Below, piece after piece: positions 1 through 64,000 of a stretch of DNA of 64,000 nt. Both the position numbers and the translations under genes were made by a program. The notes beneath the pieces are model-generated. The model was not told the origin of the DNA. It saw only the letters and a list, made by a program, of their open reading frames with translations, and did not search any database. Location: NCBI GenBank assembly GCA_017541465.1, contig JAFXYZ010000056.1, positions 1 to 64,000 of the forward strand. Direction: 5' to 3'. This DNA comes from a bacterium. Lineage in GTDB: Bacteria; Cyanobacteriota; Vampirovibrionia; Gastranaerophilales; Gastranaerophilaceae. How positions within the stretch are numbered: the first letter of the stretch is position 1; every line of letters starts with the position of its first letter.

Positions 1-12
1 CTCTCCATTGTC
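1..12 (-). rRNA. rrs: 16S rRNA, extreme 5' end (partial)
   Basis: Read on the minus strand, the first bases of the window end in AATGGAGAG. This is the usual sequence immediately before TTTGATCCTGGCTCAG at the 5' end of bacterial 16S rRNA. The rest of the gene would lie left of the window. The call is supported by the leader that precedes it: a strong promoter, a boxA-like motif and a UUCG hairpin in the expected order. Only a few bases are visible, so this is an inference from context and edge sequence. Confidence 0.6.
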
Positions 13-228
13 AGAAAAGTTTATGTCCTTCGCCTATCCGAAGATAGGTTGCTCGACTTCGCTATTTGCGTTGTTTTTATCCGTTTCATTTTTTTAAAAT
101 CAACAGGTATATATCGTTTTCACTATTCTGTTTTCAAAGTTCAATCTTTTTCAGGTCAGTAAAATATAGCCTTAGCCATCCTTTCACATTCCTTTAAAAT
201 TTCTTCAGCTGATTTTCTCAGCTTTTTT
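13..228 (-). other. pre-16S rRNA leader with boxA-like motif and UUCG hairpin
   Basis: This untranslated minus-strand leader lies between the rrn promoter and the presumed 16S start. Positions 130-143 read TGAACTTTGAAAAC, close to the boxA-type antitermination signal of rRNA operons (TGTTCTTTGAAAAC in many bacteria). A small hairpin GCTGA/TCAGC lies at 208-222. A CCTATC-UUCG-GATAGG hairpin with a very stable tetraloop lies at 33-48. No reading frame longer than a few codons exists here. Confidence 0.6.
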
Positions 229-256
229 ATCGTATCACTTAAATTTTTAATGTCAA
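229..256 (-). promoter_or_regulatory. rRNA operon promoter
   Basis: On the minus strand a perfect TTGACA (251-256) is followed after 16 bases by TACGAT (229-234). Transcription would start near 222 and run left into the 16S leader. It is the best sigma-70 type promoter seen in the window, as expected for an rRNA operon. Confidence 0.65.
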
Positions 257-652
257 CTCTTTTTTTAAATATTTTTTAAATTATTTTTTCCAAGAATTTT
301 TCAGTCAAAAATTTAAAGTATTTAAGGTTCAAATCTTTTGCTTTACTCTGCTTTTGTAGTTATAAATCTAATCACTCTCAACCATTCGCTGTTGGGTATT
401 ATTATTATCTTTCAAAAATTGCTTCGTTAGCTAGTGGTCAATTCCCACACTGTTTAATTTAAATCAAAGAAAAATTAAAATCAACCATGTGTTTTTATCT
501 TTTTTTCATGTTTTTTTCGTCATGTTCTCAAAATTGCCGTAATTATTAAACTTTAGCCGCTTAACAGAACTTCACAATTTGCACATTTCCCGATTTTAAT
601 ATACCATTTTATCTGTATATATATTATCAGTTATTATAAAGGAATCAAAAAC
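257..652. other. AT-rich intergenic region, no gene seen
   Basis: This 400-base divergent spacer separates the rRNA promoter (leftward) from the mini zinc protein gene (rightward). It must hold the promoter for the rightward genes. A TTGCAC about 80 bases upstream of the start with a TA-rich segment after it is a weak candidate. No tRNA, convincing reading frame or repeat was recognised. Confidence 0.5.
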
Positions 653-826
653 ATGGCAAGAATGATTAGACCGACATGGGCTATAAGATGCGTTCAGTCC
701 GGCTGCAAATGTCTCTTTGAAGTCGCCCAGCTCGAAAAAGGTAAACAGCAGGAAGTTATCTGCCCGAATTGCGGTGAACACTACCTCTATCCGATTACTG
801 AAGAAAACAATACTCCTCAGGAATAA
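653..826 (+). CDS. 57-residue zinc-ribbon-like protein
   Basis: This small protein was not matched to a named family. It has cysteines at residues 13, 18 and 20 (CVQSGCKC) and a C-terminal CPNCGEHY knuckle, which together look like a treble-clef or zinc-ribbon fold. The start ATG follows AAAGGAATCAAAAAC, giving a fair ribosome site. Its stop codon TAA overlaps the ATG of the next radical SAM gene by one base (TAATG), so the two are almost certainly translationally coupled and may act together. It is too short for standard gene length cut-offs and could be missed. Function is unknown; a nucleic acid or protein binding role is only a guess from the fold. Confidence 0.75.
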   Translation: MARMIRPTWAIRCVQSGCKCLFEVAQLEKGKQQEVICPNCGEHYLYPITEENNTPQE

Positions 827-1752
827 TGTTTTTTAATAATACAGATAAACGCTATAACCGATTTTCCGACCATTTGAGAGAAAAATTCGGTGTAAAAGTC
901 TATAAAATCACACTCGATGCAGGTTTTACATGCCCCAACCGTGACGGCACTATTTCCTCTGACGGGTGTGTTTTTTGTGATTCCGGGGGCAGTTTTTCCC
1001 AGCTCTACTCAAATAAAATCTCTGTAACTCAGCAGCTGAACGAAGGAATTGAGCTCTCAAAACAAAAATACAAAGCCCAAAAGTTCCTCGCCTACTTCCA
1101 GGCATACACAAACACCTATAAACCCGTTGAAGAATTAAAACAAATATATTCTGAAGCTCTTGGGCATGCCGATGTTGTCGGAATTAACATAGGCACCCGC
1201 CCCGATTGTGTTGAAGATGAAAAACTCGATTTAATCGGCGAATTATCTGAAAATTACTACACCTGGCTTGAATTCGGGCTTCAGAGCATACACGAAAGGT
1301 CTTTAAAATTCATCAACAGAGGGCATGACTTTAAAACTTTTGTTGATGCCACTGAACGTGCAAAGTCCAGAAACATCAACGTTTGCGCCCATGTCATATT
1401 AGGCCTGCCAAACGAAACAAGACAAGACATGCTCGAAACTGCAAAGGCTTTGGCTGACCTCAACATTGACGGGGTAAAAATACATCTTCTCTGCGTGCTT
1501 CAAAACACTCAGCTCTCAAAACTCTATTTTCAGGGAAAAATTCCGATTATGGAGGAGGACGAATATGTTGAAACAGTGTGTGATTTTCTCGAACTTCTGC
1601 CGCCTTCAACCACTATCCACAGAGTAGCAGGCAACGGGTTAAAACCGAACATGCTCGCTCCGGGATGGCTAAGCAAAAAATTCATCGTCATGAACAAAAT
1701 CGACAATCTGCTCGAAAAAAGAAATTCCTATCAAAGTCTTAAATATAAATAA
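826..1752 (+). CDS. TIGR01212/YhcC family radical SAM protein
   Basis: This 308-residue radical SAM enzyme is of the YhcC type, relatives of Elp3. The iron-sulfur motif is the wide form found in this family: Cys36, then eleven residues including the conserved DGT and DGC, then Cys48-x2-Cys51 followed by DSGGSFSQL. The conserved GINIGTRPD and YTWLEFGLQS segments of the family follow at about 125-160, and a VHRVAGN-like motif (IHRVAGNG) near 265. The substrate of this family is not established with certainty; a tRNA-related role is often suggested. It is coupled to the upstream 57-residue zinc protein by a TAATG overlap. Downstream lie three intergenic palindromes and a convergent prepilin gene. 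Confidence 0.9.
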   Translation: MFFNNTDKRYNRFSDHLREKFGVKVYKITLDAGFTCPNRDGTISSDGCVFCDSGGSFSQLYSNKISVTQQLNEGIELSKQKYKAQKFLAYFQAYTNTYKPVEELKQIYSEALGHADVVGINIGTRPDCVEDEKLDLIGELSENYYTWLEFGLQSIHERSLKFINRGHDFKTFVDATERAKSRNINVCAHVILGLPNETRQDMLETAKALADLNIDGVKIHLLCVLQNTQLSKLYFQGKIPIMEEDEYVETVCDFLELLPPSTTIHRVAGNGLKPNMLAPGWLSKKFIVMNKIDNLLEKRNSYQSLKYK

Positions 1753-1766
1753 TATTTATTTTATTT

Positions 1767-1790
1767 GTCGTGTTTTACAACACGACCTAC
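1767..1790 (+). repeat. 24-nt palindromic repeat, GTCGTGTT type
   Basis: Perfect 8-bp stem GTCGTGTT/AACACGAC with loop TTAC, followed by CTAC. Identical copies occur at 3304 and 13371, with a one-base variant at 13548. Confidence 0.9.
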
Positions 1791-1803
1791 AAGCTACATG
1801 CTC

Positions 1804-1825
1804 GGTAGACTAAAGTCTACCCTAC
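1804..1825 (+). repeat. Palindromic repeat, GGTAGACT type
   Basis: 8-bp stem GGTAGACT/AGTCTACC with loop AA, followed by CTAC. It shares the plan of its neighbour but has a different stem sequence. Confidence 0.85.
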
Positions 1826-1842
1826 TCACTCAATAAATATTC

Positions 1843-1867
1843 GGTGCGTCAAAACGACGCACCCTAC
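1843..1867 (+). repeat. Palindromic repeat, GGTGCGTC type
   Basis: 8-bp stem GGTGCGTC/GACGCACC with loop AAAAC, followed by CTAC. It is the third palindrome in a row between two convergent genes. Confidence 0.85.
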
Positions 1868-1874
1868 TTGCTTA

Positions 1875-2552
1875 CTAGTTCGCAGGATAATTCATATTTT
1901 CATATAACAAAATATGTTTTGCACAATTCCAACCACTACCTGTTAATTTACAACTATCGGACGTATGTGTACCAATTTTATCTTTATATATAGCAAATTC
2001 AAAAACATCTTTACCAATGATATTTGGTTTATTTTTTCCATTTATATCCACTAAAATAGCCCCACATTCAGAATTGTTTTTACAATGTTCTGTTCTGTGA
2101 TCACCTCTTATTGCCATTGTTGTGCCATCATTAAGTATTAATTTATAATAATCAGTATATTTATCATAATTGCCATTATTACCCGTACCATTTAAAGAAA
2201 TCAAATCTCCATCATAAAAGCAACCATATTCTGCTCCACAATCTTTCATTATATTCAAATACGGCTTAAAATATTCAACTAATTTTACGGGAGTATCATC
2301 AGCTCCACCTTCATAATCCCATGTGTCAACTGTGCCATTTTCGGCGATTGCTCGATATAATGCTGAACTAATTGTAGATTGAAACTTTTTTACTTTTGTT
2401 ACAGTCTGCTGTTCATGATATTTAGCAATCATAGTCGGAACAGTCAGAGCAGCAACAACACCGATAATTACAAGCGTAATCAACACTTCTGCAAGCGTAA
2501 ATCCTTTGTTATAGGGGGGGGTAGAAACGCAGTCTTTTTTGTCAATTATCAT
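1875..2552 (-). CDS. Prepilin with N-terminal cleavage/methylation motif (paralog 1)
   Basis: This 225-residue type IV pilin or pseudopilin precursor has a short basic leader ending in NKG, then FTLAEVLITLVIIGVV. That is a prepilin peptidase site with the conserved Glu5 and a hydrophobic helix at residues 18-38. A cysteine-containing C-terminal half carries DINGKNKPNIIGKDVF near residue 170, a motif shared by all the prepilins of this window. The leader contains STPPY, encoded partly by a run of eight C (2514-2521). The start is chosen from an AAAGAGAGA ribosome site, also shared by the paralogs. The specific role (minor pilin, adhesin or secretion pseudopilin) cannot be told. Confidence 0.9.
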   Translation of the reverse strand: MIIDKKDCVSTPPYNKGFTLAEVLITLVIIGVVAALTVPTMIAKYHEQQTVTKVKKFQSTISSALYRAIAENGTVDTWDYEGGADDTPVKLVEYFKPYLNIMKDCGAEYGCFYDGDLISLNGTGNNGNYDKYTDYYKLILNDGTTMAIRGDHRTEHCKNNSECGAILVDINGKNKPNIIGKDVFEFAIYKDKIGTHTSDSCKLTGSGWNCAKHILLYENMNYPAN

Positions 2553-2589
2553 AATAATTTCTCTCTTTCATACAATAAATACTAGATTT

Positions 2590-2618
2590 ATAATATCATA
2601 TATTCCCGATTTTGCAAA
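2590..2618 (-). promoter_or_regulatory. Extended -10 promoter of prepilin 1
   Basis: The minus strand reads TATGATATTATAAA: an extended -10 TGATATTAT with a weak -35 TTTGCA about 17 bases upstream. Related TGGTATTAT promoters precede three other prepilin or neighbouring genes. Confidence 0.5.
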
Positions 2619-2628
2619 AATATAACGT

Positions 2629-3243
2629 TTAATTTCCGTTTTTTAATTTCTTTAAATCTTCAACATCTTTTTTGGATAAGGCAACACCACCGCCAAGAAT
2701 TAAAGAATTTAGTATAATCTGCGCATTCGCCTCTGCCATTTCAATCTTTGTAAACGCATCTTCCAAATCTTTTCCGCAGGCGACAACTCCGTGGTTCGCC
2801 ATCAAAACAACATCTCTGTCCTCAAAAAATTTAACCGTGTTTTCGACCAGTTCCTCAGATGAGGGCATGCCGTAAGGTGCAAGCGGAATATCATCAAAAA
2901 CAAGTATGTTCTCGGGGTGAATATTTTGGTTCATACCCTTTCCTGCACACGCAAATGAAGTCATGGCAACCGAGTGAACGTGAATAATTGCCTTAACATC
3001 TTTTCTCTTATTATAAATCGCAGAGTGTAAATACCTTTCGGAGGAACCTTTCCCCTCCAAATTATCTCCGTTTTTGTCAATTAAAACAACATCATTAACG
3101 GATAAGTACCCGAGCCTTGTTCCCGTTCCCGTTATCAAAATCTGACCGTTTCTCTGTCTAAGACTTATATTCCCCGAAGTTCCGCAGGTCAAATTTCTGT
3201 TATACAACCTTTTCCCGACTTCGATAATTTGTTTTACGCTCAT
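2629..3243 (-). CDS. Class II aldolase/adducin family protein
   Basis: This 204-residue zinc-dependent aldolase is of the FucA/AraD/adducin type. The visible features are SGNIS (24-28) for phosphate binding, the SSER segment with Glu70, HVH (His88 and His90) and NHG with His151. These correspond to the three zinc histidines and the catalytic glutamate of L-fuculose-phosphate aldolase. Length is near the 200-215 residues usual for the family. The exact sugar phosphate cannot be assigned: fuculose-1-phosphate, ribulose phosphate and methylthioribulose phosphate enzymes all share these residues, and no pathway partner lies next to it. The neighbours are a prepilin and the end of the ribosomal operon, so it is probably transcribed alone. 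Confidence 0.85.
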   Translation of the reverse strand: MSVKQIIEVGKRLYNRNLTCGTSGNISLRQRNGQILITGTGTRLGYLSVNDVVLIDKNGDNLEGKGSSERYLHSAIYNKRKDVKAIIHVHSVAMTSFACAGKGMNQNIHPENILVFDDIPLAPYGMPSSEELVENTVKFFEDRDVVLMANHGVVACGKDLEDAFTKIEMAEANAQIILNSLILGGGVALSKKDVEDLKKLKNGN

Positions 3244-3277
3244 AAATACCTGTTTAATTCTATAAATTAATAATTTT

Positions 3278-3298
3278 GTCAGGCAATACCTGACCTAC
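3278..3298 (+). repeat. Palindromic repeat, GTCAGG type
   Basis: Stem GTCAGG/CCTGAC, loop CAATA, then CTAC. A close relative lies at 35370. Confidence 0.8.
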
Positions 3299-3303
3299 TA
3301 CTT

Positions 3304-3327
3304 GTCGTGTTTTACAACACGACCTAC
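3304..3327 (+). repeat. 24-nt palindromic repeat, GTCGTGTT type
   Basis: Identical to the copy at 1767, and placed six bases after another palindrome. Confidence 0.9.
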
Positions 3328-3380
3328 TTCTACAAATTTATTGTATCAGATTTTCAAATTTATTAAAATACCTTAAACAA

Positions 3381-3413
3381 AAAAGAGAACGATTTAAAAA
3401 ACCGTCCTCTTTT
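3381..3413 (-). terminator. Terminator of the ribosomal protein operon
   Basis: On the minus strand an imperfect hairpin (AAAAGAGGACGGT against ATCGTTCTCTTTT) is followed by a T run. It lies 40 bases past the rplR stop and marks the end of the operon after rplR. Confidence 0.7.
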
Positions 3414-3421
3414 ATTCTATT

Positions 3422-3445
3422 GTAGGTCGGGTTTACTAACCCGAC
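3422..3445 (-). repeat. 24-nt palindromic repeat, reverse orientation
   Basis: GTAG followed by stem GTCGGGTT/AACCCGAC with loop TACT. It lies between the rplR stop and the operon terminator, so it would be in the 3' end of the mRNA. Confidence 0.85.
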
Positions 3446-3451
3446 ATTAAA

Positions 3452-3820
3452 TTAGAAGTTCAAACCGCCTTCTCTTGCTGCATCAGCCAAAGCAGAAACT
3501 CTTCCGTGGTAAAGGAAACCACCTCTGTCGAAAACTACGTCTTTGATGTTTGCTTTTGCTGCTCTCTTAGCGATTAATTCGCCGACTAATTTAGCCGCTT
3601 CAATATTACCGCCGTGAGAAATTTTGCCTTTGAGTTCGGGATCAACAGAAGATGCACTTACCAAAGTTACTCTTTTAATATCATCAATGATTTGTGCATA
3701 AATATGTTTTGTACTTCTGTAAACTGCAAGTCTGGGGGACTCAGTTGTTCCCATTAATTTAACTCTCAGTCTTGAGTGTCTTTTTCTGGTTTGTTCTTTT
3801 CTGTTTACTGTCTTAATCAT
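3452..3820 (-). CDS. rplR: 50S ribosomal protein L18
   Basis: This 122-residue L18 binds 5S rRNA with L5 and L25 in the central protuberance. The basic N-terminus ([10 protein letters not shown]) and the segment [20 protein letters not shown] are typical, as is the C-terminal [12 protein letters not shown]. Length is normal. It is the last gene of this ribosomal operon. In most bacteria rpsE, rpmD, rplO and secY follow, but here an intrinsic terminator comes directly after. A 197-base gap with a palindromic element separates it from rplF. The start has an AAAGGAAAG ribosome site. Confidence 0.97.
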
Positions 3821-3890
3821 TTTTCTTTCCTTTCACCCAAACCTTCTTATCAACTAAATAAGGGTTTATGCGGGCAATTAATTATATCCT

Positions 3891-4019
3891 GTCTTGGATT
3901 ATTGCTTCACGCCTTCAAGTCGTTCGCTTCGTTTTGCTATTCGCAAAAGCTGCGCTCACTATTTCGGCGCTACTTCGGCGTTCCCTCATTTCACTCGGTC
4001 AGCCTACGCAAAATCCGCT
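3891..4019. repeat. Modular palindromic element in the rplF-rplR gap
   Basis: This ~130-base patch is richer in G and C than its surroundings and is built of small inverted motifs (TTCGGCG, CACTCGGTC, TTCGCTTCG). It begins GTCTTGGATTATTGC and ends GCAAAATCCGCTA, forming rough terminal inverted repeats. The final CTA is the reverse complement of the TAG stop of rplF. Related elements lie at 5131, 32763 and 33455. Confidence 0.7.
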
Positions 4020-4557
4020 ATTTCTTACCTGTCTTACCGACTTTTCTTCTGATGTGTTCACCTTCGTATTTAATACCTTTTCCTTTATATACTTCAGGTG
4101 GTCTCTTGCTTCTGATTAAAGCAGCGATGTCGCCGACCATTCTCTTGTCAGCTCCCGATACTCTAATCTTTGTGTTTTGGTCAACTTCAATCTTGATTCC
4201 CTGAGGAGGTTCAATATTGATAGGATGTGAATAACCCAAAACCAGGTTCAGTGTAGTACCCTGCATTTGTGCTCTGTAACCTACACCGACGATTTCAAGT
4301 TTCTTTTCAAATCCTGTTTTGACACCGTTGATTGCATTTGCTACCAAAGTTCTTGATAACCCGTGCAATGCTCTTGTCTCTCTTTGCTCGTTGTTTCTTG
4401 ATACAACTACTGAGCCATTTTCCATTTTAACCGTTATTTCGGGACGAACAGTTACGCTTAAAGTTCCGAGAGGTCCTTTTGCGCTGACTGTCTGGCCGTC
4501 GATTTTTACCTCGACACCGTCCGGAATTGCTATTGGTAATCTGCCTATACGTGACAT
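4018..4557 (-). CDS. rplF: 50S ribosomal protein L6
   Basis: This 179-residue L6 has the two repeated alpha/beta domains of the family. It starts MSRIGRLPIAIPDGVEV, has the central GYRAQMQG, and carries the C-terminal RPPEVYKGKGI(K)Y motif that contacts 23S rRNA near the sarcin-ricin loop. Length is standard. The gene lies in the usual spc order (S8-L6-L18). Its TAG stop directly joins a modular palindromic element that fills the gap to rplR. Confidence 0.97.
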   Translation of the reverse strand: MSRIGRLPIAIPDGVEVKIDGQTVSAKGPLGTLSVTVRPEITVKMENGSVVVSRNNEQRETRALHGLSRTLVANAINGVKTGFEKKLEIVGVGYRAQMQGTTLNLVLGYSHPINIEPPQGIKIEVDQNTKIRVSGADKRMVGDIAALIRSKRPPEVYKGKGIKYEGEHIRRKVGKTGKK

Positions 4558-4626
4558 TTTATTTTCTCCAAATTTATTGTTTTTACTTACTTAATTAATG
4601 TTCTATATTTTATCTTTTTTTTAAAG

Positions 4627-5028
4627 TTACCATATATAACACAATATTTCGCCGCCAATATTTTCTTTTTTGGCTTTTCTGTCTGTTAAAAGACCTTTGC
4701 TTGTGCTGATGATAGCAACACCCATACCGTCAAGAACCTGAGGTATGTTCTTTGATTTTGTATATGTTCTCAAACCCGGTCTTGAAACTCTCTGAAGGTT
4801 TGTGATTACCGGTTTTTGATTTTCGTCATATTTTAATGCAATTTTTAAAGTCTTATATGCACTGCCTTCTTTTTGGCTTTCTGTATAATCAGAAATATAA
4901 CCTTCCGATTTCAAAAGTTTTGCAAGTTCAACTTTAAGTTTTGAACTCGGCATCTCAACCTCCTGGTGAGAAACCATATTTGCATTTCTGATTCTTGTCA
5001 GCATATCTGCTATAGGATCTGTATTCAT
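4627..5028 (-). CDS. rpsH: 30S ribosomal protein S8
   Basis: This 133-residue S8 begins [16 protein letters not shown], carries the C-terminal [10 protein letters not shown] (matching STSKG(I/L)MTD) and ends in GGEILCYIW, all hallmarks of the family. It binds helix 21 of 16S rRNA early in assembly, and in many bacteria also represses its own operon. It lies 69 bases upstream of rplF but is separated from rpsN by an unusual 228-base gap with a repeat element. The start follows GGAAAGAAAGAA. Confidence 0.97.
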
Positions 5029-5130
5029 TTCTTTCTTTCCTTTTCTTCTTACTACTTACGGGAAGTTCTCTCGCAGTATAGTTTAAAGTTATGTTGTTCA
5101 GGAGTTGTCTTTTACTTGGGCTCCTCTTGT

Positions 5131-5259
5131 GTATCGGATTATTGTAAAATCCTTCTCTTGAAAAACCTTCTCGCTCAAGCCTGTCGTTCGCTCGGCATTC
5201 TGCCTTGTACTCACTTCGGCTTTCGCTCCCCGGAACTTCGTCCGTCCGGTTTTTCGCTA
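5131..5259. repeat. Modular palindromic element in the rpsN-rpsH gap
   Basis: This GC-richer, palindrome-rich patch starts TCGGATTATTGTAAAATCC and continues with CTTCGTCC/GTCGTTCGCTCGG type inverted motifs. It ends at TTTTTCGCTA, whose last three bases form the TAG stop of rpsN. It has the same general design as the element at 3891, although its sequence is less similar. A reading frame of about 100 codons runs across it on the minus strand but has a composition unlike a protein. Confidence 0.55.
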
Positions 5260-5463
5260 CCAACTTGCTTTAACTACACCTGGCAAAAGACCTTCATGAG
5301 CCATTTTACGAAGGCAAATTCTGCAAATACCAAAGTCTCTGTGAAATCCGTGAGGACGGCCGCAGATTGAACATCTGTTGTGAAGCCTTACTTTCGGATA
5401 TTTACCTTTTGCTGCCAACGCTTCTCTTTTAAGCTCTTTATCTATCATTGCTTTTTTAGCCAC
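5257..5463 (-). CDS. rpsZ: 30S ribosomal protein S14, zinc-binding type
   Basis: This 68-residue S14 is of the short, zinc-containing class, with CSICG and CRICL forming a four-cysteine site in the C-terminal half. The long zinc-free S14 is about 100 residues. The ending [17 protein letters not shown] is the family signature. It lies 15 bases after rplE and has the normal position in the operon. Its TAG stop is joined directly to a palindromic element. A second, zinc-independent paralog may exist elsewhere, as in many bacteria, but is not in this window. Confidence 0.96.
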
Positions 5464-5478
5464 GAGTTTTACTCCTTA

Positions 5479-6027
5479 TTATTTCTTGAAAGGCATACCG
5501 AGTTCGCTCAGTAATGCTCTTGCTTCTTCGTCTGTTTTTGCTGTTGTGATGATTGAAATGTTCAAACCGTGAACAGAATCAATTTCATCATATTTGATTT
5601 CAGGGAACAAAGATTGCTCTTTTAACCCTAATGTATAATTACCTCTGCCATCGAAACTCTTCGGGCTGATACCACGGAAGTCTCTGATTCTCGGAAGTAC
5701 AACGCAGTTTAATTTCTGCAAGAAGTCATACATTCTATCGCCTCTGAGAGTTACCATTGCGCCAACCGGCATTCCTTCTCTGAGTTTGAAGGCAGCGATT
5801 GATTTCTTCGCCTTTGTTGCCAAAGCTTTTTGTCCTGCTATTCTTGTTAATTGTCCGACTATAGACTCTGCCAGCTTTGAGTTGTGACAAGCTTCACCAA
5901 CACCCATATTCAAAACGATTTTTTCAAGTCTGGGAATTTGGTGAACGTTTGCATACTTGAATTTTTCCTGAAGTGCTTTTTTAGCATCTTCTTCATATCT
6001 TTTCTTTAAATTCTTTGTTACTGTCAT
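5479..6027 (-). CDS. rplE: 50S ribosomal protein L5
   Basis: This 182-residue L5 binds 5S rRNA and contacts the P-site tRNA. Family signatures are [36 protein letters not shown](V)[20 protein letters not shown] and the C-terminal [20 protein letters not shown]. Length is normal. It is preceded by rplX with a 62-base gap and followed 15 bases later by rpsN. Confidence 0.97.
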
Positions 6028-6089
6028 TTTTCCGTTCCTTTGTAGAATGTATCTTCACGCTCCCGCGCAAGATACCCATACCTTACTTA

Positions 6090-6428
6090 CTAATTTAACT
6101 TCTCGCCGCATTTCTTACAAATACGGACTTTTTTGTTGCCGTCAGCCTGCTTCTTAATTCTTGTTGCTTTTTCACAAGCTGAGCAATAAAGCATAACCTT
6201 TGATGAGTCAATCGGAGCTTCCATTTTAATGAGTCCGCCCTGCTGTCCCATATTACCCTTCTGAGCTCTTGTTACCATGTTTAAGCCTTCAACAATTACC
6301 TTGTTGTCTTTTGCTATAACTTCTTTAACAGAACCTGTTTTGCCTTTATCCTTACCGGATATAACAATTACTTTATCGCCTTCTTTGACGTGCAATTTAT
6401 GTTCTTTTTCTTGTTTCTTGTTTGCCAT
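6090..6428 (-). CDS. rplX: 50S ribosomal protein L24
   Basis: This 112-residue L24 is an assembly initiator that binds the 5' end of 23S rRNA. A KOW motif is visible in KEGDKVIVISGKDKGKTG. The C-terminal half holds CSAC and CKKC pairs, forming a probable zinc knuckle. The start chosen is the ATG at 6428, six to seven bases after AGGAGA; an in-frame ATG two codons earlier sits too close to the ribosome site. The gene ends 62 bases before rplE. Confidence 0.95.
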   Translation of the reverse strand: MANKKQEKEHKLHVKEGDKVIVISGKDKGKTGSVKEVIAKDNKVIVEGLNMVTRAQKGNMGQQGGLIKMEAPIDSSKVMLYCSACEKATRIKKQADGNKKVRICKKCGEKLN

Positions 6429-6438
6429 TGTCATTCTC

Positions 6439-6807
6439 CTAAATTACCTCGGGAGCAAGAGAAATTATTTTCATAAAATTCTTCTCACGAAGTTCACGGG
6501 CAACAGGTCCGAATACACGAGTTCCTCTCGGGTTGCCGTCTTTGTTAATAATTACCGCTGCATTTTCATCAAATCTGATAACCGTTCCGTCTGCTCTCTT
6601 GATGTCAGCTTTTGTTCTGACAACAACAGCCTGGACTACTTCAGATTTTTTTACAGTCTGGTTTGGCACCGCATCTTTTACGGCTGCCACAATAACATCT
6701 CCCACATGTGCATATTTCTTGTTTGAACTTCCCATTACTCTGATACAAAGAAGTTCTTTAGCACCTGTGTTATCTGCTACTTGTAATCTCGTTTCCTGCT
6801 GTATCAT
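6439..6807 (-). CDS. rplN: 50S ribosomal protein L14
   Basis: This 122-residue L14 starts [24 protein letters not shown] and has [27 protein letters not shown], which are diagnostic. Length is exactly standard. It begins the spc part of the cluster and lies 18 bases after rpsQ and 10 bases before rplX. Confidence 0.98.
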
Positions 6808-6825
6808 TTTATTTCATCCTTTGTA

Positions 6826-7071
6826 CTATTTTGCTTTTTCAACAACTTCAGCAACAACAAATCTCTTGCCGCCTGAAATTGGCTTAGATTCTACAATTCT
6901 TACTATATCGCCCTCTTTGCAAGTATTGTTTTCATCGTGGGCTTTATAGCTCTTTGTATGTTCTATAATCTTCTTATATTTTGGGTGCTGACGGTATTCT
7001 GCAACTTTGACAACTACTGTTTTGTCCATCTTATTGCTTGATACAACACCTTGTTTTTCCTTTTTAGGCAT
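6826..7071 (-). CDS. rpsQ: 30S ribosomal protein S17
   Basis: This 81-residue S17 is an OB-fold primary 16S rRNA binder. [16 protein letters not shown] and HPKYKK match the family, with [13 protein letters not shown] in the second half. It lies 17 bases after rpmC and closes the S10 part of the cluster. Confidence 0.97.
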
Positions 7072-7088
7072 TTCCTTAACCTCTTAAC

Positions 7089-7316
7089 TTACTTTGTTAA
7101 CATTAATTTTTCTTCTATGACAGTTTTCATTCTTGCAATAGTCTTTTTGATTTTCTTCATATCAGATGTTGCTCTGCTAAAATCTGCCATATTGTCAAAT
7201 TTGTGTGTCGATTTCTTGTATCTGATGTCAAATAATTGCTTCTTATAATCAATTACTGCAGCTTTTAATTCCTCAACACTCTTTTCACGAATTTCACTGA
7301 GTTTCATCTTATTCAC
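7089..7316 (-). CDS. rpmC: 50S ribosomal protein L29
   Basis: This 75-residue helical-hairpin protein at the exit tunnel has [31 protein letters not shown] matching L29. Its middle and end are typical ([15 protein letters not shown]). It overlaps the end of rplP by eight bases, so translation is coupled. It is a little longer than the usual 63-70 residues. Confidence 0.96.
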
Positions 7317-7734
7317 CTGCTTCTTCCATTGTCTTTTCTATAATTTTAACCTTCATCGGCAATTTCTGAGCAGCAAGTTCAAGTGCGTGAATTGCTACGG
7401 CTCTTTCTGAATAATCAAGTTCAAAGAGAACTCTGCCGGGTTTTACTACCGCTACCCAGTATTCAGGGTTGCCTTTTCCCTTACCCATACGGGTTTCTGC
7501 CGGTTTTAAAGTAATCGGTTTATCCGGGAAAACTTTTATCCAAACGTTGCCGCCTCTTTTGATTTCACGTGTCATTGCACGTCTTGCGGCTTCTATTTGT
7601 CTGGAGGTTATCCAGGCAGGATCAAGTGATATAAGACCGTATCCGCCGAATTCGAGCTTCGTACCTCGGGTCTCGCAGCCCTTTCTTCTGCCTTTCATTT
7701 GTTTACGATATTTTGTTTTCTTGGGCATTAACAT
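7309..7734 (-). CDS. rplP: 50S ribosomal protein L16
   Basis: This 141-residue L16 is placed near the A-site t[20 protein letters not shown] and the [26 protein letters not shown] block are unmistakable. The annotated ATG gives Met-Leu before the canonical MPKKTK; the ATG at 7728 could be used instead. The gene follows rpsC by 35 bases and overlaps rpmC by eight. Confidence 0.97.
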
Positions 7735-7769
7735 GATTGTTTTTCGCTCCTAATTATTGTTTTTCTTGA

Positions 7770-8531
7770 CTACTCTTGTGCTTCAGCTTCAGGTGCGCTC
7801 TCTTTTGCAGCTGCAGGAGCGGAATTTCTTCTCTTTCTTCTGCCCTGGGGTGCTTCACCATTGTTCTGAGCCTTTTTAACTTTGATGTTATCATCAACTT
7901 TTTCACCGTGCATTAAGTTGCCTTTGAAAATCCAGACCTTAACACCGATTTTACCCATTATTGTATCAGCTTCGGTAAAGGCATAGTTGATGTTTGCTCT
8001 CAGTGTCTGAAGAGGAATTCTTCCCTCTTTTACCCATTCACTTCTCGCAATTTCGTTTCCGCCGAGACGGCCCGATACCATAACTTTGATACCCTGTGCG
8101 CCTGCCCTCATTGTTCTCTGAATTGCCTGTTTGATGGCTTTTCTGAAAGCTACACGTTTTTCGAGTTGAAGTGCAATACCTTCTGCAACTAACTGTGCAT
8201 CAACGTCTGCTCTTGCAACTTCGACTACGTCTATTGATACTGTCTTATCTACAAGTTTTGATACCTGAGCCTTGAGTTCGTCAATTCCCTGACCGCCTCT
8301 TCCGACTACGATACCGGGCTTTGCAGTTACTACAGTAACATTAACGCTCTGTGCTTTTCTTGCAATCAATATCTTTGATATTCCTGCAGTATAAAGTTTC
8401 TTCTTTATAAATTTTCTGATTTTAGCATCTTCGGCTACAAATTCTGCATAATCTTTCTTTGCAAACCAAGTGCTGAACCAAGGTTGTATAATACCTACTC
8501 TAAATCCGGTTGGATGTGTTTTCTGTCCCAA
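7770..8531 (-). CDS. rpsC: 30S ribosomal protein S3
   Basis: This 253-residue S3 starts [18 protein letters not shown], and the KH-domain GRGGQGI and the [21 protein letters not shown]-like block are present. S3 lines the mRNA entry site and has helicase activity with S4. The last 35 residues are an alanine/glutamate/arginine-rich tail ([15 protein letters not shown] and on), variable in the family. It is 11 bases from rplV. Confidence 0.97.
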
Positions 8532-8542
8532 AGTCGTGCCTC

Positions 8543-8878
8543 CTATTTCTTTGTAACCTTAATTGTTAAATGTGAGGTACGTTTTACTCTGGCATACATC
8601 CTGCCCTGAGCTCTCGGTTTACCTCTCTTCAGAGTTCTGCTTTCGTCTGCGTAGATTTCTGAAATCTTTAATTCGTTAGCAGTTGTACCCTGTGATTTTT
8701 CAGCAGCATTCGCTACTGCCTGAGTTAAATTCTTTTCGACCACACGTGCAGCAAAGTATGGCATGAACTTTAACATTCTTAAAGCCTCGTCTGCTGATTT
8801 ACCCCTAACCAAAGCAATTACTCTGCGTAATTTTCTGGCGGGCATGTTTATATCTGTTTGTCTTGCCTTAGATTCCAT
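8543..8878 (-). CDS. rplV: 50S ribosomal protein L22
   Basis: This 111-residue L22 has a hairpin that lines the exit tunnel. [24 protein letters not shown] at the start, and [17 protein letters not shown] at the end, match. Two bases separate it from rpsS. Confidence 0.97.
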
Positions 8879-8880
8879 GT

Positions 8881-9162
8881 CTATATCCTTTTCGCTGTTT
8901 TATCTTGCCCTGCGTGGCCCTTGAATGTCCTCGTAAGCGCAAATTCGCCTAATCTGTGTCCTACTGTCTGCTCCGATATATAAACTGTGATGTGTGTCTT
9001 ACCGTTATATACCGCAATAGTATGACCTATCATATCGGGAGTTATCATAGAAGCCCTTGACCAAGTCTTTATTACTTTTTTATCCTGTGCTGCGTTCATC
9101 TTGTCAATTTTTGCTTTTAATGACGGATGTACATATGCACCTTTTTTAAGTGAACGTCCCAT
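8881..9162 (-). CDS. rpsS: 30S ribosomal protein S19
   Basis: This 93-residue S19 has the start [43 protein letters not shown] and [16 protein letters not shown], all canonical. S19 pairs with S13 in the small subunit head. It has the normal place between rplB and rplV. Confidence 0.98.
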
Positions 9163-9177
9163 TAAAAATTCTCCTTA

Positions 9178-10005
9178 TTAGCGTTTTCTTGATCTGACAA
9201 TTAACTTATCAGAAGCCTTCTTGACTTTTCTGGTCTTTGCACCAAGTGCCGGTTTACCCCAAGGTGTCTTAGGATTGCCGCCGGGACCTGTCTTACCTTC
9301 ACCACCACCGTGCGGGTGATCGCAAGGATTCATCGTTACACCTCTGACTGTCGGTCTGATACCTAAGTGGCGGGTACGACCTGCTTTGCCTGTCTTTAAA
9401 TTCTTAAATTCGGCATTGCCCAATACGCCAACTGTTGCGTAACATTCTTTTCTGACCATTCTCATTTCGCCTGAGGGCATTTTTAATGTTACATAATTTC
9501 CCTCTTTAGCCATCAACTGAGCAGCGCCGCCTGCAGCTCTGACCAATCGACCGCCTCTGCCGGGGATTAATTCAATGTTGTGAACATTTGTACCTAACGG
9601 TAACATTTCAAGAGGAAGTGCGTTGCCGACCTGAATGTCTGCATTCTTTCCTGACATAATTTCGTCACCAACGTTCAATCCGTTAGGTGTCAAAATGTAT
9701 CTCTTTTCTCCGTTAGTATAAACTACCAATGAAATTCTGACATTTCTGTTAGGATCGTATTCAATAGTCTTAACTGTTCCTTTTACATCATACATATTTC
9801 TGTCAAAATCAATGACTCTGTATGCCTGTTTATGTCCACCGCCTTTGTGACGGCAGGTTATTCTGCCTGTATTGTTTCTTCCGGCTGTTTTCTTCAATGA
9901 CTTTAATAATGATTTTTCGGGTTTTTGAGTTGTAACTTCCGCATAATCACTCTTAATCATTCCTCTTTGTCCGGGAGATGTAGGATTAATTACTCTTGTT
10001 GCCAT
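9178..10005 (-). CDS. rplB: 50S ribosomal protein L2
   Basis: This 275-residue L2 is needed for subunit joining and peptidyl transferase activity. The conserved C-terminal [17 protein letters not shown] with the key histidine is intact, as is [12 protein letters not shown]. Length is standard. It is three bases from rplW and 15 from rpsS. Confidence 0.98.
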
Positions 10006-10008
10006 TTT

Positions 10009-10320
10009 CTACACTCCTCTCAATTCTTCAATAGGTTCGCCTTCAAGAACTACAACGGCTTTTTTGCCTGACTGAGTTCTTCCTGCGGATCTGCCCATTC
10101 TCTTTGCGTGTGAGGGCATATAAACGGTTTTTACACTCTTAACTTTTCTTCCCGGAAATGCAAGTTCAACAGCCTGTTTGATTTCGACTTTTGTTGCATC
10201 AGGGTTAACTTCAAATGTGTATTGGTTATTTTTGGTAGCAAGTGCAACCGTTTTTTCGGTAATCAAAGGACGTTTGATTACGTCATATAGTTTTTCCTTG
10301 TTTTCTCTTAAAGTACTCAT
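10009..10320 (-). CDS. rplW: 50S ribosomal protein L23
   Basis: This 103-residue L23 is at the exit tunnel where trigger factor and SRP dock. DVIKRPLITEKT and YTFEVNPDATKVEIKQAVE match. It shares one base with the end of rplD, so translation is coupled. The C-terminal part (RMGRSAGRTQSGKKAVV) is the normal basic loop. Confidence 0.97.
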   Translation of the reverse strand: MSTLRENKEKLYDVIKRPLITEKTVALATKNNQYTFEVNPDATKVEIKQAVELAFPGRKVKSVKTVYMPSHAKRMGRSAGRTQSGKKAVVVLEGEPIEELRGV

Positions 10321-10955
10321 TATTTCGATAACCTTTCAGTAATTTCCGCAACTGCGGCTTTTGTTACTATTACACTGTCAGCTTCCAATAAATCTTTCAC
10401 ATTTAAGTTTGTTGATAAAATAATCTTTAACTGTGGCAAATTTCTTGCTGCTAACTCTAACTGGCTCTTGCTCAGAGTATCAACATCTGTGATTAATAAG
10501 ATTTTGCCGGATACTTTGAGTGCATTTAATGCCTGAACCATTAATTTAGTCTTGGGTTCGTTGATTTGTGAAAAATCTTCAACCAATACCATGTTTTCAA
10601 GTCTAGCTGAAAGTGCCGATCTCAAAGCAAGTCTTCTTGCTTTTTGAGGCATTGAGAAAGCATAATCTCTGGGTTTTGGCCCGAAAACTACGCCGCCGCC
10701 TGCAAACAATGGGCTTCTGATAGAACCGGCTCTGGCTCTGCCTGTTCCTTTTTGTTTCCAGGGCTTTCTTCCGCCGCCTGAAACCTCTGCTCTTGTTTTG
10801 GTACAAGCTGTTCCTTGTCTTGCAGAGTTTAATTGTCTTCTTAATGCTAAGTGCATTACGTGCAAATTCGGCTCTATTCCAAAGACTTTATCATCTAAAG
10901 CAATTTGACCGACTTGCTTTCCGCTTGTATTTAATATTGAAACTTCTTTTGTCAT
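10320..10955 (-). CDS. rplD: 50S ribosomal protein L4
   Basis: This 211-residue L4 carries the conserved extended loop RQGTACTKTRAEVSGGGRKPWKQKGTGRARAGSIRSP, which reaches into the exit tunnel. In some bacteria L4 also regulates the S10 operon; no leader structure for that was recognised here. Length is normal. It lies 33 bases after rplC. Confidence 0.97.
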   Translation of the reverse strand: MTKEVSILNTSGKQVGQIALDDKVFGIEPNLHVMHLALRRQLNSARQGTACTKTRAEVSGGGRKPWKQKGTGRARAGSIRSPLFAGGGVVFGPKPRDYAFSMPQKARRLALRSALSARLENMVLVEDFSQINEPKTKLMVQALNALKVSGKILLITDVDTLSKSQLELAARNLPQLKIILSTNLNVKDLLEADSVIVTKAAVAEITERLSK

Positions 10956-10988
10956 TTTTCTTTTTCCTTATTAATTGAGTCTTCGGAA

Positions 10989-11624
10989 TTAATTCCATTT
11001 AACTCTTGTCGGTACTACGGTAACTAATTTACCCTCGGGGCCCGGGACTGAACCTTTAATCAATAAAAGGTTGTTCTCTTTATCTACTCTTACGACTGTT
11101 AATTTGGTAATCGTAACTCTTTCGTTGCCCATATTTCCGGCCATTCTCTTACCTTTGATAACACGTCCCGGAGTAGTACCTGCGCCGATTGAACCCGGTT
11201 CTCTGTGGTTCTTTGAACCGTGAGCCATAGGTCCTCTGCCAAAGTTCCATCTCTTGACTGTACCCTGGAAGCCTTTACCGATTGACTTTCCTGTTACATC
11301 TACTTTTTCTACACCATCAAGTACCGATAAGTCGATTTGTTGTCCGACCTTGTACTCGCTGACGTTTTCCATTCTGAATTCTTGTGTGTGACGGAAATTT
11401 TCAAGACTGTTTTTTGCAAAGTGTCCAATCTCAGCTTTAGTCAAATGCTTTTCGGAAGTCGGTTCGCAGCCGACCTGAAGCGCATTGTATCCGTCAGTAT
11501 CCACAGTCTTAACCTGTGTTACTGTCAGGGGATTAACTTTTATTACTGTTACGGGGATTGCAAGACCTTTGTCATCAAAGACTTGAGTCATTCCGAGTTT
11601 TGTTCCTATTACACCCAGTGTCAT
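10989..11624 (-). CDS. rplC: 50S ribosomal protein L3
   Basis: This 211-residue L3 has the MTLGVIGTKLGMTQVFDD start and the conserved KGFQGTVKRW(N)FGRGPMAHGS loop that approaches the peptidyl transferase centre, then GSIGAGTTPGRVIKGKRMAG. Length is standard. It is the second gene of the operon, with a 106-base gap after rpsJ. Confidence 0.98.
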   Translation of the reverse strand: MTLGVIGTKLGMTQVFDDKGLAIPVTVIKVNPLTVTQVKTVDTDGYNALQVGCEPTSEKHLTKAEIGHFAKNSLENFRHTQEFRMENVSEYKVGQQIDLSVLDGVEKVDVTGKSIGKGFQGTVKRWNFGRGPMAHGSKNHREPGSIGAGTTPGRVIKGKRMAGNMGNERVTITKLTVVRVDKENNLLLIKGSVPGPEGKLVTVVPTRVKWN

Positions 11625-11730
11625 ATTTTACCTTTCTTTTGTAAGCGCTACATTCTTCTACTTTGCCCTGTAGATTACATTCAATTTTTATAGGGGAGGC
11701 ACACCCTTTTATTAAATTGTCTGTTTTTTG

Positions 11731-12045
11731 TTATTTCGCCTGAATATCAACTCCGGCAGGCAAATCCATTCTTTTGATTTCTTCCATTGTTTGGTTTGTT
11801 GGTTCATAAATATCGATGATTCTCTTGTGCGTTCTCATCTCAAAATGCTCTCTTGACTTTTTGTCAACGTGAGGTGAACGAAGTACACAATACAGTCTTC
11901 TTCTTGTCGGAAGCGGAATCGGACCGGCAACTTTTGCGTCGGTTCTTTTTGCCATCTCAACAATCTTTGCAGCTGATGCATCGATTAATTTATGGTCATA
12001 AGCCTTTAATAAGACTCTGATTCTTGTTCTTTGACTTGTACTCAT
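11731..12045 (-). CDS. rpsJ: 30S ribosomal protein S10
   Basis: This 104-residue S10 is the first gene of the operon. S10 also acts with NusB in antitermination. [42 protein letters not shown] is canonical. The ATG at 12045 is preferred because it gives the standard length and follows a GGAAG site. The frame is open for 27 more codons upstream (to 12126), rich in Asn and Lys and probably not translated. A promoter candidate is about 120 bases upstream. Confidence 0.95.
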
Positions 12046-12165
12046 TATTTGGTTACTTCCTTTTTTCTTACCACGCCGAAAATTTTGATTATAAGTTCTC
12101 GGCATTTTCCAATTTATATTAAACATATTCGCTCGTCAACAAGTAATTTTTTATTTTTGAACTTT

Positions 12166-12195
12166 ATCTTAACATTTCTTCATTGTTTTTGTTAA
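12166..12195 (-). promoter_or_regulatory. Candidate promoter of the S10-spc operon
   Basis: The minus strand has TTAACA (12190-12195), 18 bases, then TAAGAT (12166-12171). It is the only fair sigma-70 type match between the upstream terminator and rpsJ, and leaves a leader of about 110 bases. Confidence 0.4.
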
Positions 12196-12230
12196 TTTTA
12201 TTGACAGACGGCAAAATAATGTTCAAAAAA

Positions 12231-12260
12231 ATGACATCGGGGGAAAATTCCCAATATCAT
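12231..12260 (-). terminator. Terminator downstream of the small SFTG protein gene
   Basis: Minus-strand hairpin ATGATATTGGG / CCCCGATGTCAT (11 pairs, two of them G-U), loop AATTTT, followed by seven T. It separates the small upstream gene from the ribosomal operon. Confidence 0.75.
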
Positions 12261-12275
12261 TTTAATTTTATTATT

Positions 12276-12635
12276 TTAGCGCATTTTCAGTTTTGAAATT
12301 CTGCTTATCGTTGTGCGCTCTGAATGATAGTGCTGATTAACGGGATATTTTCTTGTTGTTTTGTCTATTGCGCCCATAATTTTGTCCGTAAAAGAAGCAT
12401 CTTCTTTTCTTACGACAAAATCCACCTTGTAAATCAAATCACCTTTTGAATGATACGACATATAGGAGGGAATTTTATTTTCTCTTTTTGCGGAAATTTC
12501 GCCAATGACATCGTTATCCTGAAGTGTTTTTTGGATAGTCGGGTTTTCTGCTATCGCTTTTTTCATTCCGTCAGTCCAGAGTTCGGGCTTTTTCAGATAA
12601 AGATTTCCCGTAAAACTTATATTATTTATTCTCAT
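12276..12635 (-). CDS. Small uncharacterized protein with N-terminal ISFTG motif
   Basis: This 119-residue protein is of unrecognised family. It begins MRINNISFTGNLYLKKP. A short N-terminal 'SFTG/SFSG' motif also occurs in the larger metallopeptidase-like protein at 21478. The rest is charged and soluble, with no signal peptide or membrane helix; the middle (YKVDFVVRKEDASFTDKIMG) looks like alternating strands and helix. The start at 12635 is chosen from a GGAGAG site six bases upstream; an upstream in-frame ATG at 12680 lacks one. It has its own terminator. Function is unknown. Confidence 0.7.
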   Translation of the reverse strand: MRINNISFTGNLYLKKPELWTDGMKKAIAENPTIQKTLQDNDVIGEISAKRENKIPSYMSYHSKGDLIYKVDFVVRKEDASFTDKIMGAIDKTTRKYPVNQHYHSERTTISRISKLKMR

Positions 12636-12720
12636 AATCTCTCCATTCCTTTTTTGTGTTATGAAGAGATTAAAAATCAAAAAAATATTTTTTGCGCGGG
12701 AAATTAATATTTAGAAATTT

Positions 12721-12742
12721 GTCGGGCTAAAGCCCGACCTAT
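12721..12742 (+). repeat. Palindromic repeat, GTCGGGCT type
   Basis: 8-bp stem GTCGGGCT/AGCCCGAC, loop AA, followed by CTAT. It lies between the small protein gene and prepilin 2. Confidence 0.85.
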
Positions 12743-12755
12743 TCATTATAATAAA

Positions 12756-13445
12756 TTATCGTACTAATTTGCCAGTTCTTAAAACAGTACAAGCACAACC
12801 ATCGCCCGCACAATTTGCCTCGTCATCACAACCTCTAGGATACAATCCTTTCTCTTTTAATACAAAAGAGAAGATATCACGACCTATTTTGTTTGGCTTT
12901 TTTGCTCCGTTTACATCAACCCATATGTGTGCACAAACATCATTTAATGTTGTATCTGATAAAATACATTGATTATTTGCCCCACTAAATTTAATATTAA
13001 CACCATCTGAAAGTACAAGTCCCGGATGATTATATGATGGCCACAGTTGGGAAAAACATTCAGAGTCCTCACATTCTCTTGCATTATTTAAATGTTTTTT
13101 ATAATTCAAAAATATATTCATTTGTGAACTTGCCCAATCGCTACCCTTTGGTAATCCCTCTTCGGCAATAATTAAATTTGTTGCTTGAGCCATTGTAGAA
13201 TACGTTTTTTTTAATTTTGAAACAATTTCTTGATCATTTGTTTTGTTAATTAAACTCGGCACTGTTATCGCCGCGATAACACCAATGATAACAAGAGTTA
13301 TCAAAACCTCAGCTAACGTAAAACCCAACACATTCCCTCTCCCGGGAAGAGGATTGTATTTACTTATTTTGTCGTGTTTTACAACACGACCTACCTCTAA
13401 ATCATTGCTGTTGTGGGGAGGGGTAAGAAGTGATTTATTTTTCAT
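12756..13445 (-). CDS. Prepilin (paralog 2) with repeat-expanded leader peptide
   Basis: This 229-residue prepilin has GFTLAEVLITLVIIGVIAAITVP at residues 41-63 (Glu5 present) and, near residue 175, the family motif DVNGAKKPNKIGRDIF. The cysteine-rich end (CDDEANCAGDGCACTVLR) is also shared. Its leader is 41 residues instead of about 17: after MKNKSLLTPPH come about 28 residues encoded by two repeats. One is a 24-nt palindrome (13371-13394, giving VGRVVKHD) and the other a CCCTCTCCC-type palindrome (13335-13352, giving PLPGRG). The frame is open throughout. The start is supported by the shared AAAGAGAGA ribosome site and promoter. Whether the long leader is still cleaved is unknown. Confidence 0.88.
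   Translation of the reverse strand: MKNKSLLTPPHNSNDLEVGRVVKHDKISKYNPLPGRGNVLGFTLAEVLITLVIIGVIAAITVPSLINKTNDQEIVSKLKKTYSTMAQATNLIIAEEGLPKGSDWASSQMNIFLNYKKHLNNARECEDSECFSQLWPSYNHPGLVLSDGVNIKFSGANNQCILSDTTLNDVCAHIWVDVNGAKKPNKIGRDIFSFVLKEKGLYPRGCDDEANCAGDGCACTVLRTGKLVR
13335..13352 (-). repeat. CCCTCTCCC-type palindrome inside prepilin 2
   Basis: CCCTCTCCCGGGAAGAGG, a short relative of the G-rich repeats at 17876, 18695, 22506 and 56799. It is translated in the leader peptide of prepilin 2. Confidence 0.6.
13371..13394 (+). repeat. 24-nt palindrome inside prepilin 2 coding sequence
   Basis: Identical to the copies at 1767 and 3304. It lies in the reading frame of the prepilin leader and adds exactly eight codons (VGRVVKHD). 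Confidence 0.9.
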
Positions 13446-13482
13446 TGATATATCTCTCTTTCTCTAAAAATCAATTAATTTA

Positions 13483-13512
13483 ATAATACCACATTTTCAG
13501 AAAATTTAACAA
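13483..13512 (-). promoter_or_regulatory. Promoter of prepilin 2
   Basis: TTGTTA (13507-13512), 18 bases, then TATTAT (13483-13488) preceded by TGTGG, giving an extended -10. The same arrangement precedes prepilins 3 and 4. Confidence 0.55.
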
Positions 13513-13547
13513 CATATCAAAATTGAAAAATTTATCTTTAACCCTTT

Positions 13548-13571
13548 GTCGTGTTTTACAATACGACCTAC
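13548..13571 (+). repeat. 24-nt palindromic repeat, variant copy
   Basis: Stem GTCGTGTT/AATACGAC with one mismatch relative to the copy at 1767, loop TTAC, then CTAC. Confidence 0.85.
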
Positions 13572-13690
13572 CTCTGACTTAGCAACATAAATTTTTTAGA
13601 AATATTACAAATATTATTCATAAAATAATAAAATTTATCATATTTTGATAATATTTGCACGATAAAAGTTTCAACTCATAATATAAAAAT

Positions 13691-13903
13691 ATGATAAAGA
13701 ATAATCTCAGTAAAATACTCGGTGAGAGAAAAATGAAGGTGTCGGAGCTTGCCCGTCTGATAGACTGCGACTATTGTGCGGTCAACAGGTTCTATAACGG
13801 CAAAACACCCTTCATTAACATTGAGCTGCTCAATAAAATCTGCGAAGAATTAAATGTCAAAGTCAATGATATTCTCGAATACACCCCTACCCGCCCGTTA
13901 TAA
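13691..13903 (+). CDS. Small XRE-family helix-turn-helix regulator
   Basis: This 70-residue Cro/CI-type DNA-binding protein is essentially one helix-turn-helix domain: KILGERKMKVSELARLIDCDYCAVNRFYNGKTPFINIELLNKICEELNVKVNDILEY. The shape is that of the YozG-like short XRE proteins. It starts 23 bases upstream of a radical SAM gene on the same strand and is probably co-transcribed with it, so it may control that unit. No operator was recognised. A TGATAA-rich segment upstream (13635-13650) could hold the promoter. Confidence 0.85.
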   Translation: MIKNNLSKILGERKMKVSELARLIDCDYCAVNRFYNGKTPFINIELLNKICEELNVKVNDILEYTPTRPL

Positions 13904-13926
13904 AATATTTATAGTATAATATATTT

Positions 13927-14985
13927 ATGAAATTTAAAGATCTCATAACAGAAATAGATAACAGGCTGTTTTTCTTTTTCAACCAATTCAAAAAGGAAGA
14001 GAAAAAGGTATACACAAGCTGTCCGTGGATAGAATCGGGTGTTTGTTTTGACAACGGTGTTTATGGTTCAAACATTAAACTTTGCTGTTATATGAGTGCC
14101 CCGGGTGGCGGAAACTCAATGATTTTCACTGACTACTGGGGTGAAAAAATCAACTGGCGGAAATTTTTCAAAATCAAAAACGACTACAGAGCCATCCAAA
14201 AAAACGGCGGAACGATTAAAGAATGCGAAGGCTGTATCTTTTTTGAGACAAGAGAATGGAATAATAAAGACTACATCGACAGTATAATCGTTGACCATTT
14301 CACAAGATGCAACTGTAATTGTATTTACTGTTATACAGAAGAGGACAAACAGGGCTATAACAACCTCAAAACCTACAACCTTCTTCCCGTAATAAAGGAT
14401 ATGTTTAAATATAATATTCTGAAACCAGGCGGTGCAATAGGGTTTGGAGGCGGTGAGCCCACTATTCTTGAAGAATTTGAAGAGTTAACAGAACTTCTGT
14501 TAAAAAACAAGTTTACCAACATAAGAATTAACTCATCGGGAATAAAATTTTCCCCGATAATTGCAAAAGGAATAGCTTCCAGGCAAATAACGGTCGTTGT
14601 TTCTATGGACAGTGCAACAAGAGAAACCTATAAAAAAATAAAACAAATTGATGCCTTTGATAAGGTTTGCGAGAATTTAATCAAATATTCTCAGGCGCAA
14701 ACCCAGACAGGGTTTGTAGTCAACAAATATATTATTATCCCCGAGATAAACGACACCAAAGAAGAAATAATGAAATGGGTAGATTTCAACAAAGAAAACA
14801 AAATAGAATCGCTCGTTATAGATGTTGAAAACAGCCGATTTGAAAGGTTCAGAGAAGAAAAAAATTCTTCGGTGCTCGAGCTTTGTGAGTTTGCCCAAAA
14901 TTATGCAAAAGAAAAAGGAATAATAAGATTTGAAGCCGCCGACAGGCTCAGACACCTTATCAAATCACTGAAGGGAAACAATTAA
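13927..14985 (+). CDS. Radical SAM protein with cysteine cluster placed before the core
   Basis: This 352-residue radical SAM protein has the core motif C128-x3-C132-x2-C135 (CNCNCIYC), then GFGGGEP near 178 for SAM binding and VVVSMDSA in the middle of the barrel. Upstream of the core there is a cysteine-rich segment, C32-PW-x5-C40 ... C53 C54 and C100-x2-C103. It resembles the CPW...G...CC part of SPASM domains, which normally follow the core. An auxiliary iron-sulfur cluster is therefore likely, in an unusual order. The substrate is unknown; SPASM-type enzymes often modify peptides, but no precursor peptide gene is visible next to it. It lies 23 bases after a small XRE regulator. Confidence 0.85.
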   Translation: MKFKDLITEIDNRLFFFFNQFKKEEKKVYTSCPWIESGVCFDNGVYGSNIKLCCYMSAPGGGNSMIFTDYWGEKINWRKFFKIKNDYRAIQKNGGTIKECEGCIFFETREWNNKDYIDSIIVDHFTRCNCNCIYCYTEEDKQGYNNLKTYNLLPVIKDMFKYNILKPGGAIGFGGGEPTILEEFEELTELLLKNKFTNIRINSSGIKFSPIIAKGIASRQITVVVSMDSATRETYKKIKQIDAFDKVCENLIKYSQAQTQTGFVVNKYIIIPEINDTKEEIMKWVDFNKENKIESLVIDVENSRFERFREEKNSSVLELCEFAQNYAKEKGIIRFEAADRLRHLIKSLKGNN

Positions 14986-15023
14986 TTTTTAGTCTGCGTA
15001 GTAATGCCGACCTGCTCAGCCCC

Positions 15024-15944
15024 TTAACCCTGCTCTTTTATTTTTAATAAAGACCATATAAGTTCATTCATCGGTGTTTCGATGTTGTATTTTTTCCCTT
15101 TTCTGATAATTGCGCCCTGGATATAGTCTATTTCTAAGGGTTTATGCTTTTTGACATCCTGAAGAGTTGAAGAAGGATAGTTAAAAAAGACATTTCCCTC
15201 CTCCGTCATTTCCGTTATTTTCTGAAGATGTTTTTCTTCTATGTTTACTCCGTCAGCATTTGCAACCCTTTGACCTTCCTTCAGCATTTCATAGAAGGCG
15301 GTTTTGCCTGCTACCGAAAAAGGGATTTTTTTAAAGTCATCGCCCAAAATTGCGCTAAAGCCGTTATAAACGGAGTTTACGAGAAGTTTTAACCATAAGA
15401 TTTTCCTGTAGTCGTTTGTGATTTTTGTCGGAATATCGGCTGACATCAGAAGATTTTGAAGTTCTCTTAGCCTGTCTGTTGTTTGGTTGTCGAGTTCCCC
15501 GATAACGATTTCGCCACTGCCCCCATGTTCTATCATGCCTGCGGAATACGATGCAACCGAAATATATATCTGGGCAGGGATAACTCGCTCCGCCCCCAGA
15601 ATTTCAGAGAGAATTTCCTCATTTTCAATTCCGTTCTGAAGAGAAACAATAATTGCACCTTGTTTCATATAAGGTTTGATACCTTCCCCGACTTCTTTCG
15701 TATTCTGCGATTTTGTGCATAAAAAAATAACATCGCAGTCTTTGATGAAAGAATAGTCAGAGGTAACCTTCACCTCTTTAAATTCCATATCCCCTGAGGG
15801 GCTTGATATCTTTAGCCCGTTCTTTGAGATTATTTCAGCCGATTTTTTGGTCGCAACGAAAACGACATCAAACCCTGCTTTGAGGAGTTTCGCGCCAAAA
15901 TATCCCCCAACACCGCCTGTTCCGATTACAGCGAGCTTCTTCAT
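15024..15944 (-). CDS. panE: 2-dehydropantoate 2-reductase
   Basis: This 306-residue ketopantoate reductase makes pantoate with NADPH in the pathway to pantothenate and coenzyme A. The Rossmann motif GTGGVGGYFGA is at 8-18, CTKSQNT follows as the NADP-domain end, and the C-terminal helical domain has the conserved KLLVNSVYNGFSAI segment with a catalytic lysine. Length is typical. The start codon overlaps the stop of the upstream acyltransferase gene by four bases (ATGA), so they form an operon. The family also includes other ketoacid reductases, so substrate is assigned by similarity only. Confidence 0.88.
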   Translation of the reverse strand: MKKLAVIGTGGVGGYFGAKLLKAGFDVVFVATKKSAEIISKNGLKISSPSGDMEFKEVKVTSDYSFIKDCDVIFLCTKSQNTKEVGEGIKPYMKQGAIIVSLQNGIENEEILSEILGAERVIPAQIYISVASYSAGMIEHGGSGEIVIGELDNQTTDRLRELQNLLMSADIPTKITNDYRKILWLKLLVNSVYNGFSAILGDDFKKIPFSVAGKTAFYEMLKEGQRVANADGVNIEEKHLQKITEMTEEGNVFFNYPSSTLQDVKKHKPLEIDYIQGAIIRKGKKYNIETPMNELIWSLLKIKEQG

Positions 15945-16615
15945 CCAAGAGCCTCCTCTTTGTTAGCCTCAAAACAGGAATAATATGATTTCCAGATTTT
16001 TAAAATCTCATCTTCAGGAAGTTCATAAGAAATCGGTTTTTGAATATGGAGTTCAATGTGTTTTTGGAATAATCTTTTTGCATATCCGTCAAACCCTTTT
16101 ATGACAACGGGAACAATATCCATTTTTGCGCTTTTTGCTACTGTTATAAAGCCTTTTTGAACCTCTTTGACCGAATTATCGGGAGTAATTTTGCCCTGAG
16201 GAAAAATCCCTAAAGACCATTTTGTTTTATTTACAATGTCTTTTATCGTCTTAAAGGTTGCAATTTCGGGTTTATCTCTGTCAACGGCAAAAGAGCCCAG
16301 GCTGATAACAAGAAATCTGGTTAAAAGGTTTTTAGAAGTATAAAGTTCTTTTTTTGCCATATAGGCAACGGGCTTGTTTGCAACAATAGAAATGAGGGGA
16401 GGATCGATATAGGAGGTGTGGTTTGAGGTGTATAAATACCTTTTTTTCTTATCGATATTCTCTCTTCCAAAGACTTTAACGTTATAAAAAAAGAACCCCG
16501 CAGGATAAACAACAAAGTACAAAAACCAGGTTATATAAAGCGTTCTTATAAACCCATAGTCCTCTTTGTACCTGCGGTTATAGTTTCTCGGCTCTTTTTT
16601 AAAATTAAACATCAT
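15941..16615 (-). CDS. 1-acyl-glycerol-3-phosphate acyltransferase (PlsC-like)
   Basis: This 224-residue membrane-associated acyltransferase makes phosphatidic acid or a related lipid. The catalytic NHTSYIDP fits the H-x4-D motif. The second motif reads FPQGKI in place of the usual FPEGTR, and PVV(I)KG follows. A hydrophobic stretch at 27-45 anchors it. The E-to-Q change in the FPEG motif is notable since that glutamate binds the glycerol phosphate, so the acceptor may differ. It is co-transcribed with panE, with which it overlaps by four bases. Confidence 0.85.
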   Translation of the reverse strand: MMFNFKKEPRNYNRRYKEDYGFIRTLYITWFLYFVVYPAGFFFYNVKVFGRENIDKKKRYLYTSNHTSYIDPPLISIVANKPVAYMAKKELYTSKNLLTRFLVISLGSFAVDRDKPEIATFKTIKDIVNKTKWSLGIFPQGKITPDNSVKEVQKGFITVAKSAKMDIVPVVIKGFDGYAKRLFQKHIELHIQKPISYELPEDEILKIWKSYYSCFEANKEEALG

Positions 16616-16729
16616 TAAAACTCAACTTAATTTCTTTATATTTCTTATTATAAACAAAAGATTTTTTCAACCTTAAAAATTTGTTCGTGGTAAGATAGGT
16701 TTGTTAAACCTTTTGAGCGGAAACATTAT

Positions 16730-17860
16730 ATGTTCAAAAAACGAAGTGAAATAAAAGAGAATACGAATTTTTTACCCAAAAAAATCGGAATACCGAGGTC
16801 TTTTTCGTACTATAATAACTTTCCTTTTTATTATGGTTTCTTTAAAGCGCTCGGGTTTGAAGTCGTTATTTCGGACAAAACAACAAATAAAATCATCAAC
16901 GACGGCTCCTCCGTTCTTGTTTCGGACAGTTGTTTTCCTCTGAAGGTCTATGTCGGACACCTTTTAAATCTGCTTGAAAAAGGGGTGGAAACAATTTTTG
17001 TACCCTCGCTTCAGTCAGTTGACTATAAAATCAACAATTGCAGTAAGATAAGAGGACTCCCCGAAATCATCAGAAATGTTATCGATATTCCTTTTAATAT
17101 GATAGAGCCGACTTTGGATAAAACTGAAGGTATTGGTTTTTACGACTTCTGGACTTCAGCGCTTGAACCCTTTGGGATAACAGATAAAGAAACTATCAGG
17201 AAGGCAACGAAATCGGGTTGGGAAATGTACGATAACTTCCTTGAGATGACGCACTCAGGGATAGATTATAAACTCGCACTTTCAACGGCACTTGAAGGAA
17301 GAAAAATCACAAACGCCCAGAAAAATGACGGTTACTGGCTCTCTGTTGCAATTATGGGACACGGATACAACCTTTTTGATGAGAGAATTTCTTTAAACCT
17401 CTTGGAAAAACTCGACAAGATGAAGGTTAAAGTTTATACCTCGCTTCAGGTCAGCGCAAGTGAAGCTAAACAAGCCATTGAAAGCCTCGGAGAAATTCAG
17501 TATTGGGCGAATGAGTTTGAACTGACGGGAACTGCGGCACATTATATGAAGCCTGAACACAGAGTTGACGGGATAATCGCACTTTCCGCCTTTGGTTGCG
17601 GCCCTGATTCACTGATGGTGGATGAGATTTCATACCACGCAAAGAGAATACAAATGCCGCTTTTACATTTAACCATTGACGAACACACAGGCGAAGCAGG
17701 GTTTATGACAAGATTAGATGCGTTTGTTGATATGTTGTGGAGAAAAAAGAGGATGAATATTGTCAAAAATATCCACGACCTCGATGCCGTTACATCTCAA
17801 AACATTAAAACAAAAGAACCCAAACAAACCAAATTTTCTCAGGGGATAACGAAATTCTAG
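16730..17860 (+). CDS. Acyl-CoA dehydratase activase-related protein (DUF2229 type)
   Basis: This 376-residue protein belongs to the family related to 2-hydroxyglutaryl-CoA dehydratase components and their activases. The N-terminal IGIPRSFSYYNNFPFYYGFFKALGFEVV, then SDSCFPLKVYVGHL and FVPSLQS, are the DUF2229 signature. FGCGPDSLMVDEISYHAKR and LHLTIDEHTGEAGFMTRLDAF mark the C-terminal domain. Conserved cysteines (in SDSCFP, NNCSK and FGCGP) could hold an iron-sulfur cluster. In many genomes this domain is fused to the ATPase activase; here it stands alone and no ATPase partner is next to it. The physiological reaction is unknown. Confidence 0.8.
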   Translation: MFKKRSEIKENTNFLPKKIGIPRSFSYYNNFPFYYGFFKALGFEVVISDKTTNKIINDGSSVLVSDSCFPLKVYVGHLLNLLEKGVETIFVPSLQSVDYKINNCSKIRGLPEIIRNVIDIPFNMIEPTLDKTEGIGFYDFWTSALEPFGITDKETIRKATKSGWEMYDNFLEMTHSGIDYKLALSTALEGRKITNAQKNDGYWLSVAIMGHGYNLFDERISLNLLEKLDKMKVKVYTSLQVSASEAKQAIESLGEIQYWANEFELTGTAAHYMKPEHRVDGIIALSAFGCGPDSLMVDEISYHAKRIQMPLLHLTIDEHTGEAGFMTRLDAFVDMLWRKKRMNIVKNIHDLDAVTSQNIKTKEPKQTKFSQGITKF

Positions 17861-17875
17861 ATTATCATTATTATT

Positions 17876-17921
17876 CCCTCCCCGAGGGGGAGGGCTAGGG
17901 AGAGGGTTGTCCCCGTTAGGG
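17876..17921 (+). repeat. G-rich palindromic repeat, CCCTC/GAGGG type
   Basis: CCCTCCCC-GA-GGGGGAGGG, followed by CTAGGGAGAGGGTTGT and CCCCGTTAGGG. The copy at 56799 has the same order of parts. Confidence 0.75.
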
Positions 17922-18614
17922 CTAATAATTCATCGCACCTTCACGAAGAACTTTGCAGGCACAACCTTCTCCACCATAATCTTTAGAACAAATTGCCCAT
18001 GTTGCACCACCATTACAACCTAATGGTTTCAATCCATTTTCTTTTATTACAAATTCAAAGACATCGCGACCTATTCTATTAGGTTTTTTAGCACCATTTA
18101 AGTCAACCATTATCAAAGCACAATCATCGTGTCCATTATCCCAATTATAGTTACAAGCTTCATACACGGAATCATATACTGAAACTGCAACCCCATCAGA
18201 TAATACAAATTTCCCGTATGTGCCATATGTATTTATATCAGTATAAGGTGCACCCGAAAGTGTAGTATATACATTACCGGATGCCCAGCAACCTGCATCT
18301 GTTTTACACTCTCTTGCATTATTTAAATGCTTTAAATAGAGATTATAAATATTACTTCGAGTGGTTGCCCAACCACCTTTATCAGCCCTTGGAGTTCCCT
18401 CTTCGGCAATAATTAAATTTGTTGCCTGTGCAAGTGTAGAATATGTTTTCTTTAATCTTGCGACCATTTCCTGATTATTTGTTTTATTAATCAAAGACGG
18501 AACGGTCAAAGCCGCAATTACGCCAATAATGACCAAAGTTATCAAAACTTCGGCAAGGGTAAAACCTTGTTTATAGGGGGGGGTAGGAACGAATTTATTT
18601 TTGAAAATTTGCAT
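17922..18614 (-). CDS. Prepilin (paralog 3)
   Basis: This 230-residue prepilin has leader MQIFKNKFVPTPPYKQG, then FTLAEVLITLVIIGVIAALTVPSLI with Glu5. The C-terminal half carries DLNGAKKPNRIGRDVFEFVI and ends CSKDYGGEGCACKVLREGAMNY. The TPPY in the leader comes from a run of eight C (18576-18583). It has the AAAGAGAGA ribosome site and the TGTGGTATTAT promoter of this paralog group. It is very similar to prepilin 5 at 57022 through the TNLIIAEEG...RADKGGWATT region. It is likely a minor pilin or pseudopilin with disulfides outside the membrane. Confidence 0.92.
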   Translation of the reverse strand: MQIFKNKFVPTPPYKQGFTLAEVLITLVIIGVIAALTVPSLINKTNNQEMVARLKKTYSTLAQATNLIIAEEGTPRADKGGWATTRSNIYNLYLKHLNNARECKTDAGCWASGNVYTTLSGAPYTDINTYGTYGKFVLSDGVAVSVYDSVYEACNYNWDNGHDDCALIMVDLNGAKKPNRIGRDVFEFVIKENGLKPLGCNGGATWAICSKDYGGEGCACKVLREGAMNY

Positions 18615-18651
18615 AATTAAATCTCTCTTTCTCTAAAATAATCTTATGTTT

Positions 18652-18681
18652 ATAATACCACATTTTATAAAATTATAACAA
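18652..18681 (-). promoter_or_regulatory. Promoter of prepilin 3
   Basis: TTGTTA (18676-18681), 18-base spacer ending TGTGG, then TATTAT (18652-18657). Confidence 0.55.
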
Positions 18682-18694
18682 CTAAATAACATTT

Positions 18695-18781
18695 CCCTTA
18701 CGGGAACAACCCTCACCCCTGCCCTTACCTCTCACAAAACGATTATCAATCGTTTTGTTCGGCAGAGTCTCAGAGAGGGAG
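18695..18781. repeat. Compound G-rich palindromic repeat
   Basis: Read on the minus strand, CCCTCTCT...GAGAGG brackets an inner hairpin CAAAACGATT-ATC-AATCGTTTTG, then GGGTGAGGGTTGT and CCCGTAAGGG. It is a relative of the repeats at 17876 and 56799, carrying a nested palindrome. Confidence 0.65.
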
Positions 18782-18847
18782 ATTACCTCCTCTTTTTTAC
18801 TCACATCACCGATTTGATTTTTATATAATTATTATTAAATAGTAATT

Positions 18848-19351
18848 ATGAAACTAATCATCAAAAGACTATTGTTAATTTTTATTATTTTATTGTGTTC
18901 ATTTTCTGAAGCTCAAACACTTGAAGGCGGTGTTGTTTTAAGTGACAGAGTTCCCAAAGAACTGTTCGGTGTCTGGAAAATCAACGCTGTATGTACCCAA
19001 AGCACTAACAGGGACTACTTCGATTCGACAAGTGTCGATATTTGGATTTTTTCCAAAATTGAGGATAGAATATTATTAACTAATCCGATGTCGGGTGCAA
19101 CGGCTTCTATCGGGGTTAATGAGGTAAACGGGAACAGGGTTAAGTTTGAAAAAAGAACAGACCTCCCCGATGAACTCTCAATAGAAACACCGATTTTAAC
19201 CATAGACCAGGACACTTTTGAGGGAGTTGACAGGATTTATATCAAAACCACAAAGCATGGCGCACTTGTCAAAGAGGATTTTATCGAATACAAAGTAAAA
19301 GGAACAAAAATGTCGGGAACTTCGCTCTCCGAAATTTTCGGCAGATACTAA
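18848..19351 (+). CDS. Uncharacterized exported protein
   Basis: This 167-residue protein is of unrecognised family. Residues 1-22 (MKLIIKRLLLIFIILLCSFSEA) form a clear signal peptide with a probable cut after SEA. The mature part looks like a small beta-barrel: LFGVWKINAVCTQS near 40 and alternating polar and hydrophobic strands after it, with ILLTNPMSGATASIGVNEV and DFIEYKVKGTKM. This could be a lipocalin-like or ligand-binding fold, but that is only a guess. It ends 14 bases before trxB and is probably co-transcribed with it. Confidence 0.75.
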   Translation: MKLIIKRLLLIFIILLCSFSEAQTLEGGVVLSDRVPKELFGVWKINAVCTQSTNRDYFDSTSVDIWIFSKIEDRILLTNPMSGATASIGVNEVNGNRVKFEKRTDLPDELSIETPILTIDQDTFEGVDRIYIKTTKHGALVKEDFIEYKVKGTKMSGTSLSEIFGRY

Positions 19352-19365
19352 AGAGGTAGATTAAC

Positions 19366-20319
19366 ATGGTTGATAAAGAAGAGTTAGTGTTTGATGTCGC
19401 AATATTAGGCGGCGGTCCTGCAGGGCTTAGTGCGGCTATTTATACGGCAAGAGGAGCTGTCAAAACAGCCGTTATTGATATAACAATGTTCGGAGGTCAG
19501 CCTTCAAACTACCTCGAACTTGAAAATTACCCGGGGTTCTCTTTAATCGGCGGGTACGATTTAATGGAAAAATTTGAAGAACACGTTGATAAATTCGGGG
19601 CGGAAAAATTTCCGATGTCTGAAATCGTAAAAGTGGATTTAGTTTCAGAGCCCAAAATAATCGAAACAACGGACAAAATTTTTAAGGCAGATGCCGTTAT
19701 AATCGCAACAGGGGCGCAGGCAAGAAAGCTCGGAATAGAAGGCGAGGACAGGCTCAAAGGCTATGGAGTAAGTTATTGCGCCGTATGTGACGGGGCTTTT
19801 TACAGAGGAAAAACCGTTGCGGTAGTCGGGGGCGGAAACGCAGCAGTCGAAGAAGCCGGGTATTTAACCAAATTCGCGGATAAAGTCTATGTTATTCACA
19901 GAAGAGATTCTTTAAGAGCAGACAAAATCGTTCAGGAACGTGCCTTCCAAAACCCAAAGCTCGAATTTATCTGGGACAGTGTGCCAGAAAGAATTGACGG
20001 CGCTGAACATGTTGAAACACTAACAATTTCAAACGTCAAAACAGGTGAAAAGACAGTATTAAAGGTTGACGGTGTGTTTCCTTACATAGGTTTTTCACCA
20101 AACGCAGATTTATTCACCGGTCAAATCAGACAAAATGCCCAGGGGTTTATCGAAACTGACGTCAATATGGAAACCTCGGTTAAAGGTGTTTATGCAGTCG
20201 GCGACATAAGAAATACCCCTTTAAGACAGGTTATTACGGCAGCTTCAGACGGCGCAATCGGTGGAAACAGTGCTGTCAGATACCTTGAAACCCTGAAACC
20301 GATAACCGTCAAAAGATAG
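19366..20319 (+). CDS. trxB: Thioredoxin reductase
   Basis: This 317-residue flavoprotein passes electrons from NADPH to thioredoxin. The FAD motif GGGPAGLSAAIYTARG is near residues 14-29, the redox motif CAVC is at about 137-140 (CATC in E. coli), and the NADPH motif GGGNAAVEEA and the C-terminal YAVGD.R FAD motif are all present. Length is normal. It lies 14 bases after the exported protein gene. The companion thioredoxin is not in the window. Confidence 0.95.
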   Translation: MVDKEELVFDVAILGGGPAGLSAAIYTARGAVKTAVIDITMFGGQPSNYLELENYPGFSLIGGYDLMEKFEEHVDKFGAEKFPMSEIVKVDLVSEPKIIETTDKIFKADAVIIATGAQARKLGIEGEDRLKGYGVSYCAVCDGAFYRGKTVAVVGGGNAAVEEAGYLTKFADKVYVIHRRDSLRADKIVQERAFQNPKLEFIWDSVPERIDGAEHVETLTISNVKTGEKTVLKVDGVFPYIGFSPNADLFTGQIRQNAQGFIETDVNMETSVKGVYAVGDIRNTPLRQVITAASDGAIGGNSAVRYLETLKPITVKR

Positions 20320-20324
20320 CAAAT

Positions 20325-20348
20325 GTCGGCTTAGTAAAGCCAACCTAA
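20325..20348 (+). repeat. Palindromic repeat, GTCGGCTT type
   Basis: Stem GTCGGCTT/AAGCCAAC (one mismatch), loop AGTA, then CTAA. It overlaps the first bases of the 3' end of the convergent permease gene. Confidence 0.75.
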
Positions 20349-21385
20349 ACATTCTTCTGCAAATGTTTTATGTATAATTCCTGAATCAAAACCGCAACGA
20401 TTGCGGCAACTGCGGGTGCAAAGATAACACCGACCACACCTGCATATTTTGCCATTATGAATAAGAACAGATAAATCATCAGAGGGTGCAAATCAAGGAA
20501 TTTACCGAAAATATAAGGTCTTACAAGCTGGTTTTCAACCACCTGAGCGACAGCAAAGGATATAATAACCGCAATAATAGCGCCAATGCCAAGCTGATAA
20601 GTCGTAATCAGCCCGATAACAAGCGCAATACCGGGACCTACAACAGGGATAATATCCAAAATACCCGTTAATAACCCGAGCAGAAAGGCATATTCAATAC
20701 CCGCAATCAAAAGCCCTATTGTCATAACAACACCGACAGATGCCATTGTTACTATCTGAGCCGCCATATATCCGCCGATTTTTTTGGTTATTATATCGTG
20801 AATATCACCTGACCTTTTTCTCATCTGAACAGGGAACATGCTGATAAATGTATCTCTCAGAAGGTCTTTATCCGCCATAAAATAGTACATAATCATAATT
20901 CCGATGATGATATAAACAAGCGCCGTTCCTACGTATGTGCCGATATTTGCCACGTGAGAGATTATATCGGACGAAGAATTTGCCACATAGCCCATTAAAG
21001 TATCAATATCAACATGGTTCAACCCGATTTTATCGAGCATGGGCTGGGCATCAAGAAAATCGTCGAGTTTATCAATATATTCGGGGAAAGAAACCGCAAA
21101 AGTTTTAATTTCGTTTGCCGAGAGAATTATTGTCGGAATAAGAAACAAACCCAGAAATATAAGCATGCCAACAATAACTATCGCAGCTGCCGTTCCTCTG
21201 CTGAACTTCGCCGATAACTTATCCACAAATGGATTCAGAGAGCATGCCAGAACAAACGAGGCAAAAAAGAGTATCATTATATCCGTATTTCTCAGGATAA
21301 ACACCACCGCCAAAATCAAAAGGGTAAAAAATACCACATTCTTTGCCGTCATATATTTCGGAAACAAATTTTCAAACATTTTCAT
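20345..21385 (-). CDS. AI-2E family transporter (PerM/YdiK type permease)
   Basis: This 346-residue integral membrane protein has about eight hydrophobic segments. The family core is visible: IIPVVGPGIALVIG and GILDIIPV near 260, and the C-terminal QVVENQLVRPYIFGKFLDLHPLMIYLFLF. Members are named after AI-2 export but transport various small solutes or ions, and the substrate is unknown here. The start at 21385 is chosen from AAGAGAGCGGG upstream; the longer in-frame start at 21427 has no such site. The stop lies just after trxB in the convergent orientation. Confidence 0.9.
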   Translation of the reverse strand: MKMFENLFPKYMTAKNVVFFTLLILAVVFILRNTDIMILFFASFVLACSLNPFVDKLSAKFSRGTAAAIVIVGMLIFLGLFLIPTIILSANEIKTFAVSFPEYIDKLDDFLDAQPMLDKIGLNHVDIDTLMGYVANSSSDIISHVANIGTYVGTALVYIIIGIMIMYYFMADKDLLRDTFISMFPVQMRKRSGDIHDIITKKIGGYMAAQIVTMASVGVVMTIGLLIAGIEYAFLLGLLTGILDIIPVVGPGIALVIGLITTYQLGIGAIIAVIISFAVAQVVENQLVRPYIFGKFLDLHPLMIYLFLFIMAKYAGVVGVIFAPAVAAIVAVLIQELYIKHLQKNV

Positions 21386-21477
21386 AAAAATACCCGCTCT
21401 CTTGTACAAATATAAGAATACAGGCAAGGCTTTTCCAATTCAATATTTTTGTATATATATTTAATAATAATTATTAA

Positions 21478-22440
21478 TTACTTTAAAACTTCAATGGTGG
21501 CATCATAGAGACTTTTATTCAGGCTGTTATAAAATGCGGACTGAAAATCTGGAAGAAGTCCTGTTCTTCTTGCTTCTATATCAGCTGTTTTTGCCTCTGA
21601 TTCCATCTCAAACTGTCTTAAAATTGACTGTTCCAAAGTAGGCTTTGCCCTGAAGAAGAAATATAAATATTCTCCCTTAAATTGCTTGGGAACTTTAAAA
21701 ATATCCATGGTGTTTTCAAAATGAACATTCAAAAGATTATCCACATCTTCTTTTAAGGCTTCTTTAGAGGGCATAAACGGCATCAAATCATTTTTTGTAA
21801 AGGGTGTTAAGTTTTTCTGCTTCTTTTCAAAAATTTTCAAAAACTCAGGGTTTTTATAAACGGTATTCTGAAGCGATTTTTCAACATCTCTCATGGTATT
21901 TCCCGAGATAAACCCTAAAAATCTGGCTTCTTCAAGGTTGCTTGTATATTTGGTAAGACCGAGATAATCGCCATCTTCGTGTCTCTGAAGGATATGGGTA
22001 AACTCGTGGATACAGTCGGCGATTATGCCTGTTGCTTCACGTTTATTTGAAAAATCGGGTTTTAAATATATTGTCGCACCTGACATTTTCATATCTTTTT
22101 CATATTTTGGCTGCATATATGCCTGACAATTCTTTGCGTTTATAAGACGGGGAAGCTCTGACATAGGTTTAACTTCAATCGGAACAGGGCTTTTAGAGTT
22201 TAAGACCTCCTGAATTGTCTCAAAAGAGAGGTTGTCAGCGCGGTATAACTTATTCAGTTTTGACTGAACACTGAGAGCTGTCTGAACACGAGGAGAAAAG
22301 CTCGGAGCCTGCTGATGTTTTCCTGAAAAAGACACCGTGTCTTTTTCAAGATTATATTTATTGTAAATATTATGATAATTAATATTATTATTGTTTTGAA
22401 TTTGTATTTTGTGAGAAAACCCTGATATTGCGCTAATCAT
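21478..22440 (-). CDS. Putative HExxH metallopeptidase-like protein with SFSG motif
   Basis: This 320-residue protein is of unrecognised family. Residues 141-152 read ADCIHEFTHILQ, a zinc-protease type H145-E-x-x-H149, and a pair of glutamates (E170 and E171 in LEEARFLGF) follows 21 residues later, as in gluzincins. The N-terminus is Asn-rich (NNNNINYHNIYNKYN) and has DTVSFSGKH, similar to the ISFTG start of the protein at 12276. No signal peptide is seen. The second half is helical and charged. The start at 22440 is picked from GGAGACGGAA just upstream. A peptidase role is an inference from the motif alone. Confidence 0.7.
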   Translation of the reverse strand: MISAISGFSHKIQIQNNNNINYHNIYNKYNLEKDTVSFSGKHQQAPSFSPRVQTALSVQSKLNKLYRADNLSFETIQEVLNSKSPVPIEVKPMSELPRLINAKNCQAYMQPKYEKDMKMSGATIYLKPDFSNKREATGIIADCIHEFTHILQRHEDGDYLGLTKYTSNLEEARFLGFISGNTMRDVEKSLQNTVYKNPEFLKIFEKKQKNLTPFTKNDLMPFMPSKEALKEDVDNLLNVHFENTMDIFKVPKQFKGEYLYFFFRAKPTLEQSILRQFEMESEAKTADIEARRTGLLPDFQSAFYNSLNKSLYDATIEVLK

Positions 22441-22505
22441 TTCCGTCTCCGTCTTTCTGAATAGAGAAAACAACTAAATAAAAAATTTGCTAACATTTTT
22501 TATTC

Positions 22506-22546
22506 GCCCCCTCTCCCCTACCCCTCTCCCTCAAGGGGCGAGGGGA
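22506..22546 (-). repeat. G-rich palindromic repeat upstream of dnaK
   Basis: Minus strand: CCCTCGCCCCTTGAGGG, AGAGGGG, TAGGGGAGAGGGGG. It is a relative of the copies at 17876 and 56799. Confidence 0.65.
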
Positions 22547-22588
22547 ATTATCCAAAATTTCGCTTTTCCAAAAGAAGAAGGGGAAATA

Positions 22589-22644
22589 TTAATTTTTTGT
22601 TTATATTTTAAGAATTTTCAAAAAACGGTGTTATAAAGATAATA
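22589..22644 (+). promoter_or_regulatory. dnaK upstream motif shared with groES
   Basis: TTAATTTTTT, then ATATTTTAA, a CAAAAA block, CGGT and TATAAA in a fixed spacing. The same order and spacing occurs at 53689 before groES, with roughly 80% identity over 56 bases. TATAAA (22632) is the likely -10. No CIRCE element is present. Confidence 0.6.
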
Positions 22645-22677
22645 AGTGAAAAAGTAAAAAAGAAAGTGAGAATAAAT

Positions 22678-24513
22678 ATGGCTAAAACAATCGGTATTGA
22701 CCTTGGAACAACAAACTCAGTTGTTGCGGTTATGGAAGGCGGTAAACCAACAGTTATCGCTAATGCAGAGGGTTCAAGAACAACCCCTTCAATAGTTGGT
22801 TTTTCAAAAACAGGTGAAAAACTTGTCGGACAGTTAGCAAAAAGACAGGCTATCTTAAACCCCGACAAAACGGTTCTTTCAATAAAAAGACACATGGGCG
22901 AAAACTACAAAAAGAATATAGACGGAAAAGACTATACTCCGCAGGAAATCTCAGCTATGATTTTGAGAAAACTTGCTGATGATGCTTCAAACTACCTTGG
23001 TGAAAAAGTTACCTCCGCAGTTATCACAGTTCCTGCATACTTCAACGATGCCCAAAGACAGGCAACAAAAGATGCGGGCAAAATCGCAGGACTTGACGTT
23101 CTTCGTATCGTCAACGAACCTACGGCAGCCGCTCTTGCTTACGGCTTAGAAAAAGAAAAGAGCGAAAAAGTTTTGGTATTTGACTTAGGCGGTGGTACAT
23201 TTGATGTTTCGGTTCTTGAAATCGGTGACGGAGTTCACGAAGTTCTTTCAACCTCAGGTGATACACACTTAGGCGGTGATGACTTCGACCAAAAGATTAT
23301 GGACTGGCTCGCTGACGAGTTCAAGAAACAGGAAGGTATCGATTTAAGAGGCGACAAACAGGCTATGCAGAGATTAAAGGAAGCCGCAGAAAAAGCAAAA
23401 TGCGAACTTTCAAGTGTTGTTGAAACAAACATCAACCTTCCGTTCATTACTGCTGATGCTAACGGACCTAAGCACTTAGACATTCAGTTAACAAGAGCAA
23501 AATTTGAAGAATTATCTTACGATTTGCTCGAAAGATGCAAAAAACCTGTTGCAGATGCACTTCAGCAAGCAGGTTTATCAAAAGGTGATTTGAACGAAGT
23601 TGTTCTCGTAGGCGGTTCAACAAGAATCCCTGCGGTTCAGGCTTTGGTAAAAGAATACACAGGAAAAGAACCTAACCAGTCAGTAAACCCCGATGAAGTT
23701 GTTGCAGTCGGTGCAGCAGTTCAGGCAGGTGTTTTGGCAGGTGAAGTAAAAGACATCGTTCTTCTCGATGTTACACCTCTGACTTTGGGTATTGAAACAC
23801 TTGGCGGAGTTATGACACCGCTCGTTCCGAGAAACACAACAATCCCTGTTTCAAAATCACAGGTATTCTCAACCGCAGAAAACAACCAGACTGCAGTTGA
23901 TGTTCACGTACTTCAGGGTGAAAGACCGATGGCAAAAGATAACAAGTCACTCGGCATGTTCAGACTTGACGGTATTCCTGCTGCTATGAGAGGTATGCCG
24001 CAAATCGAAGTAACCTTTGATATTGATGCTAACGGTATTGTTAACGTTTCTGCTAAAGATAAGGCAACCAACAAGGAACAAAAAATTACTATTACAAACT
24101 CTTCAAACCTCTCTGAAAGTGATATTGACAGAATGGTTAAAGAGGCTGAAGCCAATGCTGAAGAAGATAAGAAACATAAGGAAGAAGCAGAAATCAAGAA
24201 TAATGCTAATTCAATGTTAAGCTCGGCTGAAAGAATAGTAAAAGACTTTGAAGGCAAAATTGCAGAAGATCAAAAGAAGAAACTCGATGAACAAAAAGTT
24301 CTTCTTGAAAATGCTCTTAAAGAAAACAAGAGCGCAGAAGAAATTAAGAAGCTCTCTGAAGACCTTCAGCAGACAATGTTTGCTATCTCTCAGGCAGCAT
24401 ACAGTCAGGTTCAGAACGAACAGCCTCAGGCTGCAAACAGCGAACAGGCGGAACAATCATCAACAGAAAACAAAGATGACGATGTCATCGATGCTGAATA
24501 TACGAAAGAATAA
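22678..24513 (+). CDS. dnaK: Chaperone DnaK (Hsp70)
   Basis: This 611-residue Hsp70 has the ATPase start [47 protein letters not shown] and [11 protein letters not shown], the linker [16 protein letters not shown], then the substrate-binding and helical lid domains. It ends [12 protein letters not shown]. The start ATG at 22678 follows GTGAG and gives the canonical MAKTIG; an ATG 12 bases upstream is in frame but unlikely. grpE and dnaJ are not next to it. A strong terminator follows, so it is a single-gene unit, with an upstream motif shared with groES. Confidence 0.98.
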
Positions 24514-24539
24514 ACAAATATTCTCTTTTTCAGACACAA

Positions 24540-24570
24540 ACGGGGCGGACAAAATCCACCCCGTTTTTTA
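24540..24570 (+). terminator. Terminator of dnaK
   Basis: Hairpin ACGGGGCGGA/TCCACCCCGT with loop CAAAA and one mismatch, followed by six T. Confidence 0.9.
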
Positions 24571-24632
24571 TTGTTTTCTTCACAGACTTTATTTTTTTTC
24601 AAAAATGTTATAAAATAATAATGAGGTAACTA

Positions 24633-24968
24633 ATGAGCGAAGATTGTATTTTTTGTAAAATAGCCAAAAAAGAAATACCGACAGAGTTTGTCTATGAAGA
24701 TGAAAATGTCGTCTCCTTCAGAGACCTTAATCCTCAGGCGCCTGTTCACGTTCTTGTTATTCCGAAAGAGCACTATTCTTCCATCAGAGAAGTTACCGAC
24801 AAAGAAGTATTTGCACATTTGATGTACGGAGTACAAAAAACCGCGGAAAAGCTCAACCTGAAAGAGTTTAGAACGGTTATCAACACAGGTGCGGCAGCAG
24901 GACAGACCGTTTTTCACATACACGTTCATGTCCTCGCAGGCAGAGATTTACTGTGGCCTCCGGGATAG
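24633..24968 (+). CDS. HIT family protein (HinT-like)
   Basis: This 111-residue histidine-triad hydrolase has CIFCKIAKKEIPTEFVYED at the start (zinc-binding type cysteines), the core RDLNPQAPVHVLVIPKEH, and the active site FHIHVHVLAG with the H-x-H-x-H triad, ending LLWPPG. HinT enzymes split nucleoside phosphoramidates and acyl-AMP. The start has a GAGGTAAC site. A TTATAAAATAATAA segment just upstream is a probable -10. Eight bases separate it from the next gene. Confidence 0.95.
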   Translation: MSEDCIFCKIAKKEIPTEFVYEDENVVSFRDLNPQAPVHVLVIPKEHYSSIREVTDKEVFAHLMYGVQKTAEKLNLKEFRTVINTGAAAGQTVFHIHVHVLAGRDLLWPPG

Positions 24969-24976
24969 GTTGTTTT

Positions 24977-25375
24977 ATGGAAGATAATAATAACAAAGAA
25001 GAAAACAATAGCAGAAATTTTTCAAGATGGTATGATAAAGATTCCCGTCTGAGCGAATTTTTAGGCTCTTTGCAGGAGCTCGATGAGTATTCGCTCTATC
25101 TTGTTGCGAAGGAATTTTTGCAGATTATCGTCAGCAAACACGTTGGCGAAAATGACAGCTCTATTAATTCTATGAACGCAAAAGCAGTCGCAAAATACAA
25201 CCGCTGGTATGACTGGAACTACGATTTGCACACCTGCGTGGAATACCTAAAGGAACTGGACCAGGATGCAAGACACGACTTAATTCAGGCATTCAAGGAA
25301 GTTTGTATTCAGCATTTGACAAACTATTACCAGGAATCAGAAATAAAACTTCAGGAAGATGACGAGAACGAATAG
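24977..25375 (+). CDS. Uncharacterized protein with two RWYD repeats
   Basis: This 132-residue acidic, helical protein is of unrecognised name. It is an internal duplication: NFSRWYDKDSRLSEFLGSLQELD...AKEFLQIIV (residues about 15-50) and KYNRWYDWNYDLHTCVEYLKELDQDARHDLIQAFKEV (about 72-110) align with the same RWYD start and a following helix pair. The ends are charged and probably disordered. The start at 24977 follows AGGTTGTTTT. It lies between the HIT gene and a short-chain dehydrogenase gene, overlapping the latter by 17 bases, so the three are one operon. Function is unknown. Confidence 0.75.
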   Translation: MEDNNNKEENNSRNFSRWYDKDSRLSEFLGSLQELDEYSLYLVAKEFLQIIVSKHVGENDSSINSMNAKAVAKYNRWYDWNYDLHTCVEYLKELDQDARHDLIQAFKEVCIQHLTNYYQESEIKLQEDDENE

Positions 25376-26096
25376 AAATATTCTTGTTACCGGTGCAACT
25401 CAGGGGATTGGTTATTCGATTGCCAAAATTTTGGCTGAAAAAAATAATGTGTTTATTTGCGGGCGCAACGAACTTAAATTAAGGGAAAATGCCGCAAAGC
25501 TGGGATGCAAAGGCTTCTTTGCGGGCGATTTAACCCAAAATGGCACTGTTGATTTGCTTTACAGAGAAGTTATCGACACTCTGGGCGGTATTGATGTATT
25601 AATTAATAACGCAGGTCAGTATGTTTACAGCAGAATTGAAGCAACAAAAGATGACGACCTCAAACGGCTTGTAAATCTTAATTCTGTCGTACCTTTTAAA
25701 CTGATAAGAGCATTTGTTCCGGGGATGAAAGAGAAAAAATTCGGACGAATTATAAATATAGGCTCTATTTCAGGAGTTGTCGGGGAAGGAAACGCGTCTT
25801 TATATTCCATGACAAAAGCCTCGCTTATGGGGCTGACAAAAGCACTGGCGCTTGAGCTGGCGGAGTTTAATATAACGGTTAATACAATAAATCCGGGATG
25901 GGTTGATACAAATTTAATTGATAATGATAATTTGAAATCAGAATTCAGCGAGCAGGAAATTTTGGATATGATACCTCAGAGAAGGTTTGTCCACCCTGAT
26001 GAAATCGGAAAGATGTGCGAATATTTGGTTTCAGACAGCGCAAAAGGTATAACGGGACAAGGACTCAACATCTGCGCAGGGCTGACACTTGGGTAG
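25359..26096 (+). CDS. SDR family oxidoreductase (FabG-like)
   Basis: This 245-residue short-chain dehydrogenase has the NAD(P) motif TGATQGIG near residue 11, NNAG near 88, the catalytic SIS...YSMTK (Ser, Tyr, Lys) around 137-154, and NTINPGWVDT after it. Length and motifs fit 3-oxoacyl-ACP reductase, but FabG-like enzymes are very diverse and no fatty acid genes lie nearby. The start overlaps the preceding gene by 17 bases. It ends two bases before the stop of the convergent RAYT gene. Confidence 0.9.
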   Translation: MTRTNRNILVTGATQGIGYSIAKILAEKNNVFICGRNELKLRENAAKLGCKGFFAGDLTQNGTVDLLYREVIDTLGGIDVLINNAGQYVYSRIEATKDDDLKRLVNLNSVVPFKLIRAFVPGMKEKKFGRIINIGSISGVVGEGNASLYSMTKASLMGLTKALALELAEFNITVNTINPGWVDTNLIDNDNLKSEFSEQEILDMIPQRRFVHPDEIGKMCEYLVSDSAKGITGQGLNICAGLTLG

Positions 26097-26098
26097 AA

Positions 26099-26638
26099 TT
26101 ATTCAACATTCAAATCTTTAATATTTAAAATATTCTCTTCACTACCCCAATTTATGTCATACAAATTATTTTTTACAAATTTATGAAAAGAGGAATATTC
26201 CCAATCTTTAACACTTTTAACATACCCGTGTTTAACAGGATTAAAGTGAACATAATCAATATTTCTGTTTAATTCATCTTCATTCAAGATAGTATGTTCA
26301 TAAAATCTTCTTTGAAAAATACCTTTTTCTCTTTTATTTTTGTATCCCAAAGCAAGTTCGGTGTAGGTTGGGCATACCTGCCCAACATTTCTTGAAAAAT
26401 AATATTTAACAGAAGAAATAATTTTTGGATATTCATTAATATTTTCAGGATTTAAAATTAAATGAATATGATCAGGCAAAACACAAATGGCAATTATTTC
26501 AAATTTATAATTTGACATTGTGTTTTTAAACGCAGTTCTTAAAATCTCGATATTATCAATAAAAACAGGAATACGATTATAACTTGCGATAACAATATGA
26601 ACAAAACTATTTTGGATATAGGCTCTTCTATAATTCAT
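26099..26638 (-). CDS. REP-associated tyrosine transposase (RAYT, Y1_Tnp/HUH family)
   Basis: This 179-residue single-strand DNA transposase has the HUH motif PDHIHLIL at 55-62 and a candidate nucleophile tyrosine in SVKYYFSR (76-83). The family signature KREKGIFQRRFYEH...NEDELNRNIDYVHFNPVKHGYVKSVKDWEYSSFHKFVK fills the second half. Residues 85-92 (VGQVCPTY) are encoded by one whole 24-nt palindrome, the same sequence that stands inverted 30 bases upstream of the gene. RAYTs of this kind are thought to spread such palindromes. The -10 TATAAT lies only seven bases before the ATG, so the mRNA may be leaderless. A prepilin remnant lies on the other side of the upstream palindrome. Confidence 0.92.
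   Translation of the reverse strand: MNYRRAYIQNSFVHIVIASYNRIPVFIDNIEILRTAFKNTMSNYKFEIIAICVLPDHIHLILNPENINEYPKIISSVKYYFSRNVGQVCPTYTELALGYKNKREKGIFQRRFYEHTILNEDELNRNIDYVHFNPVKHGYVKSVKDWEYSSFHKFVKNNLYDINWGSEENILNIKDLNVE
26363..26386 (-). repeat. 24-nt palindrome inside the RAYT gene
   Basis: GTAG, then stem GTTGGGCA/TGCCCAAC with loop TACC (plus strand). It is an exact reverse complement of the copy at 26668 and is translated as eight in-frame codons. Confidence 0.92.
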
Positions 26639-26645
26639 GAACCAA

Positions 26646-26651
26646 TTATAC
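26646..26651 (-). promoter_or_regulatory. -10 element of RAYT, next to the start codon
   Basis: Minus strand ATATGGTATAATTGG: an extended -10 TGGTATAAT ending seven bases before the ATG at 26638, so a transcript would start at or next to the start codon. Confidence 0.5.
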
Positions 26652-26667
26652 CATATTCTGATGATTG

Positions 26668-26691
26668 TTGGGCAGGTATGCCCAACCTACT
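26668..26691 (+). repeat. 24-nt palindrome upstream of RAYT
   Basis: Stem GTTGGGCA/TGCCCAAC, loop GGTA, then CTAC. It is inverted relative to the copy inside the RAYT and identical to it in sequence. Confidence 0.92.
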
Positions 26692-26736
26692 ACTGTGACT
26701 GTAAAGTTTTGCGTGAAGGTGCGATAAATTATTAAT
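26692..26736 (+). pseudogene. Prepilin 3'-end remnant
   Basis: The frame reads YCDCKVLREGAINY and then TAA. Prepilins 3 and 5 end in CACKVLREGAMNY and CQVLREGAINYY, so this is the tail of a lost prepilin gene on the plus strand. The match begins directly after the palindrome next to the RAYT; nothing of the 5' part is left. It was probably deleted when the palindrome/RAYT unit arrived or rearranged. Confidence 0.75.
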
Positions 26737-26798
26737 TATCAATTCCACTTGAACAAATCCCGTTTTTCCTGTAAAATATACTGTAATTTGTGTAAATC

Positions 26799-26820
26799 GC
26801 AGGGTGCAATTTTTTGCACC
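26799..26820 (-). repeat. Palindromic repeat, GGTGCAA type
   Basis: GCAG, then stem GGTGCAA/TTGCACC with loop TTTT. A 22-base identical copy lies at 35413. Confidence 0.85.
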
Positions 26821-26830
26821 AAATAAAAAT

Positions 26831-26852
26831 GCAGGTCGGGTTTCAGCCCGAC
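26831..26852 (-). repeat. Palindromic repeat, GTCGGG type
   Basis: GCAG, then GTCGGGT/GCCCGAC with loop TTCA. It lies ten bases after another palindrome and 21 bases before the purine phosphorylase start. Confidence 0.8.
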
Positions 26853-26873
26853 AAGAAAAATCGGGGTTTATTT

Positions 26874-27674
26874 ATGGAGTTAACAGTTAAGTATATTAAG
26901 GATAAGACAAAGAATTTTAAGCCTGAACTCGCTATTGTACTTGGTTCGGGGCTGGGTGATTTTGCAGATGAGTTTGATTCCGTTGCGCTTCCCTATTCTG
27001 AAATTCCCGGATTTCACAAATCAGAGGTTCAGGGACACAAAGGCAGGCTCATTTTTGCTGAAATCTCAGGCAAAAAAGTTGTCATTATGCAGGGAAGATA
27101 CCATTTTTACGAAGGTTATTCCATGCAAACCGCCACTTACCCCATAAAAGTTATGAAAAAACTGGGGGTAAAAACCCTTATCCTCACAAACGCAGCAGGT
27201 TCTATACGTTCTGACTTCACCCCCGGCGATTTAATGTTTATAACCGACCACATCAACAACATGGGTTCAAACCCTCTTATCGGTGCAAACGATGAAACCT
27301 TAGGAACTCGTTTTCCCGATATGAGCGAGGTTTACAAAAAAGATTTAATAGAAAAAGCAGAAAAAGCGGCAAAAGAACTCAACATAAACTACCAAAAGGG
27401 TATCTATGTTGCGACAACAGGCCCGAGTTATGAAACCCCCGCCGAAATTCAGGCATATAAAACCTGGGGCGCTTCCGCAGTCGGTATGTCAACGGTACCC
27501 GAAGCAATAGTTGCAAACTATTGCGGAATAAAGGTCATGGGAATAAGCTGTCTCACAAACTACGCGGCAGGAGTGAGCAACAGCCCGCTTAATCATCAGG
27601 AGGTCATTGACACCGCCGCAAGAGTTAAAAATAACTTCAAAAAACTGCTTTTAAAACTCATTGAAGTTATTTAA
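26874..27674 (+). CDS. Purine-nucleoside phosphorylase
   Basis: This 266-residue trimeric-type purine nucleoside phosphorylase (PNP-I, PunA/XapA relatives) releases purine base and ribose-1-phosphate. VLGSGLGDFAD near 22, GRYHFYEGY near 80, NAAGS near 109, MSTVPEAIVA near 211 and CLTNYAAG near 236 are the phosphate, ribose and base sites. The start MELTVKYIKD at 26874 gives the normal length; an in-frame upstream ATG would translate a palindrome and is rejected. With DeoC at 51409 it fits nucleoside catabolism, although the two are not linked. Confidence 0.93.
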   Translation: MELTVKYIKDKTKNFKPELAIVLGSGLGDFADEFDSVALPYSEIPGFHKSEVQGHKGRLIFAEISGKKVVIMQGRYHFYEGYSMQTATYPIKVMKKLGVKTLILTNAAGSIRSDFTPGDLMFITDHINNMGSNPLIGANDETLGTRFPDMSEVYKKDLIEKAEKAAKELNINYQKGIYVATTGPSYETPAEIQAYKTWGASAVGMSTVPEAIVANYCGIKVMGISCLTNYAAGVSNSPLNHQEVIDTAARVKNNFKKLLLKLIEVI

Positions 27675-27718
27675 TCTTCAATTATAATATTTATATAGAT
27701 TAAACAGGGAAGACGAAT

Positions 27719-28102
27719 ATGAAATTCATGAAATTTATGCTCAAATTGATGATAGTACTTGTAATTCTGGCAGGCATTTTTGTTGTGTCGGAGTCATATA
27801 TGCTCAAATTCCAGTATAAAGAAGTCAAAGCGAGCCATATTCTGTTAAATACGAAAGATGAAGCCCTGGTTATAAAAGAACGGCTGAAAAACGGTGAACC
27901 GTTTGAAGAGCTTGCAAAAGAACTCTCTTTATGTCCGACAAAAATTGTCGGCGGAAGTCTTGGTTGGGTTAGCAAAGACGGACGTATGGACAAAACCTTC
28001 ACCGATGCTGCCTTCAAAATGAAAAAAGGCGAAATTTCAGAACCCGTTCAAACCCCTTACGGCTGGCATATTATAAGGCTTGATGACGTAAGAAAAAATT
28101 AA
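27719..28102 (+). CDS. Membrane-anchored parvulin-type peptidyl-prolyl isomerase
   Basis: This 127-residue PPIase of the parvulin/rotamase family has an N-terminal hydrophobic segment at 8-24 (LKLMIVLVILAGIFVVSES) that exports or anchors it. The parvulin core follows: VKASHILLNTKDEA, EPFEELAKELSLCPTKIVGGSLGWVSKDGRM, then FKMKKGEISEPVQTPYGWHIIRLDD, the family's characteristic end. It is short, one PPIase domain with no chaperone domain. It acts outside the cytoplasmic membrane on secreted proteins. It is 44 bases after the phosphorylase gene and converges with the TPR gene, sharing four bases. Confidence 0.92.
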   Translation: MKFMKFMLKLMIVLVILAGIFVVSESYMLKFQYKEVKASHILLNTKDEALVIKERLKNGEPFEELAKELSLCPTKIVGGSLGWVSKDGRMDKTFTDAAFKMKKGEISEPVQTPYGWHIIRLDDVRKN

Positions 28103-28650
28103 TTTTTGCTCATCTGATTAAGATAAGTTCTTACCCCGTCCGTTATCATCAGGTTAGGTTCGTTTGCGCAAAAATTATCCAAAGTTGTTATCCCGATTGA
28201 TTTTTTGCCCTGTTCGATATAAATCAGCCCGATATATAAATCATTCAGAGGGTTACCCTTTTCCTTCAGATGTTTTTTGAGTTCTTTATCGAGAATATTG
28301 AGCGCCTTATAGGTTTTCACCGTATCAACGTAGTATCTGAAATAAAGCGGGTTTATCTTCAGCGCCATTTCATAGCACGACTTTGCATCGTTATATTTCC
28401 TGAGTCTCGTATAGACCATGCCTAGGTTATAATAATAAGTCGCCGTTACCTGAGATTTGGGGTTGAGCTGAATTGCTATCTGAAACTCTTTTATAGCACC
28501 GACATAGTTATTTTCTTTAAGGTAGTTTATCCCGAGATTATTGTGAAGAGTAGCATTTTTCCCCGCATCAAGCGTATCAGAGCTTGCGCAGAAACAAAAG
28601 ACGCACGAGCAGAGAATAAACAGCGATAAAATTTTATGTTTTAAAGACAA
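28099..28650 (-). CDS. Exported TPR-repeat protein
   Basis: This 183-residue protein has a signal peptide at 1-23 (LSLFILCSCVFCFCASS), which has several cysteines, and then two to three TPR units: NLGINYLKENNYVGAIKEFQIAIQLNPKS and YYNLGMVYTRLRKYNDAKSCYEMALKINPLY. It probably scaffolds proteins in the cell envelope. Its start overlaps the end of the MBL-fold gene by ten bases, so the two are one operon. A cysteine in the signal region could be a lipobox (CVFCFCASS), which is uncertain. Confidence 0.85.
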   Translation of the reverse strand: MSLKHKILSLFILCSCVFCFCASSDTLDAGKNATLHNNLGINYLKENNYVGAIKEFQIAIQLNPKSQVTATYYYNLGMVYTRLRKYNDAKSCYEMALKINPLYFRYYVDTVKTYKALNILDKELKKHLKEKGNPLNDLYIGLIYIEQGKKSIGITTLDNFCANEPNLMITDGVRTYLNQMSKN

Positions 28651-29558
28651 ATTTCAAGTCCTTCTTTTGAGCAGACAGTGTTTGGATATTTAACCGAATA
28701 TGAATTTTCGATTTGTCTGAGTTTATTATCGTCATAGTTTGGCGCATAGTGGAAAAAGACGAGTTTTTTAACCTGTGAAACCTGCGCTGTTTCAATCGCC
28801 ATATCGTAGGTTGAATGCCCAAACCCCTGTTTTGACGAGGTCAGAGAGAGATAGTCCTCGCTTGTATATTGTGAATCGTGGATTAAGACATCGGCTTTTC
28901 TTGCAAAAAGCGCCATACGTTTATCAGAGCCCACATAACTTTCCTTGTCGGTCGCATAAACAACCGACTTTCCTTTATATGAAACCCTGTAAACTATAAC
29001 ACCGTTTTGAGGGTGGGAATTTGATTTCATAACGGAAATGACAATATCCTCCTCCTTTGTTTCTTCCTCAGAAGGAACGACATGCGCAAATTCCGAGTTA
29101 TTATTAATGATTATTTTCCTGTTTTCAACTGCGCTGTGTGTCTGAATTTCGGCAGAGAGGTCGGAAAAATTAATCGGAAAAGATTTTCCCCATACAAGCT
29201 CTTTAAGGTTTTCAAGTAAAGAGCAGTCGGGAGTAGTCAAACCGATAACCGAAATCTTAAAAGCAGGATTATTGAAGGGTGAAAAGAAGTTTAAGCCCTG
29301 GATATGGTCCTGGTGCAGGTGGCTCAGAAGAATTGTTATTGTCCTTGGCATTTGCTCATCATTATCCGAACGGGAAATTCTTGTTAATTCACGGCCTAAG
29401 CCGATAATACCCGTTCCGCCGTCAAAGATTATCAGATGCCCGTCAAGGTTCATCTCAACACACGAGGTATTTCCCCCGTATTCCGAAAACCTGGGGTTTA
29501 CAACAGGATAAGAACCTCTGACACCTCTGAATTTAATTTTAAAATTATTAGCATCCAT
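28641..29558 (-). CDS. MBL-fold metallo-hydrolase
   Basis: This 305-residue metallo-beta-lactamase fold hydrolase starts FRGVRGSYPVV and FSEYGGNTSC, then the metal motif HLHQDHIQG near 101-109 (the H-x-H-x-D-H signature), with HDSQYT and FGHST near 230-250 and FHYAP near 272 completing the metal sites. This layout is close to RNase Z-like and cyclic phosphodiesterase members of the superfamily. The substrate is not clear. It overlaps the TPR gene, and the metallophosphoesterase gene starts about 970 bases upstream of it. Confidence 0.9.
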   Translation of the reverse strand: MDANNFKIKFRGVRGSYPVVNPRFSEYGGNTSCVEMNLDGHLIIFDGGTGIIGLGRELTRISRSDNDEQMPRTITILLSHLHQDHIQGLNFFSPFNNPAFKISVIGLTTPDCSLLENLKELVWGKSFPINFSDLSAEIQTHSAVENRKIIINNNSEFAHVVPSEEETKEEDIVISVMKSNSHPQNGVIVYRVSYKGKSVVYATDKESYVGSDKRMALFARKADVLIHDSQYTSEDYLSLTSSKQGFGHSTYDMAIETAQVSQVKKLVFFHYAPNYDDNKLRQIENSYSVKYPNTVCSKEGLEICL

Positions 29559-29575
29559 AACTTTTTATAATACTT

Positions 29576-30526
29576 CTATTTGCGTTTTTTGTCTATAACA
29601 ATCGTGCAGGTTCGGTCATTAGGTTTACCCGTCAGCCTGTCCTTCTGGTAGGCTATAAATTTTGTTTTCTTCTGAAGCTCTTTTAACCCCGTTTCATAGA
29701 ACAGAAAATTAAAAACGGCTTCTTTTCTGTTGTTTGAGATAATAACCGCCCTAAAAGCATTTGGATAAGTAATCAGAGCAGGGGTGCTGACAGATAGAAT
29801 ATTTCCATGCCTGATTATTTTCGTCATGTGATAATGCCCAGAAAATACGGCTATCGGCATATTGTATTTTTCGAGCAACGCATAAAACTCTTTGTCGTTA
29901 GTCAGCTTGTGGTTATCCACCCTGAACGGCTGAAAAAGAGGGTGGTGCATAAAAATCAGAACAACGTCCTTCTTTGATTTTTTCAGGGTAAAATCAACAA
30001 ATTTCAGCTGGTCCTGAGTTAAAACACCCGTGGAAACACTTTTTTCATCTATAACACTATCCAAAACGATAACTTTAAACCCTTTTTTGGGGGTAAAAGA
30101 ATAATAAAGCGAATTAATATTCAGATTAGGGTTGTTCGCGAGCAAAAGAGAAATGATTTTTGATTTTGTCATCTCACCTTTATCGGTCGTGTCGTGGTTG
30201 CCGAGAGTAAAATACCAGGGAGCATTCAATTTGTTGACGTAGGACATGACCTCTTCAAACGATTCGACATTGGGCTGATCTATAAGGTCGCCAGTAAACA
30301 TAACAAAATCAACGTTTTTCATCTCATTAATCTGCTTAACGGCATCCTCCAGCAACTCTCTTGAGCGTGCAAGGAGTTTATAAGAGGTATCCTCTCTGAC
30401 TGTCGAAAAATGAACATCAGAAATCTGGACAAACTTGAGTTTTGCCGCCAGCACTTCGGGTTCAAGCCCGAAAAACAAACAGAAAAACAAAACAAATATA
30501 AAAAATTTCTTTAAAAATTTATTCAT
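29576..30526 (-). CDS. Exported metallophosphoesterase
   Basis: This 316-residue calcineurin-like phosphoesterase has a signal peptide at 1-27 (FFIFVLFFCLFFGLEPEVLA). The metal ligands appear in order: DVHFS near 37, GDLIDQ near 80, GNHD near 110, MHHP near 195 and SGHYH near 235. It fits phosphodiesterases of the CpdA/Icc or sphingomyelinase-like group, acting outside the cytoplasm. The substrate is unknown. It is 17 bases upstream of the MBL-fold gene, so MBL, TPR and this gene form one operon. Confidence 0.92.
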   Translation of the reverse strand: MNKFLKKFFIFVLFFCLFFGLEPEVLAAKLKFVQISDVHFSTVREDTSYKLLARSRELLEDAVKQINEMKNVDFVMFTGDLIDQPNVESFEEVMSYVNKLNAPWYFTLGNHDTTDKGEMTKSKIISLLLANNPNLNINSLYYSFTPKKGFKVIVLDSVIDEKSVSTGVLTQDQLKFVDFTLKKSKKDVVLIFMHHPLFQPFRVDNHKLTNDKEFYALLEKYNMPIAVFSGHYHMTKIIRHGNILSVSTPALITYPNAFRAVIISNNRKEAVFNFLFYETGLKELQKKTKFIAYQKDRLTGKPNDRTCTIVIDKKRK

Positions 30527-30566
30527 ACAGATATTTTACAGTAAAATCAGTATTAAAACAAATTTG

Positions 30567-31943
30567 TTAATCAAAAACCTCAGTTCTTGCGGGATTTTTG
30601 AATTTTGTTATATTTGCCTGGAACAATAAATCAATTTTGTCCGTAGCACCGTTTCTGTGCTTTGCAACAATTAACTCCGCCTTGCCCTTATTATCAACAT
30701 TTTCCTTATCGTAATATTCATCACGGTAAATAAACATAACAATATCAGCATCCTGCTCGATAGCGCCCGATTCTCTCAAATCTGAAAGCATCGGTCTTTT
30801 ATCATTTCTCTGTTCAACCGCACGGGATAATTGCGAAAGTGCAATAACAGGCACCTGAAGTTCCTTCGCTAAGGTTTTTAAACCCCTTGAAATAACCGAA
30901 ATCTGCTGGGTTCTGTCTGCCGAAGAACTGCTGCTGCTTCCGCTTTCCATCAACTGAAGGTAATCAATGATAACAAGCCCGAGCCCTTTTTCTTCCATAG
31001 CAAGCCGTCTGCATTTCGCTCTGATTTCCGTTGCGGTCATAGCACCCGTATCATCAATATAAATCTTTGCATCAGCAAACTTAGCCATTGCATCGTTTAA
31101 CTGCTCCCAATCCTTGAGTTGCATATTCCCCGAGCGGATTTTCTGAGTATCAACTTCAGCTTCTGAACACAACATACGTTTAACCAGCTGATGTTTATCC
31201 ATTTCAAGAGAGAAGATAGCGACAACTTTGTCATCTCTCAGCGCGGCATTTTGTGCAATATTAAGCGCAAATGCGGTTTTACCCATTGAAGGTCTTGCCG
31301 CAAGAATAATCAAATCTGATTTCTGAAGCCCTAAAGTCAAATCATCAAGCGCATAGAACCCTGTCTTTACCCCTGAAAGCTGACCTTTATTGTTAAATTG
31401 GGTTTCTATCTGCTCAAAACTCGAAATAACAAGCTCTTCAATAGGGGTTAAATCTGAAGTTTTCCTGTTTGATGCAATATTAAAAATCATCTGCTGAGCG
31501 CCGTCTAAAGCCGATTCATAAGACTCTGACTCATAGCCTAAAGCCGAAATCTCAGAGCCTGCATTGATAAGCGCACGCTTTATCTCGTTATTCTGAATTA
31601 TCTTCGCATAATACTCTATATTTGCGGTCGTAACAACATTCACGGCAAGGTCATTGATATAAGTCCTTCCGCCGACCTCCTCGAGCTGTCCTTTTTCCTT
31701 CAGCTCCTCCGAAACCGTCAGAATATCAATAGGTATATTTTTGTTTATCAGCCTCATAATTGTTTCATAAATAATTCTGTTTGCGGGCTTATAAAAACTT
31801 TCGGGCTTAATTATCTCGATAACTCTTGTTAAACAACTTGCATTGTATAAAATAGCACCAAGAACAGCTTCTTCGGCTTCCATGCTCTGTGGCGGAAGTC
31901 TTAAACCCTTTTCCTCTCTGACTTTTAATGATCGTCCTGCCAA
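30567..31943 (-). CDS. dnaB: Replicative DNA helicase DnaB
   Basis: This 458-residue hexameric helicase of the replication fork has the N-terminal domain LPPQSMEAEEAVLGAIL, then the RecA-like core with Walker A AARPSMGKTAFALNIA near 220, SLEMDKHQL, VIIDYLQLM as Walker B, QLSRAVEQRNDKRPMLSDLRESGAIEQDAD and FRDEYY-like YRDEYYDKEN. No intein is present. Length is normal. A 150-base gap upstream contains GCGACACTAGATTAG, which recurs inverted in front of mutS. Confidence 0.97.
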   Translation of the reverse strand: MAGRSLKVREEKGLRLPPQSMEAEEAVLGAILYNASCLTRVIEIIKPESFYKPANRIIYETIMRLINKNIPIDILTVSEELKEKGQLEEVGGRTYINDLAVNVVTTANIEYYAKIIQNNEIKRALINAGSEISALGYESESYESALDGAQQMIFNIASNRKTSDLTPIEELVISSFEQIETQFNNKGQLSGVKTGFYALDDLTLGLQKSDLIILAARPSMGKTAFALNIAQNAALRDDKVVAIFSLEMDKHQLVKRMLCSEAEVDTQKIRSGNMQLKDWEQLNDAMAKFADAKIYIDDTGAMTATEIRAKCRRLAMEEKGLGLVIIDYLQLMESGSSSSSSADRTQQISVISRGLKTLAKELQVPVIALSQLSRAVEQRNDKRPMLSDLRESGAIEQDADIVMFIYRDEYYDKENVDNKGKAELIVAKHRNGATDKIDLLFQANITKFKNPARTEVFD

Positions 31944-32036
31944 AATTGTCTCCTCTCTGTCATGCTATAACTCAATTATATAAAAGTTTCACATGACTTT
32001 CGAGGTGTTGTAAAGAATGGTAAAAAGTTTGTTCTG

Positions 32037-32085
32037 GCAAAATTCGTGATAAGTAGATAGTCAGTATAATGCGACACTAGATTAG
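32037..32085 (+). repeat. Shared motif upstream of dnaB
   Basis: GCAAAATTCGT, 23 bases, then GCGACACTAGATTAG. The same two motifs in the same order, on the opposite strand and 85 bases apart, lie in front of mutS (37182-37292). TATAAT at 32065 overlaps it. Confidence 0.6.
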
Positions 32086-32091
32086 ATGATA

Positions 32092-32319
32092 TTATACCAA
32101 AACAAAAAGTCGCTGTCCGACAATATTGGGCTTGTTGTTATAATATCCCGCAAAATAACCGCCCGGGATAGGGGTATTTTTTCCGTATTTGTTCCCTGAT
32201 TTTTCCTGGGGTTCGGGGCTAAAAGTCGAAACCGCAAACGGATTTACGGTCTTTGGCTGAACCGTCTGCACCGGAGTATAAAATACCTGAGAAATCATAT
32301 TCTTTAAATTTGCCACCAT
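32092..32319 (-). CDS. Small uncharacterized Pro/Asn-rich protein
   Basis: This 75-residue protein is of unknown function. It is rich in Pro, Asn, Gln and Tyr, with a characteristic C-terminal PIPGGYFAGYYNNKPNIVGQRLF. No signal peptide or membrane helix is seen. The start follows GTGGGGACTAA. Because it is short and of low complexity, coding is supported mainly by the ribosome site and the structured C-terminus. Confidence 0.55.
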   Translation of the reverse strand: MVANLKNMISQVFYTPVQTVQPKTVNPFAVSTFSPEPQEKSGNKYGKNTPIPGGYFAGYYNNKPNIVGQRLFVLV

Positions 32320-32469
32320 TTAGTCCCCACATCTTCTAACATCATGTTTTTAATGATGATTTTGATTTTGTCATTATTATAAAACATTTCTTTTCAATTT
32401 TTATGGGATGCACTTAAAAATCATCTGAGGGGAGGAGACTTTTCTTTGAATTTGCAAATTTTTCGCAAA

Positions 32470-32600
32470 AAAAAAGCTCTTTTGGGGAGAGCTTAACTAG
32501 GTTAGTTTTGGTAGATAGTTGTTTAGTTATTAGTTTAGTTATTTTTTAGGGTTATTAAAAATTTGGTTGGTTTAGTTTTTTTATTTCACACTTACTTAAT
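32470..32600 (-). ncRNA. Candidate small RNA ending in an intrinsic terminator
   Basis: On the minus strand, about 110 bases with almost no G (CTAAACC, AACTAAACTAATAACTAAAC, CTACCAAAACTAACC) run into a hairpin AAGCTCT-CCCCAAA-AGAGCTT followed by about nine T. There is no substantial reading frame. The exact start is unknown, and a leader or 3' UTR is an alternative. Confidence 0.3.
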
Positions 32601-32685
32601 ATCCCTCAAGAAAAAAAAGTGCGTGTTTTGTTTTCATGTTTTTACAAAACTTAATATTATCCCCCGAAAGTTGCAGAAAACGGAC

Positions 32686-32724
32686 AAAAAAAGAGTGATT
32701 TAAAAATCTAAATCACTCTTTTTT
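32686..32724. terminator. Bidirectional terminator
   Basis: AAAAAAGAGTGATTTA and its complement with loop AAAATC, with A on one side and T on the other. It can stop transcription in both directions. Confidence 0.85.
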
Positions 32725-32762
32725 AATTATATTTTGTTTTTCTATTTTCGTTGTCTTGAAAT

Positions 32763-32903
32763 TCGCGTCTTGGATTATTTGCAGTTCAAAATCCTAGCAC
32801 TCCATTCCGTTTTTTGTTACTCACAAAAAACTCCATTTCGGAGGATTTTTCACCCGGACGGCGTTCCCTCACTTCGTTCGGTCAGCCTTGCAAAAATCCG
32901 CTA
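32763..32903. repeat. Modular palindromic element after the RipA-like gene
   Basis: It starts GCGTCTTGGATTATTTGC, has CGTTCCCTCACTTCGTTCGGTCAGCC in the middle and ends GCAAAAATCCGCTA. The last CTA is the complement of the TAG stop of the neighbouring gene. It is closely similar to the element at 3891. Confidence 0.7.
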
Positions 32904-33362
32904 TCTCCAAATCATTGACTGATAGAAGGGAAGAATTGCAGCAAGTAAGAATACTACAAAAATCAACATTATGATAGTAATGAGCAATTTTTGTGAATTC
33001 TGGAATACGAAAACACCTTTTTTCTTTTTTCTTTCCTGGATAGCTTTAAATTCTTCAACACCCGGAGCAAAGGGTAATTTTTCTTCGATTACATCAAGAA
33101 CATATCTGTATTTAATTGATAACAAATAGCTGTATGAATCTTCGTTGAACCACCAAAGCGCACAAATAAATACACCCATACCGGATAAACAAATAGTCAA
33201 TAACAGATATTTAATTTTCATCAGCGCAATTGATGTTACAACCAAAATGATAATTGACGTGATGAGATAAAATTTGTTTGTACCAAAAGCTCTTTCAATA
33301 AATCTGTCTTTTGAAGCAACGCAAATCTTATATAATTCAAGAAGCATTTCCTGTTCGTTCAT
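32901..33362 (-). CDS. RipA-like octameric membrane protein
   Basis: This 153-residue membrane protein has two hydrophobic pairs: ITSIIILVVTSIALMKIKYLLLTICLSGMGVFICALWWF (residues about 34-72) and LLITIIMLIFVVFLLAAILPFY at the end. Between them lie YRYVLDVIEEKLPFAPGVEEFKAI and a basic KKKK segment, resembling the 'WWFN...K..V...E..LPF.P...E' pattern of RipA family proteins. RipA is linked to cytoplasmic-membrane functions in some pathogens. The start at 33362 is set by a perfect GGAGG five bases upstream. The stop TAG is directly joined to a modular repeat. Confidence 0.75.
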   Translation of the reverse strand: MNEQEMLLELYKICVASKDRFIERAFGTNKFYLITSIIILVVTSIALMKIKYLLLTICLSGMGVFICALWWFNEDSYSYLLSIKYRYVLDVIEEKLPFAPGVEEFKAIQERKKKKGVFVFQNSQKLLITIIMLIFVVFLLAAILPFYQSMIWR

Positions 33363-33454
33363 TCTGTCCTCCAAAACATTTTCTACAAGATTTATTATAA
33401 TATAATTTTTGAGATTATACAAGAATTATTATTGAAAAACCAGTAAAAATACAG

Positions 33455-33791
33455 GATATGGATTATTTGCAAGTAAAAATCCGCTGTCTTAAAATTGCTT
33501 TGCGCTCGTTGCTGTCGTTGACTTCACTTCGTTGTCGTCAACTTCGCACTCGCTTACCGGACTCGTTTTCGGGAATGTGCTTTTGGCTTTACCAACTCAC
33601 CCGCTCTCGTACTCCGTCCGTCCGCAATTTCGCTGTCTTGGATTTTGGCAATTCAAAACTCTTGCATTCCGTTACTCAATTTGCTGTTCGCAAATTGTTC
33701 CACTTCAGCGAGTTTTTCACATGGTCGTGCTGGGTTTAACTGAACTCCGTTCAGTTTCACACGGCGCACTAGCCAAAATCCGCAAAAAAAA
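33455..33791. repeat. Large composite palindromic element
   Basis: This 340-base patch fills most of the gap before the TauE gene. It repeats the parts seen at 3891 and 32763: GGATTATTTGC, AAAAATCCGCTGTCTTAAAATTGC, then CTGTCTTGGATTTTGGCAATTC, many small inverted motifs (GTCGTTGAC, CTTCGTTGTCG, GAACTCCGTTCAG) and an end GCCAAAATCCGC. It looks like two or more elements inserted into each other. No credible gene is inside. Confidence 0.65.
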
Positions 33792-33974
33792 ATGCAAGTT
33801 TTTATAAGATTTAAGAACTTGCAATCATTTTACACTAGCCGAAACATTAATAACAGATTTATTATACATGGAAAATTATATTATGTAAAGTAGTTTGTTC
33901 AAAAAATAAATTAAATTTGTAAAAAATGTTAATGTTTTCACATATTTCACTTATAATAAGAAAAAAGGTTGTTT

Positions 33975-34736
33975 ATGCTCATAAATCTCATTATTTTTAC
34001 AGTCTGCGTATTTTCAGGGATATTAACGGGACTTCTCGGCATAGGAGGAGGACTGATTATCGTTCCCGTGTTTATGACAGTTCTTCCATTTTTCGGTGTT
34101 AATCTGCTCTCAACCCACCAGATAGTCGCTGTCAGCACCACGTGTGTTTTCTTTAACAGCGCAACCACCGCCTTTTATCGCAGAAAAGAAGAATTTATCG
34201 ATAAAAAATTAATTCTCTTATTATCCCTCTTTATCATCATCGGAACGGTCTCGGGCTCCTACCTTTCCTCCTTCGCCCCGGATAAACTCATTTTTATCAC
34301 CTATATCCTTGTCTGCCTTACTTCCCTCTGGCTCTTTAACAAAACCATTTTTATAGACCTCCAAAATTCAAAGTTTAAATTCCTTTTGTATCTCATTTTC
34401 TCTCTTATAGGCGCTTTGAGTTCGACAATAGGAATAGGCGGTGCGGTGTTCTTCGCAACGGCTCTCAGGTGTTTTATCAGCTCGGACACGAAAAAACTCC
34501 TTCCGACAATTACTCTTCTTGTCTTAATTCACGCAGCCTTCGCCTTCTTCTCAAAACTCGCTCTTGGCGAAGTCGTTTATTCCATGATTCCGATAGCAAT
34601 TTTGGCAAGTTTAATCGGGGCAAAAATCGGAACAACTATTTCAAAACATGTATCTACAAAGGTTATAAACATTATGATGCAGGCAGTTTTAATCTTCGGG
34701 CTTATCAGAATATCTCTCGCGTTTTTTAAAGGTTAG
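33975..34736 (+). CDS. TauE/SafE family sulfite exporter-like permease
   Basis: This 253-residue membrane protein has about eight helices in two halves. The family sequence GILTGLLGIGGGLIIVPVFM opens it, and the second half repeats the pattern with IGALSSTIGIGGAVFFATAL; TTCVFFNSATTAFYRR follows the first half. Members export sulfur compounds or other organic anions. No neighbouring sulfur genes help define the substrate. The start ATG at 33975 is preferred over a TTG six bases before; AAAAAAGG lies six bases upstream. Confidence 0.9.
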   Translation: MLINLIIFTVCVFSGILTGLLGIGGGLIIVPVFMTVLPFFGVNLLSTHQIVAVSTTCVFFNSATTAFYRRKEEFIDKKLILLLSLFIIIGTVSGSYLSSFAPDKLIFITYILVCLTSLWLFNKTIFIDLQNSKFKFLLYLIFSLIGALSSTIGIGGAVFFATALRCFISSDTKKLLPTITLLVLIHAAFAFFSKLALGEVVYSMIPIAILASLIGAKIGTTISKHVSTKVINIMMQAVLIFGLIRISLAFFKG

Positions 34737-34793
34737 TATCTATTTTTTAAAACAGATGATTTACTTTTAAATCTTTGTGGTAAAATATCATGT

Positions 34794-35363
34794 ATGAAAG
34801 ATGTATTTGTACAAGAGTCAGAACTCGGAAAAAGATTAGTTGAATACAGACTGCCAAGATATAACGAGCTCAGTGAGTTCGATATTTATATGGCGCAACT
34901 GACCGCCATACTGGATAAATATCTGGCGGAATTTTTAATTCCAGGAGAAGAAAAAACACTCACCGCCTCGATGATTAACAACTACGTTCAAAAAGGAATA
35001 ATCAAAGCCCCCGTCAACAAAAAATATTCAAGACTTCAGATTATCCACCTTCTTGTTATCGGAATTTTGAAACAGGTTTTGTCTATAAGCGAAATAGCAG
35101 AACTCATTCAGCTTCAGATTAAAAGATACCCCATAAGAATCGCTTACGATTATTTTTGCGATGAGCTTGAAAACGCGCTCAATGTAACCTTTGAGACAAG
35201 AAGTTTTTCGGACATCAAAAAAAGAGAAAGAACAACAACTCTTTTGAGCGAAAATGTCCGCTCAGCAGTTATTGCGTTTGCGAACAGAATTTACGTCAAA
35301 AAAAGCCTCTACCTCGCAAAAATCGAAAGAGAAAAACAAAAGAAACAAAATAAGAAGAAATAG
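34794..35363 (+). CDS. DUF1836 domain protein (probable regulator)
   Basis: This 189-residue protein has residues 15-130 matching the DUF1836 family: LPRYNELSEFDIYMAQLTAILDKYL, TASMINNYVQKGIIKAPVNKKYSRLQIIHLLVIGILKQVLSISEI. The helix-turn-helix and wing arrangement resembles MerR-type DNA-binding domains, so a regulator is likely. The C-terminal 45 residues are lysine-rich and probably contact nucleic acid. An extended -10 TGTGGTAAAAT lies about 15 bases before the start. The target is unknown. Confidence 0.85.
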   Translation: MKDVFVQESELGKRLVEYRLPRYNELSEFDIYMAQLTAILDKYLAEFLIPGEEKTLTASMINNYVQKGIIKAPVNKKYSRLQIIHLLVIGILKQVLSISEIAELIQLQIKRYPIRIAYDYFCDELENALNVTFETRSFSDIKKRERTTTLLSENVRSAVIAFANRIYVKKSLYLAKIEREKQKKQNKKK

Positions 35364-35369
35364 TTAATT

Positions 35370-35390
35370 GTCAGGCAGTGCCTGACCTAC
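35370..35390 (+). repeat. Palindromic repeat, GTCAGG type
   Basis: Stem GTCAGGCA/TGCCTGAC with a one-base gap (or a six-base stem), then CTAC. Close to the copy at 3278. Confidence 0.8.
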
Positions 35391-35412
35391 AGACTAGGAG
35401 AGGGAATAAGCC

Positions 35413-35434
35413 GCAGGGTGCAATTTTTTGCACC
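35413..35434 (-). repeat. Palindromic repeat, GGTGCAA type
   Basis: Identical in 22 bases to the copy at 26799. Confidence 0.85.
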
Positions 35435-35438
35435 AAAA

Positions 35439-36527
35439 TTAATATTTAAACCCCGCTTCAATCATCAAATCGGGTTCAAATCGCTTAACTGAAACCATAT
35501 CAAGTATTTGAGAATTGTTTATATCGTCTATATCGAACCCTTCAACAAAACTTTTTCCCTTCTTGTCCCCCAAAATCTTCGGTGCAACAAACAAAACAAG
35601 TTTATCGGCTAAACCTTCTTTAACAAATGCCCCGTTTAATTTTCCGCCCGCTTCAACCAAAATACTTCTTATTCCCTCTTCCCACAACTCGGAAACAATT
35701 TCATTTAAATCTAGTCCGTTTTTATCCTCTGAAACCCTTTTTACGCACACATTTTTGGGATATTTTTTATTGTTTTTCTGAGAAGTGAACAAAAACACTT
35801 TTGTTCCGTCATCATTATAGACTTTCGCGGAAGGCGAAGTTTTTAAATGACGGTCTAAAACTACTCTTACAGGGTTTTTACCTCCTTTTATCCTTGCCGT
35901 CAAACTCGGGTTATCGGATAAAACGGTATTTGAACTCGTCAATATTGCATCATAGAGGTTGCGGATCCGCTGAACCTCTCTTCTCGCTCTTTCCCCCGTT
36001 ATCCACTTTGAAGAATTTGTTTTTGTAGCAATTTTTCCGTCAAGCGTAACTGCGCTTTTAATTAAAATAAAAGGCTTTTTCTCTGTCTGGTTTTTAATAA
36101 AAATTTCGTTTAATTTTTTGCACTCATTTTCTAAAACACCCTCAACAACTTCAATCCCGCTGTTTTGAAGTTGCTTAATCCCTTTCCCTGCGACAATCGG
36201 GTTAACATCTCTCATTCCGACAACGACCTTTTTTATCCCCGATTCAATAATTATATCTGTGCAGGGCGGGGTTTTTCCATAGTGGCAGCAGGGCTCTAAA
36301 TTAACTATCAGATTTTTTCCCTTTAAATCGCCTTTATAATTTAAAATTGCGTTTCTTTCCGCATGAAATTCCCCGTATTTTTCGTGCCACCCGACTGAAA
36401 CAATATTAAAATCATCATCAAAAATGACACAGCCGACAAGCGGGTTAGGGCTTGTTTTTCCTTCCCCTTTTTTTGCAAGAGAAAGGCATTTTCTCATTAA
36501 TTTTTGATATTGTTTAATGTCATTCAT
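35439..36527 (-). CDS. ribD: Bifunctional riboflavin biosynthesis deaminase/reductase
   Basis: This 362-residue RibD has an N-terminal cytidine-deaminase-like half with HAE near 51 and PCCHYGKTPPC near 76-86 (zinc ligands His, Cys, Cys). The C-terminal half is the reductase: ITGERARREVQRIRNLYDAILTSSNTVLSDNPSLT, VRVVLDRHLKTSP, EGIRSILVEAGGKLNGAFVKEGLADKL. It catalyses deamination of the pyrimidine then reduction of the ribosyl group, the second and third steps to riboflavin. Other rib genes are not nearby. It is three bases from the upstream membrane-protein gene. Confidence 0.97.
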   Translation of the reverse strand: MNDIKQYQKLMRKCLSLAKKGEGKTSPNPLVGCVIFDDDFNIVSVGWHEKYGEFHAERNAILNYKGDLKGKNLIVNLEPCCHYGKTPPCTDIIIESGIKKVVVGMRDVNPIVAGKGIKQLQNSGIEVVEGVLENECKKLNEIFIKNQTEKKPFILIKSAVTLDGKIATKTNSSKWITGERARREVQRIRNLYDAILTSSNTVLSDNPSLTARIKGGKNPVRVVLDRHLKTSPSAKVYNDDGTKVFLFTSQKNNKKYPKNVCVKRVSEDKNGLDLNEIVSELWEEGIRSILVEAGGKLNGAFVKEGLADKLVLFVAPKILGDKKGKSFVEGFDIDDINNSQILDMVSVKRFEPDLMIEAGFKY

Positions 36528-36530
36528 CGG

Positions 36531-37124
36531 CTATTTCAACTTTTCAAAAAATGCTCTTGATATAATCTGAGAGTATTTATCATCACCGTTAACGGATACC
36601 ATTATTCTGTTTTCGCCGTTTTCGTCCTGCGTTATCGTAATTATTCCGTCAACTTTTTTCATCGGAAGGTTAACCGTATCGGCTTCAAACTTGATATAGG
36701 GTTTTTCTTCGCCCGATATATCAATTTCGCCCTTATCGGTTACCTTAAAATTCTCAACCCTTATCATTTTATAGTTAATTTTATTGGCAAAATTGGTTAT
36801 TTTTTCTTCCGCCTTGCCTGTTTCAAAATCCTCCGGTGTCAGGGCATCATTCTTTTTGAGCTTTGCGACAACGAACTTTTGTTTTGTTGTCTTATGCTCG
36901 GCAACAACTATCTTATTTCCCCCGACATCAAGGTTTCGATCAAGTTTATACTCTTCATCGACATCGGACAAATCAACTATGCTTTTTGATTTTTCAATAA
37001 TCTGCTCGCGTGATGAGGAAAAGAAGTTATCTTTGATATAATCAATTACACCAAGATACACAAGCCCAAAGTAAACCAGAATAACAATTACTATTTTAAG
37101 CAGGCAACCAATCCGACCTTTCAT
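36531..37124 (-). CDS. Uncharacterized membrane-anchored protein
   Basis: This 197-residue protein has one N-terminal hydrophobic helix at about 8-28 (LLKIVIVILVYFGLVYLGVI) and a soluble domain outside or inside. It is charged, with KLDRNLDVGGNKIVVAEHKTTKQKFVVAKLKK and long beta-like stretches (EKPYIKFEADTVNLPMKKVDGIITITQDENG). No family was recognised. Spacing of three bases to ribD suggests co-transcription, though the functional link is unclear. Confidence 0.75.
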   Translation of the reverse strand: MKGRIGCLLKIVIVILVYFGLVYLGVIDYIKDNFFSSSREQIIEKSKSIVDLSDVDEEYKLDRNLDVGGNKIVVAEHKTTKQKFVVAKLKKNDALTPEDFETGKAEEKITNFANKINYKMIRVENFKVTDKGEIDISGEEKPYIKFEADTVNLPMKKVDGIITITQDENGENRIMVSVNGDDKYSQIISRAFFEKLK

Positions 37125-37181
37125 TAATACTCCTTTATATTTGTTTAATAATATTTGAAATTAACCCTAATTTATACTACA

Positions 37182-37292
37182 CTAATCTAGTGTCGCTTTA
37201 TGCCGCCTCGTCCTCCGAGCCGTCATAAAGGCTCACCTTTTCTGACGTGCCGCTCACAAAATTCGTTTAAAAAATATTATTACGAATTTTGC
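37182..37292 (-). repeat. Shared motif and hairpin element upstream of mutS
   Basis: Minus strand: GCAAAATTCGT (37282-37292), its own inverted partner ACGAATTTTG at about 37258, then after palindromic material GCGACACTAGATTAG. Seen on the plus strand the last motif is ACACTA-ATC-TAGTGT. It matches the dnaB upstream motif. Confidence 0.6.
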
Positions 37293-37313
37293 TCGGACAA
37301 ATTAAGTATAACT

Positions 37314-39887
37314 ATGATAAAAAAAGAAATCAATAATTTAAACAGTTTGGATGTAGATATAGATAGTGCCACACCAATGTTCAGGCAATATCTTGAGATA
37401 AAGAAAAAAAATCAGGGGTTGATTTTGCTTTATCGCATGGGCGATTTTTACGAAACCTTCTTTGAAGATGCCCTCATTATGTCAAAAGAGCTCAACTTAA
37501 CCCTGACAGCAAGAGACGGCGGTGACTTAGGGAAAATCCCGATGGCAGGAATCCCCGCTAAATCACTTGATATGTATATTCCAAAGCTCGTTGATAAAAA
37601 CTACAAAATGGCGGTTTGCGAACAACTTGAAGATCCTGCTCTTGCAAAGGGTTTAGTCAAAAGAGATATTATAAGAACCATTACCGCAGGAACTATCATA
37701 GAATCAAACCTTTTAGAATCCAACAGTAATAACTGGCTCGCTGCAGTTGTATGTGAAAATACTACCTACGGGCTTGCTTATACGGACATCACAACAGGCG
37801 AATTTAAGGTTACGCAGGGCAGTTTATCGGATATTCTCTCTGAGCTTTCAAGATTAAAGCCTTCTGAAATAATAACACCCGTTAAAAAACAAAAAATACA
37901 GCCCTTTCAGGTCGTTCCCGATGAGATTATCGACCTGCCCGATGAAATTCGGCTCAATTACCCCTGCACAAAAATTTCTTATTCCGCGTTTGACGAGCAA
38001 AAAACAGAGGACAATTTAAAAACGGTCTTTTCCACCTGCTCTCTCGACTCCTTCGGCTACAGAGATTTTAAAATCGGATTTTCCTGCGCAGGCGCGATTA
38101 TAGACTATCTTTTTGAAACCCAAAAAGGAAACCTTCCGAAGTTTGATGTTATAAAATCATATTCTTTAACCGATTTTATGGCAATAGACTCGGGAACAAG
38201 AAGAAACCTTGAGCTCTTAGAAACCAACAGGGATAAAACCAAATACGGAAGTCTCTTTTGGGCAATAGACAAGGTTAAAACCAATATGGGCGCAAGGTTA
38301 TTGAAAAAATGGATAATGCAGCCCCTGAAGAATGTTGATGAAATAAACAAACGGTTAAATGCGGTTGAAGAGCTTGTCAGTTCTTCCGTTGTGTTAAGGA
38401 ACTTAAAACAACAGCTTGAAAGTGTTTCCGATATAGAAAGACTGAGTATAAGGCTCTCAAACGGCTCTGTGAACCCGAGAGATTTTCTCGCTCTGAGCTC
38501 TACTCTTTCCCTTCTTCCCGACTTTTTAAACGTCTTAAACGGACTTGAAGCGGAATTGTTAAAATATGACGGCACAAACACCTCTGATCTTTTGGAATTT
38601 GCCTCAATTATTAACAGAACAATAAAAGAAGATGCCCCGATTACAATTAAAGAGGGCGGAATAATAAAAGACGGCGTAAACAGTGACCTCGATTACTACA
38701 GAGAACTCTTAACGGGCGGGGAAAACTGGCTCAGGGATTTTGAAGAAAACGAAAAACAAAAAACAGGGATAAAGAACCTTCGTGTCGGGTACAGCAGGAA
38801 CTTTGGGTACTTTATTGAGGTCACAAACTCAAACCTTTCGCTGGTTCCCGCGTATTTTGTCCGCCGTCAGACGCTTGTCAATGCTGAGAGGTTTATTACT
38901 GATGAACTCAAAAAGCACGAATCAGATGTTCTTTCGGCACAGTATAAAGTACAGGAGCTTGAGCATAAAATCTTTTCGGATATGAAGGAGTATTCAAAAG
39001 AATACGTTGATAAGATTAAAGATTTGGCGCATTTTCTCTCTCAGGTTGATGTTCTGTGTTCTTTTGCCTCAACAGCAGTTGAATCGTCTTATGTTAAGCC
39101 TGATATTGATAACTCAAACGAGCTCATAATAAGAGACGGACGTCATCCCGTTGTTGAAAAGATACTTCCCATGGGGCAATATGTACCGAATAATCTTGAT
39201 TTAGAAGGAAATACCGAGGATTATAACAAAACTCAGTTTATGATTTTGACAGGTCCTAATATGGCGGGAAAATCAACTTATATGAGGCAAAATGCCCTCA
39301 TAATTCTGTTAGCCCAAATCGGTTCTTTCGTTCCTGCGTCTTATGCTAAAATCGGTATTGTGGATAAGATTTTCACAAGAGTCGGCGCGGTAGATGATTT
39401 ATCTTTAGGACAATCTACCTTTATGGTGGAAATGAGCGAAACCGCACGTATTATAAATTCTGCAACGGAAAAGAGTTTTATTCTTCTCGATGAAATAGGG
39501 AGAGGAACAAGCACTTATGACGGTGTTGCAATAGCCTGGGCAGTTGCAGAGCATATCGCAACAAAGATTAAAGCCAGAACCATCTTTGCAACCCATTACC
39601 ATGAACTCAACGTCATGCCAAATTCTTACAGTCAGATTAAAAATTTCAGAATAACCATTTCAGAAGAAAACGGCAAGATTGAGTTTTTAAGAAAGGTTGT
39701 TGAGGGCTCTGCGAGCAAGAGTTATGGTATTCAGGTAGCCAAAATGGCGGGCTTGCCGAGTTCGGTTATTGAAAAATCAGAGCTTCTGATGAGAAGAATG
39801 CAGAAGGACTTTTCGAAAAACCTCTCTTCCAAAAAGGCAACAACCCCTGTTGCACAAGTGCCTCAGCTCAGTTTATTTACGGAATAA
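37314..39887 (+). CDS. mutS: DNA mismatch repair protein MutS
   Basis: This 857-residue MutS has the mismatch-reading motif GDFYETF at about 43-49, which provides the Phe-x-Glu. The ATPase Walker A TGPNMAGKSTYMRQ is near 645, with DEIGRGTSTYDGVAIAWAV and ATHYHEL after it. The end QVPQLSLFTE carries a short clamp-binding-like QLSLF motif. The start ATG at 37314 gives the canonical IKKEIN start; the frame stays open 38 codons upstream only through the palindromic element. mutL is not in the window. It is followed six bases later by a membrane protein gene. Confidence 0.96.
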   Translation: MIKKEINNLNSLDVDIDSATPMFRQYLEIKKKNQGLILLYRMGDFYETFFEDALIMSKELNLTLTARDGGDLGKIPMAGIPAKSLDMYIPKLVDKNYKMAVCEQLEDPALAKGLVKRDIIRTITAGTIIESNLLESNSNNWLAAVVCENTTYGLAYTDITTGEFKVTQGSLSDILSELSRLKPSEIITPVKKQKIQPFQVVPDEIIDLPDEIRLNYPCTKISYSAFDEQKTEDNLKTVFSTCSLDSFGYRDFKIGFSCAGAIIDYLFETQKGNLPKFDVIKSYSLTDFMAIDSGTRRNLELLETNRDKTKYGSLFWAIDKVKTNMGARLLKKWIMQPLKNVDEINKRLNAVEELVSSSVVLRNLKQQLESVSDIERLSIRLSNGSVNPRDFLALSSTLSLLPDFLNVLNGLEAELLKYDGTNTSDLLEFASIINRTIKEDAPITIKEGGIIKDGVNSDLDYYRELLTGGENWLRDFEENEKQKTGIKNLRVGYSRNFGYFIEVTNSNLSLVPAYFVRRQTLVNAERFITDELKKHESDVLSAQYKVQELEHKIFSDMKEYSKEYVDKIKDLAHFLSQVDVLCSFASTAVESSYVKPDIDNSNELIIRDGRHPVVEKILPMGQYVPNNLDLEGNTEDYNKTQFMILTGPNMAGKSTYMRQNALIILLAQIGSFVPASYAKIGIVDKIFTRVGAVDDLSLGQSTFMVEMSETARIINSATEKSFILLDEIGRGTSTYDGVAIAWAVAEHIATKIKARTIFATHYHELNVMPNSYSQIKNFRITISEENGKIEFLRKVVEGSASKSYGIQVAKMAGLPSSVIEKSELLMRRMQKDFSKNLSSKKATTPVAQVPQLSLFTE

Positions 39888-39893
39888 AAAAAT

Positions 39894-41522
39894 ATGGAAA
39901 AATTCAGAAAAAGCGAATATTTTCCTCTTACCTTGCTGGCGCTGGGTTTTGTTTTATTTATCCCCTTCTTTTGGCTTCACCAGGGAATTTTAACCATTGA
40001 TACGGGACGAGAACTCTATATTCCTTCAAGAATGCTCTCTGGCGAGCTTTTATACAAAGACATTTTAAATATCTACGGCGCTTTAGCCTACCAGATTAAT
40101 GCTCTTTTGTTTGCACTTTTCGGGGAAAGGATAGAAACCCTATACGGCTTCGGGCTTTTAAACTCGTTTTTGATAGTCACGACCGTATTTTTTATCTCGA
40201 GAGAATTTTTTGATAAGACAGTTTCGTTCTTTTTCGCAATCCTGACTATTGCCGTTCCCGTTTTTACCTCCTATCTTTTCAACACGAATTTCCCCTATTC
40301 TTACTCCTTCGTCTATTCTCTGTCCTCTTTTCTGTTGTCGGTGTTATTTCTGATAGAGTTTGAAAAGACAAAAGACATAAAATTTTCCTGTCTTTCTTCC
40401 CTGTTTATAGGGTTTTCAATAGCTTCAAAACTCGAATTCTCGCTCTTTTTCCTTGTGGTAGCGTATATTTTATTTAAAAACAAAACGACAATTAAGCAAA
40501 CCCTTTTAAATCTTTTCTGTTTCCTCGCTTTTCCCGTTATTTCCTACGGAAGTTTAATGCTTCAGGGTGTTCAGATGTCTGATTTTATTAACACTTTAGG
40601 ACTGATAAAGCACCTGAGCGAGAGCGAAAGCTTCAAAATCTTTTATCAGTACGGTTTAACCCCGATGTCGTTTATACTGAGGCTCGTTTCAGCCGTTATG
40701 CTCTCTGTCGGTGCGGTAATTTTACTTATAAGAAATAAAATCAAAACAGAGAAAACCTGGCTCAACCACCTTCTTAATATCGTTTTTGTTTTAATTCTTT
40801 CTGGCTTTTTCTTATTAACCTGGAAAATAGTTTTTAGCGCAATTCCTGTTTTGATTTTAATCTTAACCCTGATATTTTTTGGGAAAAAAGACACAAAACA
40901 GTTAATTCTTCTTTTGGGTATTATCGCAGGGTGTTTTAAGACAATGTTTTATGTTGATATAGAGCATTTTGGGGCATTTCTTCTTCCTCTTCTCCTTCTC
41001 GGGTTATCCATGTTCGCACAGAACCAAAAGCGACTGATTATTATTACTCTGAGCGCACTCTTTTTGGTCTTTGTCTTTGACGACTGCTACTGGCTCAGAG
41101 AAAAAAACTTTTTAGTCTCAACAAACAAGGGTAATTTTTATACCTTCCAAAAAGAGGGAAAAACCATTAAAAAATTAATGGAATTTGCACAAAACAACCT
41201 CACAAAAGAAGATAAACTTCTTATTCTGCCCGAGGGTGCATTCGTGAATTTTGCACTCTCTCAGCCTTCAAAGAGTCAATTATACAGCTTAATTCCCCTC
41301 TACGTTGGCATGCTCGGGGAAGAAAACATAATAGAGGAATTAAAGCGTGATTTACCCAAATATATTGTTATTACTTCTCTTGACACAATTGAATTTGGGG
41401 CAAACAACTTCTGCGGTGATTACGCAAAAGAGGTTTGCGGATATTTAAGCGAAAATTATTCCTTCAATTCGTCAATAGACGAAACAAGCTACAAGATGAA
41501 TATTTATGAAAGAAACGAATAA
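39894..41522 (+). CDS. GT-C type membrane glycosyltransferase-like protein
   Basis: This 542-residue membrane protein has about 11 hydrophobic segments and an extracytoplasmic C-terminal part of about 150 residues. The first loop has DTGRELYIPSRMLSGELLYKDILNIYGALAYQINALLFALFG, which matches the acidic (D-x-G/R-E) catalytic loop of GT39/PMT-like GT-C enzymes that use polyprenyl-phosphate sugars. The acceptor is unknown. The start is six bases after mutS, and the stop is one base before the rimO ATG. Confidence 0.7.
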   Translation: MEKFRKSEYFPLTLLALGFVLFIPFFWLHQGILTIDTGRELYIPSRMLSGELLYKDILNIYGALAYQINALLFALFGERIETLYGFGLLNSFLIVTTVFFISREFFDKTVSFFFAILTIAVPVFTSYLFNTNFPYSYSFVYSLSSFLLSVLFLIEFEKTKDIKFSCLSSLFIGFSIASKLEFSLFFLVVAYILFKNKTTIKQTLLNLFCFLAFPVISYGSLMLQGVQMSDFINTLGLIKHLSESESFKIFYQYGLTPMSFILRLVSAVMLSVGAVILLIRNKIKTEKTWLNHLLNIVFVLILSGFFLLTWKIVFSAIPVLILILTLIFFGKKDTKQLILLLGIIAGCFKTMFYVDIEHFGAFLLPLLLLGLSMFAQNQKRLIIITLSALFLVFVFDDCYWLREKNFLVSTNKGNFYTFQKEGKTIKKLMEFAQNNLTKEDKLLILPEGAFVNFALSQPSKSQLYSLIPLYVGMLGEENIIEELKRDLPKYIVITSLDTIEFGANNFCGDYAKEVCGYLSENYSFNSSIDETSYKMNIYERNE

Positions 41523-41523
41523 G

Positions 41524-42819
41524 ATGAAAAAGATAGCATTAGTAAACCACGGGTGCGCAAAAAACCTTGTCGATTCAGAGCTTATGCTCGGTATCTTAGC
41601 CAAAAACGGTTATAAAATAACCCTCGACGAAAGAGAGTCCGATATTGTTATTGTCAACACCTGCTCTTTTATTCACGACGCAGAAAAAGAATCGGTTGCT
41701 TCTATATTAAATCTTATCAACGAAGGGAAAAAAGTTATTATTGCAGGGTGTCTGATTCAGAAATACCGGGATGAAATGAAAAAACTCTTTCCTGAAGCCG
41801 CCGGGTTTGTCGGCACTTCCGATTTTAACAAAATTGCTGAAATCATCAAACAAATTGATAAAACGCCCTATGAAGTCAGTTCAACACCTCTTTACTGTTA
41901 CCCTGAAGATGTCGAAAGACAGCAAATCACAATCGGGGCAAGCTCTTACCTCAAAATAGCGGAAGGCTGCAATTATTCCTGCGGATACTGTGTTATTCCG
42001 AAACTAAGAGGGAAATATACATCAAGACCGATAGAAAAAATCGTTGAGGAAGCAAAACATCTTGTTAAAAAGGGGGTAAGCGAAATTGTCTTAATCGCCC
42101 AGGACACAACGATGTACGGGGTTGATATTTACGGAGAACCGAAACTACCGGAATTAATAGAAGAGCTGAACAAAATAGAAGATTTAACCTGGCTCAGAAT
42201 AATGTACACTTACCCTACGGGCTTAACCGATAAACTCCTAAAAACAATGGCAAAATGCGAAAAGGTGGTTAAATACATAGACATTCCGCTTCAGCACAAG
42301 AGCAAAAATGTTCTTAAACTAATGAACAGACCGATAAGCGACTATACAAAACTAATCGGAAAAATAAGAAAAATCATGCCCTCTGCCGCAATAAGAACCA
42401 CTTTTATCGTGGGCTACCCCGGGGAAACAGAGGAAGATTTTAAAGAGCTATATGATTTTATTGAGAAATCAAGGTTTGACAGGCTCGGTGTTTTTGAATA
42501 TTCAAGAGAAAAAGGAACAATTTCATATTCTCTTCCGAACCAGATCCGCGCAAAAATAAAGAAACAGAGAAGAAATACTCTTATGAAGCTCCAACAGAAG
42601 ATTTCCCTTGAAATTAACTCTTCTTTAATCGGAAAAGAAATCGAATGTATTGTCGAAAACATCTCGGATGACGGCATAATCACAGGGCGCACCTATAAGG
42701 ATGCCCCGGAAGTTGACGGAGTTATCTTTATTAAAAACGATGACACCGCCATGCCGGGCGATGTCATCAAAGTTAAAGTTACGGGATGTTCAGCATACGA
42801 TTTATATTCCGGATGCTAA
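41524..42819 (+). CDS. rimO: Ribosomal protein S12 methylthiotransferase RimO
   Basis: This 431-residue radical SAM enzyme adds a methylthio group to Asp89 of ribosomal protein S12. The UPF0004 domain opens with KKIALVNHGCAKNLVDSE (first cluster cysteine) and NTCSFIHDA, then IAGCLIQ. The SAM cluster motif CNYSCGYC is near 148, and TYPTGLTDKLL, DIPLQHKS and FIVGYPGETEEDF follow. The C-terminal TRAM domain starts near 370. The ATG at 41524 is preferred over an in-frame ATG inside the previous gene. Its end overlaps the convergent matrixin gene by 18 bases. Confidence 0.95.
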   Translation: MKKIALVNHGCAKNLVDSELMLGILAKNGYKITLDERESDIVIVNTCSFIHDAEKESVASILNLINEGKKVIIAGCLIQKYRDEMKKLFPEAAGFVGTSDFNKIAEIIKQIDKTPYEVSSTPLYCYPEDVERQQITIGASSYLKIAEGCNYSCGYCVIPKLRGKYTSRPIEKIVEEAKHLVKKGVSEIVLIAQDTTMYGVDIYGEPKLPELIEELNKIEDLTWLRIMYTYPTGLTDKLLKTMAKCEKVVKYIDIPLQHKSKNVLKLMNRPISDYTKLIGKIRKIMPSAAIRTTFIVGYPGETEEDFKELYDFIEKSRFDRLGVFEYSREKGTISYSLPNQIRAKIKKQRRNTLMKLQQKISLEINSSLIGKEIECIVENISDDGIITGRTYKDAPEVDGVIFIKNDDTAMPGDVIKVKVTGCSAYDLYSGC

Positions 42820-44406
42820 GCCCCAATAAATTTTTCCGACTTTGTATTTGAGAACTCTTCTGTCGTATCTCGCGTCAGGGTTATACTTGACTAACTTGAC
42901 AAGCACTTCTTTTGCCTCATTCATTCTCTTTGTTTTTCTGTAGAGGTCGGCAAGTTTAATAGCGACTTCGGTATCACTAGGTTTTTGAGTGAAGAGCTCA
43001 TAGAGTTCTTTTTCCGCATCCGCGTAATTGTCGAGTTTATACTTAATAAACGCATCCAGAACCTTTGTATCGTAATCGTTTTTAAGTCGTTTCGCTCTGT
43101 TGACATAGCTCTGGGCATCATTATATTTTCTCATATTATAATAATTTGCCGCAATATTATAATAAATAACGTGCAGATTATTCAAATCTCTCGGAATTAA
43201 AGGAAGAGCTTTGAAGAGAATGGTATTTGACTGTTCATATCTTTCGTTCATCGAATATTCGATAGCCAAATCAACCCATTTTGTTATATCGTTGCGGTTT
43301 GCGTTCAGCTCCTCCATAATTCTTCTGATTTCATACTCTGAATTATGCTTGTAGTCCTTTGTTACGATGTAGTGGTAAATCAAACCATCCTGCTCTGCGG
43401 CGGGAATTTCGACGTTTATTGTGTCGGGATAGAGTTTATACAGGAGTTTCAGAGTGTTTATGTCTCTGTTTGAAAGTCTTTTTTCTCTTGCACCCTGGAT
43501 AACGTTATCAGCTCTGTAGTACATAATATCATTCGGGCTCGGACTGTGTCCCCATATACCCAAAGCATGCCCGACCTCGTGTTTTATGATGTTTGCAAAT
43601 TCACTTTCAAGGAAGAAACGGTTATTGTTGTCCCTTGCCCTTACGTGGATAAGCATTTGTTTTAAATTGTCATTTTTAAGTACGGGAATTGTGTTTCCGA
43701 CCTGGTATTTATCGTAGTATTCTTTGACGGAATCAGGAATTGAGTTTGTCAGATAAACAACAATATCCGCAGCATCGGGGTTTTGGATTTCCTTAAAGGT
43801 TACCAGCTCTTTTGAATCAGCCTGCCATTCGCTAAAGGCTTCATAGACCTTATTTTTATAATAGTTAGGTGTCTGTGCGGTATCCACAATCGCAAAAGTA
43901 AGCGGTTTATAACTGAGATTCCATCTGATAACTCGGTTATTGAATAAGCTGTTTTCAATATAGTTATCGCCTGCTTCTTTTAAGATTTTATCCTTCAGAA
44001 GCGCAACGTTTTGTCTTGCTATTTCTTCCCCCTCATTGTCCTCGTCATACTGGGAAATATCATACAATTTCTTCTGGTTTGTATAGTTTGTATCCATTTT
44101 CCCCAAGGTCATTGCCTGATATTTAATCAGTTCTTCATCGAAGGGATTAATCAGAGAAAATACGTTAAAAATTCTGAACGCCTGTTCATAGTTACCGGAA
44201 TCATAGTCTTTTTTAGCCTTGTCATAAAGCTGGGTAGGCAGAATTGTCTTACAGTAAATAACAAACAGACCGATAATAATTAAAATGATGATAAACGCGG
44301 TCGAGGGAACATATTTTTTTCGCTCGGGCTCTTTTTCGCGCTCACCTTCATAAAGGTATTCGTTCTCCTGATTGTTATTGTTATTATTATTTTGCTCCTG
44401 AGTCAT
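42802..44406 (-). CDS. Membrane-anchored matrixin-type zinc metalloprotease with TPR repeats
   Basis: This 534-residue protein has an Asn/Glu-rich cytoplasmic start, one membrane helix (STAFIIILIIIGLFVIY, about 35-51) and then an external portion. A TPR-like pair follows (AKKDYDSGNYEQAFRIFNVFSLINP). The protease domain carries HEVGHALGIWGH at about 276-287, exactly the matrixin/metzincin zinc motif (H-E-x-x-H-x-x-G-x-x-H), and the Met-turn SPNDIMYY. The C-terminus holds several TPR units (YNIAANYYNMRKYNDAQSYVNRAKRLK). Target proteins are unknown. It is the last gene of the smc-scpA-scpB operon, 18 bases after scpB, an unusual partner for a chromosome-organising complex. Confidence 0.88.
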   Translation of the reverse strand: MTQEQNNNNNNNQENEYLYEGEREKEPERKKYVPSTAFIIILIIIGLFVIYCKTILPTQLYDKAKKDYDSGNYEQAFRIFNVFSLINPFDEELIKYQAMTLGKMDTNYTNQKKLYDISQYDEDNEGEEIARQNVALLKDKILKEAGDNYIENSLFNNRVIRWNLSYKPLTFAIVDTAQTPNYYKNKVYEAFSEWQADSKELVTFKEIQNPDAADIVVYLTNSIPDSVKEYYDKYQVGNTIPVLKNDNLKQMLIHVRARDNNNRFFLESEFANIIKHEVGHALGIWGHSPSPNDIMYYRADNVIQGAREKRLSNRDINTLKLLYKLYPDTINVEIPAAEQDGLIYHYIVTKDYKHNSEYEIRRIMEELNANRNDITKWVDLAIEYSMNERYEQSNTILFKALPLIPRDLNNLHVIYYNIAANYYNMRKYNDAQSYVNRAKRLKNDYDTKVLDAFIKYKLDNYADAEKELYELFTQKPSDTEVAIKLADLYRKTKRMNEAKEVLVKLVKYNPDARYDRRVLKYKVGKIYWGLASGI

Positions 44407-44424
44407 TGTCTGCTCCTTTGCTTT

Positions 44425-44928
44425 TTATTTCTTTAAATCTTCATCTTTTTCAAGATACTTCGCAAGAATTTTTGTATCACCCTTTAATTTAAAATACTCT
44501 CTGAATTTAGGGGTTGTTTTAATATTATACGACTTGCCGTTTGAATCCTTCTTCCTTACAACAAGCCCTTTTTCGATTAGCTCCTGAACATGTTCATAGG
44601 CGCTCGAGCCTCTCATATCTTTTAACAAGGTCTGTCTTATGGGTTCTTTTATTGCTATTACCGTTAAAGTCTTTAAAACCGCAGGGGAAATATCAAGAGG
44701 GCAGAGCTTTTCAACAATATCAAAATATTCCTGCTTAACCTGAAGAATATATCCGTCCTCATCGTTGATTTCAAGTGCACCGTCACGGGAAGCATAGTCC
44801 ATAATGAGCTCGAGCATGGCATTTTCTACATCTTCTTTATCTTCATCAAGAATTTGTGCAATGTCTTTAATATCCATTGCATCCGCCGTTACAAATAAAA
44901 CTGCTTCTATTCTTGATTTTAACTCCAT
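44425..44928 (-). CDS. scpB: Segregation and condensation protein B
   Basis: This 167-residue winged-helix protein is the ScpB subunit of bacterial condensin. MELKSRIEAVLFVTADAMDIKDIAQIL and VLKTLTVIAIKEPIRQTLLKDMRGSSAYEHVQELIEKGLV are the two WH repeats. It forms a dimer that bridges ScpA and Smc. It is ten bases after scpA, with rather short spacing, and 18 bases before the matrixin gene. Confidence 0.95.
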   Translation of the reverse strand: MELKSRIEAVLFVTADAMDIKDIAQILDEDKEDVENAMLELIMDYASRDGALEINDEDGYILQVKQEYFDIVEKLCPLDISPAVLKTLTVIAIKEPIRQTLLKDMRGSSAYEHVQELIEKGLVVRKKDSNGKSYNIKTTPKFREYFKLKGDTKILAKYLEKDEDLKK

Positions 44929-44937
44929 GTTTTCCTT

Positions 44938-45807
44938 CTACGCGCTCAATTCTTCTTTGTTTTCTTCCTTCGGCTTATCTTTAACAACATATATATCAGA
45001 ATAAAATTCCTCCTGCTCTAAGGAATAATCTGATTCGGCGGAAAGAAACAACATCGCAACAAAAGCCGTTATCTCATCAAGCCCTAAAAGTGTCAGGGTG
45101 CGAAGTTCAACCTTTTCTTCCGTTTCAAAAATCTTATTCAGATTAGCCTCAAGTATTTTAACCGAAGTTTCAATGTATTCCTCGTGAGCAATATTGATAA
45201 TATCCTCAGAGGTCATTCTTGCATAAGAGCGGACTCTGTTATGAGCGCGCTCAAGCTGGTTTTTCAGAGCCTGCTTTTTATCAAGTTCTTCATAAAATTC
45301 CAGCTGGCGGATAAGGTCTTTCAGGGTTACTATCCTGTTTCTGTTGAGTTTAATACTTCTTTTGCGCTCTAAGATGTCATCCATATAGTTTTTATCAAAG
45401 GTTATGGCATCCTCATCATATAAATCTTCGTTAAACCTTGAATCATCGTCATCATCATACTCTGCGCTGCCTTCGGTTTGTTCAAACTGCATAGGCTCAA
45501 GCCCTACGAGAATATTCGATTTCATTTTAAGCAAAATCGCAAGATATAAAATTGTTTTTCCGCTCAGTTTAAGATTATTGCTCTTGCTCTGCGCAACATG
45601 GAGCATAAATTTATCTGCAATATCAACAATATCAATATTCCAGGGATCGATTTTTCCCTGCCTTGCCATTGAGTAAAGAAGTTCGATACCGTCAAGCTCC
45701 TCTTGAGGAGTATCTCCCGAATAATCAGAGTAGTCCTCTACCCCAAGAACCGACATCGTTTCTGAGGGCTCTCCCTCCATATAGAAGCTGTCCTGCGGAT
45801 TTATCAT
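44938..45807 (-). CDS. scpA: Segregation and condensation protein A
   Basis: This 289-residue kleisin subunit of the Smc complex has the N-terminal GIELLYSMARQGKIDPWNIDIVDIADKFM, which matches the Smc-neck binding part, and a C-terminal winged helix with TLLGLDEITAFVAMLFL. The middle is acidic (EYDDDDDSRFNEDLYDEDA), a low-complexity stretch. The ATG overlaps the smc stop by four bases. scpB follows ten bases later. Confidence 0.93.
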   Translation of the reverse strand: MINPQDSFYMEGEPSETMSVLGVEDYSDYSGDTPQEELDGIELLYSMARQGKIDPWNIDIVDIADKFMLHVAQSKSNNLKLSGKTILYLAILLKMKSNILVGLEPMQFEQTEGSAEYDDDDDSRFNEDLYDEDAITFDKNYMDDILERKRSIKLNRNRIVTLKDLIRQLEFYEELDKKQALKNQLERAHNRVRSYARMTSEDIINIAHEEYIETSVKILEANLNKIFETEEKVELRTLTLLGLDEITAFVAMLFLSAESDYSLEQEEFYSDIYVVKDKPKEENKEELSA

Positions 45808-48800
45808 TCACCTTGTTCCCTATGTTTATAACCGGTGACCTTAGTTTTGCCCTTTTCCTTCTGGCTGACACCGATAGTCCTACTTGCTGATTCTATCATA
45901 GGTTTTCTGTGACTAACTACTATAAATTGCGTATTTTTTGCCTGTTCTCCGATTATTTCCGATAATCTTTCAACATTCATTCCGTCAAGGTTAGCATCAA
46001 CTTCGTCAAGTGCATAGAAGGGAGCAGGCATGTATTGTTGAATTGCAAAGACAAAAGCAAGCGCCGTGAGGGATTTTTCACCACCCGAGAGTGAATTTAA
46101 TTTTTGTTTTTGCTTATCTCTTACCTGCGCCTTAATAGTCAAACCGCCTTCAAACGGGCTTTCAGGGTTTTCAAGCATCAGAGTTCCTTCGCCCTCAGCA
46201 AGTTTTGAGAAAATTGACATAAAGTTTTTGTTTATTTCGTTATAAGTTGTCATGAAGGTTTCTTTTTTGAGTTGTTCGTACCCTGTCATCTTTGAAGAAA
46301 TTTCTTCTTTTTCCTTTATAAGAGTTTCGATTTTGGTTTTAATATCCTTCTGGCGCTCTTTAACCTCTTCATACTGCTTGATAGCCTTCATATTGACATC
46401 GCCCATATCGTCCATTCTCTTTTGGAGTTTCTGGATTTTGCCCGTTATTTCCTCTATGGAAATTTCTGTCGGCTGAAGGGTTTTTATGTCAATTCCTGCC
46501 GCCATTAAATCGTCTCTTGCGCTGTTTAACTGGGGCTCTAACTCTGATCTTCTTGTTTTATAAGACTCAACCTGCTCTGAGATTTGCTCTATTGCCATCT
46601 CTTTTTGGGTTATTTTCCCCTGAAGTTCGTCTTTTTCCTTCTGAACTTCATCCCTCTCAGCCTGAAGTTCTGCAAGTTTTTGACCTAATTCTTTAATTTT
46701 TTCCTCAAGCTCATCTATCTGAACCTGAAGTCCCTCAATTTCTTTAGCATAACGAACTTTGTCGTTTTCAAAATTTTCAATGTTGAAGTTAGAGGTTTTT
46801 ATTGTGTCCTCCTGGGTTTTTATTAAATCCTTCTGGAACTCAATATTGTTATTATCCTGGCTGATTTCATTCTGGATATTGAGAATTTTTGTTTCGTAGT
46901 TTCTGATCTGCTTTTCTATTGCATCCGTGATTTCTTTTAGTTTTTTGAGCTCTTCGCTTGATAAATTAGAATCAATGACATCAATTTTCTCCTGAATCTT
47001 AACCTCTTCAGCGCTGACTTCGGCAAGCTGAAGTTCATATTTGTCGAGTTCTTTTTCTATTTTTGCGATTTTTGGCTCAAGTTCTTTTATTGTGTTTTTG
47101 CAATCAGAAATATTTGTATCATTATCCCCGGCTCTTTCCGTAAGGGTTTTAAGCTGCGCCTTTGCACTTATCAGAGCATTTTGAGAATCAATAAAATTCT
47201 GTCTTATATCATCCTGTTTTTTAGTAAGCTCTTTCTGCTCATTTTCCAGTTCGTCTTTTTTAGCCTGAAGCTCTTTAAATCTTGCCCTGTATTTTTCAAG
47301 CTCTTCATCTTCCGTACCTGAGAATTTAAGCCCCGATTTTTTTCTGTCACCGCCCGTTATTGCACCCGATTTATCGAATAATCTGCCGTCAAGTGTGACC
47401 GTCCTGTACTTCCCGATTAATTTATGGGCACAGGTCTCATCTTCAACAATTAAGGTATCGCCTAAAGCATAATAAAAAGCATCTAAATATTCATCCTCAA
47501 AGTCAATAAGGTTAATTGCATAGTCTATAACCCCTCTGTCCTTTGGAAGGGGAAGTTTTGAGGGGGCTTTTTTGATTTTTGAGAGAGGCAAAAAAGTCAA
47601 AACACCGAGCCTTGAAGATTTTAAGTAGTCAATACATCTGCTTGCCACCATTTCGTCATCGACAACGACATTCTTCATTCTCCCGCCCATAGCAACCTCA
47701 AGGGCAAGTGAATATTCCTCGTTTACTTTTCCGAGCTTAAAGAGAGGATTATGAACACCTCTTATATCGGCTCTCATAAGCGCTTCAAGTCCATCACCCG
47801 CGTTAACCTGCGCTAAGGCATCTTTTTTCGCTTCAAGAGACAGCATCTTCTTTTGGGCTGCCTGGATGTCATATAATAAATCGTCAATTTCGTTTTTGTT
47901 CTTGTCGAGTTTGCTTAAAACATTTTCCTGAGCAATTTTAAAGTCCTTTAATTCCTGCTCTAAATTCTCGATTTCAAGCTCGAGTTTATCTTTGTCCCCT
48001 GAATAATTCTTTTTAAACTCTTCGAGACTTTGAAGTTTTTCCTTTGATTTTTTAACGGTTTCTCTGTAATTCTGAACCTCGGTTTCCAACGGAAGTTTCT
48101 CTGAGAGAACAGAAAATTCTTTTGTTTTTAACTCGTCAAGTTTTGAACTCAGCTCTTTTCTTTCTGCCATTTGCTTATCGGCATTTGCACTCAGCCCGGA
48201 GCTTTCTTCTATTTTTTTCTGAAGCTCTTCTCTCTGAAGTTTAATGTTGTTTTCAACTTCTTTTATCTGCTCTTCTTTTTGGGTTATCTGAAATTTTGAT
48301 TTTTCGATTTTTTGATTATAATTTTCTATACCGTTTTTGGCATTTTCAATCGTTTTTTTGTTGTCGTGGATTTGTTTTTCGGCAAAGCTGATGGCATTTT
48401 GCTTGGTCTGAACCTGACCTTTTATTTCTTCAGCCTTTTTCTTTGTCTCTATCTGCTCATCTTCGCCGTTCTTTTTGACAAGCGCCGAAATTTCTGCGTA
48501 TTTCTGATTAACAGCTTCTATTTTTTCGTTTAGTTTTTTGAGTTCTTTTTTCTCTTCGGCTTTTCTCTTGTCCGCCTCTAAAATGTTTTGGTGAGCGAGT
48601 TCTAAGGCTCTTTTGAGATCAAAATATTTAACCGTTGAAACCTGACCTTCAAGAAGAGTTTTTTCGTCCTTTAACTGCTGATATTTAAGTGCAGCTTCTC
48701 TTTCCTGAGCAAGTGCGTTTACTCTCTCTTCTACCTCTGTTAAAATCAACTCAGCCTTGCTGACGCGCTCCTGAACAGTCAGAAGCTCCTCCTGCGCCTT

Positions 48801-49310
48801 ATCTATTCTTCTGTTGAAGTCGGCAACACCCGCGATTTCATCGATAATTTTTCTTCTCTCTACATTTGAACAGTTGATGATACTGACGACATCCCCCTGC
48901 ATAATTACATTGTAGCTGTGCGGAGTGATATGGTATTTTTCAAGCTCAGAGTGAATATCCATAAGGGTTGAGATCTTATCGTTCAGATAATAAACACTGT
49001 TATACCCCTGAGAGGACTTTCTGATTTTTCTTGCAACCGTGATAGGATGCTCATTTTCGTTGTCAGGTCCGAACCAAACCTTAACAACTGCCTCATTTTT
49101 CTTTGTGAAGGTAGAAATAAAATCGGAGAGCTGTTCTGTTCTGAGGTTTCTTGCACTCGCCAAACCCAGCGCAAACATAACGCTGTCGATAATATTACTC
49201 TTTCCGCTTCCGTTAGGACCTGTAATCGTGGTAAATCCTTTAAGAAACGGGATGGTGATATTTTCAGCGAAGGACTTGAAATTATCAATCTCCAACTTCT
49301 CTATATACAT
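45804..49310 (-). CDS. smc: Chromosome segregation ATPase Smc
   Basis: This 1168-residue SMC has the Walker A GPNGSGKSNIIDSVMFALG near 32 and long coiled coils at about 170-490 and 680-1000. The hinge, near 500-670, has DGLEALMRADIRGVHNPLF and TLDGRLFDKSGAITGGDRKKSG. The C-terminal LSGGEKSLTALAFVFAIQ signature and FYALDEVDANLD Walker B complete the ATPase. Length is normal. The operon order smc-scpA-scpB keeps all condensin subunits in one mRNA, with a membrane matrixin as fourth gene. Confidence 0.98.
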   Translation of the reverse strand: MYIEKLEIDNFKSFAENITIPFLKGFTTITGPNGSGKSNIIDSVMFALGLASARNLRTEQLSDFISTFTKKNEAVVKVWFGPDNENEHPITVARKIRKSSQGYNSVYYLNDKISTLMDIHSELEKYHITPHSYNVIMQGDVVSIINCSNVERRKIIDEIAGVADFNRRIDKAQEELLTVQERVSKAELILTEVEERVNALAQEREAALKYQQLKDEKTLLEGQVSTVKYFDLKRALELAHQNILEADKRKAEEKKELKKLNEKIEAVNQKYAEISALVKKNGEDEQIETKKKAEEIKGQVQTKQNAISFAEKQIHDNKKTIENAKNGIENYNQKIEKSKFQITQKEEQIKEVENNIKLQREELQKKIEESSGLSANADKQMAERKELSSKLDELKTKEFSVLSEKLPLETEVQNYRETVKKSKEKLQSLEEFKKNYSGDKDKLELEIENLEQELKDFKIAQENVLSKLDKNKNEIDDLLYDIQAAQKKMLSLEAKKDALAQVNAGDGLEALMRADIRGVHNPLFKLGKVNEEYSLALEVAMGGRMKNVVVDDEMVASRCIDYLKSSRLGVLTFLPLSKIKKAPSKLPLPKDRGVIDYAINLIDFEDEYLDAFYYALGDTLIVEDETCAHKLIGKYRTVTLDGRLFDKSGAITGGDRKKSGLKFSGTEDEELEKYRARFKELQAKKDELENEQKELTKKQDDIRQNFIDSQNALISAKAQLKTLTERAGDNDTNISDCKNTIKELEPKIAKIEKELDKYELQLAEVSAEEVKIQEKIDVIDSNLSSEELKKLKEITDAIEKQIRNYETKILNIQNEISQDNNNIEFQKDLIKTQEDTIKTSNFNIENFENDKVRYAKEIEGLQVQIDELEEKIKELGQKLAELQAERDEVQKEKDELQGKITQKEMAIEQISEQVESYKTRRSELEPQLNSARDDLMAAGIDIKTLQPTEISIEEITGKIQKLQKRMDDMGDVNMKAIKQYEEVKERQKDIKTKIETLIKEKEEISSKMTGYEQLKKETFMTTYNEINKNFMSIFSKLAEGEGTLMLENPESPFEGGLTIKAQVRDKQKQKLNSLSGGEKSLTALAFVFAIQQYMPAPFYALDEVDANLDGMNVERLSEIIGEQAKNTQFIVVSHRKPMIESASRTIGVSQKEKGKTKVTGYKHREQGE

Positions 49311-49476
49311 TATGTTTTTTATTTTACCTGTAGTCTAGACTTATATTTTATATATACAATTAGACAACAGATACATATAATATGTCAAAAAGATTAAATA
49401 ATCTTAAAATTAATTAACATACTGGTCTTTTTTGAGAAATAAGGATAAAATAAAGGTGTAAAATAAGGGGAGATTT

Positions 49477-50628
49477 ATGGATACATTCGATATAAACGGT
49501 TTTTTAAAGGAAGCATATACACTTGGAGTTTCAGACGTACACCTTCAGCTGGGCGGAGTACCCGTCATCAGAAAAGACGGTGAAATCAAGATTACAAACA
49601 TGCCGAAAATTACCACAAAAGACATGGAAGCTATTTTAACAACAATAGTTCCTTCCAGTTTAAAAAACCGTATCTTAGGGCTCTTAGACGTTGACTTTGC
49701 ATATGAAATTCCCGATGTTTCAAGATTCAGAGTCAATTTTTCAAAGCACATGGGAAGAATAGCTCTCACAATAAGGGTTATTCCTCTTAAAATTCCGACT
49801 TTAAAAGAACTTCAGCTGCCGGATACTCTTGAAAAAATAGCATCTCTAAACAGCGGTATCGTTCTTATTACGGGTGTTGCGGGAAGCGGAAAAACAACCA
49901 CCATCGCATCAATTCTTGAATTTATCAACAATAACTATGCTAAACACATTATCACCGTTGAAGATCCTGTTGAGTATGTATTCACAGACAAAAAATCTCT
50001 CTTCAGTCAGAGACAGGTTGAACTCGATACGGCATCCTTCAATGACGGTCTGAAATATGCACTGAGACAAGATCCGAACGTTATCGTTATCGGTGAAGTC
50101 AGAGACGAAGAAACAGTTTTGAGCGCCATCAGAGCGGCAGAAACAGGCCACCTCGTCATCGCAACAATGCACACTATCGATGCAGCCCAGACAGTAAACA
50201 GGGTTTTGAGCTTCTTCGATCCTGCCGCAAGAGAAAACGTCAAACAGCAATTCGCAGACTTGCTTATGGCAACCTTCTCGCAAAAACTTCTTCCGAGAAA
50301 AGACGGCAAGGGCAGAGTTCCGGCATACGAGCTTATGATGATGACACCGACCATCAAAGACTTTATCTTAAAAGATGAGCTCGAACAGGTTTACCAGATG
50401 GTTAAAAAAGGCGGACACGAGGAAATGATTACCTTCAATATGTGCCTCTTAAAGCTGCTTGAACAAAATCTTATTACGGATGAAACCGCAATGAATGCTT
50501 CAACAAACAAGGTTGAAATGGGACACTACATCAAGGGTGTATTCCACGGGGCTTTCAATAACGGAAGTGCAAACCTGCAAACGACTTTGCCTTCAGACAA
50601 TAACCCGTCGAAAAAAATTAATCTTTAA
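49477..50628 (+). CDS. pilT: Type IV pilus retraction ATPase PilT
   Basis: This 383-residue hexameric AAA-type ATPase drives pilus retraction and twitching. Walker A GVAGSGKTTT is near 134, the Asp box ITVEDPVEYVF follows, then GEVRDEETVLSAIRAAETGHLVIATMHT. In canonical PilT this last block reads AIRAALTGHLV, here with E in place of L. The C-terminal part has the PAYELMMMTPTIKDFI block with typical length. It is followed at two bases by recO, so the two may be co-transcribed. It fits the five prepilin genes, though pilB, pilC and pilQ are outside. Confidence 0.95.
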   Translation: MDTFDINGFLKEAYTLGVSDVHLQLGGVPVIRKDGEIKITNMPKITTKDMEAILTTIVPSSLKNRILGLLDVDFAYEIPDVSRFRVNFSKHMGRIALTIRVIPLKIPTLKELQLPDTLEKIASLNSGIVLITGVAGSGKTTTIASILEFINNNYAKHIITVEDPVEYVFTDKKSLFSQRQVELDTASFNDGLKYALRQDPNVIVIGEVRDEETVLSAIRAAETGHLVIATMHTIDAAQTVNRVLSFFDPAARENVKQQFADLLMATFSQKLLPRKDGKGRVPAYELMMMTPTIKDFILKDELEQVYQMVKKGGHEEMITFNMCLLKLLEQNLITDETAMNASTNKVEMGHYIKGVFHGAFNNGSANLQTTLPSDNNPSKKINL

Positions 50629-50630
50629 AA

Positions 50631-51395
50631 ATGAAACAGAACTTTACCACAAATGCGATTAATTTGAAAACCTATAACCTGAGCGAAGCTGATAAGATTG
50701 TCCTGATGTATTCACAGGACAGAGGGCTTATCAGAGGTGTTGCAAAGGGCGGAAAAAAAACCACAAGCAAACTTGGGGGCAGAATGGATTTGCTTGTCGC
50801 AAATAAACTTATGCTCAATAAGGGGCGAAACCTCGACACTATCTGTCAGGCAGAGGCTCTTAACACCTTTATTAACCTCAGAAACGATATGGATAAACTT
50901 CTCTATTCTCTTTATGCCTCTGAAATTGTTTCTAATTTTGGAGTTGAAGAGGATCCAAACAGCGAAGAAATTTATTCTCTCTTTTATTCATTTTTAAACA
51001 GAGTATCCGAAGTCAAAACAAAAACGGATATTTTGCTTGCAGTGTTGAGGTTTCAGCTGAAGATGATGAGTATTTCAGGGTACTCAATCGAATTTGACCG
51101 CTGTGTGAAGTGCTCTTCAGAATTAAAAGAAGGTGAAGCCCTTTATTTTTCGGTTAAAAGCGGAGGTATAATCTGCCCGCACTGTTTAAATCAGGGGGAA
51201 ACAGTACAAAAAATGCACGATAAACTCCGTCTGTTCTTAAAAACACTTACGGAAACCGATTTTAATGCTCAGACAAGATACGATGAGCTTGCAACGGAAA
51301 AAGTCTGCCTGATTTGTGTAAACCTTTTAACCGACTACATAAAATTTTATTCCCCCAAAAAATTTCAGACGGTAAAAATGCTCGAAAGCGTATAG
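50631..51395 (+). CDS. recO: DNA repair protein RecO
   Basis: This 254-residue RecO has an N-terminal OB fold, NAINLKTYNLSEADKIVLMYSQDRGLIRGVAKGGKKTTSKLGGRMDLL, and helical C-terminal domains. CVKCSSEL (near 160) and ICPHC form the zinc-finger cysteines. RecO works with RecR to load RecA in the RecF pathway. The start is two bases from pilT. Confidence 0.92.
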   Translation: MKQNFTTNAINLKTYNLSEADKIVLMYSQDRGLIRGVAKGGKKTTSKLGGRMDLLVANKLMLNKGRNLDTICQAEALNTFINLRNDMDKLLYSLYASEIVSNFGVEEDPNSEEIYSLFYSFLNRVSEVKTKTDILLAVLRFQLKMMSISGYSIEFDRCVKCSSELKEGEALYFSVKSGGIICPHCLNQGETVQKMHDKLRLFLKTLTETDFNAQTRYDELATEKVCLICVNLLTDYIKFYSPKKFQTVKMLESV

Positions 51396-51408
51396 AGAAA
51401 GGATTTTT

Positions 51409-52059
51409 ATGGAACTAAGACAATATATAGAACACACACTTTTAAAACCAGATGCAAAAAAAGAGGAGCTCGATAAACTCTTTGAAGAAGCGAAAAAATA
51501 CGGGTTTTTAGGTGTTTGCGTCAACCCGATTAACGTCGAATATGCAAAAAAACAGCTTGAGGGCTCAGGTGTAAAAATCGTTACCGTTGTAGGGTTTCCA
51601 CTCGGCGCATCACTCTCGGGGATAAAAGCATTTGAAGCAAAACGTGCAATAGAGCAGGGCGCAGATGAGGTGGATATGGTTATTTGCGTTCAGGCACTGA
51701 AGAATAAAGATTATAAATATGTCCTGAACGACATCAAATCGGTAAAATCAGCCTGCGGACAAACACCTCTGAAGGTTATAATTGAAACCGATTTACTCGA
51801 AAAAGACGAAATAAAAAAAGCATGCCAGCTGATTATTGACGCAAAAGCAGATTTTGCAAAGACCTCAACGGGTTTTGTCAAAAACGGAGTAGGCGCAAAA
51901 GTAGAAGATGTCGAAATTATGGCGCAGGTTTTGAAGGGCTCAAAGGTTAAAATCAAAGCATCAGGCGGAATTAAGGACAGGGAAAAAGCGGAAAAACTGA
52001 TTCAGGCAGGAGCTGTCCGTTTAGGAACAAGCAGCGGAGTAAAGCTCGTTGAGGGATAA
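51409..52059 (+). CDS. deoC: Deoxyribose-phosphate aldolase
   Basis: This 216-residue class I aldolase splits 2-deoxyribose-5-phosphate to acetaldehyde and glyceraldehyde-3-phosphate. The start MELRQYIEHTLLKPDA is canonical. DFAKTSTGF (near 141-149) carries the Schiff-base lysine, VDMVICVQALK holds the first lysine partner region, and IKASGGI with the second catalytic Lys is near 184. GTSSG near 206 binds phosphate. Length is normal. It ends directly against the convergent radical SAM gene. It fits with the purine phosphorylase at 26874. Confidence 0.96.
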   Translation: MELRQYIEHTLLKPDAKKEELDKLFEEAKKYGFLGVCVNPINVEYAKKQLEGSGVKIVTVVGFPLGASLSGIKAFEAKRAIEQGADEVDMVICVQALKNKDYKYVLNDIKSVKSACGQTPLKVIIETDLLEKDEIKKACQLIIDAKADFAKTSTGFVKNGVGAKVEDVEIMAQVLKGSKVKIKASGGIKDREKAEKLIQAGAVRLGTSSGVKLVEG

Positions 52060-52851
52060 TTAAGTCCATTCCTCAATTTTTCGCTCTGAGTGTTTCCAGG
52101 AAATATTTTCTCTTTTATTAAGATTACAATATCTGCAAAAGGGAAGGGGTTGAGAAAAATATTCAGCTATTTGTTGACTATTAACCGAATTTTGGTGAAT
52201 ATCGAGATAGTCGTTTTCGCTCAGTTTTAAATCGGTTTTGAAGTAGTCGTTGAAGTGTCTTGAAGAAGGTGCAACGGAACAGCGGAATAATTTCCCGTTT
52301 TCAAGAGTTGCACAGTGGTTTCCCTGAAAACAGTCTTTTATTTTATCGCGGTTGTCCTCCGTTCCCGAGAGATTAAAAGGGGCTTTGCAGAAATCAAAGT
52401 TAGGTTTAAAGTCGATTTTGACGTTAAACCTCTCTGCCGTTTCTTTTATTTTTTTGTAGTCAATTTTCAGCTTATAAACAGTAACAGCGACAACTATATT
52501 ATTCCTGTTTAAATTTTCCCAGAAAGCTTTTTGCTGAGAGAGAAGGAGACTTCCGTTAGTAAAGAGAACGATGTTTGATGAAGGAAAAATTTTTCTTGTA
52601 TAGTCAAGAATTTTGGGAACATCTTTATTCAAAAGCGGTTCACCTCCCATAATTCCGATTAAATCGATATGGAAAAATATTTCGCTCATTCTTTTTATAT
52701 CTTTTTTAAAAATTTCAAAATCAGCAAACTCTTCTTTTGCAAGCGGAGCGCAGTGGTCACAGCCTGCACAATTAATATTGCAGTGATGTGCTATTTCATA
52801 GAGAAAATAGCCGAGACAGAGTTTTTCGTTTTTGTAGTAAAGCTGTTCCAT
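52060..52851 (-). CDS. Radical SAM protein with C-terminal cysteine cluster
   Basis: This 263-residue radical SAM protein has the core motif C24-x3-C28-x2-C31 (CNINCAGCDHCAPLA), GIMGGEPLLN near 64 and LFTNGSLL near 98. C-terminal CRYC and other cysteines (DCFQGNHC, LFRCSVAPS) form a SPASM-like auxiliary cluster. The CNxNCAGCDHxAP sequence is found in enzymes near polysaccharide and peptide modification genes. The substrate is unknown. Start choice: ATG at 52851 gives MEQLYYKN; an in-frame TTG 13 codons earlier is possible but sits at the edge of a terminator. Confidence 0.85.
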   Translation of the reverse strand: MEQLYYKNEKLCLGYFLYEIAHHCNINCAGCDHCAPLAKEEFADFEIFKKDIKRMSEIFFHIDLIGIMGGEPLLNKDVPKILDYTRKIFPSSNIVLFTNGSLLLSQQKAFWENLNRNNIVVAVTVYKLKIDYKKIKETAERFNVKIDFKPNFDFCKAPFNLSGTEDNRDKIKDCFQGNHCATLENGKLFRCSVAPSSRHFNDYFKTDLKLSENDYLDIHQNSVNSQQIAEYFSQPLPFCRYCNLNKRENISWKHSERKIEEWT

Positions 52852-52891
52852 AACATGCTCAAATATATCATTTTTGATAAATAATGACAAT

Positions 52892-52925
52892 AAAAAAGCC
52901 CGCCTGAAACAAGCGGACTTTTTTT
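52892..52925 (-). terminator. Terminator of the coiled-coil protein gene
   Basis: Minus strand GTCCGCTTG/AGGCGGGC hairpin with loop TTTC, then TTTTTTA. Confidence 0.8.
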
Positions 52926-52938
52926 ATAATTTTTTAAA

Positions 52939-53571
52939 CTATTTGTTATCTGTTAAAATAAACAAGCTTATTAAATCATTGATTTGTCTTGCCTGTTTTT
53001 GGTATTCCTGAACGTTCTTTTCAAGATATGCAATATTTGATTTGTATTCCTGAATTTTCATCGCACATTCTTTAATAGTAACATTCAGATTATCCTGAAC
53101 ACCCTGAGCCTCACCTAAGACAGAGTTCATGGAAATTCCGAGAGCCTCGATTGTCTGTCTGATAATCTGAGCACCTGTTTGTTTTGAAACTCCGGGAGGA
53201 AGCTGGTTGACAAGTTTTCTTAATATAACAACATTTGACGGCATATCAAACTGACGCAAATCTTCCTGTGTTATATCCTGATTATCATAACTCGGAGCAA
53301 TCGGTGATTCAACCTCAACGGGCTGAGAGAAAGACTCCATAAACGAATTATCATGTGAATCTTCAACAATTAAAGTTTCTTCTTCATGTGTTTCCTCTTG
53401 TACGGGGTTTGTAGCGGGACGAAGAGGAATATCTGTCGCAACATTTGATGCAACTCCGCTAAGAGCATTTACGGGAGCAGGTTTTGATTGTTCAAGTTCA
53501 ATCTCTGTCTGCTTTTTTAATGCTTCAACTATCTTTTTTCCTACACCTTCCGGTAACTGATTCTTTGCCAT
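52939..53571 (-). CDS. Uncharacterized coiled-coil protein
   Basis: This 210-residue cytoplasmic protein is of unknown family. The N-terminus has LPEGVGKKIVEALKKQTEIELEQ; a disordered acidic Pro/Thr/Glu middle follows (about 45-105). The C-terminal part LRKLVNQLPPGVSKQTGAQIIRQTIEALGISMNSVLGEAQGVQDNLNVTIKECAMKIQEYKSNIAYLEKNVQEY is a helical region with a heptad pattern. The 'LPxGVxKxTGAxIIRxT' segment repeats the idea of the N-terminal 'LPEGVGKKIVEAL', suggesting an internal duplication. It has its own terminator. No function is assigned. Confidence 0.75.
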   Translation of the reverse strand: MAKNQLPEGVGKKIVEALKKQTEIELEQSKPAPVNALSGVASNVATDIPLRPATNPVQEETHEEETLIVEDSHDNSFMESFSQPVEVESPIAPSYDNQDITQEDLRQFDMPSNVVILRKLVNQLPPGVSKQTGAQIIRQTIEALGISMNSVLGEAQGVQDNLNVTIKECAMKIQEYKSNIAYLEKNVQEYQKQARQINDLISLFILTDNK

Positions 53572-53688
53572 AAATTAAACCTCTTAATCTTGTATGGTGA
53601 CTTTTAACCATAATTTAGGATATTTCAAAAAAATTATATACAAAACATTTTTTTAATTCAAGAATGAGTTTACTGAGTTAATGAATTG

Positions 53689-53744
53689 TTAATTTTTTAT
53701 TAATATTTTAAAGAATTTGAAAAATCGGTTGTATAAGAATAATT
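53689..53744 (+). promoter_or_regulatory. groES upstream motif shared with dnaK
   Basis: TTAATTTTTT, ATATTTTAA, GAAAAA, CGGT and TATAAG in the same register as the dnaK upstream motif at 22589. TATAAG at 53732 is the likely -10. No CIRCE repeat is seen. Confidence 0.6.
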
Positions 53745-53770
53745 GTAGAAAAAAAATTAAGGAGGAAAAC

Positions 53771-54058
53771 ATGAAAATAAGACCATTAGCAGACAGAATT
53801 GTTCTTGAAGTTATAGAAGACGCTGAACAGACATCAGGCGGAATTTTTATCCCGGACAGCGCAAAAGAAAAATCACAAAGAGGTAAGGTTATTGCCGTAG
53901 GACCGGGTAAGACACTCGACAGCGGTGAACTCGAAAAAATGGAAGTTAAAGAAAACGACATCGTTTTATTCGCTAAATATGCAGGTACAGACGTTAAGAT
54001 CAATGATAAAACAGTTAAAATTCTCTCAATAAGAGACGTTTTAGGTATCGTTGAATAA
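53771..54058 (+). CDS. groES: Co-chaperonin GroES
   Basis: This 95-residue GroES is the heptameric lid of GroEL. MKIRPLADRIVLEVIEDAEQTSGGIFIPDSAKEKSQRGKVIAVGPG has the mobile loop and the KxGx signature. The start at 53771 follows a perfect AAGGAGG and gives the standard length; an in-frame upstream ATG would add 18 residues and is rejected. It lies 30 bases upstream of groEL, with which it is co-transcribed. Confidence 0.97.
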   Translation: MKIRPLADRIVLEVIEDAEQTSGGIFIPDSAKEKSQRGKVIAVGPGKTLDSGELEKMEVKENDIVLFAKYAGTDVKINDKTVKILSIRDVLGIVE

Positions 54059-54076
54059 TAAATAATTAATATATAG

Positions 54077-55741
<1,665 letters not shown>

Positions 55742-55775
55742 GATTATTTCTGCATTAGAATATAACAGACAAAGA

Positions 55776-55809
55776 GGACAGAGGTTTTTAATCTCTGTCC
55801 TTATTTTTA
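55776..55809 (+). terminator. Terminator of groES-groEL
   Basis: Perfect 8-bp stem GGACAGAG/CTCTGTCC with loop GTTTTTAAT, then TTATTTTT. Confidence 0.9.
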
Positions 55810-55812
55810 TTT

Positions 55813-55833
55813 GTTGGGTTTCACCCAACCTAC
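55813..55833 (+). repeat. Palindromic repeat, GTTGGGT type
   Basis: Stem GTTGGGT/ACCCAAC with loop TTC, then CTAC. It sits just after the groEL terminator. Confidence 0.85.
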
Positions 55834-55856
55834 TTTCTGCTACCTGCTAAATTGTA

Positions 55857-55884
55857 TTGATTTAAACACGAAATATGATAGTAT
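55857..55884 (+). promoter_or_regulatory. Promoter of the tiny hydrophobic peptide unit
   Basis: TTGATT (55857-55862) and TAGTAT (55879-55884) with a 16-base spacer. Confidence 0.5.
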
Positions 55885-55888
55885 ATAA

Positions 55889-55961
55889 ACAGGGTAAACT
55901 CCTGTATCCCACCTCCGACACAGACAAGTTAAGTGGACTAAGGCGGAAAGGTGGTGATGAT
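55889..55961 (+). promoter_or_regulatory. Structured 5' leader that can hide the ribosome site
   Basis: A small hairpin ACAGG/CCTGT (55889-55905) is followed by CCACCTCCG (55909-55917), which can pair with CGG-AA-AGGTGG (55944-55954) and cover the AAAGGTGG ribosome site. Confidence 0.5.
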
Positions 55962-56036
55962 ATGATTTTCTGCATTACAGAAAAAGAGCTATGCATTATC
56001 TTTTGGATAACAATAGCCCTTTTAATTAAATCATAG
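55962..56036 (+). CDS. 24-residue hydrophobic peptide, toxin-like
   Basis: This peptide of 24 codons after a strong AAAGGTGG ribosome site begins MIFCITEKELCIIF and continues WITIALLIKS, one hydrophobic helix with a charged middle and a lysine end. Its size and shape recall type I toxins and holin-like peptides, but it was not matched to a known one. The unit is complete: promoter at 55857, two hairpins upstream, and a hairpin with terminator-like position at 56049-56082. The loop of that last hairpin carries CCACCTTT, which can pair with the ribosome site. This long-range occlusion is typical of type I toxin mRNAs. No antisense RNA gene was identified. Confidence 0.5.
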   Translation: MIFCITEKELCIIFWITIALLIKS

Positions 56037-56048
56037 CAGGGAGTTAAG

Positions 56049-56082
56049 AAAGCCATATCGGTCTTGCCACCTTTATGGCTTT
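56049..56082 (+). terminator. 3' hairpin of the peptide unit with anti-ribosome-site loop
   Basis: AAAGCCATA/TATGGCTTT stem of nine pairs, then TT-CC. The loop holds GCCACCTT, complementary to the AAAGGTGG ribosome site upstream. The T run is short. Confidence 0.55.
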
Positions 56083-56141
56083 TCCCTACACTATTATATT
56101 AACACTTTTGAAATCAAACTTCAAGTATTTTAAATTGGATA

Positions 56142-56795
56142 TTACCACGGATAATCGTCTTTGATTTGCCAACTGTCTTTCATTATAAGAGTTGCACAAT
56201 ATGTACCACTCTTTTGTTTATTACAATTACTTAGTATATCATTTCTAGAAGATGAAGGATTTATTGGAGAAAAAATTCCTTGCTTAAGGTCATAAATAAA
56301 GAAAAAGATGTCTCGACCAACTTTATTTGGTTTTTTATCACCATTTATATCAATATACATATCCAATCTTATTACAGTAGAATTACTATTTTTATAAATG
56401 TATGATGTTACAGACGTACCATCTGAAATATAAAATCTGACATCCCCTTCACCATAAGATGCTTCATTTCCATTTAATAAATAAAATATACTGTCCCAGC
56501 CTTCAGAAATATCTTTTGGAGCTTTTATAATATTGATGTATGGTGCAATATATTTATTAATAAACGATATAGCATCATTAGAATTATTTGGCAGACCTAT
56601 TTCCCAGGTTTCAATCGGGCCGTTATCAGCAATGGCTCTTGCAGTTGTTTGCGAAAGTGTTGAATAAACTTTTTTAAGTCTTGTAACAGTTTGTTCTTTC
56701 TGATATTTAGTTATTAAAGTCGGAACTGTTATTGCAGCAATAACACCGATTATAACGAGGGTAATCAAAACTTCTGCGAGAGTAAAAGCGAACAT
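56142..56795 (-). CDS. Prepilin (paralog 4), leader disrupted by a frameshift
   Basis: This 217-residue prepilin body starts MFAFTLAEVLITLVIIGVIAAITVPTLI, with Glu5 of the motif but Ala instead of Gly before the cleavage site. DINGDKKPNKVGRDIFFF lies near 165. The ATG at 56795 follows AGGAG at seven bases, a site that happens to lie in a G-rich palindromic repeat. A longer leader starting at 56934, with the AAAGAGAGA site and MKNKLLLTPP like prepilin 2, is cut by a run of nine C at 56904-56912. With eight C the frame would run straight through into this gene. The expressed product is therefore uncertain. Confidence 0.75.
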   Translation of the reverse strand: MFAFTLAEVLITLVIIGVIAAITVPTLITKYQKEQTVTRLKKVYSTLSQTTARAIADNGPIETWEIGLPNNSNDAISFINKYIAPYINIIKAPKDISEGWDSIFYLLNGNEASYGEGDVRFYISDGTSVTSYIYKNSNSTVIRLDMYIDINGDKKPNKVGRDIFFFIYDLKQGIFSPINPSSSRNDILSNCNKQKSGTYCATLIMKDSWQIKDDYPW

Positions 56796-56798
56796 ATT

Positions 56799-56844
56799 CC
56801 CTCTCCTCGGGAGAGGGTTAGGGTGAGGGTTGTACCCGTTAGGG
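56799..56844 (+). repeat. G-rich palindromic repeat in prepilin 4 leader
   Basis: CCCTCTCC-TC-GGGAGAGGG, then TTAGGG, TGAGGGTTGT, ACCCGTTAGGG. Same order of parts as at 17876. Confidence 0.75.
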
Positions 56845-56855
56845 TTTCCAAATTC

Positions 56856-56890
56856 TTGAGATTCTTCGCTTACACTCAGAATGACATCAT
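56856..56890. repeat. TTCTGAGTG/GAAGAATCT type repeat
   Basis: GAGATTCTTCGCTTACACTCAGAATGACATCA on the plus strand; on the minus strand ATTCTGAGTGTAAGCGAAGAATCTC. Similar to a short interspersed repeat (ATTCTGAGCGAAGCGAAGAATCT) common in many bacteria. Confidence 0.6.
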
Positions 56891-56970
56891 TATAGTTTTT
56901 ATAGGGGGGGGGTAAGAAGTAATTTATTTTTCATTAATATATCTCTCTTTCTCAAAACATATTTATAAGT

Positions 56971-57001
56971 ATAATACCATATTTTCAAAAAATTTTAACA
57001 G
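56971..57001 (-). promoter_or_regulatory. Promoter of prepilin 4
   Basis: CTGTTA (56996-57001), 19 bases ending TATGG, then TATTAT (56971-56976). Same group as at 13483 and 18652. Confidence 0.5.
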
Positions 57002-57021
57002 CGAGTTTGAATTTATTATAT

Positions 57022-57660
57022 TTAATAATAATTTATTGCACCTTCCCTCAATACCTGACAAGTAGCATTATGACCTCTTGTATCAAAGGGTACTCTGTTG
57101 CAGCCGCGGGGATGTAAACCGTTTTTTTCTGTTACAAGGAACTGATACATATCTTTTCCCCAGGTATTAGGTTTCTTTACACCGTTTACATCAACCCAAA
57201 GCCAGACACAACCATATTCTCCACACGTATTATCCGTTTCTCTGAAAAATATCAGAGTACCGTCTGACAATACGAGTTTGGGCAAAGTTGAATTATCATA
57301 ATCGTTATAAGGTTCACCGCTTAAATTGTATATTGAACCTGTATTCCAACATCCTGAACCATTTGGACAATCTTTTGAATTAAGCAGTTTTGGTTTATAA
57401 AGGTCATATACTTTATAAATATCCGTTGCCCATCCGCCTTTATCTGCTCTCGGAATTCCTTCTTCGGCAATAATAGAATTTGTTGCCTGAGAAAGAGTTG
57501 AATATGTCTTCTTTAATCTTGAAACGTACTCTTGTTTATTTGTATTGTTAATTATAGCCGGAACAGTTATAGCGGCAATAACACCAATTATAACCAAAGT
57601 TATCAATACCTCTGCAAGTGTAAATCCTTTTAAATAATTTTTATGGTTTATTCTAAACAC
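57022..57660 (-). CDS. Prepilin (paralog 5)
   Basis: This 212-residue prepilin has leader (V/M)FRINHKNYLKG, then FTLAEVLITLVIIGVIAAITVPAII. DVNGVKKPNTWGKDMYQFLV and the end CNRVPFDTRGHNATCQVLREGAINYY fit the group. The GTG at 57660 is chosen because AAAGAGAGA lies five bases ahead, as before the other prepilins. An in-frame ATG at 57750 would give a 30-residue longer start with no such site. No homopolymer in the leader. It is most similar to prepilin 3. Confidence 0.85.
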   Translation of the reverse strand: MFRINHKNYLKGFTLAEVLITLVIIGVIAAITVPAIINNTNKQEYVSRLKKTYSTLSQATNSIIAEEGIPRADKGGWATDIYKVYDLYKPKLLNSKDCPNGSGCWNTGSIYNLSGEPYNDYDNSTLPKLVLSDGTLIFFRETDNTCGEYGCVWLWVDVNGVKKPNTWGKDMYQFLVTEKNGLHPRGCNRVPFDTRGHNATCQVLREGAINYY

Positions 57661-57883
57661 AACCTTCTCTCTTTTTTTGGCAATATCAAAATATAATATT
57701 ATCATTATTCCTCGATATTGTAAAAAAATACCAAACCAAAATCTTATCAACCAAAATCAGCCTTCAATTAATCGGCTTAACATTCCTTAACACTCCGCCA
57801 TAAAAAAGTAAATTTCAAAAATTGAAAATACTTTATATAGGCATCAAAAGTAAGTGTGTAGTGAAAAATAAGGAGTGTGTGTT

Positions 57884-58150
57884 ATGTCAACAACAGCATT
57901 AACAGAGTGTTGTCCGAATGGAGTTTACGGAAACGGTATTATGCCGAGAAGAGACGGCAATGTAAGAAAAATCGTCAGAGAAGAAATCGAACGTCAAAAG
58001 AAACTTGATGAACTCGAAAGAAAGTATGAGGCAGGCGAAATTTCAAAGTTTGAGTATAATCTCACCAAATTTGCCCTGAATTTGCCGAAAGAACCCCCGA
58101 TGCCGCCGGTTGTTTATGCTCAGCAGCCAACAGTCGAATATATGGCATAA
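57884..58150 (+). CDS. Small uncharacterized protein with coiled coil
   Basis: This 88-residue protein is of unknown family. After MSTTALTECCPNGVYGNGIMPRRDGN comes a charged helix RKIVREEIERQKKLDELERKYEAGEISKFEYNLTKFALN, then a proline-rich tail (EPPMPPVVYAQQP). RKYEAGEIS(K)FEYN resembles a SHOCT-like short helix motif (KLDELERKYEAGEIS), which is only a weak indication. ATG at 57884 is eight bases after AGGAG. A strong terminator follows. Confidence 0.75.
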   Translation: MSTTALTECCPNGVYGNGIMPRRDGNVRKIVREEIERQKKLDELERKYEAGEISKFEYNLTKFALNLPKEPPMPPVVYAQQPTVEYMA

Positions 58151-58169
58151 AAAAACAAACTTCAAAAAA

Positions 58170-58201
58170 AGAGATAAGGCTAAAAACCTTATCTTTTTTT
58201 T
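58170..58201 (+). terminator. Terminator of the small coiled-coil gene
   Basis: AGATAAGG/CCTTATCT stem with loop CTAAAAA, then seven T. Confidence 0.9.
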
Positions 58202-58306
58202 ATGACTTTCAAAAAAAAATAATTAATACATCAAATAGAGTATCCAAAACATCCGAAAATAGTTCATACTTAATTATGTTAGATTTGTGGAAAATGTGAG
58301 GTAGTA

Positions 58307-59806
58307 TTGTTTAATACAACGACACCATCGTACCTTCAGGCATACCGGGGGATGAACAATAATCAAATATCTAAGCAAAAAGAGGAGAAAGAGCAGTCAA
58401 AATCCTCTAATGGCGGTGCGAAGGAACAAAGGCAACAACAAAGATACCCCGAAACACCTGTTCAGCAGACAGGCAGAGTTGTTGAAAATTCAGATGGTGA
58501 ACAAATACAAATTCATACCTATGAGCCGACTTATCCTCAGATAAGACAGCCTCAGCAAATTCAGAAACCAAACACTTTCCCGAACGGGCAAAAGCCTGCC
58601 GTTGATTATTCAAAAGGCGAAATTAATATTGCCCAGATTTTAGTCGATTTTAAAAACACAACAAATGCCATTGGGGCTAAAAAAGACGTTATGGAAGAGG
58701 TTTTTACCTACCTTGCGCTCATTGAACACCAGGCAAAAAAAGAAAATCCCGATGTCTTTATAATTAAATCAAACCTCAAAAATGCGGCAAAAATACTTGA
58801 TGTATATATAACAGAAACCCTCAAAAAACAGTCAAATGTTGTTGAGAGCTGGATAGATGCGCTTTTCCTTCAGAAAATAAACTTTAAATTTGAAGAAACA
58901 GAAGTTCAAAACGCAGAAGTTCCTCAGACAACACCCGAAACACAAGAGGTTAAGGCAACCGAACAAAAACAAGAGGAAGCCAAAAAAACAGAAGAAAAAA
59001 AAGAAGAAATTATAAACAAAAACGGGGTTTATATCCCTCAGGATAAAGAATTAAAGAAGATGTTTATCCGCTCAAAGAAGTTTGCTTCGATTGATAACGT
59101 TAACAAAGCGCTCGAGCTCTTCAACTCAACCCTTCAATACGCAAAAGAGGTCGGGGATGTCCAGACGCAGGCACTCGTTCACTTTGAAACCGGAAGAATT
59201 TTTGATAAATCGAATGATGTTGTGGGCGCTTTAGACAACTATCAGCAGGCTGCAGTTTTGAGTAAAGACAATAATATAAAGGCAAGAGCACATATTTCAA
59301 TGGCGCAGATTTATGATGATTACGTCAAATTTGAACCTGCTGTTGACCACTACTGCGCTGCTGTTTCGTTTGCAGGGGAGGCGGACAACCTTAACCTTCA
59401 GACAAAAGCACTCGCAGACCTTGCGGATATTCACTCCGAAAGATATGACAGAAAAAATTCCTTTATGTTTATGGACTTAGCGGACAGTGTTGCAAGAGAA
59501 ACGAAGAATAAAAAATTTATAGGCTCAACCCTCTCAAGATGCGCCAAAATCAGCACAAGACTTGATGAAAGCGCAAAAGCACTTTCTTACTACAGGGAAT
59601 CAACCAGATACTATGAACAGGCAAATGCCGTTGAAAACGAGATAAAGAACTATCAGGCAGCGGCGCAGATTATGGTAAAACTCGGAAACAAGACAAAAGC
59701 AAAAGCGCTTTTATCAAGAGCCTATTCAAAACTCTCAAAGCTCGACTCAAATACTTCAGAACTCACAAGTGACCTGAACTCTCAGATTTTGGCACTTGCC
59801 AATTAA
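58307..59806 (+). CDS. TPR-repeat protein with long disordered N-terminus
   Basis: This 499-residue protein has first 110 residues rich in Gln, Lys, Glu and Pro and probably disordered. Residues about 115-200 form a helical segment. A second low-complexity stretch (EVPQTTPETQEVKATEQKQEEAKKTEEKKEE) follows, then six or so TPR-like helical pairs to the end (ALVHFETGRIFDKSNDVVGALDNYQQAAVLS and so on). A protein scaffold in the cytoplasm is likely, as no signal peptide is seen. The start is TTG at 58307, five bases after GAGG; an ATG at 58352 with a poor site is the alternative. Confidence 0.8.
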   Translation: MFNTTTPSYLQAYRGMNNNQISKQKEEKEQSKSSNGGAKEQRQQQRYPETPVQQTGRVVENSDGEQIQIHTYEPTYPQIRQPQQIQKPNTFPNGQKPAVDYSKGEINIAQILVDFKNTTNAIGAKKDVMEEVFTYLALIEHQAKKENPDVFIIKSNLKNAAKILDVYITETLKKQSNVVESWIDALFLQKINFKFEETEVQNAEVPQTTPETQEVKATEQKQEEAKKTEEKKEEIINKNGVYIPQDKELKKMFIRSKKFASIDNVNKALELFNSTLQYAKEVGDVQTQALVHFETGRIFDKSNDVVGALDNYQQAAVLSKDNNIKARAHISMAQIYDDYVKFEPAVDHYCAAVSFAGEADNLNLQTKALADLADIHSERYDRKNSFMFMDLADSVARETKNKKFIGSTLSRCAKISTRLDESAKALSYYRESTRYYEQANAVENEIKNYQAAAQIMVKLGNKTKAKALLSRAYSKLSKLDSNTSELTSDLNSQILALAN

Positions 59807-59808
59807 TT

Positions 59809-60987
59809 TTAATTCTTTTTCTGTTCCAGATAAACCTGCTTAATTACTTTAACGGTATAGAGCATTAGTCCGCCGAAAATCAAAGAAGCCAAACCAACCG
59901 GCATAACACTCCATAATCTTGAACAGAATACAGTATATGTTTCAATAAAAAGAAAAGTTAAACCATAATTAAAAAATACATTATGTTCATTTTTGGCGCC
60001 ATAATACATAGCACCCAAAGCAGCAGCTATAAACAGAATATTTCCAATCCAAAGTTCAATATCCGTTGCGTGAGGAGAATGAATATTAAGGTCAAATCCC
60101 CAGAAGGAAACAATCCAAAGTGCTATAAAAAGCATAAATAACCCTGTCCAATTATATATTTGCGAAAATTTTTCTTTTATAAAACTATCTTCTTTTTCAC
60201 TCATATATTCTGAAATATAGCCTAAGAGCAATAAAATAAGGGAAATCAGAATTTGAACAATCGGTCTTGAACAGCCTATCCAATAGCATGCATATCCATA
60301 GCCGGCAAAAAGACCTGCGCTGAGTGCAATAAAATATATTCCAAAGAGCAGATATAAAACTTTCTGACATTTATATGCAAGTGTAATAAAAGTTACCGCT
60401 CCTAAAATATTAATTATCGGAATTATTTTGTCTTCGGAATAATATTTATCATTTGGAATTAAGAGCATATTAAACAGACAAAATGCTGCTGCAAGTGAAA
60501 CAGCTGCAAAAACATCAAGCATATAATTTGTTTTTAAAATATATTTTTGTTCTTCCGACAAATTTAATGAATTAGTTTTTGGATTTGCCTTATAGTGTTT
60601 TGAGAGGAAATGAAAAAGTAAAAAGGAAATTACGGAAATAACACCCCAGACGAAATAAACATAGTTATTCCCATAGATACCGTATAAGAAATTATATACA
60701 GGCGAAAAAATATACATATCAAGAAATTCCATAAAGGCAATATAAGTTTGAGCTATAAATTCCGCAATTTTTGCCATAAAATCAAGTTGGAAGAAGTTTA
60801 TTACTGTAATAATAAATCCAAATATTATCCATAATGCACCTATGACAGAGACAAACTTAATTAACCTGAAAAAGTTTTCTTTTTGCCTTTCTTTCATAAA
60901 AGCTTCAATATTCTTATTCTGTTCACTTGATATTAAATTATTTTTTTCCCATAAATTAAGCTGTTTTTTTAATTTACCTATTCTCAT
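59809..60987 (-). CDS. DUF2157-like multi-spanning membrane protein
   Basis: This 392-residue membrane protein has about ten helices. The first 40 residues (KKQLNLWEKNNLISSEQNKNIEAFM) are a soluble helix pair like the N-terminal region of DUF2157 proteins. Hydrophobic segments then follow from about residue 45 to the end. A DISEW-like pattern was not recognised. Function is unknown. It is 17 bases from the end of the GH57 gene (its own start lies before it), so the two are probably one operon. Confidence 0.7.
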   Translation of the reverse strand: MRIGKLKKQLNLWEKNNLISSEQNKNIEAFMKERQKENFFRLIKFVSVIGALWIIFGFIITVINFFQLDFMAKIAEFIAQTYIAFMEFLDMYIFSPVYNFLYGIYGNNYVYFVWGVISVISFLLFHFLSKHYKANPKTNSLNLSEEQKYILKTNYMLDVFAAVSLAAAFCLFNMLLIPNDKYYSEDKIIPIINILGAVTFITLAYKCQKVLYLLFGIYFIALSAGLFAGYGYACYWIGCSRPIVQILISLILLLLGYISEYMSEKEDSFIKEKFSQIYNWTGLFMLFIALWIVSFWGFDLNIHSPHATDIELWIGNILFIAAALGAMYYGAKNEHNVFFNYGLTFLFIETYTVFCSRLWSVMPVGLASLIFGGLMLYTVKVIKQVYLEQKKN

Positions 60988-61004
60988 ATATTGTCCTTAA
61001 ATAC

Positions 61005-63251
61005 TTATGGTCTTTGAATAGTCAGGGGAATATCCTTCGGATAAACCTCCTGAATGACGTCATCTATTGCTTTGATGATAAAGAATCCGATATTTTTGCC
61101 CTGAGGGATTTTGAGGTCATCAAACGGAACAGACACTTCAAAAATATCCTCTAAGCCGTATCTGATATCGTTTTTAATCTCAAGTTCCCACGTGCCGTCT
61201 TTGGCAGCCTTCGCAAAGTGATAGGGATATTTGGGGTTCTTTGCAAGCCAGAATTTGACTTCGTGGGTGTAGGTATCATAGAGAATCGGGAAATTTTCTT
61301 CTTTTTTGACAATGACACGAACGGGAGAATTAGGACAGGTCAGGTCATCAAGTGCTTTTATATAAATATAAATGGCAAAGTCCTTTTTAAACACACCCTT
61401 TTCTCTTGCAAACTGGTTTATATCGAACCTGAGATAAAGGTTTTCACTGTCGCATCCGAAACAAATTCTGTTAAACAGTTTATATTCCTGCAAAACAGGA
61501 CCTGCCGGAATATCGATACAGCCGGCATACTGCCATTCGTCATTGAACATATCAATTCCGTTGACGCAGGGGGTAATTGTGCGCTTAGGAACTCTCGAAG
61601 GCTTTCCGACTATTGAAATAAGCGGCATCTGAAGATATTCGGGAATTTCTTTTTCAAGCGCAACATATATATTTTTAAGATGTTCCCTGAACATATAGTC
61701 AAAAACGTGGTCCTGCCCTGAGTTATTAGGTTCGCCATACCACCAGAACCAGTCGCTGCCCTGGGTAATCTGAAGCTCCCGGGTAGCAAAAGCAATGGCA
61801 TTTTTGGTATATTTACTGTCCTTAGCGCAGAAATTAATGAGCTCTTTTGCCTTCTGGATATAAGTCCAGGCAACATTTTTTGTAGGCTCTGCTATCCAAA
61901 ACTGGTAATTGTTGTTTGCGGAAGAACCGACCGAAATTCTGTCTATACACTTTGCAAGAAGATTATTCTTTTCTATATATTCATTTACGATAACAGTTTC
62001 AAGAGAACTGTCCTCTGCAATAAGTTTATACAAGTGATTTAGGAAAATACTGCCGTTTTCTTCATAGCTGTCCCAACTGTTTTCACCATCCATAGCTATT
62101 GTCAGAAGGTGGGTTTTATCAGGTGAGTTTCTGAGTTTATCCTGGGCAATTTTTATTCTCTCATATAAATCATTCGCACTGTCGATACTGTCGTGCTGAG
62201 GATATTCAAAACTGATTAACTTCGCAATAATACTATCCCTGAAGATTAATTTAATCTCATTTTTATTCTTTGTTTCGTAAGAATAAACGGAGGCAAGGTC
62301 GTATGGCTCTTCAAGACAGCCCTTATAATCTCTCACAAACTCTTTTCTGAGAGAATCCGCAAGAGTGGAATCCTCGCTTATTGTCCATTTAAAGCCCATA
62401 TCGGCAAGCATTTCGACTGTCTTTTTACTTAAACACAACTCAGACGGCCAGCAACCTTTGGGAGTTTCACCAAACACCTCTTCAAAACGGTTTATCGCCT
62501 TTTCAAGCTGAGTTCTCGCATCATCTGCCATATTTATTTTGCAATCCGGCATGGAATACTTTGAAGATGCCGTTTTTATATCGTTTGCATTAATTAAAAT
62601 CGGCAAAATCGGGTGATAGTATGGTGAAACAGAAATACCTATTCTGTTTTCTTTAAGATATTTTTTCCAGGTCGGTATAATTTTTGAGATGATTTTTCTC
62701 TGAATATCGATAATTAATTTTCTGTCCTTCAGAGTAAAATTTTGCCCTTTTTGTTCCAGTTTTCTTAAAGCCGGGTACTCATTTTTCCAGTGTTCATCAA
62801 ACCAAACGAAATTGAACCAGAACATAATATCGCCGTATTCTTTGTCGGAAAAGTCATTAACGTTAATCTCGGACTTGGAATATCTTTTATTGTAGAGATT
62901 TACATATTCCTTGTATTTTGAAATCAGGTGGTTGTAGTCAACATCAAAAAATGAGTTTAAAATATAGAGTTTATCGTTTTCGGTAAGCTCTTCAACAGGT
63001 GTAACCGTCAGTTTTGAATGAAGGTCATGGTTATTTTCTTTGGAATAGTCCAGAATAGTATCAATCAGAATCGGGGAAATATTGAAATTAAGTTTTATAT
63101 CGGGGTGTTTTTCAAGGATAGCGACCATATTGAGGTAATCTTTAACCGCATGAAGTCTCGCCCAGGGCATAAGCCTGAGGCTGTTAGGCTGTGTCTGGTA
63201 ATTAGGCTGGTGCATGTGCCAGACAAATGCAATCGCTAATTTTTTTTGCAT
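61005..63251 (-). CDS. Glycoside hydrolase family 57 protein (alpha-amylase-like)
   Basis: This 748-residue GH57 enzyme has motif 1 WHMHQP at 11-16, motif 3 CWPSELCLS near 268 with the nucleophile Glu, and motif 4 AMDGENSW near 395 with the acid Asp. The catalytic barrel spans roughly 1-520. The C-terminal 200 residues carry a beta-rich domain (NLYLRFDIN, FAIYIYIKALDDLT) that probably binds carbohydrate. It acts on alpha-1,4 glucans or related polymers inside the cell, as no signal peptide is seen. The promoter is the TATGGTATTAT type at 63283. Confidence 0.93.
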   Translation of the reverse strand: MQKKLAIAFVWHMHQPNYQTQPNSLRLMPWARLHAVKDYLNMVAILEKHPDIKLNFNISPILIDTILDYSKENNHDLHSKLTVTPVEELTENDKLYILNSFFDVDYNHLISKYKEYVNLYNKRYSKSEINVNDFSDKEYGDIMFWFNFVWFDEHWKNEYPALRKLEQKGQNFTLKDRKLIIDIQRKIISKIIPTWKKYLKENRIGISVSPYYHPILPILINANDIKTASSKYSMPDCKINMADDARTQLEKAINRFEEVFGETPKGCWPSELCLSKKTVEMLADMGFKWTISEDSTLADSLRKEFVRDYKGCLEEPYDLASVYSYETKNKNEIKLIFRDSIIAKLISFEYPQHDSIDSANDLYERIKIAQDKLRNSPDKTHLLTIAMDGENSWDSYEENGSIFLNHLYKLIAEDSSLETVIVNEYIEKNNLLAKCIDRISVGSSANNNYQFWIAEPTKNVAWTYIQKAKELINFCAKDSKYTKNAIAFATRELQITQGSDWFWWYGEPNNSGQDHVFDYMFREHLKNIYVALEKEIPEYLQMPLISIVGKPSRVPKRTITPCVNGIDMFNDEWQYAGCIDIPAGPVLQEYKLFNRICFGCDSENLYLRFDINQFAREKGVFKKDFAIYIYIKALDDLTCPNSPVRVIVKKEENFPILYDTYTHEVKFWLAKNPKYPYHFAKAAKDGTWELEIKNDIRYGLEDIFEVSVPFDDLKIPQGKNIGFFIIKAIDDVIQEVYPKDIPLTIQRP

Positions 63252-63282
63252 AATTCCTTTTTTCCCGACAAATATTTGAAAT

Positions 63283-63312
63283 ATAATACCATATTTTCTT
63301 GGAACAATTCAA
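63283..63312 (-). promoter_or_regulatory. Promoter of GH57 operon
   Basis: TTGAAT (63307-63312), an 18-base spacer ending TATGG, then TATTAT (63283-63288). It has the same extended -10 as the prepilin promoters. Confidence 0.55.
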
Positions 63313-63408
63313 CATGAATTATATAAAAATGTAAAAAAGAATAAACAAAGATGAAAAAAATAATTTTCTCTGATATTGTGATAGTGTGAAAAATTAAAGG
63401 GATAAATA

Positions 63409-64000
63409 ATGAACAGGCGAGATTTCATAAAAACATCATTATGCCTTGGTGCTGCTGCAGCAACCTGCGGATGTATTTACGGCTCAAAACTGGTTTATAA
63501 CTCGGAACATCCGGAAAATAAGTTCAGGCTGAAACATAAATCTGATTTACCCAAAAAAGTCAGACTTGAAGCCTGCAATAAATGTCAGCTGAATTGTGCC
63601 GCCTGCTGGATAAGAGCAGAGGAACAGCGAATTATTGATGAAGGCGGCGGTTTCGGATATTTAAAATTTGAAGATTTCAAAAATTTTGTTGATAAACACG
63701 ATTTTATTAAAGAAATAGAACTTTCAAACAACGGTGAAATTTTCCTTAACCCTGAGCTCGACGATATTATCAAATATGCCTATGAAAAAAATATCCAATT
63801 ATCGGCACAAAACGGAGTTAATTTAAATACTGTTTCCGATGAAACCCTTGAAAATCTCGTAAAATATAAATTTAATGCAATTATGGTTTCATTAGACGGA
63901 GCAACCCCTGAAACCTATTCAATTTACAGAAGAGGGGGTGACTTTAACACGGTTATTTCCCATATAAAAACCATTAATAAATTCAAGGAAAAATATAACT
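63409..64000 (+). CDS. Radical SAM protein with a twin-arginine signal (3' end cut by window)
   Basis: Only the first 197 residues are visible. Residues 1-27 read MNRRDFIKTSLCLGAAAATC and on: an RR-x-F-x-K twin-arginine motif, a hydrophobic stretch and a cysteine that could be a lipobox. The radical SAM motif follows: C56-x2-C59-x3-C63-x2-C66 (CNKCQLNCAAC). The conserved LDGATPETY near 163 and YRRGGDFNTV fit the SPASM-type barrel. A Tat-exported radical SAM enzyme is very unusual because SAM is made in the cytoplasm. The start is ATG 63409 with AAAGGGATAA upstream. The C-terminus is outside the window. Confidence 0.85.
   Translation, partial: MNRRDFIKTSLCLGAAAATCGCIYGSKLVYNSEHPENKFRLKHKSDLPKKVRLEACNKCQLNCAACWIRAEEQRIIDEGGGFGYLKFEDFKNFVDKHDFIKEIELSNNGEIFLNPELDDIIKYAYEKNIQLSAQNGVNLNTVSDETLENLVKYKFNAIMVSLDGATPETYSIYRRGGDFNTVISHIKTINKFKEKYN

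Follow-up and report, generated by a model that had tools for sequence, protein, structure and literature searches.

A RAYT gene of Gastranaerophilaceae carries its own REP in frame and appears to double as a substrate of its enzyme

Results

We analyzed a window of 64,000 nucleotides from a Gastranaerophilaceae genome (assembly GCA_017541465.1, contig JAFXYZ010000056.1). On its minus strand, an open reading frame at 26099..26638, rayt, encodes a TnpA-REP-like Y1 transposase of 179 amino acids. A domain search assigned the product to Pfam Y1_Tnp (E = 6e-12). Its nearest PDB chain by sequence is 4ER8, the TnpA-REP of Escherichia coli (E = 4.6e-23, with the runner-up chain at 4e-4), which is likewise the top fold match of the protein's structure model; both the E-values and the fold comparison place the enzyme nearer to TnpA-REP than to the IS200/IS605 transposases. 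The hallmarks of the Y1 family are present: an HUH motif (H57-I58-H59, 26462..26470, minus strand) and a single catalytic tyrosine (Y129, 26252..26254, minus strand) that aligns with Y115 of 4ER8, both invariant in our alignment of homologs. The first-pass annotation of the gene as a RAYT is therefore well founded. In E. coli TnpA-REP, W94-Q95/R104 form the GTAG-contact motif (PMC6006769); here, Q109 is present, F108 stands in place of the tryptophan and L118 occupies the position of R104, while the tryptophan is retained in the homologs of types E and F described below.

Alignment and model confidence delimit a variable loop at codons 84-107 (26318..26389, minus strand), which is bordered in the model by a helix (residues 67-85) and a strand (residues 112-117). 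The corresponding loop of E. coli TnpA-REP is short and leads directly into W94-Q95. The quality of the model is moderate (pLDDT 67.5), and residues 87-107, where the pLDDT falls below 50, form a poorly predicted loop. Because this loop lies between the helix and the putatively GTAG-contacting Q-motif, a peptide within it sits between the parts of the protein that are expected to touch the REP, the contact itself being putative.

The loop houses a palindromic element that recurs upstream of the gene: positions 26363-26387 and 26666-26690 are perfect reverse complements over 25 nt, spaced 278 nt apart. The embedded element (26363..26386, plus strand, antisense to rayt) consists of a GTAG tag (26363-26366) and a stem-loop (26367-26386). 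Read on the gene strand it is GTTGGGCAGGTATGCCCAACCTAC, an 8-bp stem with a 4-nt loop (20 nt) followed by CTAC, the complement of the tag. Its codons, GTT GGG CAG GTA TGC CCA ACC TAC, encode VGQVCPTY in frame as residues 85-92. What had been described as a complete 24-nt palindrome is thus an in-frame REP with that translation, and its 8-bp stem, 4-nt loop and tag do not make a perfect 24-nt palindrome. The upstream REP (26667..26690, minus strand, sense to rayt) has its stem-loop at 26667-26686 and its GTAG tag at 26687-26690, and its stem begins 28 nt before the ATG; the inverted exact copy previously noted there is confirmed. The pattern GTTGGGCN6GCCCAAC matches twice in the window against 0.06 matches expected, which excludes a chance origin of the pair. 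Pattern searches of the whole genome found 44 palindrome sites with at most one mismatch and none for a reversed control pattern, so that the RAYT is flanked by a REP that is also dispersed in its genome. By the usage of PMC3733652, the element counts as a GTAG-tagged REP and, lying in frame and wholly inside an intact open reading frame, as an intragenic one.

The upstream REP, the N-terminal half of rayt and the embedded REP together form a REPIN-like cassette of 328 nt (26363..26690, minus strand), running from GTAG to CTAC. As in REPINs, the two REPs are inverted, their tags are outermost and a hairpin is predicted by folding: as single-stranded DNA, the cassette closes on a 25-bp terminal stem (z = -8.3). 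The predicted fold of the same region as RNA includes the REP-REP duplex (z = -6.1). The genome has a second RAYT (L001, G000:C25:34658-35182). Its own flanks are of the TTTCCA type, while its embedded REP has an AGGAAT loop and belongs to the type most frequently dispersed in this genome (about 14 copies).

To place the gene among its homologs we compared 131 distinct RAYTs of the gut bacteria Gastranaerophilales and 20 of cyanobacteria, gathered by searches of the family, order and phylum, all from assembled genomes and mostly from MAGs. A REP occupies the same protein loop, bounded by F[ST][KR]N on its N-terminal side and [FW]QRR on its C-terminal side, in 63 of the 131. Sixty belong to types A-F, 54 with a perfect 8+4 stem-loop and six more with a decayed REP; the remaining three (type G) carry a longer REP of a different class in another reading frame. 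The decayed palindromes, six or so copies, include those of L005, L060 and L068. Every embedded copy runs antisense to its gene. Embedded REPs are absent from all 20 cyanobacterial RAYTs, most of which are REP-flanked outside the gene; the only internal hairpin among them (L237) was by inspection a GCGATCGC-type repeat and was rejected as a REP. The arrangement is thus unusual, as had been supposed, without being a one-off.

In a tree rooted on the cyanobacterial RAYTs, types A-F form one clade with moderate support (SH 83) and type G falls separately, which amounts to two changes. A single clade of all carriers including type G is disfavoured (AU test, p = 0.013), and type G uses a different reading frame. 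On this tree, embedded REPs arose twice, once in the lineage of types A-F, for which support is moderate, and once in lineage G. Every sampled member of the A-F clade retains the embedded REP. The placement of the upstream REP is also conserved, with its stem about 45-50 nt before the ATG in homologs and its inverted orientation kept. Across types A-F, the V, G, P and T of VG..xPTY are conserved, while the middle residues vary with the upstream REP. Relatives of lineage G that have no REP are about 8-10 residues shorter at the loop, as insertion would predict. In lineage A-F, the loop of REP-less relatives differs in both residues and length, and a simple insertion is not readable. The expectation that residues 85-92 would be missing in relatives is accordingly borne out for lineage G, whereas in A-F the loop has been remodelled instead. 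In the alignment, homologs without the DNA palindrome do not retain the eight residues, contrary to the possibility, raised at the outset, that all homologs share them.

Embedded and upstream REPs are matched within each gene. Own pairs agree at a mean of 22.8 of 24 nt, against 18.7 with shuffled partners (maximum 20.2 in 2000 shuffles), and this match is seen across no fewer than five stem families. In 41 of 48 pairs the first-arm stems do not differ at all, and in L146 the two REPs are identical over 31/31 nt. Conservation acts at the DNA level: where the amino acid is the same, codon identity is about 96% inside the embedded REP and 63% in the rest of the gene, with inside and outside values of.956 and.627 for type A,.963 and.659 for type B and.889 and.564 for types E and F. 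Different REP types occupy one syntenic place, type D in L070 and type A in L094, and L210 (type B) has the flanks of L070; the upstream and embedded REPs of L094 agree in type, as do those of L210. Several type-B genomes hold just two copies of the type-B REP in all, the upstream and the embedded one, and genome-wide homogenisation is therefore not needed for the match. E/F REPs are abundant (3-49 copies) in genomes with E/F RAYTs. Covariation between single bases of the tag and the loop was suggestive in tables and not significant on phylogenetically independent pairs. Self-insertion, also proposed in the first-pass annotation, is a plausible origin, most clearly in lineage G; a single recent event in the window's gene is wrong, because the REP is an old one that is fixed throughout a lineage of about 60 genes and has changed along with the upstream REP. 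Separately, L112 (G392:C9) has a full type-D REP beside a truncated type-A REP within one gene, possibly a step in the switching of REP types.

In carriers, the embedded REP has replaced the antisense REP downstream of the gene. Among RAYTs that lack an embedded REP, 44 of 64 have an antisense REP within 130 nt downstream; among carriers, 4 of 61 do (Fisher 2e-13, uncorrected for phylogeny, a value that overstates the independent evidence because carriers form two clades, with about two transitions). The comparison still indicates that carriers keep the inverted pair, its right-hand member now inside the gene. L020, a RAYT gene that lacks an embedded REP, is preceded at about 73 nt by two REPs that have fused to form a perfect hairpin of 23 bp and so make up a compact REPIN.

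The REP-bounded N-terminal half is also found detached from its gene. L185, in a related genome, is a 325-nt unit from GTAG to CTAC that is 97% identical to the full gene in the same genome (G318), and outside the unit the two loci are unrelated (24-40%). It is the only detached copy with both ends exact; L215 has the right end exact only. No detached cassette of this type was found in the window's genome, and no empty site for L185 was found in 57 relatives of its genome. The stretch beside the detached cassette (L185:336-640) has many partial copies in related genomes and is probably another small repeat family. Conversely, two genes have lost the N-terminal half in situ: by comparison with syntenic L055, L077 retains one REP and the C-terminal half, and so does L220 by comparison with syntenic L070 and L094. 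In L055, the segment missing from L077 begins at another antisense REP farther upstream. Slippage deletion without the RAYT could explain L077 and L220, because the palindromic REP cores are also direct repeats.

Broken carrier genes break at the embedded REP. Their fragments end from -4 to about +50 nt around it, many exactly at its edges, with alignment ends uncertain by several nt. The 5′ pieces end at +9 (L207), +12 (L209), +20 (L208), +24 (L185), +24-26 (L215), about +25-49 (L184), +31-33 (L187) and +38 (L206). The 3′ pieces start at 0 (L217, L222 and L079), +1 (L077), +6 (L188), +8 (L221), +12 (L078), +13 (L216), +17 (L196), +29 (L190), +36 (L218 and L219) and 0-53 (L220); L217 has a different REP at its break. 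In genome G158, the two halves of a type-F gene, L209 (C10) and L221 (C37), lie on two contigs and are parted within the loop of the embedded hairpin.

We also considered recombination at the embedded REP, as conflict between trees of the N- and C-terminal halves might indicate. The log-likelihood differences are 406 and 224 in carriers and 378 and 208 in non-carriers, and control trees from odd and even codons conflict as well (170-180). A dip in distance correlation at residues 115-130 occurs in carriers and non-carriers alike. Because non-carriers show a conflict of the same strength, it gives no support to such recombination. One RAYT, L186 (G073:C4), which has several REPs within and around it, shares 90% identity with type-A L055 in its C-terminal half but not in its N-terminal half.

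Discussion

In our view, the embedded palindrome is probably the cognate REP of this RAYT, relocated into the gene as the right-hand partner of a REPIN-like cassette that spans the N-terminal half. The embedded REP would serve, or would until recently have served, as the inverted counterpart of the upstream REP; in related RAYTs, a downstream REP takes this role. The unit with the N-terminal half therefore has the architecture of a REPIN: an inverted pair with its tags outermost that, as single-stranded DNA, can close into one extended hairpin. The encoded peptide would be tolerated by the loop, which separates the hairpin-contacting helix from the Q-motif. The pair would stay matched because both REPs must suit the same RAYT, because REPs replace each other there, either by conversion or when a new one inserts into its predecessor, or for both reasons. 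The N-terminal half may then occasionally be copied or lost as a REP-bounded cassette, and the gene may break at the embedded REP.

Since the embedded REP matches the upstream copy and broken genes break there, rayt appears, on sequence grounds, to double as the substrate of its own enzyme. We infer that the RAYT acts on the embedded REP, that selection keeps the pair, and that the copying and loss events stem from catalysis by the RAYT and not from ordinary recombination or from slippage during replication of palindromes. More tentatively, and with considerable doubt, action on the pair might copy or remove the N-terminal half, spreading a transposase-derived REPIN while disabling the source gene, a built-in limit on activity.

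The main rival holds that REPs entered the only dispensable stretch, the loop, of a small protein that lies beside a source of REPs, and have no role there; ongoing conversion or reinsertion would maintain the match to the upstream REP, and the fragility of palindromes would cause the breaks. The loop's variable length and predicted lack of structure suit such a tolerated parasite, as do the decayed palindromes, the arrangement in L112, where a newer REP seems to have been set next to an older one, and the intragenic REPs already known in loops of unrelated proteins (PMC3733652). However, the retention of the REP by all sampled A-F members and the carriers' loss of the downstream antisense REP seem more than tolerance, and type-B genomes with only two copies offer no donor REP from which reinsertion could occur. 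On balance we regard this rival as rather unlikely.

Autoregulation, in which 25-bp REP-REP pairing in the mRNA around the start codon, or binding of the RAYT to hairpins in its own mRNA or single-stranded DNA, would limit the RAYT, is improbable. The RNA fold with its REP-REP duplex and the conserved upstream position (about -48) and inverted orientation are consistent with it, but self-folding of each REP competes with the duplex, and RAYTs without an embedded REP keep a downstream partner that would not similarly enclose the start codon. Protein-level selection for the peptide VG..xPTY, which REP-like DNA would merely follow, accounts for the conserved V, G, P and T but is highly improbable, given synonymous positions conserved far beyond the rest of the gene, residues missing in homologs without the palindrome, a different peptide in another frame in lineage G and middle residues that change along with the upstream REP.

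A relocated right-hand REP can be set against known systems. The IS200/IS605 elements (IS608, ISDra2) have the same fold, and their hairpin ends are acted on in single-stranded DNA. Those hairpin ends lie outside the transposase gene, and the structure closest to the present RAYT is instead that of TnpA-REP (4ER8). The arrangement is a variant of the known RAYT-REP system, which accounts for its parts (PMC2817692, PMC3116915, PMC8266576). Like the RAYT/TnpA-REP systems and REPtrons (Nunvar 2010, PMC2817692; PMC6006769; PMC8266576), it pairs a Y1 HUH transposase with flanking, GTAG-tagged cognate REPs that are also dispersed in the genome and co-evolve with the RAYT; unlike there, the right-hand REP lies within the coding sequence rather than downstream. 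REPINs (Bertels and Rainey, PMC3116915) are likewise inverted REP pairs that are able to fold into a single long hairpin and that spread as units, whereas the unit here is about 325 nt long and has the N-terminal half of the RAYT gene itself as its spacer. Intragenic GTAG/CGTC REPs and the Rickettsia palindromic elements (PMC3733652) also place a palindromic repeat in frame within an ORF, probably in a loop. The known cases listed there are in unrelated genes, mostly at scattered sites, in contrast to a cognate REP at one fixed site in the RAYT, matched to the flanking REP; the legend to Figure 8 of that paper notes only REPs that overlap the ends of RAYT genes. In the open-access papers searched, which do not cover every RAYT publication, we found no report of a REP inside a RAYT gene as its right-hand REP.

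How REPs are copied and why bacteria keep RAYTs are open questions. A cognate REP within the gene joins enzyme and substrate in one co-evolving sequence, and L185, L077 and L220 offer readable traces of REP-bounded copying and excision. The carriers also provide a natural set of matched enzyme-REP pairs, with at least five stem families and one long REP, that allows direct tests of specificity and of the use of inverted pairs. On the more tentative reading, in which action on the pair disables the source gene, the enzyme's recognition site would divide its own gene, and the evolution of the REP would be bound by the reading frame, because the site is translated.

Follow-up and report, generated by a model that had tools for sequence, protein, structure and literature searches.

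Radical SAM enzymes with predicted twin-arginine leaders, singly and in arrays, in Gastranaerophilales

The locus and its radical SAM gene

The window, meaning the whole stretch of 64,000 nucleotides that was analysed, covers positions 1-64000 of contig C18 in a genome of 2.1 Mb and 74 contigs. A radical SAM gene begins close to its end and is cut by the window edge. The features of this locus are as follows.

61005..63251, minus strand: GH57-type glycoside hydrolase (PF03065, 176.1 bits), a divergent neighbour given for context only
63396..63405, plus strand: Shine-Dalgarno-like AAAGGGA (63396-63402) and in-frame stop TAA (63403-63405), from the DNA letters
63409..64000, plus strand: radical SAM gene, codons 1-197 of 393
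63409..63480, plus strand: predicted Tat signal peptide region, residues 1-24, MNRRDFIKTSLCLGAAAATCGCIY, end estimated, from PF10518 and hydrophobicity
63415..63432, plus strand: R-R-D-F-I-K motif, residues 3-8 (AGG CGA GAT TTC ATA AAA), from the DNA letters
63583..63606, plus strand: C59-x3-C63-x2-C66 (CQLNCAAC), radical SAM [4Fe-4S] cluster motif
63727..63738, plus strand: N-N-G-E at residues 107-110, in the position of the G-G-E motif

The contig continues past the window, and the gene ends at window-equivalent 64590, which gives a full gene of 393 amino acids (L004:3410-4591). Its open reading frame (63409..>64000, plus strand) begins with MNRRDFIKTSLCLGAAAATCGCIYGSK, in which the protein start MNRRDFIKT is followed by a hydrophobic stretch. 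The start codon is fixed by the in-frame TAA and by AAAGGGA just upstream. No in-frame ATG, GTG or TTG occurs from codon 1 to Cys59, and the leader must therefore be translated. A preliminary description of this DNA had set a correct start downstream of the twin arginines as a refutation of the Tat signal; no such start codon is present. Several prepilin-like ORFs, in the window (56142-57750) and at L004:11169-11974, share GFTLAEVLITLVIIGVIAAITVP as a repeated N-terminal cassette.

The Pfam family Radical_SAM matches the full protein with 38.8 bits, above its cut-off of 29.5. The three cysteines that had been described as intact behind RR-x-F-x-K and a hydrophobic segment were read in the ORF as C59, C63 and C66. 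They are invariant in 106 of 106 alignment rows, as are G109 and E110 of the N-N-G-E stretch, which we take to be the SAM-binding motif. The C-terminal domain contains four conserved cysteines (308, 326, 372 and 375), presumably resembling a one-cluster twitch domain, and SPASM (PF13186) falls under its cut-off of 21.5 both in the window protein (20.4 bits) and in its paralogue (16.7 bits). Thirty columns are conserved to at least 97% in the 85 leaderless rows, and 22 of them are the same throughout the 21 leader rows. Among the 22 are C59, C63, C66, G109, E110 and all but one of the four C-terminal cysteines; the exception, C326, is replaced by His in one leader row. The retention of active-site columns argues against both decay and a switch of cofactor. 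Loss of radical SAM function in the leader-bearing copies was rejected, as the motifs are kept, and a cofactor other than SAM, suggested earlier as an option, is not supported, since the motif cysteines and the G-E motif are found in 21 of 21 such copies.

A structure model built from a 21-row alignment has a mean pLDDT of 81.5, with low confidence in the leader (8-32) and in the loop 263-296. The modelled fold is that of a radical SAM barrel, as all of the top 50 structure matches are radical SAM proteins or close to them; SuiB, SkfB, DesII, anSMEcpe, MoaA and PqqE are among the matches. By its sequence, the enzyme is a radical SAM protein with a SPASM/twitch-like C-terminal cysteine domain, and SAM cleavage is predicted.

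Conservation and distribution of the leader

In the window protein, TAT_signal (PF10518, cut-off 22.7) matches residues 1-19 with 19.1 bits when the protein is scanned alone and 23.4 bits in the genome scan. The paralogue on contig C27, which is 52% identical, has a weak score of 11.8. The best 12-residue Kyte-Doolittle mean of the hydrophobic stretch after the RR motif is 1.79, within a range of 1.28 to 2.10 across 21 leaders. Neither the window protein nor the paralogue has a lipobox of the form [LVI][ASTVIG][GAS]C, and no clear cleavage site was seen in the window protein; a loose lipobox match is found in seven of the 21 leaders, the window protein not among them. A start-anchored search for ATG-x-R-R-x-F-[IL]-K returned two matches in the 2.1 Mb genome, namely the window gene and the paralogue, and none with the reversed-pattern control. 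The unanchored pattern RR-x-F-[IL]-K is at chance level in the same genome, with 42 matches (23+19) vs 48 (28+20) in the control; a chance match of the motif was rejected on the anchored count. PF10518 has three matches across this genome: the window gene, the paralogue and one within an unrelated ORF.

Close members of the family occur in six genomes besides its own, among 99 relatives, and a profile search finds members in 25 of the 383 genomes of Gastranaerophilales. Several genomes carry arrays: G022 has seven copies in a row, G163 five and two, and G055 three in a row plus others. In the G022 array (L037:3499-11330), HlyD-type and transporter genes precede the seven tandem genes, and the first copy has lost its leader. 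The array neighbours are to be read as examples, not rates, since 17 were picked from the 100 listed for domain scanning. Among these 17, PMT_2 glycosyltransferase matches, weak or clear, lie near three arrays, one of the three being over the cut-off, and other arrays adjoin pyruvyl transferase, GT9, acyltransferase and FkbM methyltransferases. For the leaderless homologues of other phyla, the commonest neighbour family is glycosyltransferase 2 (7 of 133, with 133 of 237 neighbours scanned). The neighbours give a faint hint of cell-envelope glycans.

Among the N-termini read for this family, M-x-R-R-x-F is found only in copies of four genomes, G000, G022, G055 and G163. These leaders number 21, with R-R and F present in 21 of 21 and K in 20 of 21. 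The codons of the conserved arginines vary: the first Arg is AGA in 13, CGC in four, AGG in two, CGT in one and CGG in one, and the second is AGA in nine, CGC in seven, CGT in two, CGA in two and CGG in one. A PF10518 scan of the four genomes gave 26 matches, of which 24 are radical SAM genes, the other two being a contig-edge fragment with such a leader and a match inside an unrelated ORF. The same scan of G017, G053 and G011, which have leaderless members, gave no credible match. Homologs with the same start, which had been called for, are the other copies among these 21, and the rest of the window gene was read to 393 amino acids.

Relatives are encoded in 249 stretches of the public genome collection; the best 80 of the 249 (76 loci), which represent many phyla, were analysed, and those homologues among them that come from other phyla lack the leader, their N-termini being different or short. 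The family tree has 106 rows; of 114 distinct reading frames, the eight that were fragmentary, weak or lacking the motif were excluded. On this tree three changes are required to explain the 21 leader rows, whose clades group with a clade of Gastranaerophilales that has no leader. Together with the N-terminus readings, the tree indicates that the leader arose secondarily in one or two subclades and was then kept through lineage-specific duplications. Homologues that lack the twin arginines, which the preliminary description had named as a refutation, occur in other phyla and among sister Gastranaerophilales, but on the tree the leader is derived and is retained in 21 of 22 full-length copies of the leader subclades, one G022 array copy being the exception. 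The sequences show that the leader is part of the protein, under selection within the paralogue clade and confined to genomes with TatC.

A second leader-bearing family and the Tat machinery

Leaders of the same kind are carried by a second family of radical SAM enzymes, about 300 residues long (CYHCNLNCAYC and GGEPL in G163), which also forms arrays in G163. Nine of the ten PF10518 matches in that genome are on this family, and a first-family copy accounts for the tenth. The second-family arrays of G163 have five, three and two copies (L221:3100-7699, L223:4257-7096 and L224:5061-6917), all with Tat leaders, in which R3, R4, F6 and K8 are invariant in 10 of 10. The second-family profile is found in 92 of the 383 genomes of the order. 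N-termini were read at 30 loci and 20 stretches only, and leaders too unlike the model could be missed elsewhere. Within this scope, leaders were found in G394, G384, G403 and G345, and the form M-K-R-R-D-F-I-C-G in G226, G166, G342, G048, G390 and G318. The 53-row tree of the family places its 21 leader rows in two clades and needs three changes, at least two of them forced by starred branches. In G223, the leader region of one copy contains a stop codon or has one close by. The window itself encodes a second-family member (52060-52890, minus strand; CNINCAGC, GGEPL) that is leaderless and was removed from the tree by the motif filter; its relatives in G163, G394, genus g41 and others have leaders.

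TatC is present in 139 of the 383 genomes of the order, and also in G022. All 14 leader-bearing genomes, counted over the two families, have it. Among the carriers of either family within the 383, TatC is found in 13 of 13 with a leader vs 40 of 88 without (Fisher p 1.3e-4), a test whose observations are not independent and whose true weight is lower, because eight of the 13 leader genomes belong to one genus. For the first family only, the counts are 3 of 3 vs 12 of 22 (p 0.25). TatC is absent from several leaderless first-family carriers, namely G017, G053, G011, G344, G063, G296 and G371. The genome of the window has a TatC of 165.7 bits (cut-off 132.7) and a TatA-type protein of 52.6 bits, just under the cut-off of 53.9. 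The tat genes and the redox genes associated with them in relatives are located as follows.

L047:9114-11357 (G000:C46), minus strand: tatA-tatC operon whose first gene encodes the NapH-like five-ferredoxin membrane protein P0003
L226:7034-8842, minus strand; L228:7198-9013, minus strand; L230:589-2406, plus strand; L231:776-2722: aldo/keto reductase-ferredoxin / flavodoxin loci

P0003, a membrane protein of the NapH-like type, has five clusters and, inside its chain, N-R-R-R followed by a hydrophobic stretch. As an Fe-S protein with such an element, it is another candidate Tat client, and it is likely a dual-targeted protein. The NapH-like polyferredoxin is found in 14 of 14 leader genomes, in eight of nine leaderless genomes with TatC and in one of eight leaderless genomes without TatC. 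Tat in this order is therefore tied to redox Fe-S proteins generally, not to radical SAM enzymes alone.

In relatives, the tat genes are adjoined by an aldo/keto reductase-ferredoxin fusion with a Tat lipoprotein start and by a flavodoxin with a hydrophobic N-terminus. The aldo/keto reductase-ferredoxin Tat lipoprotein is encoded beside tatA-tatC in G001, G043, G189, G109 and G391, and at L231 its gene is split by a frame break. These two genes may form an exported redox module. An exported flavodoxin was considered as electron donor, with little gained: the hydrophobic-start flavodoxin of relatives does not track the leader, and in the genome of the window no exported flavodoxin was found, the homologue there beginning without a hydrophobic stretch.

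Possible roles of the leader and comparison with known systems

A Tat signal directs the export of folded proteins across the membrane. To our knowledge, radical SAM enzymes are considered cytoplasmic without exception, since the cytoplasm is where SAM and strong reductants are found, and we know of no SAM or low-potential electrons outside the membrane. Radical SAM enzymes with Tat leaders in a gut relative of cyanobacteria, expanded into gene arrays in several of its relatives, are surprising, since SAM is regarded as intracellular only. The literature search, which covered little of the subscription papers and preprints, found no Tat-targeted radical SAM enzyme described, and none is described in the available parts of PMC10924467, PMC2964644 and PMC9431212. 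The domains are known, and their combination with a Tat leader appears to be undescribed in the literature found.

The idea of a radical SAM enzyme with a Tat signal, put forward from the first lines of the gene, gains support from the paralogue, the arrays in relatives, the second leader-bearing family, the presence of TatA and TatC, and the confinement of the leader to genomes with TatC. The product of the window gene is probably a genuine client of Tat that is exported, or tethered to the membrane, with Fe-S clusters already inserted. Folding and [4Fe-4S] cluster insertion would occur in the cytoplasm, after which the RR leader would engage TatA/TatC. The enzyme would finally be held at the membrane, through a lipid modification in some relatives and in a signal-anchor-like manner in others, and on the outer face, or on its way there, it may work on the cell envelope, for which the polyferredoxin encoded beside tatA-tatC is a candidate electron route. 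A fuller scheme, in which radical SAM sets exported with Fe-S clusters loaded are active at the inner membrane on its outer face and remodel envelope molecules, with electrons from a Tat-exported polyferredoxin and with SAM that either travels in the active site or is provided outside, is speculative and rather doubtful.

The site of the chemistry could also precede export, such that the enzyme acts while still in the cytoplasm or on the inner side of the membrane, the leader serving to dock it at the membrane or to let a modified partner leave with it. This possibility is a real one, though we lean clearly against it. It requires neither SAM nor a reductant outside, it agrees with the conserved catalytic residues and with closest folds that include the peptide- or protein-modifying SuiB, SkfB and anSME, and close leaderless relatives in the same order manage without export. 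However, one exported enzyme per product would be costly, and no partner or precursor gene was found beside the window gene or in the arrays among ORFs of at least 50-80 amino acids. A simpler role, in which the leader is an uncleaved N-terminal membrane anchor without Tat transport and the catalytic domain stays inside, would suit the modest TAT_signal scores and the hydrophobic stretch of the paralogue (P0002), which ends without Cys. A plain anchor does not need two arginines that are invariant despite varying codons, nor does it need TatC, yet the leaders occur only in TatC-bearing genomes; the anchor is therefore improbable. That the RR stretch is not a functional signal, through chance or a misannotated start, is strongly disfavoured and very improbable: the unanchored motif is indeed common, but the start-anchored counts, the conservation in 21 copies and the lack of an alternative start stand against it.

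Tat leaders have been fitted repeatedly to two radical SAM families, with catalytic residues kept and in TatC genomes only, which makes radical SAM chemistry outside the membrane directly testable. If true, such chemistry would be new biology, and radical SAM enzymes would represent a large share of the recognisable Tat clients in some gut bacteria.

Several known systems resemble parts of the window protein. SuiB is alike in fold over residues about 31-393 (Z 19.8, rmsd 3.9, 267 aligned), and anSMEcpe matches the model with Z 18.7. The SPASM/twitch enzymes SuiB, SkfB, anSMEcpe, PqqE, DesII and BtrN have the C-x3-C-x2-C motif and the C-terminal cysteine pattern in common with it, whereas sequence identity is 10-17% and a Tat leader, present on the window protein, was found here on none of the six. 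The best NCBIfam match is TIGR04317 (tungsten cofactor oxidoreductase radical SAM maturase), with 87.3 bits over residues 48-250. This is far under the cut-off of 380 and leaves the C-terminal half unmatched, and membership of that family was ruled out on the score. The NapH/MauN-type ferredoxin membrane protein P0003 is likewise an Fe-S protein, but it is polytopic and without a radical SAM domain. The window protein is without a strict lipobox, whereas the aldo/keto reductase-ferredoxin Tat lipoproteins of the same order (start MKRREFIINSALAAGGAALLAGC) have a clear lipobox, L-A-G-C; their leader, M-K-R-R-E-F-I, is like that of the window protein.
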